Origin: a virus
IMG/VR virus record: IMGVR_UViG_3300010371_000113
Location: 1-24,100 of that record
DNA: 24,100 nt
Direction: 5' to 3' (one strand)
Both the position numbers and the translations under genes were made by a program. The notes beneath the pieces were generated by a model. That model was not told the DNA's origin, did not search any database, and saw only the letters and a list, made by a program, of their open reading frames with translations. Numbering within the stretch: the stretch's first letter is position 1; every line of letters starts with the position of its first letter. This document shows positions 1 through 24,100 of the stretch, one piece after another.

Positions 1-1
1 G

Positions 2-391
2 AAAATTGGCCCCTACCCGCCCATGCATCTGGCCAAGGCCGCGTGGCGTCTGCTGGCCGAAATCCAACTATTCTGCGAAGCCCGCAAGGCTGCGGAGCAA
101 CAGGTGGCCACCACCGGGTTTGTTCACCCGCTGATGGTTCCCATGGAATTCCAACAGCCCCCGCCCAACGCGCCCGTCACGTTCACTGGTCAGTTGCAAC
201 TGGCCTGCGGTTGTTTCCGCGCGTGCTCATGCCCGCCCCTGCCGCAGTCGTCTGGGCCGTTGCTCTTAGTTCCCACGGGACCCAAGGACCCCAAGGGCGT
301 GCCCTACCTGACGCAGGCCAAGACGGAGCAGCGCGAGCTATACGCCGCTGACGCCGTTGACGACCGACGCGAGTTTGACCCCGCCGATTAG
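2..391 (+). CDS. Unrecognised phage protein, C-terminal part (5' end outside window)
   Basis: The reading frame is open to the left edge, so this is probably the 3' end of a longer gene; the first internal ATG is at 23. I do not recognise the family. Codons in this frame mostly end in C or G, like the neighbouring genes, while the overlapping frame starting at 43 reads as low-quality sequence. The protein has an Ala/Glu-rich start, a proline-rich middle, a tight cysteine cluster (CGCFRACSC) and an acidic tail ending EFDPAD. It lies directly upstream of the head protease gene, where portal or minor head genes usually sit, so a head-related role is possible. This rests on position only. Confidence 0.5.
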   Translation, partial: KIGPYPPMHLAKAAWRLLAEIQLFCEARKAAEQQVATTGFVHPLMVPMEFQQPPPNAPVTFTGQLQLACGCFRACSCPPLPQSSGPLLLVPTGPKDPKGVPYLTQAKTEQRELYAADAVDDRREFDPAD

Positions 392-401
392 ACATAAGCT
401 T

Positions 402-442
402 GCGACATATCCCACGGGACGCTATCCTGTGGGGTATGTCGC
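402..442 (+). promoter_or_regulatory. 18-bp hairpin between genes, overlapping a possible promoter and the likely start codon
   Basis: Arms 402-419 and 425-442 pair over 18 bp (16 Watson-Crick, 2 G-U when read as plus-strand RNA) around the 5-nt loop CGCTA. The 3' arm contains the ATG at 436 of the protease gene. No T-run follows, so it is not a classical intrinsic terminator. The same bases also hold a weak sigma70-like pair, TTGCGA (400-405) and TATCCT (423-428), 17 bp apart. It could be an RNase III processing site, a translational control element, or an operator with promoter. Confidence 0.55.
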
Positions 443-1638
443 GAGCCCAACCCGCCTTTGACCGTAGCCTACGCCACCGTGATGCCTTCGGGCGCATGCG
501 GGTGGAGCTTACGAACATTTCCAAGGCGAACGTTTGCCCCTACTACGGGCGCGAAATCCCCAACCACGAAGCCCTTGGCCTGGACGCCAACAAGGTTTAC
601 CGGCTCTACCGGCACCCTGAAGAACTGGAGCGCGCGGCGCCCACGTTCGATATGGTCCCGGTCATGGACGAGCACGTGGTGGTTGACGCCGACAGCCCGC
701 AAAAGGACTACATTGCGGGCACCACGGGCAGCGGCGCCAAGTTCGTTTTCCCCTACCTGAAAGTCCCCATGGCCGTGTGGGTTGGCGACTCGATTGACGA
801 AGTCCGCCAGCAAAAGAAGCGGCAACTGTCCTGCGGGTACACCTACACCGCAGATATGACCCCTGGCGTAACCCCGGAAGGTGTTGCGTATGACGGGGTA
901 ATGAGACATATTATTGGCAACCACGTTGCACTGGTCCGCGAAGGCAGGGCCGGGCCGGACGTAATGGTGGCGGACGAAATGCCCGCCGAACTATCGCAGG
1001 AAATCACACCGATGAAGCAGCAAGCCATTGTTGAATCCGTTCTGACCGTGCTGGGCGTCACAACCGCTACGGCGGAGCAGAAGACAGCCCTGGACGCAGC
1101 GTTGGACGGTGCCATGTGTTCCGCGTCTGAGAAAGCAGCGGCGGACGCCCGCGCGAAGGCGGAGCAAGAAGCCTACGACGCGGACCCGGAAGCGTACGAG
1201 GATGACCCGGACAACAAGGGCAAGAAGCGGCGCAAGGCGAAAAAGGTAGCGGGAGCCAGTGACACGGCCGTCACGCCCCCGGCTGCGGCCCCTGTCCTGG
1301 CGGCCGACTCGGTCACCAAAGCGGACGCCGCGAAGCTGGCGCAGGATGCCGCCACGGCTGCCGTAGCTGCGGAGCGCGCGTTGGTCGCGGCTCGCGCGGA
1401 TGTGACGGACATCGTGGGCGCCGTTGCCCTCGACTCGGCGGAGGGCGTCTACCGCTTCGCGCTGAAAGAGTCGGGGGTGGCCGGCCATGACACCATTCAC
1501 GAGTCCGCGCTGCCGGCCCTGTGGGCTCAGGTGAAGGCGGGCAAGGCGTCCAAGGCTGCTGCGGCTGACGCGGCCCTGACCAGCGACGCCAAGCCAGCGG
1601 CCGACGCCAAGGCGTTGGTTGCTGCAATCGGTATCTAA
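436..1638 (+). CDS. DUF2213 family head maturation protease with fused scaffold-like tail
   Basis: About 400 residues. Residues 15-165 match the DUF2213 pattern: an N-terminal ISKANVCPYYGREIP stretch, DEH at 78-80, KRQLSCGY near 118-125 and GNHVALVREGRAGP at 151-164. By analogy with HK97-type prohead proteases, His80 and Ser122 are candidate catalytic residues (inference). From about residue 175 the chain becomes Ala/Lys/Glu-rich with a basic KGKKRRKAKK patch, typical of an internal scaffold that is cleaved during capsid maturation. The ATG at 436 was chosen because it gives the usual N-terminus. An in-frame TTG at 400 and an ATG at 496 are alternatives, and no good ribosome binding site decides between them. 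Its place just before cement and capsid genes fits a head assembly role. Confidence 0.82.
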   Translation: MSRAQPAFDRSLRHRDAFGRMRVELTNISKANVCPYYGREIPNHEALGLDANKVYRLYRHPEELERAAPTFDMVPVMDEHVVVDADSPQKDYIAGTTGSGAKFVFPYLKVPMAVWVGDSIDEVRQQKKRQLSCGYTYTADMTPGVTPEGVAYDGVMRHIIGNHVALVREGRAGPDVMVADEMPAELSQEITPMKQQAIVESVLTVLGVTTATAEQKTALDAALDGAMCSASEKAAADARAKAEQEAYDADPEAYEDDPDNKGKKRRKAKKVAGASDTAVTPPAAAPVLAADSVTKADAAKLAQDAATAAVAAERALVAARADVTDIVGAVALDSAEGVYRFALKESGVAGHDTIHESALPALWAQVKAGKASKAAAADAALTSDAKPAADAKALVAAIGI

Positions 1639-1650
1639 GGGGCTTTCCAC

Positions 1651-2646
1651 ATGAGCTTTCCCACACGAGTCAATGCACAGCCGGCCCCGGCAGTACCGGG
1701 CGGGTTCGCGGGCTGCAACCCGCGCGCTGCTGTGCTCGCGCCACCGGGCGGCTACGTCGCTGCGCCAGACTATCCGGCCAGCTTCGGCGGAGCCACCAAG
1801 GAAGCCCTGATAGTGGGCCGCTTCGCGTGGTTCAACTACGCCACCGGGCAGGCTTCGAACTACTACCAGCCGGGCAGCATTCTGGGCTTCGTGCAGCGCC
1901 AGAACGGTATGACCGTCATCAAGGACTTCCTTGGTGAATCCCGCCTTGGCTTCCAACAGGGCTTCCCTGTCACCGGCCACAACCAAGGGGACTTCTACGC
2001 TGACTTCACGCCCGGCCCAGACGCCGCTGGCCTGACTGTCTACGCGGACCCCGTCACAGGACAAGCCACGGCGGCTGCAGCCGGCCAGGGCGTCCAGTTC
2101 GCCATTACGGCATCCCTGGCCAATACGGGCGTCCTGACGGTCACCGTGACCGCTGGAACGCTGGCCGTGGGCCAAGTCGTCACCGGCACCAACGTGCCCG
2201 TGGGCTCTTTCATCACGGCCCAGCTTACCGGCACAGCCGGCAGCACGGGCACGTACCAGTTGAACCAGGGCGCCACTGTCGGCAGTGAAGCCATGGTGGC
2301 CACCGGTAAGGTGGAGACGAAGTTCAAACTGGCGCAGCCGGTTGCGGGCGCGGTTGCCTTCACGGGCGCGTGGCTTGGCACGGTGGTGCCGGCTGGCGCA
2401 CCCTTCGCGGGTTTGACCGTGGCGGATGGTCTGTTGACCGTCAGCGCGGTGGCCAGTGGAACGTTGGCTCCGGGCCAGCTTCTGGGCGGCACCAACGTGC
2501 CGGCCTTTGCTCAGATTCTGAGCCAGAAGAGCGGCACCCCTGGCGGCACGGGTGTGTATCTCACCAACCTTTTTGCGCTGATTGCGTCCGAATCCCTGAC
2601 CGCTGGTCAGGGTGACACGGCCAAAATCAGCACGTGGCAGGCATAA
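1651..2646 (+). CDS. Structural cement-type protein, paralog 1, with two inserted beta modules
   Basis: 331 residues. The core (1-140) and the C-terminus (TAKISTW) match phage structural cement proteins of the Gp24 type, which sit on the outside of capsids: an NPRAAVLAP start, VGRFAW at 55-60, GFVQR, GDFYADF and VYADPVTG. Between core and end are two Gly/Thr/Val-rich beta modules, residues about 151-218 and 252-318, each with an LTVxxVxxGTLxxGQ...GTNVP pattern. The start ATG has a good Shine-Dalgarno (AAGGGG, 8 nt upstream) overlapping the previous stop. It is the first of three tandem paralogs before the capsid gene. Family assignment is from memory of conserved motifs. Confidence 0.75.
   Translation: MSFPTRVNAQPAPAVPGGFAGCNPRAAVLAPPGGYVAAPDYPASFGGATKEALIVGRFAWFNYATGQASNYYQPGSILGFVQRQNGMTVIKDFLGESRLGFQQGFPVTGHNQGDFYADFTPGPDAAGLTVYADPVTGQATAAAAGQGVQFAITASLANTGVLTVTVTAGTLAVGQVVTGTNVPVGSFITAQLTGTAGSTGTYQLNQGATVGSEAMVATGKVETKFKLAQPVAGAVAFTGAWLGTVVPAGAPFAGLTVADGLLTVSAVASGTLAPGQLLGGTNVPAFAQILSQKSGTPGGTGVYLTNLFALIASESLTAGQGDTAKISTWQA
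2105..2151 (+). repeat. Module repeat copy 1 (partner at 3921-3967)
   Basis: This 47-base stretch in cement paralog 1 and its partner at 3921-3967 in paralog 3 are almost identical at the DNA level, with only a few, mainly third-position, differences, and encode the same TASLANTGVLTVTV segment. The genes are otherwise strongly diverged, so the module start is better conserved than the genes that carry it. Confidence 0.7.
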
Positions 2647-2648
2647 CC

Positions 2649-3431
2649 ATGACTCAGGTTACCAACAGCGGGTTTCAGACCATCGTCAACCGTCAGCCCG
2701 CCGTGGGGCAGGCTGGCGACTTCTACGGCACCAACCCGCGTACTGTGATCCTGTCGGGCAATTCCCCAGCGGGTGGCGCGGGCAACAGCGGCGCCGCTGC
2801 GCTTGGTCAGTTGGTCGCACCCCACAGCGTGGACGGCTTCCAGCCGGACGGGCTGGTGGTCGGGAACTTCGCGTGGGTTGACCTGACCAGTGGCAACGTT
2901 TCGCAGGGGTACAACACCAACGGCCAGTTGGGTGTGCTCCACCGGGATGACACGGCCGTCATTGTCACGTATCTGGGCATTTCCACGTACGTGCAGAATG
3001 CGGGCTTTGCCATCACCCTGTTTTCCAACGCCGACATCTGGGCACTGTTCGCGGCGGGCGCGGCAGTCGGCCAGAAGGTGTGGGCGGACCCCGTCACGGG
3101 TGCGCCGGTAGCTGGCGGGGCCGCTGCGCCCACGACGGCCAGCTTTACCGGCGCCGTGAACCACCTTACCAACGTACTGACGGTCACCGCTGTGGCGTCG
3201 GGTGTGTTGGGCCAGGGTGCGGTGATTGCTGGCGCGAGCGTGCCGGCAGGGTCGCAGATTCTGTCACAGGTTTCCGGCACCCCTGGCGGTATCGGAACGT
3301 ACAACGTCAGCGGCACGTATGGCGCGGACGTTGCAGCCGAAGCCATGACCGTGGCGGCCGTTGCTACTCCCTGGAAGGTCAAGTCCAAGGCGGGCAATGG
3401 TGAGACGGCAAAAATTTCAGCTTGGGGCTAA
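2649..3431 (+). CDS. Structural cement-type protein, paralog 2, with one beta module
   Basis: 260 residues. It shares the core pattern of its neighbours: RQPAVGQAGDF, NPRTVIL, VGNFAW at 71-76, GVLHRD, VGQKVWADPVTG and the closing GETAKISAWG. A single beta module lies at about 162-236 and resembles the second module of the upstream paralog most closely (QILSQ-SGTPGG-G). The ATG at 2649 comes two bases after the previous stop; an in-frame GTG at 2634 would overlap the upstream gene and is less likely. It probably decorates the capsid shell. Whether all paralogs are in the virion cannot be seen from sequence. Confidence 0.72.
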   Translation: MTQVTNSGFQTIVNRQPAVGQAGDFYGTNPRTVILSGNSPAGGAGNSGAAALGQLVAPHSVDGFQPDGLVVGNFAWVDLTSGNVSQGYNTNGQLGVLHRDDTAVIVTYLGISTYVQNAGFAITLFSNADIWALFAAGAAVGQKVWADPVTGAPVAGGAAAPTTASFTGAVNHLTNVLTVTAVASGVLGQGAVIAGASVPAGSQILSQVSGTPGGIGTYNVSGTYGADVAAEAMTVAAVATPWKVKSKAGNGETAKISAWG

Positions 3432-3433
3432 CC

Positions 3434-4201
3434 ATGGGCTTTCAGACAAAAGTCAATCTTCAGCCGGGCGTTGCGCAGGCCGGTGATTTCGCGGATGCCA
3501 ACATCCGTTCCACCGTACTGGCCGGCCCTGGCGGGTTCATTGCGGCGCCCTTGCCGCGTGGCCCCATTGTGGGGAATTTCGCGTGGGGCAACCAAAATCC
3601 CACGCTGTTGGACGCGTCGGTGGAAGTCTCGGGCCAGTCGGGCACGAGTGAGGGCCAGCAGGTGGTTGGAAACTACCAGGGTGAGACGGGCTGCGAAATC
3701 GGCTTTGTGCACCGTGGCAGCAACCCGGCCATCATTGTGGGCTACCTTGACGACTCCACGGAGTACGTCCAGCCCGGCCTGTTGGTCACCCTGTTCAATA
3801 AGGGCGGGTTCTTCGCGTCCTTCGCGGCGGGCGCCACGCCCGGCCAAAAGGTGTTCGCGCTGTACAAGGACGGTTCCGTTGTAGCTGCGGCTGCCGGCAC
3901 GTCCACACAGGTTGCCAGCGTTACGGCGTCCCTGGCCAACACCGGTGTCCTGACGGTCACGGTTGTGGGCTCCGGTACGGTCAACGTCGGGGACGTGGCC
4001 ACAGACGCGGCGGGCAACAGCTACGCCATCACGAAACAGCTTACCGGCACCCTCGGGGGCGTCGGAACTTACCAGACCAGCCTGACGGGAGTAACGCAGG
4101 CTAGCGGAACGGTCTCCACTGCTGATAGAGTGGAGACTGCTTATTATGTTGACTCGCCAGCGGCTGCTGGTGAGCTTGCGAAAATCACCACTTGGGGTTA
4201 A
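3434..4201 (+). CDS. Structural cement-type protein, paralog 3, with one beta module
   Basis: 255 residues. It opens MGFQTKVNLQPGVAQAGDFA, the most family-typical N-terminus of the set, then NIRSTVLAGPGG, VGNFAW, GFVHRG, FAAGATPGQKVFA and the closing AGELAKITTWG. The beta module at about 165-230 begins TASLANTGVLTVTV, identical over 14 residues to the first module of paralog 1. The ATG at 3434 is preferred over the in-frame TTG at 3422, which lies inside the previous gene. It sits immediately upstream of the major capsid gene, the usual position for cement or decoration proteins. Confidence 0.75.
   Translation: MGFQTKVNLQPGVAQAGDFADANIRSTVLAGPGGFIAAPLPRGPIVGNFAWGNQNPTLLDASVEVSGQSGTSEGQQVVGNYQGETGCEIGFVHRGSNPAIIVGYLDDSTEYVQPGLLVTLFNKGGFFASFAAGATPGQKVFALYKDGSVVAAAAGTSTQVASVTASLANTGVLTVTVVGSGTVNVGDVATDAAGNSYAITKQLTGTLGGVGTYQTSLTGVTQASGTVSTADRVETAYYVDSPAAAGELAKITTWG
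3921..3967 (+). repeat. Module repeat copy 2 (partner at 2105-2151)
   Basis: This is the direct-repeat partner of 2105-2151 and lies at the start of the beta module in cement paralog 3. Confidence 0.7.
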
Positions 4202-4204
4202 GCC

Positions 4205-5317
4205 ATGCGCCTTGCGTTTGATTCAAAAGCTTTTCATGCCGCCCTGCGGGCTGGCCACGGTGCCGCTGTACTGGCGCGTGCGTCGGCTTCCAAGGGTATC
4301 CACTTCCACAACCGCGACATGGCCGAAATCGCCATTGACCAAATGAAGGTCATTGCGCGTGACGCCGCGTTGGGCATCACTGCGGACCAGTTCGGTGGCA
4401 TTGCGCTGGACGCGCAGCCGGAGCTTGTCACGGTGGCCAACGCGGGCATCCCGGCCTTCCTGACCAACTGGGTTGACCCCAAAATCATCGAAGTGTTGGT
4501 GAGCCCCATGAAGGCCGCCAGCATCTACGGTGAACAGAAAAAGGGTGACTGGACCACCGAAGATATTTACTTCGAAGTGGTTGAGTCGCAGGGTGAGGTT
4601 ACCAGCTACGGTGACTTCAACAGCAACGGCAACGCGGACTACAACGCGAACTTTCCGCAGCGCCAGTGCTACCACTACCAGACCATGACGCAGTGGGGTG
4701 AGCGTGAGCTTGCCAAGGCTGCGCTGGCCAAGATTGACGCGGCCAGCCGCAAGAATCTGGCGTCTGTGTTGGTCCTGAACAAGTTTCAGAATGCCAGCTA
4801 CTTCTTCGGCATCCAGGGCTTGAAGATTTTCGGCGGGTTGAATGATCCCACGCTGTACGCTCCGCTGACTGCCACGGTTGCGTGGGGCACCGAGACGGAC
4901 CCCGTTGTCATCTATGACGACATCCGCCGCATTTACCAGCAGGTGGTGAGTCAGGCCAACGGCACCGTGGAACTGTCCATGGAGTCCCCCATGGTCCTGG
5001 CAATGAGCCCGACCAATCAGGTGAACCTGAAGAAGGCCAACCAGTTCAACGAGTCGGTGCTTTCCCTGCTCAAGACGAACTTCCCCAACATCCGGTTTGA
5101 AACGGCCGTGGAGTATTCCACCACGTCGGGCGAACTGGTCCAGCTTATCATTGAAGGGGTGGAGGGCCAGGAAACGGCCACCTGCTCGTTCACCGAAAAG
5201 CTGCGCGCCCATGCGGTTGTGCAGGACACGTCAAGCTGGAAGCAGAAGAAGAGCCAGGGCACGAGCGGCACTGTCATCTTCCGCAGCTTCCTGATTGGCC
5301 AGATGATTACTTCGTAA
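4205..5317 (+). CDS. Major capsid protein, DUF2184 family (HK97-like fold expected)
   Basis: 370 residues. It has features of DUF2184 phage capsid proteins: an N-terminal arm, IPAFLTNWVDPKIIEVL near 84-100, a YGEQKKGDWTT segment, SYGDFNSNGNADYNANFPQRQ, and a C-terminal region ending GTVIFRSFLIGQMITS. This family forms the icosahedral shell. Length fits the family. The ATG lies 3 nt after the upstream stop with TGGGG about 8 nt before it. Four cement-type genes surround it, and the protease/scaffold gene lies upstream. There is no obvious long cleavable N-terminal domain, consistent with a separate scaffold carried on the protease gene. Confidence 0.88.
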   Translation: MRLAFDSKAFHAALRAGHGAAVLARASASKGIHFHNRDMAEIAIDQMKVIARDAALGITADQFGGIALDAQPELVTVANAGIPAFLTNWVDPKIIEVLVSPMKAASIYGEQKKGDWTTEDIYFEVVESQGEVTSYGDFNSNGNADYNANFPQRQCYHYQTMTQWGERELAKAALAKIDAASRKNLASVLVLNKFQNASYFFGIQGLKIFGGLNDPTLYAPLTATVAWGTETDPVVIYDDIRRIYQQVVSQANGTVELSMESPMVLAMSPTNQVNLKKANQFNESVLSLLKTNFPNIRFETAVEYSTTSGELVQLIIEGVEGQETATCSFTEKLRAHAVVQDTSSWKQKKSQGTSGTVIFRSFLIGQMITS

Positions 5318-5319
5318 TC

Positions 5320-5889
5320 GTGCGCGCCCTCAACACGGCGGGGCGTCCCCCTGCGGTTGAGGGCGCTTTCGCTTCCTACAACCCCCGCTTTCAGATACCT
5401 GCCGGCCCTGGCGCCCTTGTTGGTGAACCCAACGGGGTGTCAGTGGGCCGGTTCGGCTGGGCTGACCTTGCCACCGGGCTGGTCTACTCGGCCCGCCAGG
5501 ACCCTACCAACCTGCTGGGCTTCGTCTACCCGACCAAACGCGGGTGGCGTCGCACGTATTGGGACAAGACGCGGCGGGCGCTGGTCTCGCGCGGGGGCTT
5601 CGAACTGACCTTGGCCCGCGCTGGGGACTTCTGGGCGCGGTTCCCACAGGGGGCCATCCCCGGCCAGGACGTGTGGGCCAACCAGACTGACGGCACCCTG
5701 TTGGCCCTGGAGCGCCAGGACTTGACCGGGTGGACGGCCGACAGTGTGGACGTGACCGCAGACAATACCGGCGCCACGGCAGACGGGGGCTTTGGATACC
5801 CCGGCTACGAATTGACCCCTTGGCAAGTCATCTCGTATGCTGGCGCTGGCGAACTTGCCATAATCACCACTTGGAGTTTTACACCGTGA
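5320..5889 (+). CDS. Structural cement-type protein, paralog 4, without inserted module
   Basis: 189 residues from a GTG start 2 nt after the capsid gene stop, suggesting translational coupling. It carries the bare family core: FASYNPRFQIPAGPGALVG, VGRFGWADLATG, LLGFVYPTKR, GDFWARFPQGAIPGQDVWA and the closing AGELAIITTWS. The C-terminal part (about 135-165) is a short Asp/Thr/Gly-rich link where the others carry the beta modules. It may be the minimal form of the decoration protein, or a shell protein with a different symmetry position. Assignment is by motif similarity to its neighbours. Confidence 0.7.
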   Translation: MRALNTAGRPPAVEGAFASYNPRFQIPAGPGALVGEPNGVSVGRFGWADLATGLVYSARQDPTNLLGFVYPTKRGWRRTYWDKTRRALVSRGGFELTLARAGDFWARFPQGAIPGQDVWANQTDGTLLALERQDLTGWTADSVDVTADNTGATADGGFGYPGYELTPWQVISYAGAGELAIITTWSFTP

Positions 5890-6320
5890 GCACGCAACCG
5901 AATCGACCAGGGGAAGGAAACAAGCCCCAGAATCAGACCAACAGCACCACCACGTGCATTGTTGGCTGCAAGCTGCCGGCTGGCCTTCTCATTGAAATGG
6001 GCAGCAAAGAGGAAGGCACGTACACGTCCCTGAAGCTGAACGGGGCCGCCACCCTTCGGGTGCAGGTCATCAACGGCTTTGGCATCACCAAGGGCGTCCC
6101 AACCGCGCTGTTTGACGCGTGGTTCAAGAAGCACGAAAAGCGGACCTTCGTGAAGGCCGGCTTGGTGTTCAAGGTGGACGGCAAGGACATGGACAGCGTG
6201 GAGGATGTGGCCAAGGAATTGAAGGGCCAGAAGTCCGGCTTGGAAAAGCTGGACCCCAAGAAGCTGCCGGCCAACATGGCTGACGTGCAGAAGCACGTAG
6301 AGAAACGGACGGACGACTAA
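5886..6320 (+). CDS. Conserved phage protein of the head region, function unknown
   Basis: 144 residues from a GTG start that overlaps the previous TGA (GTGA). The first 25 residues are polar (Gln/Asn/Thr). The middle has CIVGCKLPAGLLIEMG, a TSLKLNGA turn and GFGITKGVPTALFDAWF followed by KAGLVFKV. The C-terminus is Lys/Glu-rich and probably helical. I recall similar proteins, with a KLPxGL motif and a T-xVxxxFxxAW motif, in the same place in other myoviruses, between capsid and DUF4054 genes, but no function is known to me. A role in head completion or scaffolding is possible from position only. Confidence 0.65.
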   Translation: MSTQPNRPGEGNKPQNQTNSTTTCIVGCKLPAGLLIEMGSKEEGTYTSLKLNGAATLRVQVINGFGITKGVPTALFDAWFKKHEKRTFVKAGLVFKVDGKDMDSVEDVAKELKGQKSGLEKLDPKKLPANMADVQKHVEKRTDD

Positions 6321-6321
6321 C

Positions 6322-6876
6322 ATGACCGTAGTGGGCTGCCCGCCGTCGTCTCCACCCGTCCACGGTGTTGTTGTTCTCAACACTGCGGACTGGCGTGTCA
6401 ATTACCCGGAATTCACCGGACTGACTGACGCGCAAATTACGGCGGCATTCAACAACGCAACGCTGGTTGTCTCAAACTCGTGTCGGTCACTTATCTGTGA
6501 CGCGGCCAAGCGTGAGCAATTGTTGTACCTGTTGACGGCCCACTGTGCGTTCTTGCGCTTCGGAAGCAACGATGGAGCCGGTAAGGTGGTACCGGCTCCA
6601 GGCGTTGTGGGCCGCATTTCGAGCGCCCACGAAGGCAGCGTAAGCGCCAGCGTAGAGTACGCAAAAGTGACGAACCCCCAAGCGTGGTTCGTACAAACGC
6701 AGTGGGGCGCATTGTTCTGGAATGCCACCGCAAAATACCGCACCATGAGATACGTTCCGCCACCGGTAGGGCTGTGTGGCGGCTGTGGGATGGCTGCGGG
6801 GGCTTGCGTATGTGGGGAAGGGCTAGGACCGACCGGGACGGGGTACGGCTATGGTTACAACGGTGGAACTGCGTAA
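6322..6876 (+). CDS. DUF4054 family head-tail connector protein with extra cysteine tail
   Basis: 184 residues. Residues 20-130 match DUF4054: DWRVNYPEFTGLTDAQI, then helices with KREQLLYLLTAHCAFL, GRISSAHEGSVSASVEY and TQWGALFWNATAKYRTMRYVPPP. Proteins of this family are placed in the neck as head-completion or adaptor proteins. The start ATG is one base after the previous stop. Unusual is the C-terminal extension, which has a C-x2-C-x6-C-x-C pattern (CGGCGMAAGACVC) followed by a Gly/Tyr-rich end. It looks like a small metal-binding knuckle and is not something I recall from the family. Confidence 0.8.
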   Translation: MTVVGCPPSSPPVHGVVVLNTADWRVNYPEFTGLTDAQITAAFNNATLVVSNSCRSLICDAAKREQLLYLLTAHCAFLRFGSNDGAGKVVPAPGVVGRISSAHEGSVSASVEYAKVTNPQAWFVQTQWGALFWNATAKYRTMRYVPPPVGLCGGCGMAAGACVCGEGLGPTGTGYGYGYNGGTA

Positions 6877-7004
6877 CCCCGGAAGATGTTTACACAATCG
6901 AATTTCCCCGCCTGTTGCGGTTTCGCTTGTGGTTAGCTGCGCGGCTCTTTAGGGCAGCGCGTTGGGTGTTGGGGGACTTGGTCCCTGACATTGAAGTGGA
7001 ATGA
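6810..7004 (+). CDS. Small basic, amphipathic protein, tentative
   Basis: 64 residues if the ATG at 6810 is used; GGGGG lies about 8 nt upstream. It overlaps the end of the DUF4054 gene in another frame, so its first 20 residues are uncertain. The non-overlapping part reads YTIEFPRLLRFRLWLA, then ARLFRAARWVLGDLVPDIEVE: an Arg/Leu/Trp-rich helix and an acidic end. Its TGA abuts the ATG of the next gene (TGAATG), the tight junction seen throughout this operon, which supports it. No family is recognised. It could act in the neck or at the membrane. Confidence 0.4.
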   Translation: MWGRARTDRDGVRLWLQRWNCVTPEDVYTIEFPRLLRFRLWLAARLFRAARWVLGDLVPDIEVE

Positions 7005-7493
7005 ATGGCACAGCAAGGTATCAACTGGAAAGGTGGCGGGAACTTCCGCAAGCTGTTGGCGCAGATGGCCGACAAGCTGGGGAAGGGCTCCAGCGTAAGC
7101 GTTGGTTTCTTCGAGAATGAACGCTACACGCCCGTGCACCCTATACGTGGCACGAAACGCCAGCCCATTCCCGTTGCCCAAGCTGCGTTCTGGAATGAGT
7201 TTGGAACGTCGCGAGCCCCAGCCCGCCCGTTTTTCCGCACTGCTGTGCATGCGGGCCAAGGGTACTGGGGCAAGGACTTGGCCGACATTGCGAAGGCTAC
7301 GGGCTACGACTCGCACAAGGCCATGTCCCTTATGGGTGTCATCATCAAGGACGCCGTTGTACAGTCCATTGTTGCCTGGAGCCAGCCACCGAACGCCAAG
7401 CGCACGGTGGAAATCAAGGGCTTCAACAAGCCCCTTATTGATGACGGCACAATGCAGCGCGCTGTTGGTTTCCAAGTCAAGGCGGGTAAATGA
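7005..7493 (+). CDS. Neck protein, HK97 gp10-like (virion morphogenesis)
   Basis: 162 residues. The pattern fits the HK97 gp10 / phage virion morphogenesis superfamily: an N-terminal helix (FRKLLAQMADKLGK), a SVSVGFFENERY strand, PIPVAQAAFWNEFGTSRAPARPFFR, which is the family hallmark, and a C-terminal IKGFNKPLIDDGTMQRAVGF strand pair. Such proteins complete the neck at the head-tail joint. It starts directly after the preceding stop and overlaps the next gene by 4 nt. Length is normal for the group. Confidence 0.8.
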   Translation: MAQQGINWKGGGNFRKLLAQMADKLGKGSSVSVGFFENERYTPVHPIRGTKRQPIPVAQAAFWNEFGTSRAPARPFFRTAVHAGQGYWGKDLADIAKATGYDSHKAMSLMGVIIKDAVVQSIVAWSQPPNAKRTVEIKGFNKPLIDDGTMQRAVGFQVKAGK

Positions 7494-7891
7494 ATCTTCA
7501 CGGGCTCGTACGCGGCGTCATTGGCACCGTCAACCCGGACATAGCCGTGGACTTGTTTGTGTCCACAGGCTACGGGCAAAACGCGTCATTCAAACAGGTC
7601 CCACAGTACGCGGCCAAGCAGACTGTGCAAGCGCAGGTCCAGGCATTGACGGCCAAGGACTTGCGCCACGAAGCCCTCCAGAACTTGGAAGGCGTCAAGC
7701 GTGCGGTGTACCTGTACGGAAACATTCAGGGGCTTGTCCGCCCGGACGGTAAGGGCGGGGACTTGCTCTTCTACCCCCAAGTTCCAGGGGGAACTAAACA
7801 GTGCTGGAAAACCGTCTGTGTGCTGGAGACGTGGCCGGACTGGTGTAAGGTTGCCGTGGTCCTACAGTTGAATCAGGCGCCACCGTCATGA
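7490..7891 (+). CDS. Neck-region protein, putative head-closure/stopper
   Basis: 133 residues, ATG overlapping the previous TGA. It begins MNLHGLVRGVIGTVNPDIAV, then TGYGQNASFKQVPQYA, a QAQVQALTAKDL segment, VYLYGNIQGLVRPDGKGGDLL and VCVLETWPDWCKVAVVLQ. This layout, a small beta-barrel-like protein ending in ETWPDW..VAVVLQ, recurs in related phages between the gp10-like and tail terminator genes. Its position suggests the stopper or closure ring that seals the packaged head. No catalytic residues are visible. The functional name is inference from order. Confidence 0.6.
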   Translation: MNLHGLVRGVIGTVNPDIAVDLFVSTGYGQNASFKQVPQYAAKQTVQAQVQALTAKDLRHEALQNLEGVKRAVYLYGNIQGLVRPDGKGGDLLFYPQVPGGTKQCWKTVCVLETWPDWCKVAVVLQLNQAPPS

Positions 7892-8427
7892 GCTTCACCG
7901 TTGATATAACCTTGGACGACTTGTACAAGGCCGTGGGGAATTTCCTGCAAGGTGTCGTGGGGGTGGACCCCAACACCAGCGCGTTAGTTCCCGTGGTTAC
8001 TGGGCAGCCCAACCTTGTGCCCCAGCCGGCTGTGCCCTACATGCTCATCCAGGGGTTTGTGTCAGGCCGCCACACCACGAACATTCACCGATACGATACG
8101 GCCGCGCAGACGACGGCCACCCAGCAAAACACCACCGTCAAGATGCAACTGGACTGCTACGGGCCAGCCAGCCACACGTGGGCCACCATGGTCTCCACCT
8201 TGTGGCGCGACCCCTACGGGTGCGCGGTCCTGAAACCCTCCGGCTGCCAACCCCTGTATACGGGTGAGCCCTTCCAGGGCGCCCTGGTCAACGGGGAAGA
8301 GCAGTACGAGGAACGCTGGACCGTGGAGCTATTCTTGCAATACAATCCTGTTACCATAATCCCGCAGCAGTCAGCAACGGCTGCCGGGGTGACCGTCATT
8401 AACGTGGACGAGAAGTACGCGCCATGA
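7888..8427 (+). CDS. Tail terminator / neck protein (LIC_12616-type)
   Basis: 179 residues with a 4-nt overlap at both ends. The pattern is that of the phage neck terminator (LIC_12616-like) group: an N-terminal TLDDLYKAVGNFLQGVVG helix, VPYMLIQGFVSGRHTTN, a KMQLDCYGPASHTWATMVSTLWRDPYG segment and the EERWTVELFLQYNPV strand near the end. Tail terminator proteins cap the tube and sheath and join the tail to the neck. The next two genes encode sheath and tube, which supports the call. Confidence 0.75.
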   Translation: MSFTVDITLDDLYKAVGNFLQGVVGVDPNTSALVPVVTGQPNLVPQPAVPYMLIQGFVSGRHTTNIHRYDTAAQTTATQQNTTVKMQLDCYGPASHTWATMVSTLWRDPYGCAVLKPSGCQPLYTGEPFQGALVNGEEQYEERWTVELFLQYNPVTIIPQQSATAAGVTVINVDEKYAP

Positions 8428-9950
8428 ATTCCATACCAGCATCCAAGTTTGTCAGCGTGGTCCCTTCCGTTTTGGGAAGCGGGGGTAGTCCGCTGACGCT
8501 GAACGCCGTGTTTCTGACCAAGTCCACCCGCGTACCAATCGGTACCGTTATGGGCTTCAGCAGCGTGTTGAGCGTGCAAAACTTCTTCGGCGTCGGCAGC
8601 GTGGAAGCTCTCATGGCCGGGGTGTACTTCCTCGGGTTCAGCGGTTCCACCCGGCTACCGGGAACCCTGTATTTCAGCCAGTACGCGGCCACGGCCGTTG
8701 CAGGTTACGCCCGGTCCGGCTCGTTCGCGGGTGTCACCCTGAGCCAGTTGCAAGCCCTGTCGGGGGTCCTGACCTTGTCGGTGGACGGCGTCAGCCACAC
8801 CAGCGCGGCCATTGACCTGTCCACGGCCACCAGTTTCACCAACGCTGCGGCACTCGTCCAGGCCGGCCTTCTGGCGGGCACCCCGTCCAGCACGGCCACG
8901 GTTACCTACGACTCCCAGCTTTCGGCGTTCGTCATCACGTCCCCCACGACTGGCGTCACTTCGGCCGTCACCTACGCCACGGGCACGCTGTCTGCGGGCT
9001 TGAAGCTCACGGCCGCCACTGGCGCCGTCCTGTCGGCTGGGGCCGCTCCGTACGTCCCTGGCGCGGCCATGGACGCCATCGTGAACGTTACCCAGAACTG
9101 GGCCACCTTCACCCACACGTGGGAGCCGGTGGACTCGGACAAGATTCTGTTTGCCACATGGGCCAATACCGCCAGCGCGGCGGGCGCGGAGCGGTTCGTG
9201 TACGTGGCTGAAACCACGGACATTACCCTGACCCAAGGACCGGCCAGCCAAGGCAGCTTCGTGCAGGCCACCAGCGCGTTCAACGGCCGTGCGGCCTGCT
9301 ACTCGGACCCCACTGTGGTGCCGCAGTACGGCCTTACTGCGGCGTTCCTGTGCGGCTACGCGGGCGCCATCAACTGGAGCGCTCCGAATGGCCGCGCCAC
9401 TTCGGCGTACCGTTCAAGCTCCGCCTTGACCCCTTCGGTGACCAGCCGGACCGCTTCGGACAATCTGGACGCCAACGGCGTCAACTACTACGCGGCTGTG
9501 GCCACGGCCAACCAGTCATTCCAATACCTGTTCCCTGGCGCCATCAGCGGCCAGTGGCTGTGGGTGGACGACTACATTGACCAGATTTACCTGAACAGCC
9601 AGTTTCAGCTTGCGCTGTTGTCCTACCTGACTGCGGTCAACGCGGTCCCGTACAATGACAACGGCTACAGCCAACTGCGCGCGGCCATGCGCGGACCCAT
9701 TGACGAAGCGGTGAACAACGGCACCATTCGCAAGGGCATCACCCTGAGCCCGGCGCAGATTGCGGCGTTGACTCAGGCCACGGGTGGTATCGACATCAGC
9801 GGCACCCTGTTCGCACAGGGCTGGTACCTGCAGATTCTGGACCCCGGCGCCATCGTTCGCGGCCAGCGCGGCAGCCCCAACATGACATTCTGGTATACGG
9901 ACGGCGGAGCGATTCAGAAGCTGAATCTGGCGTCCGTGGACATTCTCTAA
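8424..9950 (+). CDS. Contractile tail sheath protein, DUF3383 family
   Basis: 508 residues. It matches DUF3383 sheath-like proteins: IPASKFVSVVPSVLGSGGSP at the start, FLTKSTRVPIGTV, VQNFFGVGSVEALMAGVYF, FSGSTRLPGTLYFSQY, an inserted beta domain at about 95-210, and a conserved C-terminal half with NWATFTHTWEP, GRATSAYRSS, GVNYYAAVATANQSF, GQWLWVDDYIDQIYLNSQFQ and GIDISGTLFAQGWYLQI. Sheath monomers polymerise around the tail tube and contract on infection. Presence of this gene is the main evidence for a myovirus morphology. Confidence 0.88.
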   Translation: MNSIPASKFVSVVPSVLGSGGSPLTLNAVFLTKSTRVPIGTVMGFSSVLSVQNFFGVGSVEALMAGVYFLGFSGSTRLPGTLYFSQYAATAVAGYARSGSFAGVTLSQLQALSGVLTLSVDGVSHTSAAIDLSTATSFTNAAALVQAGLLAGTPSSTATVTYDSQLSAFVITSPTTGVTSAVTYATGTLSAGLKLTAATGAVLSAGAAPYVPGAAMDAIVNVTQNWATFTHTWEPVDSDKILFATWANTASAAGAERFVYVAETTDITLTQGPASQGSFVQATSAFNGRAACYSDPTVVPQYGLTAAFLCGYAGAINWSAPNGRATSAYRSSSALTPSVTSRTASDNLDANGVNYYAAVATANQSFQYLFPGAISGQWLWVDDYIDQIYLNSQFQLALLSYLTAVNAVPYNDNGYSQLRAAMRGPIDEAVNNGTIRKGITLSPAQIAALTQATGGIDISGTLFAQGWYLQILDPGAIVRGQRGSPNMTFWYTDGGAIQKLNLASVDIL

Positions 9951-9964
9951 TCTGAGCCACCACC

Positions 9965-10399
9965 ATGCAAACTATCACGTCAGCCAACAGTGAATTCGTT
10001 CTCAAGTGCTCCAAGGTGTTCACGGCCCCGCAGGTTGTGGAGGGCTACGCCACTGAGGACGCGTGGAACGTCGCGCAGTTCGAAGTAGCCCAGACGCGCG
10101 TGGGTGTGGACGGCCGCATGTCGGCGGGCTTCGTGCCTGCCACCAAGGAAATGGACGTTATGTTCCAGGCGGACGGGCCGGGGCGTCAGATTTTCCAGCG
10201 CATTCTTGGCGTGATGGAAGCCACGCGGGAAGTGGTGTTCATCGAAAACGCCACCTTGGCCCTGCCGGGCACCGGGGAAGTGTGGGAATTCACCAAGGGC
10301 GTCATCACCAAGGCGCCCAAGACACCACCGGGCAAGAAGGTTTTGGAGGTTACCACGTGGCAGATTACGTGGCAGGACATCCAGCCGGCAGGACTCTAA
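9965..10399 (+). CDS. Tail tube protein (DUF3277-like phage structural protein)
   Basis: 144 residues. It begins with a Ser/Asn-rich strand (MQTITSANSEFVLK), then GRMSAGFVPATKEMDVMFQADG, FQRILGVMEA and a C-terminal VLEVTTWQITWQDI strand. Small beta-barrel proteins of this length placed right after a DUF3383 sheath gene form the inner tube in related phages. No strong ribosome binding site is seen, and the 14-nt gap before the ATG holds nothing notable. Family name is from memory of pattern and place; the tube role is well supported by order. Confidence 0.75.
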   Translation: MQTITSANSEFVLKCSKVFTAPQVVEGYATEDAWNVAQFEVAQTRVGVDGRMSAGFVPATKEMDVMFQADGPGRQIFQRILGVMEATREVVFIENATLALPGTGEVWEFTKGVITKAPKTPPGKKVLEVTTWQITWQDIQPAGL

Positions 10400-10424
10400 C
10401 ACTTGACACTTGAGGGCCGCACGC

Positions 10425-10808
10425 ATGGCCAGACGGAAAGAAACGGTTACGATTGAGGCAGAAGGCCGCGACAAGGGCAAGGTGTTTGTAATCACCGAAA
10501 TGCCAGCGGACCAAGCGGAGCGCTGGGCAATTCGCGCCCTGCTCGCGCTGGCCAAGGCTGGCGTCACGGTGACGGACGCTGCCCAAGGAATGGCTGGGCT
10601 GGCGGCTGCCGGGCTTGCTGCGTTGGGCTCCCTGCCCTACGAAGCGGTTGGGCCGCTTATGGCTGAGATGTTTAGCTGTGTGAAATACCAACACCAGCCA
10701 AACCAGCCGCTGCAGGACATTGACGACGGTGAACGGTCGCAGATTGAGGAAGTGGCCACGCGGTTGGAACTGCGCAAGCGCATCTTTAAACTGCACACGG
10801 GTTTTTAG
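10425..10808 (+). CDS. Tail assembly chaperone, short form (G-like)
   Basis: 127 residues. It begins MARRKETVTIEAEGRDKGK, then VFVITEMPADQAERWAIRALLALAKAGV, an Ala/Gly-rich middle, SLPYEAVGPLMAEMF and VATRLELRKRIFKLHTGF. I recall this layout from tail assembly chaperones encoded between tube and tape measure genes. The ATG at 10425 has GAGG 9 nt upstream; an in-frame TTG at 10410 is less likely. The gene ends on GGT TTT TAG, and this end is a -1 slippery site that lets some ribosomes continue into the next domain. Chaperones of this kind coat the tape measure during tail assembly and are absent from the virion. Confidence 0.8.
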   Translation: MARRKETVTIEAEGRDKGKVFVITEMPADQAERWAIRALLALAKAGVTVTDAAQGMAGLAAAGLAALGSLPYEAVGPLMAEMFSCVKYQHQPNQPLQDIDDGERSQIEEVATRLELRKRIFKLHTGF

Positions 10809-11044
10809 AAGGCCGGAAGTCCCCGGACTACGGGTTGGCTTTTGCGCATCGTGCGGACGTGCCCGGCCTTATCGACTACGTGAACGTGCCCCGCCTGATT
10901 GGTTCGCTGGTATCGGGGCGTCACGCTACCCTGTGGGAGCTTCAAAGCGTTTATGGCATCATGGACGCGTATAACCTGCTGGAAGTCCAGACGGTTGACG
11001 CCCACAACGAGATACGCGTGAAGAAATGGCAAGCGCAACCATAA
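10425..11044 (+). CDS. Tail assembly chaperone, long form made by -1 frameshift (GT-like)
   Basis: Slipping back one base at 10799-10805 fuses the 127-residue chaperone to 79 further residues in the -1 frame, giving 206. The added part has no good start codon of its own: the first candidate is a TTG at 10835, without a ribosome binding site. It reads SPDYGLAFAHRADVPGLIDY, then VPRLIGSLVSGRHATLWELQ and AYNLLEVQTVDAHNEIRVKKWQ, a helical domain unlike the first. The fused gene overlaps the tape measure start by 19 nt. In lambda and many long-tailed phages the long form bridges the chaperone to the tail tube during assembly (established for lambda G/GT). Confidence 0.78.
10799..10805 (+). promoter_or_regulatory. 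-1 ribosomal frameshift site, G_GGT_TTT
   Basis: The heptamer GGGTTTT has the X_XXY_YYZ form in the reading frame of the chaperone, with the stop codon TAG next. After a -1 slip reading continues TTA GAA GGC without a stop until 11044. Short GC-rich stems are possible downstream, for example CCGG 10813-10816 with CCGG 10823-10826, 7 nt after the heptamer. They are short and I do not claim a specific stimulatory structure. Confidence 0.8.
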
Positions 11045-12507
11045 TTGACCGGCTGGTAGTAGAGCTTGGCCTTGACCCCGCGTTGTTCAAGAAGGGCAAC
11101 ACGGAAGTCCGCACCGAGACCAAGAAGACACAAGACGACGTGAGCAAGGCTGCCGGTGAAATGCTGGGAGCCCTTCACAAGGTTGCGGCCGAATTCATCA
11201 GCCTGTTCCTTGTCGTCCGCAGCGTCCACGACGTTGTTGGGTTGTTCGCGGACCTTAACGAAAACGTCCGGCAGCTTGGCATTGACTCGCGCAACACGGG
11301 ACAGTCTGCCGCAGCGCTGCGCGACTGGGGCAACATTGCGGAAATGGCCGGGGGCAAGGCTGAAGACGCCCTTGGAACAATCACCGGCCTGCAACAGTCG
11401 ATTTTCAACGCCAAGCAGGGCTACGGCTACAGTGAGCAGTTGAAGAACTTCGGGCGCATTGGTGTGGACACCGGTGTGGCCCAAGGTCAGATGCGTGACT
11501 TTCATGACCTGCTGTTGGATACGTCCAAGGCGTTGCAGCAGTTCAGCCAGCCCGACCGTTTCCAGTTCGCGCAAAAGCTGGGCATCCAGGGCGGCCTTGC
11601 CAACGCTGTGACCGAAGGGCCGGAAGTCCTAGAAAAGTATTGGCAGCAGCAACTGAAGATTCACCAGACCACCGACGCGGATACACGCGCGGCTCAGGAA
11701 CTGGCCAAGGCGTGGGACCTGCTCAAGGACAAAATGCGGGCGTTGACGACGCAGATACTGACGGCTGTCAGTCCTGCGATTCAACACCTGTTCAACGCGT
11801 TCGGGAACTGGCTGTCCAAACACCAAGGTGACTTTGAAGGCGGTATCAACAAGCTTGCGGAGTGGGCCACGGGTGACGGGCCGGGCAAGATTATAGACGC
11901 CATGACTTCCATCGGGGACGCTGCCATTAGCGCGGCGGAATTCCTGAACAAGATGTTGGGCCGCAGCGCACCCACGAAGGAAGAACTGTTGGGCAATGAA
12001 AAGCCCATGTTCTACGGAGCATTCAGCGCGGCGGAAAAGAAGTACGGCTTGCCCAGCGGGCTGTTGGACAATCCTGACCTGCGGGGCTCCACGTTGGACC
12101 TTGACCAGCGCAGCGACGCCCTTTCGGTGTTGCACGACCAAGCCGGTGGTGACAAGGGTGACCCCGATTGGAAGAAGGCCGTAGCCGCATTCAAACAGCA
12201 GTACACGGACCCCAGCCTTATCAAGAAGGGCTTGTGGGAACGTCAAATGGACTGGTTCAAGTCGCTGGGCTCCGGTAACCCCGACGCGTCCAAGGCTGCT
12301 GCGGGTGCGGCACCGTCCCCTGGCGCGCAGCAAGCCCTGGCGGGCAAGCCCATAGCTGACACGGGCTCGCGCGGCAACACCACTGTCACAATCGACAAGG
12401 TGAACGTATACACGCAAGCCACCGACGCAAACGGCATTGCTTCCGACATTGGCGGAGCGTTGAACCGTAAGTTAACTGTCACATACGCGGACGGTGCCCT
12501 GTCATGA
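11026..12507 (+). CDS. Tail tape measure protein
   Basis: 493 residues. The N-terminus (ATIIDRLVVELGLDPALFKKG) and a following helical region are typical of tape measures. A hydrophobic stretch (EFISLFLVVRSVHDVVGLF) lies at about 57-75. The middle is Gln/Ala-rich helical sequence. The C-terminus has TTVTIDKVNVYTQATDANGI followed by SDIGGALNRKL, common at the end of this family. At about 330-345 AEKKYGLPSGLLDN resembles the opening of a lytic transglycosylase (SLT) domain, but the catalytic Glu-Ser motif that should follow is not seen. It is short for a myovirus; at about 0.15 nm per residue it predicts a tail near 75 nm. The start overlaps the long chaperone. Confidence 0.85.
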   Translation: MASATIIDRLVVELGLDPALFKKGNTEVRTETKKTQDDVSKAAGEMLGALHKVAAEFISLFLVVRSVHDVVGLFADLNENVRQLGIDSRNTGQSAAALRDWGNIAEMAGGKAEDALGTITGLQQSIFNAKQGYGYSEQLKNFGRIGVDTGVAQGQMRDFHDLLLDTSKALQQFSQPDRFQFAQKLGIQGGLANAVTEGPEVLEKYWQQQLKIHQTTDADTRAAQELAKAWDLLKDKMRALTTQILTAVSPAIQHLFNAFGNWLSKHQGDFEGGINKLAEWATGDGPGKIIDAMTSIGDAAISAAEFLNKMLGRSAPTKEELLGNEKPMFYGAFSAAEKKYGLPSGLLDNPDLRGSTLDLDQRSDALSVLHDQAGGDKGDPDWKKAVAAFKQQYTDPSLIKKGLWERQMDWFKSLGSGNPDASKAAAGAAPSPGAQQALAGKPIADTGSRGNTTVTIDKVNVYTQATDANGIASDIGGALNRKLTVTYADGALS

Positions 12508-13178
12508 GCGGAATTCCAGTTTACAACGTCCCCAACCTGCCGGGCATCCCGCCCATGGTGCGGGCCGTATTCTCCAATGTTGCCACCTTCCAAGGCGTGG
12601 CCGCTGCCGTGGGAAACACCATTTCGTTTTTCCAGGGTCCTAGCCCGCTGCCCCCGTGGGGCATCTATGACGACCAGTTCAACAGCGTGGTGGACGCTGA
12701 CAGCATCCTGTCATTCACCCACAGGAATGAAGCCAGCGTGGCAGACTTTCCTGTGCAAGACGGTACCTTTGCCACCTACAACAAGGTGGTCCTGCCCTAC
12801 TCCGCTATGGTACGCGTCAGCAAGGGCGGCACGCTGTTGGACCGTACCAACCTGCTACGGCAGATTGAGGCATTGTTCAGCAGCCTGAAAAAGTACACCA
12901 TCGTGACCCCGGAGCGTTCCTACCTGAACGTGAACGTGGAAGGCACGGAGGTGACGCGCATTGACAAAGATGACGCGTTTTTCTTGACCCATGTTGACTT
13001 GCGGTTCAGGCAGGTCAAGCCGGTCACGGCCGTGTTCACCACGACGGCAGCCGACACCCAGAACGCACAGGACCCCAGCGCACCGGCCCCGGCCAACCAG
13101 GGCGTGCAGCAGCCTGCCACGACCAGCAGCGCGGCCAGTGCTCAGGCAACCAACGTGCTATCCGGGGGTGCCCCATGA
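12504..13178 (+). CDS. Baseplate Dit-like protein
   Basis: 224 residues. Residues 40-175 match the Dit-like phage tail protein N-terminal family: PPWGIYDDQFNSVVDADSIL, SFTHRNEASVADFPVQDGTF, ATYNKVVLPYSAMVRVSKGG, IEALFSSLKKYTIVTPERSY and a final HVDLRFRQVK strand. The last 45 residues are Ala/Thr/Gln/Pro-rich and probably disordered. Proteins of this type link the end of the tail tube to the baseplate hub. It overlaps the tape measure by 4 nt and is followed by plug and hub genes, the normal order. Confidence 0.78.
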   Translation: MSGIPVYNVPNLPGIPPMVRAVFSNVATFQGVAAAVGNTISFFQGPSPLPPWGIYDDQFNSVVDADSILSFTHRNEASVADFPVQDGTFATYNKVVLPYSAMVRVSKGGTLLDRTNLLRQIEALFSSLKKYTIVTPERSYLNVNVEGTEVTRIDKDDAFFLTHVDLRFRQVKPVTAVFTTTAADTQNAQDPSAPAPANQGVQQPATTSSAASAQATNVLSGGAP

Positions 13179-13495
13179 TTACCGTACCCCTGGCGACTGT
13201 CGCGTCGCAGACGCTGACAATCAACCTTAACAACCAGTCCTGTCAGCTTGCTGTGTACACCCTCGGCTTGGATGCTGACGCCCATTTGTACCTTGACCTG
13301 TCGGTGGCGGGCGTGCCTATCCTCAACACGAAAATATGCCGCAACGTTGCGCGGCTGCTGTTGGGCGCGGGCTACCGTGGCTTCGTGGGTGACCTGATGT
13401 TTATTGACACCCAAGGGGACACGGACCCCGTGGCGTCGGGCTTGGGCTCGCGCTATGAACTGGTGTACCTGCTGCCGTCTGAGCTACCAGCATGA
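13175..13495 (+). CDS. Baseplate plug protein
   Basis: 106 residues. It is a small all-beta protein with LATVASQTLTINLNNQSCQL, ADAHLYLDLSVAGVPILNTK, ICRNVARLLLGAGYRGFVGDLM, FIDTQGDTDPV and GSRYELVYL. This matches the phage baseplate plug family, whose members fill the distal end of the tube under the hub. It overlaps both neighbours by 4 nt. Length is right for the family. Confidence 0.78.
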   Translation: MITVPLATVASQTLTINLNNQSCQLAVYTLGLDADAHLYLDLSVAGVPILNTKICRNVARLLLGAGYRGFVGDLMFIDTQGDTDPVASGLGSRYELVYLLPSELPA

Positions 13496-14379
13496 CGACG
13501 GACAGCTTTAGCGCGGCCAAGCGTCTGCGCGTTACGTTCATCCTGTCCCCGGAAAACAGCAACGGGGTATTCCCCGGAACCAACAGCAACACGTTGGTCC
13601 TTGAAGACTTGCGCGTCCGGCTGCAGGTCCAGGCTGTGCCGGGTGCCATTTCCACCAACATGTCCATGGCTGTGTACGGCATGCGTAAGGCGGACATGAA
13701 CGCCCTTACCACCATCTTTTTCAAGTCCATCAACGCCATTCACCAGAACACGGTGATAGTGGACGCTGACAGCGGGGACGGCTACACCCAAGTGTTTAGC
13801 GGGATGATTACCGAAGCACAGCCCGTGTATGACGGCATGCCCGCTGCGTTCTTTCAGGTGACGGGCATCGTGGGATACCAACACCAGATTAACCCGGTGC
13901 CACCCTCCAGCTACCGTGGCAGCGTGTCCGTGGCCACCGTGGTTGCGGACCTTGCGGGCAAAATGGGCTACGCGTTTGAGAACGATGGCGTAACGGCCGT
14001 CATTTCCAACCCGTACCTGCCGGGCACGTATTGGGACCAACTGCAGCGGGTGTGCTATGCGTCTTATACGCAGTACGTCCTGGCGGCTGACACCCTGGCC
14101 ATTTACCCGTATGGACTCCCACGCACCACCGTCCCAACGTTGACCGTGAGCCCCGCCGATATCCTGCAAGGCTACCCTGGCCTGGAGAAGTACGGCCTGA
14201 AGCTCACCACGCTGTTCAACCCCGGACTGGTTCCAGGCGGGCGCGTCAAGGTTGTGGGCTCCGACATTCCCAACGCCAACGGCCTGTGGTTCCCGTTCAT
14301 CGTGGACCACATCTTGGAAGCCAACATCCCTGGCGGGCTGTGGCAAACAGTTTCACAGTGTCAGCCGGTGGCGCCATGA
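13492..14379 (+). CDS. Baseplate hub protein (Mu gp44 / T4 gp27-like)
   Basis: 295 residues. It opens with KRLRVTFILSPENSNGVFPG and a LRVRLQVQAVPGAISTNMSM strand region, then IVDADSGDGYTQVFSGMITE and a second tube-like repeat about 140-295 with VATVVADLAGKMGYAFENDG. This two-domain layout is that of gp27-like hub proteins, which make the transition from six-fold tail tube to three-fold spike. It lies directly upstream of the spike gene. Family is inferred from layout and order; individual motifs are weakly conserved in this group. Confidence 0.72.
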   Translation: MTTDSFSAAKRLRVTFILSPENSNGVFPGTNSNTLVLEDLRVRLQVQAVPGAISTNMSMAVYGMRKADMNALTTIFFKSINAIHQNTVIVDADSGDGYTQVFSGMITEAQPVYDGMPAAFFQVTGIVGYQHQINPVPPSSYRGSVSVATVVADLAGKMGYAFENDGVTAVISNPYLPGTYWDQLQRVCYASYTQYVLAADTLAIYPYGLPRTTVPTLTVSPADILQGYPGLEKYGLKLTTLFNPGLVPGGRVKVVGSDIPNANGLWFPFIVDHILEANIPGGLWQTVSQCQPVAP

Positions 14380-15008
14380 GTACCCCGTTTCAGACTCCGA
14401 CCGACGCGGCCAACGAATTCACCAAGCTGCAGTTCGTTTTCCTCCAGCTACTGCGCGGGCTGGCCGGCCCCACGCTGGTCAAGGTTGTGGCCTGCTCCAC
14501 CAACGGAGCCTTGGCCCCCACGGGCACCGTGGACGTGCAGCCGCTGGTGAATCAGGTGGACGGGGCCGGCACGGGCGTGGCCCATGACGTGGTGTACGGC
14601 GTCCCCTACGTGCGCTTCCAGGGGCAAGACTCGGCCGTCATTCTGGACCCCCAGCCGGGGGACATAGGCGTGGCCGTGTTCGCCAGCCGGGACATTTCGG
14701 CCGTGGTGGCGGCCAAGGGGCCAGCCAACCCCGGCTCCAGGCGCGTCTACGACTTCGCTGACGGGCTTTACCTTGGGGCCGTGCTGGGAGCCACCCCGAC
14801 GCAATACGTGCGCTTTTACGCGGGCGGGGTGGACGTGGTGAGCCCCGGCACCGTGACCATACGCGGCGCGTCCATCGTTCTGGACGGGCCGGTGACGGGC
14901 ACCCACGGTGCAGAGTTTACCCAAGACGTGACAGCACAGGGTACGAGTGTACATAATCATACCCATCCTGACCCGCAGGGCGGGAATACCGGACCCCCGA
15001 ACCCATGA
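14376..15008 (+). CDS. Membrane-puncturing spike / baseplate assembly protein (Gp138-like, gpV-like)
   Basis: 210 residues from the ATG at 14376, overlapping the hub stop by 4 nt; the frame stays open upstream but only inside the hub gene. An N-terminal helix is followed by an OB-fold-like domain (about 35-115) with VDVQPLVNQV, VYGVPYVRFQG and LDPQPGDIGVAVFASRDIS, then a beta-helix part (VDVVSPGTVTIRGASIVLDG) and a tip with SVHNHTHPDPQGGNTGPPNP. HxH at a spike tip binds an iron ion in P2 gpV and phi92 gp138, and the HNHTH here fits that role. The spike pierces the outer membrane when the sheath contracts. Confidence 0.82.
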   Translation: MSTPFQTPTDAANEFTKLQFVFLQLLRGLAGPTLVKVVACSTNGALAPTGTVDVQPLVNQVDGAGTGVAHDVVYGVPYVRFQGQDSAVILDPQPGDIGVAVFASRDISAVVAAKGPANPGSRRVYDFADGLYLGAVLGATPTQYVRFYAGGVDVVSPGTVTIRGASIVLDGPVTGTHGAEFTQDVTAQGTSVHNHTHPDPQGGNTGPPNP

Positions 15009-15370
15009 AAAGCTTACTGCTGGAACTTGACAATTGGGACCTTTGCGTGGACGCCGCTGGCAATATTGCCGTGGCTGATGAGCCCTACCGCATTGCCCAA
15101 GACGTGGCCAGCGCAATCAAGACGTTCGCGGGTGAAGTCTGGTATGACTCCACCTTGGGCATTCCCTACTTCTCCCAGATACTGGGCCAGCACCCGCCGC
15201 TGTCGCTGTTTCAAGAGTACATGGTAAACGCTGCACTGTCCGTGGACGGTGTGGCCGCCAACCCGCCCCCGCAGTGTATCGTGACTGAGTTTGACACCGG
15301 GACGCGAACGCTAACCGGCAGCGTCACGTTTACTGACACGTCGGGCAATCAACAGGTGGTAGCGCTGTGA
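15005..15370 (+). CDS. Baseplate wedge protein, gp25/gpW family
   Basis: 121 residues. It has the gp25-like pattern: DNWDLCVDAAGNIAVADEPY, IAQDVASAIKTFAGEVWYDS, LGIPYFSQILGQHPPLSLFQ and a C-terminal TLTGSVTFTDTSG strand. This family nucleates sheath assembly on the baseplate. It overlaps spike and gpJ-like genes by 4 nt each. Length is normal. Confidence 0.85.
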   Translation: MKSLLLELDNWDLCVDAAGNIAVADEPYRIAQDVASAIKTFAGEVWYDSTLGIPYFSQILGQHPPLSLFQEYMVNAALSVDGVAANPPPQCIVTEFDTGTRTLTGSVTFTDTSGNQQVVAL

Positions 15371-16581
15371 GTACGAACGTTCCCCCAGTCCAGATTACGG
15401 CTACCGGCCCGGTCATCCCGCAGCAGTCTGCGGTGTTGGCTGGCGTCCTGGCCGACTATAACAGCGCGTTCAATGTTACGTTGAATCCTGACAAGCGCAC
15501 CCCGCAGGGCCAGCTTGGAAGCTCCACGGCTGCCGTGGTGTCCGATGGTAACGCCATGTGGGCGTGGCTTATCAACCAGATAAACCCGGACACGGCTGAC
15601 GGGTTCATGCAAGACGCCATTGGCCGTATCTATTTCCAGACGCGCGAGCCGGGCACCCCCACAACGGTGCAGTTGCTTTGCACGGGTGCGTTCAACGTAA
15701 CCATCCCGCTGGGTGCGCAGGTCCGCGACACCAACGGCAACCGGTACGTGTGCGCGCTGGCCGGCACCATCGGGGTTAGCGGCAACATCACGCTGCCGTT
15801 CACCTGCGTCAACCTTGGCCCCACGCCATGCCCGCCCAACACCGTAACCACCATCCTGAACGGGCCAAACGGTTGGGACACGGTAAACAACCCGCTGGCC
15901 GGGGCCGTGGGCTCCAACGTTGAGTCCAGGGCAGCCTTTGAATTCCGGCGCCAGCAGTCGGTGGCCCTGAATGGTCATGGTTCCATCCAGTCGATTGGCG
16001 CGGCCGTGTTCGCGGTGCCGGGCGTCATTGACGTGTACGCCATCGAAAACTTTGAAGACATCACCGTCAACACGGGCGTGACTAACTACCCCGTGGTTGC
16101 CCACAGCATCTACGTTGCGGCCGTGGGTGGTGACCCGCAGGCTATCGGTAACGCCATCGCTAGCAAAAAGAACGATGGCAGCAACATGAACGGGAATACC
16201 ACGGTGACTATCGTGGACACTTCCTACGATACGCCACAGCCCACTTACACGTACGCGTACAACATCCCGACCAACACCGCATTTAAGTTCGCGGTGCAGA
16301 TTCAGAACAGCGCGGCCCTGCCGGCTGATATCGTCACCCAAGTCCAGCAGGCTGTGGTGAATTCGTTCATTGGCGCGGATGGTTCGAAGCGTGCGCGGAC
16401 GGGCTCCACGGTCCTGGCGGGTAAGTTCTACGCGCCTATCTCGGCCATTGGCCCGGAAGTGAACGTGGTAAACGTGTTGCTCAACCTTGCGCCCGGTTCC
16501 CCGACGCTGACCAACGTGACGCTGGGTATTGACCAGTTCCCCACGCTGCAGGCTTCGGACGTTGCGGTGACGTTGGTATGA
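15367..16581 (+). CDS. Baseplate J-like wedge protein (gp47/gpJ)
   Basis: 404 residues from a GTG that overlaps the previous TGA. Typical J-like features are LAGVLADYNSAFNVTLNPDK, a TADGFMQDAIGRIYFQTREP helix, PLGAQVRDTNGNRYVC, PLAGAVGSNVESRAAFEFRR, GSIQSIGAAVFAVPGVIDVY, SIYVAAVGGDPQAIGNAIAS and an IGPEVNVVNVLL strand near the end. These proteins form the outer wedge ring that links the hub to fibre attachment proteins. Order gp25, J, DUF2612 is the standard one. Confidence 0.88.
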   Translation: MSTNVPPVQITATGPVIPQQSAVLAGVLADYNSAFNVTLNPDKRTPQGQLGSSTAAVVSDGNAMWAWLINQINPDTADGFMQDAIGRIYFQTREPGTPTTVQLLCTGAFNVTIPLGAQVRDTNGNRYVCALAGTIGVSGNITLPFTCVNLGPTPCPPNTVTTILNGPNGWDTVNNPLAGAVGSNVESRAAFEFRRQQSVALNGHGSIQSIGAAVFAVPGVIDVYAIENFEDITVNTGVTNYPVVAHSIYVAAVGGDPQAIGNAIASKKNDGSNMNGNTTVTIVDTSYDTPQPTYTYAYNIPTNTAFKFAVQIQNSAALPADIVTQVQQAVVNSFIGADGSKRARTGSTVLAGKFYAPISAIGPEVNVVNVLLNLAPGSPTLTNVTLGIDQFPTLQASDVAVTLV

Positions 16582-17258
16582 TTAACGTAGAGCAAACAAT
16601 ACAGTCTGAGTACGCCAACAGTCCGGTGATTACGCAGCTAATCACCAACATGGACCAGTACATTGACCCCCGCGCGAACATTGACGCGTTCTACACGCTC
16701 ATCTGGAACGTGTTGACTGCGCAGGGTATCGGCCTGGACATCTGGGGCAAGATTGTTGTATTGCCAAACGGCAGGCTGCTGAAGCTGGGGTCCAACAACC
16801 AGATTTTTGGTTTCGCCAATACGGACATCCCGGCAGACTGGGCGCCGTTCAACCAAGGCACGTTCTACCCTGGCCAAGACGCCAGCACTACCTTTGCGCT
16901 GGGGGACGAAGCCTTCCGAACGCTGATACTGGCCAAGGCGTTGGCGAACATCACAGCCACCACCAGCTTGGCCCTGAACCAGCTTTTGCGCAACCTGTTC
17001 CCTGGCCGGGGGCGGGCTTACGTCGTGGACCGTGGGAAAATCAATACGGCTGCGGGTGGCATGTCCATGTCATTCGTTTTCGAGTTTAACTTATCTCAGG
17101 TAGAGTATGCGATACTCACGCAATCGGGCGTCATGCCGCACCCGGCTGGTGTGGGGTTTAACGTCATAGTGGTGCCGGCTGGTCAAATTGGCTTCGAGCA
17201 AGCCGGTTACCCGTCCGCCCCACTGAGCCAGGGCACGCTGTACGTGCCGCCAACGTAG
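16578..17258 (+). CDS. DUF2612 family baseplate protein (tail protein I / gp48-like)
   Basis: 226 residues. It matches DUF2612: an N-terminal EQTIQSEYANSPVITQLITN, NMDQYIDPRANIDAFYTLIW, VLTAQGIGLDIWGKIVVLP, a GDEAFRTLILAKALANITAT segment, LNQLLRNLFPGRGRAYVVD and a strand-rich end. By position it is the last wedge protein and probably the docking base for the fibres encoded next. It overlaps the J-like gene by 4 nt. The extreme C-terminus (QAGYPSAPLSQGTLYVPPT) is flexible and may contact the fibre. Confidence 0.85.
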   Translation: MINVEQTIQSEYANSPVITQLITNMDQYIDPRANIDAFYTLIWNVLTAQGIGLDIWGKIVVLPNGRLLKLGSNNQIFGFANTDIPADWAPFNQGTFYPGQDASTTFALGDEAFRTLILAKALANITATTSLALNQLLRNLFPGRGRAYVVDRGKINTAAGGMSMSFVFEFNLSQVEYAILTQSGVMPHPAGVGFNVIVVPAGQIGFEQAGYPSAPLSQGTLYVPPT

Positions 17259-17268
17259 GGTTTAGAGC

Positions 17269-18609
17269 ATGGGCGCACCACTTCCGCCAGTCATACCGGA
17301 GCCATTCGCCAATCAGGCGGTTGTGGGGCCATCCCCTGGCAACAAGACGGCACCCATTCCCGATACGGTCACGGACTCGTCCCTTGCGTCGTGGGCGCTG
17401 GGGTGGCAGCCCATTACCATGCAACCGGTGGCTGCGGGCGGCAAGCCCCCGAAGGGCCAGGACGTAAACGGGGTCCTGTTCGCCATCACGTCCCACAATT
17501 ACTTCACCCAAGCCGGCCAGCTTTTCCCCTGGCTGTCCGCTGTGGCCACGGCCATTGGCGGGTACGCTGTGGGCACCGTGCTGGGTAGCTCCGATGGTTC
17601 CACCGTCTGGTTCAACACCAGCGCGAATAACATGACCAACCCGGATGACCCCAGCACGGCAGCCGGCTGGGTGTCGCTGTACACCTACGGGTTTCTGACA
17701 CTCAACAGCCTGACGGGCGGAACGGTCACGCTAAACCCACAGCAGGCCGCACGGCGTTATATCATCCTCAACGGTTCGCTGGCGGGCAACCTTGCGGTGG
17801 TCGTCCCCAACACGATTGGCGGGCGCTGGCTGGTCATCAACAACACGTCCGGCTCTTTCAGCGTCACGGTACGCACGGCGTCCGGCATTGGCGTGAACGT
17901 CCCCCAAGGTGGCTTTGCCAACCCCATGGAAGTCTACGGGGACGGAACCAACATTTACCCCACGGTGGCGCCGCTGGGTGTTCCGATTTCGCAGGCCGCC
18001 ACCCCGCTGACATTGGCGGAGCGCGACAACGCGGGCCAGTTGATTGCCGCGTACTTCCTTGGAACGTCCGCTTTCGAGAATCCAGCCGGCCAGCCTATCA
18101 ACGGCCTGATTGGTCTTGGCCCCGACCAAGCCACGTTCCGCAAGTACCATACGCTGGACATGCAAGCGGCCATGAACTTGGCCAGCTTCGCGGGGCAGGT
18201 GACTGCGGGGCAGGTCCCACAGGCTGCCGTCACCCAGTACGCTGCGGCTATCCTGGCCAGCGCTGCGTTGACCGGTACGCCCACGGCCCCGACGCCCCCG
18301 CCTGGGACTTCCAACAATCAGGTGGCCACCACGGCGTTTATTACTCCGGGCGCGTCGCTGACCAGCCCCGGCTACTACAAGCTGCCGGGTGGTCTCATTG
18401 TGCAGTTTGGTGGTGCATTCAACAGCGGCACAACCATCACCTTTGGCAGCACAGGCGGAACTACGCCCATGACTATCTTGGGCGTGGTGTGTATCGCTAT
18501 AGCGGGCGGGGCCGTGCAGTGTTGGCTTTCGTCCAACCCTATTGGCACGTCTTCATTTACGGCCAACACGACAGGCGGCCAGTTCATCTTTATAGCGGTA
18601 GGGCACTAA
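17269..18609 (+). CDS. Tail fibre protein 1
   Basis: 446 residues. The first 105 residues form an attachment domain (EPFANQAVVGPSPGNKTAPI ... ATAIGGYAVGTVL) that is shared with the next gene. A beta-rich shaft follows, then a LTGTPTAPTPPPGTSNNQ hinge at about 338-355 typical of tail fibres, and a C-terminal head beginning GYYKLPGGLIVQFGG, which resembles the gp53-like fibre C-terminal domain. The tip probably contacts the receptor. There is no signal peptide and only two cysteines. It follows the DUF2612 gene after a 10-nt gap. Confidence 0.8.
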   Translation: MGAPLPPVIPEPFANQAVVGPSPGNKTAPIPDTVTDSSLASWALGWQPITMQPVAAGGKPPKGQDVNGVLFAITSHNYFTQAGQLFPWLSAVATAIGGYAVGTVLGSSDGSTVWFNTSANNMTNPDDPSTAAGWVSLYTYGFLTLNSLTGGTVTLNPQQAARRYIILNGSLAGNLAVVVPNTIGGRWLVINNTSGSFSVTVRTASGIGVNVPQGGFANPMEVYGDGTNIYPTVAPLGVPISQAATPLTLAERDNAGQLIAAYFLGTSAFENPAGQPINGLIGLGPDQATFRKYHTLDMQAAMNLASFAGQVTAGQVPQAAVTQYAAAILASAALTGTPTAPTPPPGTSNNQVATTAFITPGASLTSPGYYKLPGGLIVQFGGAFNSGTTITFGSTGGTTPMTILGVVCIAIAGGAVQCWLSSNPIGTSSFTANTTGGQFIFIAVGH

Positions 18610-18612
18610 GCC

Positions 18613-19347
18613 ATGAGTGGACAACCGGCACCCATTAAACTCGTTGAGCCATTCGCCAAGAATGCGCCCAACGGTAACGTACCGGGCGGGAAAACCAACC
18701 CGTTTCCGGTAGCGTCGCAGATACCGCTAGGGCTCCCTGGCAACGCGTCCCTGGACGACGGCTACACCCCGTTGAACATGACGCCGCTGGTGGCTGGCGG
18801 TATCCCCATGTCCGGCCCCGACACCAACGGTGTGCTGTATCTGTACGGCACCACCATTGCGGCTGTGGGCGCGGGGCAGGTGTTCCAGGCGTATGACAAC
18901 ACGTACGCCACGGCCATTGGCGGCTACGCCGTGGGCGCCATCCTGGCGGGCGTGGCCAACCCCAAAGCGTTGTTCATGTGCATCACGGCGGGGACAAACT
19001 CGGACCCCGAGACGGACCACGCCAACTGGTACTTGGTCAACGGCGCCCTGCGTAGCTCCAGCACCCCCGGTGCCGGCACGCATGCGGACAACACCGTGGG
19101 CGGCCCGTCTGACTACTTCGTGGATATCGACACCACGGGCGGCAACGTTACGCTGAACGGCTTCGTGAGCCAGCGTGACGGGCAGCGGCTGACCATCACC
19201 AACATTGGAACCAGCACGCTGACTATTGGCGCGTTCGCTGGGTCCACCAACAATCAGGTACGCTCTAGCGGAGCTATCGCGCTGTTGCAGTGGGACAGCG
19301 TCACAATCGGTTACTGCGCGGCTGTCAACAAATGGGTAATTGTATGA
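18613..19347 (+). CDS. Tail fibre protein 2 (paralog of fibre 1 N-terminus)
   Basis: 244 residues, ATG 3 nt after the previous stop. Residues 1-110 repeat the attachment domain of fibre 1: VEPFAKNAPNGNVPGGKTNP, then MTPLVAGGIPMSGPDTNGVL and ATAIGGYAVGAIL. The rest (about 140-244) is a short beta-helix-like region with DTTGGNVTLNGFVSQRDGQR and a LTITNIGTSTLTIGAFAG strand pair, ending VTIGYCAAVNKWVIV. It lacks the hinge and gp53-like tip, so it may be a connector to which another fibre binds, or a shorter fibre. It overlaps the next gene by 4 nt. Confidence 0.7.
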   Translation: MSGQPAPIKLVEPFAKNAPNGNVPGGKTNPFPVASQIPLGLPGNASLDDGYTPLNMTPLVAGGIPMSGPDTNGVLYLYGTTIAAVGAGQVFQAYDNTYATAIGGYAVGAILAGVANPKALFMCITAGTNSDPETDHANWYLVNGALRSSSTPGAGTHADNTVGGPSDYFVDIDTTGGNVTLNGFVSQRDGQRLTITNIGTSTLTIGAFAGSTNNQVRSSGAIALLQWDSVTIGYCAAVNKWVIV

Positions 19348-20732
19348 AGAAACTGTTAGCCCTTCTGGCTTTGCTCCCGGTCCTGGCCTTTGGCCAAACG
19401 GCCTTCACCAAGTACGGCCCGGCTGCTGGCATCCAGAAGAACACCGGCAGCACACCGTATGACACCGCAGCCGTGGCGGCTGACATTTACGGCCTGTGGT
19501 CGGGTACGTGTTCGTCTACTACCTTCCTGCGGGGTGACGGTGCCTGCGCCGCTCCCACGGGAACTATCACGGGCGTCAGCATCACCCCAGCGGGCGGCAT
19601 GAGCGTGACGGGCTCCCCGTGTTCTTCGGGCTCCTGTTCGTTCACGTTCTCCACCACTTTGACCGGTCCGGTAAAGGGCAACGGCAGCGCGTTCACTACA
19701 GCGCTAGCGGCTGACATTTACGGCCTGTGGTCAGGCACGTGCAATTCCACCACGTTCCTGCGGGGTGATGGAAGCTGCGCGACTGCTGGCGTAACCGTGC
19801 CGGGTTCCAACGGCCAAGTCATATACAACAGCAGCGGCGCGTTGTCGGCCAACAGCGGGTTCACTTACGACGGTTCGGGCAGCATCACGCTTGCGGGCCG
19901 TGTCCAGGCGTTGGGCACCAACAACCAGTTTGGCGCCACGTCAGCGCAGAGTTTTGGCACGAGCATAGGCGCCAGCACGGACGGCTCCCATTACGCCGTT
20001 CACACATCCGTGGACGCCAACGGCAACCAAGTTTGCTTTGGGCTGAACGTTAGCGGTAGCACACAATGCAACATCCCCACGGGTAACTTTGGCATTGGCT
20101 ACACCACGGTGTTGCCGTTCGGTATCTATCGCAACGGCGTGTCCCAACTGAGCTTCACCACTGGGGGCGCGGCAACGTTCGTGGGTTCGGCTACCGTCAA
20201 CGGCACCATGAACGCAACCACGGCTGTGCAGGTCAACGGGGTAAACGTTTGCCAGTCCACGGGCACCAACTGCCCGGCTGCTGGTTCGCCCGGTGGCACT
20301 AACGGACAGATTCAGTACAACAACAGCGGCAGCTTCGGGGGCGCAGGCTTCCTTATCGGTGCTTCTGGCGGCCTGTACTCCACTGCGCAGGCTGACAACG
20401 GCGCCAACAGCATCAACGTTTCCAACCTGTACCAATCGACCAACTGGCCCGTTGCGCGGTTCGTTGCGTGGTCAGGCACGTGCAGCAGTTCGGGGTGTAT
20501 CACCGGTAAGTCTATCGGTATATCCAGCGTGACGCGCACGGGCACCGGGCTTTATACGGTCACCCTGTCCAACGCCATGTCCAACGGTGTTTGCACGGCT
20601 AGCATTTTCGGCGTGTCCACGGCCGTGGGCATTTACGTGAACAGCAACGCCAACAGCACCACCACCGTTGAAGTCGTCAACGGTTCGGGGACTGCGGTAG
20701 ACCAGGGCTTCATGATTCAGTGCGTGAACTAA
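19344..20732 (+). CDS. Cysteine-rich fibre-like protein with Sec signal peptide
   Basis: 462 residues from the ATG at 19344 (ATGA overlap). It begins MKKLLALLALLPVLAFG with likely cleavage before Gln18: basic n-region, leucine-rich core and A-x-G cleavage box. The mature part is Gly/Ser/Thr-rich fibre-like sequence with a duplicated segment, ADIYGLWSGTC(S/N)STTFLRGDG, and two NGQ(V/I)xYNxSG motifs common in tail fibres. I count 14 cysteines, many in close pairs (PCSSGSC, CQSTGTNC, CSSSGC), against two in each upstream fibre, which fits export and disulfide formation. Function is unknown: a fibre assembled outside the cytoplasm, or a secreted or surface protein of the infected cell. Confidence 0.7.
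   Translation: MKKLLALLALLPVLAFGQTAFTKYGPAAGIQKNTGSTPYDTAAVAADIYGLWSGTCSSTTFLRGDGACAAPTGTITGVSITPAGGMSVTGSPCSSGSCSFTFSTTLTGPVKGNGSAFTTALAADIYGLWSGTCNSTTFLRGDGSCATAGVTVPGSNGQVIYNSSGALSANSGFTYDGSGSITLAGRVQALGTNNQFGATSAQSFGTSIGASTDGSHYAVHTSVDANGNQVCFGLNVSGSTQCNIPTGNFGIGYTTVLPFGIYRNGVSQLSFTTGGAATFVGSATVNGTMNATTAVQVNGVNVCQSTGTNCPAAGSPGGTNGQIQYNNSGSFGGAGFLIGASGGLYSTAQADNGANSINVSNLYQSTNWPVARFVAWSGTCSSSGCITGKSIGISSVTRTGTGLYTVTLSNAMSNGVCTASIFGVSTAVGIYVNSNANSTTTVEVVNGSGTAVDQGFMIQCVN
19476..19550 (+). repeat. 75-bp direct repeat, copy 1 (copy 2 at 19707-19781)
   Basis: It encodes AADIYGLWSGTCSSTTFLRG and the following DGACA. The second copy starts 231 bp downstream (in phase) with about ten base differences, mostly in the middle part. 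This is an internal duplication within the signal-peptide fibre-like gene. Confidence 0.8.
19707..19781 (+). repeat. 75-bp direct repeat, copy 2 (copy 1 at 19476-19550)
   Basis: Second copy of the internal duplication, encoding the same segment with CNSTTFLRGDGSCA. Both cysteines of the unit are conserved between copies, which suggests that each unit closes one disulfide. Confidence 0.8.
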
Positions 20733-20739
20733 CATTGGG

Positions 20740-20982
20740 ATGACGATTGTGGAAACGGTTGAAGTAAAAGTGGCCCGCCTGGAAACACAGGTAGCGGCCG
20801 TAAAAGAGAACGTGGTGGATATCCGCACGGACCAGAAGGCGCAAAACGCCAAGCTGTCCCAACTGTTGGAGTACCACCAGCAGCGCAAGGGCGCGCACGC
20901 TGTGCTCAAGGTGTTGGTTACGCTTGGGGGCTCCAGCGGGTTCATTGCGCTGGTGGCCCAGATTCTGGAGCACGTGAAGTGA
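20740..20982 (+). CDS. Small coiled-coil/membrane protein, putative holin (XhlA-like)
   Basis: 80 residues. Residues 1-45 form a heptad-rich helix (VEVKVARLETQVAAVKENVV, then DIRTDQKAQNAKLSQLLEYH) and residues 53-75 one membrane segment (AVLKVLVTLGGSSGFIALVAQIL). This layout is like haemolysin XhlA-type phage proteins that act with holins. It lies directly upstream of the endolysin and overlaps it by 4 nt. A GTG at 20749 is an alternative start. Holin function is inferred from layout and place. Confidence 0.6.
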   Translation: MTIVETVEVKVARLETQVAAVKENVVDIRTDQKAQNAKLSQLLEYHQQRKGAHAVLKVLVTLGGSSGFIALVAQILEHVK

Positions 20983-21431
20983 CCACGGCTGCCGTCAAGC
21001 TCTTCCAGGCTCGAAAGAAACGGGAGGAAGGGGACAAGCCCAAGCCGTATGACGACGCCACGGGTAAAGCCGTGGTGGCCCCCGTGGGTAACCTGTCGTG
21101 GGGCCGGGGCTACAACCTTATGACCTGCGGCAGCCCTGGCCTGTTTGACGCCATGGACGACTACTTGGACAACGCGTTGGACCGCGAACTGTCGGCCTTC
21201 GCGTGGTACCGGGAGCTAGACGCGGAGCCCACGCGCCAGTCCGTCATGCTGGACGTAGCGTACAACGCGGGCGTGAATGGGCTGTTGCACTTCCCCAAGA
21301 TGCTGGCGGCAGCCCACGCGCGGGACTGGGCAACGTGCGCGGCGGAGTGTAAAGTGGCGGACGCACGGTTGGACATATCACGCTATGCCCCGTTGCGCGC
21401 CCTTATTCTATCTGGAGACACCGCACTATGA
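20979..21431 (+). CDS. Endolysin, phage lysozyme (GH24-type)
   Basis: 150 residues from a GTG overlapping the upstream stop. It matches GH24 lysozymes: KREEG with Glu17 as likely acid, YDDATG with Asp26 nine residues later as in T4 (E11, D20), GNLSWGRGYNL where Ser40 stands at the usual Thr position, and LDVAYNAGVNGLLHFPKML with a C-terminal helix. The stretch KAVVAPVG between Asp and GNLS makes the spacing longer than in T4. It hydrolyses peptidoglycan at the end of infection. There is no signal peptide or SAR anchor, so it needs a holin for export. Confidence 0.85.
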   Translation: MTTAAVKLFQARKKREEGDKPKPYDDATGKAVVAPVGNLSWGRGYNLMTCGSPGLFDAMDDYLDNALDRELSAFAWYRELDAEPTRQSVMLDVAYNAGVNGLLHFPKMLAAAHARDWATCAAECKVADARLDISRYAPLRALILSGDTAL

Positions 21432-22093
21432 ACGCTTTCGTTTCGCATCTGAAGAACTACGCGGGCCATCTGATTGGCTACGTTGTTGCTGCGGCCACCA
21501 TCGTGGCTGCCGTTGACCCCACGAAGCTGAGCCCCACGGGCGCTGCCATCGTAGCCGGAGCCGGCACGGTCGTGGCCCTGGCCAACCACAGTTACAAGGC
21601 GGGCGCCGCGTCTGCCGTTCTCCAGGCCGCTGTGACGGCCCTGGAAGCTTCTGCCGGCCCTGCCAAGCTGGCTGTGGCTGCCCTGGCTGTTGGCCTGCTG
21701 GGCTTCGGTATGCACGGCTGTGCGACCGTCCAGAAGGCTGCCACGGTCGTCACGAGCCCGCAGGCTCAGCCATATATCCAGGCGGGTGCCCTGGCCGCTG
21801 TTACTGTCGCTGAAGCCCACGGCATTGCAGCGGTCCAGATTAACGCGGTGGCCAAGAAAGCCCTGGCGGCTGACCAAGGCGCCGGGGCGTCCCTGGCTGC
21901 GGTCAAGGCTGTTCTGGACGTGGAGCTTGCCAAGCTCAACCTGCCGGCTGGTGACCTGCTGGCCATCACCATCGTGGAGACGGAATTCAACGCGTACGTC
22001 CAGTCCAATATTGGACAGGACCCCACGTTGACCAAGGCGCAGGCCGCTGCGGCTGACATCTTCCAGGCCGTCATTGCGGCTACGGGCGGCTGA
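21428..22093 (+). CDS. Hydrophobic lysis-cassette protein with internal lipobox-like cysteine
   Basis: 221 residues. Hydrophobic stretches lie at about 15-29, 38-52 and 80-95. The last runs LAVAALAVGLLGFGMHGC, ending in Cys98, and is followed by a hydrophilic alanine-rich helix region (110-221) similar to small lipoproteins I recall from phage lysis regions (AAVQINAVAKKALAADQGAG, LAKLNLPAGDLLAI). It looks like a membrane (holin-like) segment fused to a lipoprotein-like segment. The bases before Cys (M-H-G) are a poor lipobox. It could be a holin, an outer-membrane-directed spanin-like protein, or both. It overlaps both neighbours. Confidence 0.5.
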   Translation: MNAFVSHLKNYAGHLIGYVVAAATIVAAVDPTKLSPTGAAIVAGAGTVVALANHSYKAGAASAVLQAAVTALEASAGPAKLAVAALAVGLLGFGMHGCATVQKAATVVTSPQAQPYIQAGALAAVTVAEAHGIAAVQINAVAKKALAADQGAGASLAAVKAVLDVELAKLNLPAGDLLAITIVETEFNAYVQSNIGQDPTLTKAQAAAADIFQAVIAATGG

Positions 22094-22494
22094 TGTTTTT
22101 CACTCGATTCACCAGTGACGATGGCCCCGGACCTGACTTGTGGACGGTCCGGGCGCCATTGGTGTGGGATGACCCCGTATACGGTCACCTAGTCGTCCCT
22201 GCCGGCTTTGTCACCGACTTGGCCAGCATCCCCCGGCTGTTCCGAAACCTGCCGTTCCTTGACCCCAACGGGCTGTCCAGGCGGCCCGCCGTGGTCCATG
22301 ACTGGCTGTACGGTTCGGTTGAGGGCCGGGCGCACGGTAAGGAATTCGCTGATAACTTCTTGCGGGCTGCGCTTCTGTCCGAAGGCGCGAGCCCAGCCGT
22401 TGCCCAAACCTTTTTCCTTGCGGTTCATCTGTTCGGCTCCGGCCCGTGGGATGACGACGGCGTCAAACTCGCACGGGCCAACGTGTTGCCCTAG
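22093..22494 (+). CDS. DUF1353 family protein
   Basis: 133 residues; the ATG overlaps the previous TGA (TGATG). It matches DUF1353: VVPAGFVTDLASIPRLFRNL, then RPAVVHDWLYGS, a HGKEFADNFLRAALLSEGAS segment and VHLFGSGPW. The conserved His-Asp (HDWLY) and downstream Asp suggest a metal or catalytic site, but no activity is established that I know of. The family is common at the end of phage structural or lysis regions. Its stop is interlocked with the stop of the convergent gene. Confidence 0.85.
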   Translation: MFFTRFTSDDGPGPDLWTVRAPLVWDDPVYGHLVVPAGFVTDLASIPRLFRNLPFLDPNGLSRRPAVVHDWLYGSVEGRAHGKEFADNFLRAALLSEGASPAVAQTFFLAVHLFGSGPWDDDGVKLARANVLP

Positions 22495-23351
22495 AACCCG
22501 TCCGCGCAGATTGGCCCGATACCAGCGGCCACTGACTCGGCGTTTTCCAGCTTCCGCCCACACACTCCGCATGTACCTGTGAGCTTGCCGTACGCGATTA
22601 CAGCGGCCTTGGGGTCCGCCAGGATGGCGCGCAACTGGTCCACGCATTTCCCGCTGTACGTCTTGCCAGGGGCTTGGCGGCCATACTTCTGTTGCTGGCC
22701 GTACTCCGCCGCGTCGGACACAAACACCCAGCCGGCCCACTTGCCAGGGGCTTCCGGTTTCTTCACCAGCAGCTTTAGCCGGGTGTCACCGTCCGGCACC
22801 GCGTACCGGCCAGCCGGCAGGGCGGACAAGTCCAGGCCGCTGCCCTCCGGCTCCGCCTTGGCCGCTTCAACAGCCCGCGCCTTGGCCCTGGCCGCGTCGG
22901 ACTCCATGGCGTTGTATGCGGCGTTAAGCTGGCCTTCGCTCATGCTGCCCTTGTTGGCCAACCGCTCCAGGCAGTTGCGCGCGAAGTCCCAACGCTGTTC
23001 ACGCTGGCGCAGGTAGTCAATGACGGCCCGGTGTTCCTCAATGTACGCGTTGCGGGCGTCCTGTTCCTTCTGCACGTTGGCCTGCTTCGTGGCCTTGGCC
23101 TTCTCCACGCGTTCGTTCATCCCGTGGGATACCCGGCCCGTACCGTGGCAACGGAAACAGTCACCAACCACCCGGCCCGTGAACTTCGAGCGGAACACCC
23201 CCGAACCGTTGCACGCGCGGCACTTGTCCTGCTCAATCGCGCGCTGGGGGTCCTTGGTGGCGTAGTTGACTTGCGCGTCCAAGAAGGTTGGCTCCGCGTC
23301 AAGGTTGCCTTCTAAGTCTGAGAAGTTCGTTTCCACGCTGGCGGGCTCCAC
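22491..23351 (-). CDS. Zinc-motif protein with DnaJ-like CxxCxGxG pair and DUF6011 end
   Basis: 286 residues from a GTG at 23351. Residues 44-71 hold two C-x2-C-x-G-x-G half sites (CRACNGSG and CFRCHGTG; Cys44, 47, 65, 68), which together build one DnaJ-type zinc site. Residues 75-175 are charged and helical, probably coiled coil. Residues 180-255 are a beta-rich domain with GRYAVPDGDTRLKLLVKK and KWAGWVFVSD. The end, CGVCGRKLENAESVAAGIGP followed by IC, is the DUF6011 pattern with three cysteines. No J domain is present. A nucleic-acid or protein-binding role next to the polymerase is plausible but unproven. It has its own promoter-like sequence upstream and no clear Shine-Dalgarno. Confidence 0.75.
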   Translation of the reverse strand: MEPASVETNFSDLEGNLDAEPTFLDAQVNYATKDPQRAIEQDKCRACNGSGVFRSKFTGRVVGDCFRCHGTGRVSHGMNERVEKAKATKQANVQKEQDARNAYIEEHRAVIDYLRQREQRWDFARNCLERLANKGSMSEGQLNAAYNAMESDAARAKARAVEAAKAEPEGSGLDLSALPAGRYAVPDGDTRLKLLVKKPEAPGKWAGWVFVSDAAEYGQQQKYGRQAPGKTYSGKCVDQLRAILADPKAAVIAYGKLTGTCGVCGRKLENAESVAAGIGPICADGF

Positions 23352-23368
23352 TGGGTTACTGTGGGGCC

Positions 23369-23398
23369 ATTGTAGTCATCACCTGACGGACGCGTCAA
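23369..23398 (-). promoter_or_regulatory. Sigma70-like promoter for the zinc-motif gene
   Basis: On the minus strand TTGACG (23398-23393) and TACAAT (23374-23369) each match the consensus in 5 of 6 positions with an 18-bp spacer. Transcription would begin near 23362, about 10 nt before the GTG, giving an almost leaderless message. The -35 region overlaps inverted repeats (GACGC 23407-23403 with GCGTC 23393-23389, and TGACG/CGTCA pairs), which could form an operator. The remaining bases of the 65-nt gap hold no other clear signal. Confidence 0.6.
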
Positions 23399-23416
23399 GA
23401 CTTGCGTCACATTTCG

Positions 23417-24100
23417 CTAATCTTCCCATTTACCATATGTTTCACACTCCCACGCGTCGGGTATCTTGATAGGCCACGGGCTACCGTCCAGGCAACGCGC
23501 CCACGATGGCAGGGAGCCCCGCATGGTTTCCATGTACTCCGCCACGCTGCCCCGACCGTAGGGGACTTCCGCCACGTTTTCGTCATGGGTGTGCATGACG
23601 ATGTTGTAGTTACCGCTGGGGTGTTCGTCCAGGGCCAGCAGCGCGTGGGCTTGGACTTCGCGGGACTCGCGAGCCACCACGTTCTGGGTCAACACCCCGC
23701 CGTACAGCTTCATGGTTTCCCAAGAATTCTGCTTGCCCTTGTTGGCGTTGGTGTTCCACCCTTCGTATGTTATTTCCAGTTCCCACGGGCGCGCGTATTC
23801 CCGTTGGCTGCGGCGGACCTGTGCGTTGTGGTACGCCATGGTTCCGCCAGACGGGCCAGCGCAGTACAGCACCCCGTCATACATTTGATAACGGACGCCG
23901 TTGTGTTGGTGCATTTCACCGGGCGCCAGGATGGCCTTAATGGCTGCGCCCTCCAGCCCGTAGTATTCCTGTACTTCGGGAGCGTAGCTTCCGTCCGGTG
24001 CCTTGTTGAACTTGTTGCGTGTTTGTCCGCCCCAGAATTCGACAATGTTGGGGATGCGCGCGCGTGTCTGGAGAATCAGGGCCTTGATAGCGTCGTCATC
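23417..24100 (-). CDS. DNA polymerase family A, C-terminal part (5' end outside window)
   Basis: The frame is open to the right edge; 227 residues are visible. From the edge: DDDAIKALILQTRARIPNIV then EFW, matching the RxxxPxIVxFW segment of phage A-family polymerases, YAPEVQEYYGLEGAAIKAIL, a YDGVLYCAGPSGGTMAYHNA stretch, YEGWN, MKLYGGVLTQNVVARESREV, and motif C as HTHDENVAEVP. The Asp of HDE is the metal-binding catalytic residue, known for this family. MRGSLPSWARCLDGSPWPIK is the usual tail. It copies phage DNA. It is transcribed opposite to the structural operon and followed by the zinc-motif gene. Confidence 0.9.
   Translation of the reverse strand, partial: DDDAIKALILQTRARIPNIVEFWGGQTRNKFNKAPDGSYAPEVQEYYGLEGAAIKAILAPGEMHQHNGVRYQMYDGVLYCAGPSGGTMAYHNAQVRRSQREYARPWELEITYEGWNTNANKGKQNSWETMKLYGGVLTQNVVARESREVQAHALLALDEHPSGNYNIVMHTHDENVAEVPYGRGSVAEYMETMRGSLPSWARCLDGSPWPIKIPDAWECETYGKWED

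Follow-up and report, generated by a model that had tools for sequence, protein, structure and literature searches.

Fibre proteins and phage-encoded envelope proteins

Trimeric autotransporter adhesins are fibrous beta proteins exported by Sec. Among phage proteins of the cell envelope, T5 Llp and T4 Spackle are small and made early in infection, and Llp is a lipoprotein. Both are phage-encoded envelope proteins of superinfection exclusion (PMC9586334, PMC7677548). Tail fibres are usually treated as cytoplasmic proteins, and the absence of a signal peptide has been taken as support for the phage origin of tail-fibre-type proteins (PMC6199706). In the open-access literature, we found no report of signal-bearing tail fibres and no virion proteome covering one.

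A signal-bearing gene in the tail module

The window, i.e. the whole stretch of 24,100 nucleotides analysed here, comes from a phage with a sheath protein that is ~43% identical to that of Pseudomonas phage Orisa and 39% identical to that of Aeromonas phage 56. Its tail module contains, beside two other fibre genes, the gene at 19344-20732. The original prediction of a fibre-like protein with a Sec signal and 14 cysteines at this position was confirmed, with exact coordinates. The gene and its neighbours are organised as follows:

17269..18609, + strand: cytoplasmic tail fibre A, no signal peptide, 2 Cys, 446 aa (phrog_12796, E 4e-53)
18613..19347, + strand: cytoplasmic tail fibre B, no signal peptide, 2 Cys, 244 aa (phrog_12796, E 1e-14)
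19344..19347, + strand: ATGA overlap with the stop of the upstream fibre gene (from the sequence, in five phages)
19344..20732, + strand: gene of the predicted exported fibre-like protein (ATG 19344 to TAA 20732; 462 aa, 14 Cys)
19344..19394, + strand: Sec/SPase-I signal peptide, residues 1-17 (MKKLLALLALLPVLAFG); rule-based prediction, cleavage predicted before Q18
19395..19559, + strand: mature N-terminal module with the first Cys-paired repeat (C56/C68)
19665..19787, + strand: second copy of the Cys-paired repeat (C133/C145), by HMM match
20283..20346, + strand: GGTNGQIQYNNSGSFGG module, common to many phage fibres
20451..20729, + strand: C-terminal fibre/tailspike domain with 4 Cys (380, 385, 417, 460), by domain family and Foldseek; weak match to phrog_11355 'tail fiber protein'
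20740..20982, + strand: small coiled-coil protein with one hydrophobic segment, holin-like by position; a similar small gene lies at the same spot in L026
20979..21431, + strand: putative endolysin (phrog_7, E 0.004, weak)

The cysteines of the 462-aa protein are located at positions 56, 68, 93, 98, 133, 145, 231, 242, 303, 310, 380, 385, 417 and 460. As had been claimed, the two upstream fibre genes are of the cytoplasmic, Cys-poor type. Fibre A, fibre B, exported fibre and small gene(s) follow one another in this order in the window and in the related contigs L026 and L033, and also in L030, which has an extra ORF.

Downstream of the putative endolysin gene, a 221-aa ORF (21428-22093, + strand) combines a hydrophobic segment at its N-terminus with a lipobox-like stretch further inside (LLGFGMHGC); it has no PHROG match and may be a lysis gene in which a lipoprotein starts internally. 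A 286-aa ORF on the opposite strand (22491-23351, - strand; phrog_4046 of unknown function, E 2e-41) is convergent with the structural genes. At the other end of the window, three paralogous genes of a minor head protein (phrog_2122; 1651-2646, 2634-3431 and 3422-4201, + strand) lie in tandem just upstream of the major capsid gene, and 5320-5889, downstream of the latter, looks like a fourth phrog_2122 paralogue.

Signal peptide and start codon

The N-terminus, MKKLLALLALLPVLAFG followed by QTAF, displays an n-region with Lys, an h-region rich in Leu and a cleavage site of the form A-x-G with small residues at -3/-1, and the predicted Sec/SPase-I signal was recovered by our n/h/c-region filter. 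This filter is home-made and rule-based, not SignalP. It was positive in 5/170 ORFs of at least 250 aa, and the signal is in this respect more than a chance finding. A lipobox with Cys at +1 is absent from the product, in which AFG is followed by Q and the first Cys is residue 56, and a Pfam search detected no outer-membrane anchor.

In all five diverged phages compared (the window, L001, L026, L033 and L030), the ORF starts at the Met of the signal inside an ATGA overlap with the preceding gene, which is fibre B in the window, L026, L033 and L030, and a short fibre-like ORF in L001. Because this overlap fixes the start in 5/5 cases, translation from a start downstream of the signal, as considered in the original prediction, is very unlikely. 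The signals of L026 and L033 are identical at 11/19 positions versus 55/56 in the residues that follow, and both remain hydrophobic, which, judged from the sequences, is the pattern of signal peptide evolution.

Since the signal predictor is a simple rule, the hydrophobic segment could also be a virion-docking helix that mimics a signal, in which case the product would stay in the cytoplasm. This reading is improbable: n/h/c-region structure and AxA/AxG-type cleavage sites are present in many unrelated members, the h-region diverges in sequence but keeps its character, and the even, covarying cysteines described below make sense only in an oxidising compartment.

Cysteine pairs accompany the signal peptide

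The product contains a 45-residue repeat in two copies, one in the mature N-terminal module and one at residues ~108-148, each with a Cys-x11-Cys spacing. A single HMM matches twice and the pairs 56/68 and 133/145 are kept, in agreement with the proposed internal repeat that retains both of its cysteines. Viral contigs were gathered by two DNA patterns for this repeat, TFLRGDGx followed by either Cys or Trp, and the same signal rule was applied to both groups. A signal peptide is present in 15/16 five-prime-complete TFLRGDGxC ORFs; when the window and a duplicate contig are left out, the count is 13/14, compared with 7/97 for TFLRGDGxW ORFs (Fisher 3e-11). The sole signal-negative Cys ORF, L025, begins with MRARWLGLFGLGVAYMAIPQAQ, which may also be a signal. 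A Cys at T-4 accompanies the downstream Cys in 36/36 repeats and is found in 0/132 repeats of the Trp form; such coupling is what a disulphide should leave behind, although related repeats do not count as independent events. In L028 and L039, Cys-form and Trp-form repeats occur within one protein, and the repeats are therefore shuffled.

A second set of fibre-like proteins was chosen solely by the GQIQYNN module and hence without regard to cysteines. A signal peptide was called in 33/98 of these proteins, and the exported ones contain 16.9 Cys per 1000 residues versus 3.5 in the others (p 7e-12, where the p-values for the Cys contrast ignore shared ancestry). Above 50% GC, the corresponding values are 17.8 and 5.5 Cys per 1000 residues. 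The Cys count is even in 23/27 complete exported proteins of this set. Several 'signal-less' Cys-rich ORFs, e.g. L015, resemble missed signals, and the contrast between exported and non-exported proteins is therefore conservative. As a statistical rule, the distinction drawn in the original prediction between ordinary fibres, which are cytoplasmic and Cys-poor, and exported ones thus holds. Its claim of export and oxidation gains strong support from these comparisons, by which export and disulphides of the exported fibre-like class appear well supported and the 19344-20732 product is placed in a large class, beyond a single odd protein.

The GQIQYNN pattern was absent from cellular genomes (0/398), and the genomes of 84,980 species contained only four TFLRGDGxC matches, all in unrelated ORFs. 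The scarcity of the latter in cellular genomes bears on the idea of a lysogenic-conversion factor, i.e. a host adhesin expressed from a prophage. Sec export combined with fibre-like stalks resembles bacterial adhesins, but with no autotransporter anchor found by Pfam and with the gene located in the structural module, this idea is very improbable.

Fibre domains and a probable repeated gain of export

The C-terminus of the product is a member of an HMM-defined family of C-terminal domains from phages, of which the collected signal-less members contain 0-3 Cys and the window protein four. Structure prediction, which had been proposed as a check, was informative for this domain, whose model (pLDDT 65, moderate) came out fibre/tailspike-like: Foldseek retrieved the phiAB6 tailspike as a weak PDB match (prob 0.98, E 0.23) and tail spikes/fibres in BFVD at E 1e-4 to 1e-3. 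The whole-protein AlphaFold model (pLDDT 34) was worthless. Peptidase_S74 is found above the Pfam cut-off at the ends of L026 and L033, which are syntenic exported relatives, and the exported relative L018 contains a right-handed Beta_helix domain. In the product itself, Pfam detected neither Peptidase_S74 nor a recognised enzyme domain. The phrog_12796 N-terminal domain, common to fibres A and B, has no match in the product either, and because this shared docking domain is absent, the product is named fibre-type rather than a proven virion fibre.

A secreted adhesin or depolymerase that acts freely is another candidate: it would leave the cell at lysis in soluble, oxidised form, clear or coat surface polysaccharide as an enzyme or binder, and never enter the virion. 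The beta-helix of relatives such as L018 would suit this role, and disulphides suit a protein that needs durability outside. The lack of a recognised enzyme domain in the product speaks against this possibility, as does the Peptidase_S74 chaperone of its relatives, which is typical of trimeric virion fibres; we consider it rather unlikely.

The same domains occur in signal-less and in exported proteins. An exported spike of the podovirus contig G006, with a signal and 4 Cys in the shared domain, is 37% identical over ~290 residues to the annotated tail spike of the isolate Pam5, which has no signal and 0 Cys. Likewise, an LPAxxALTGxE module lies ~5 aa from the Met in cytoplasmic fibres and 4-6 aa past the predicted cleavage site in exported proteins of two loci. 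Fibre architectures therefore seem to have acquired export on more than one occasion.

Exported genes in other phages

At the equivalent place, no signal-bearing fibre was present in three annotated isolate relatives, with sheaths ~39-43% identical, and one prophage record. The 19344-20732 product had no match at 1e-5 in INPHARED (26 Vibrio matches at E 2 are attributed to chance), and a search of the same database with the repeat, the C-terminal domain and the other exported fibres retrieved a match for none of them except the G006 spike, which matches isolate phage proteins whose sequences are without a signal. Overall, the protein search of 50,697 phage records identified no isolate phage carrying an exported fibre. 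The PDB sequence search gave nothing useful for the product, and for L026 a weak match (E 0.03) to the distal subunit of a long tail fibre. Circe gp063 was set aside, as nothing links it to export.

In G006 (L305/L306, 35.2-40.8 kb), the capsid and tail genes flank five signal-bearing fibre-like genes, and none of the fibre genes recognised in this contig lacks a signal. Should G006 have no fibres besides these exported proteins, the latter must reach the virion, but the contig may also encode a fibre that escaped recognition, or may be incomplete. The podovirus-like contig G005 (L303, ~37.2-52.0 kb) contains a run of about eight neighbouring signal-bearing genes, which encode proteins with as many as 1372 aa and 21 Cys; a database match is lacking for most of them.

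These runs also bear on receptor masking or superinfection exclusion, in which the tip of an exported fibre, situated in the periplasm or at the cell surface, would bind the receptor used by its own phage, block re-adsorption and keep progeny from adhering to debris when the cell lyses. This function would suit a protein that is secreted, ends in a domain of the receptor-binding type and shows no recognised module for docking to the virion. The C-terminal regions also diverge strongly among syntenic relatives, as would follow if each kept pace with its receptor. Masking would nevertheless require neither as many as about eight different exported proteins in one phage nor fibres that bear chaperones, the product has no lipobox or outer-membrane anchor, and its gene lies in the tail/lysis module rather than in an early region. 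Masking is unlikely on balance, and it ranks first among the rival explanations, followed by the free adhesin or depolymerase and then the non-cleaved docking helix.

Proposed route of the exported fibre

The reading that we tentatively favour, at slightly less than an even chance, is a tail-fibre/tailspike-type protein that is exported by Sec, oxidised in the periplasm, freed at lysis and active outside the cell, most likely on virions. Late in infection, the product would be synthesised as a precursor for Sec and led through the inner membrane by its signal peptide, and signal peptidase I would cut after residue 17. Dsb-type periplasmic oxidation would then close intrachain disulphides, at positions occupied by Gly/Ala/Pro...Trp in the ordinary cytoplasmic repeat, and the protein would trimerise in the same compartment. 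The folded fibre would stay in the periplasm until the adjoining lysis genes open the cell. It would then serve outside for adhesion or receptor binding, as an appendage that is most likely attached to progeny virions via its conserved mature N-terminus.

Several observations argue against this reading: the phage of the window already has two ordinary fibres, the product lacks a phrog_12796 domain for docking, and the isolate relatives with sheaths ~39-43% identical are without an exported fibre at the equivalent position. Of the roles initially proposed (an added fibre, a decoy or receptor masking), the fibre domains, the position in the tail module and the G006 contig favour an outside or virion fibre over a decoy, while the sequence cannot separate these roles or prove one of them. 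Proteins of this kind occur in many uncultured phages, and some phages thus probably send fibres across the host membrane for disulphide locking before use. A broader and more tentative possibility is that many tailed phages of Gram-negative bacteria finish their receptor-binding fibres outside the cytoplasm, via Sec and periplasmic disulphides, and that these join the capsid-tail particle only at lysis; if true, the assembly of tailed-phage particles would draw on two compartments. The existence of a large class of fibres that are exported and oxidised would alter the annotation of phage adhesins and their expression, which would call for periplasmic, Dsb-competent hosts, and it would raise the testable question of two-compartment virion assembly or receptor masking.

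Comparison with known systems

By its domains, the 19344-20732 product is of the tail-fibre/tailspike type, in a compartment variant that we did not find described in the open-access literature. It shares with cytoplasmic tail fibres and tailspikes the repeat shaft, the GQIQYNN module, the position in the tail module and, according to the model, a beta domain at the C-terminus that resembles the phiAB6 tailspike and many BFVD fibres; Peptidase_S74 is found in its syntenic relatives L026 and L033. It differs from cytoplasmic fibres by its signal peptide, by paired cysteines that replace Trp/Gly/Ala/Pro, and by the absence of a phrog_12796-type N-terminal domain. Pam5 gp18 (the annotated tail spike) and Agrobacterium phage Rivra gp20 are 35-37% identical to the exported spike of G006 over ~290 residues, but both lack a signal peptide and contain 0-1 Cys. 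Unlike Llp and Spackle, the product has a large fibre-like body and no lipobox, and unlike trimeric autotransporter adhesins, it is without a C-terminal barrel anchor detectable by Pfam.
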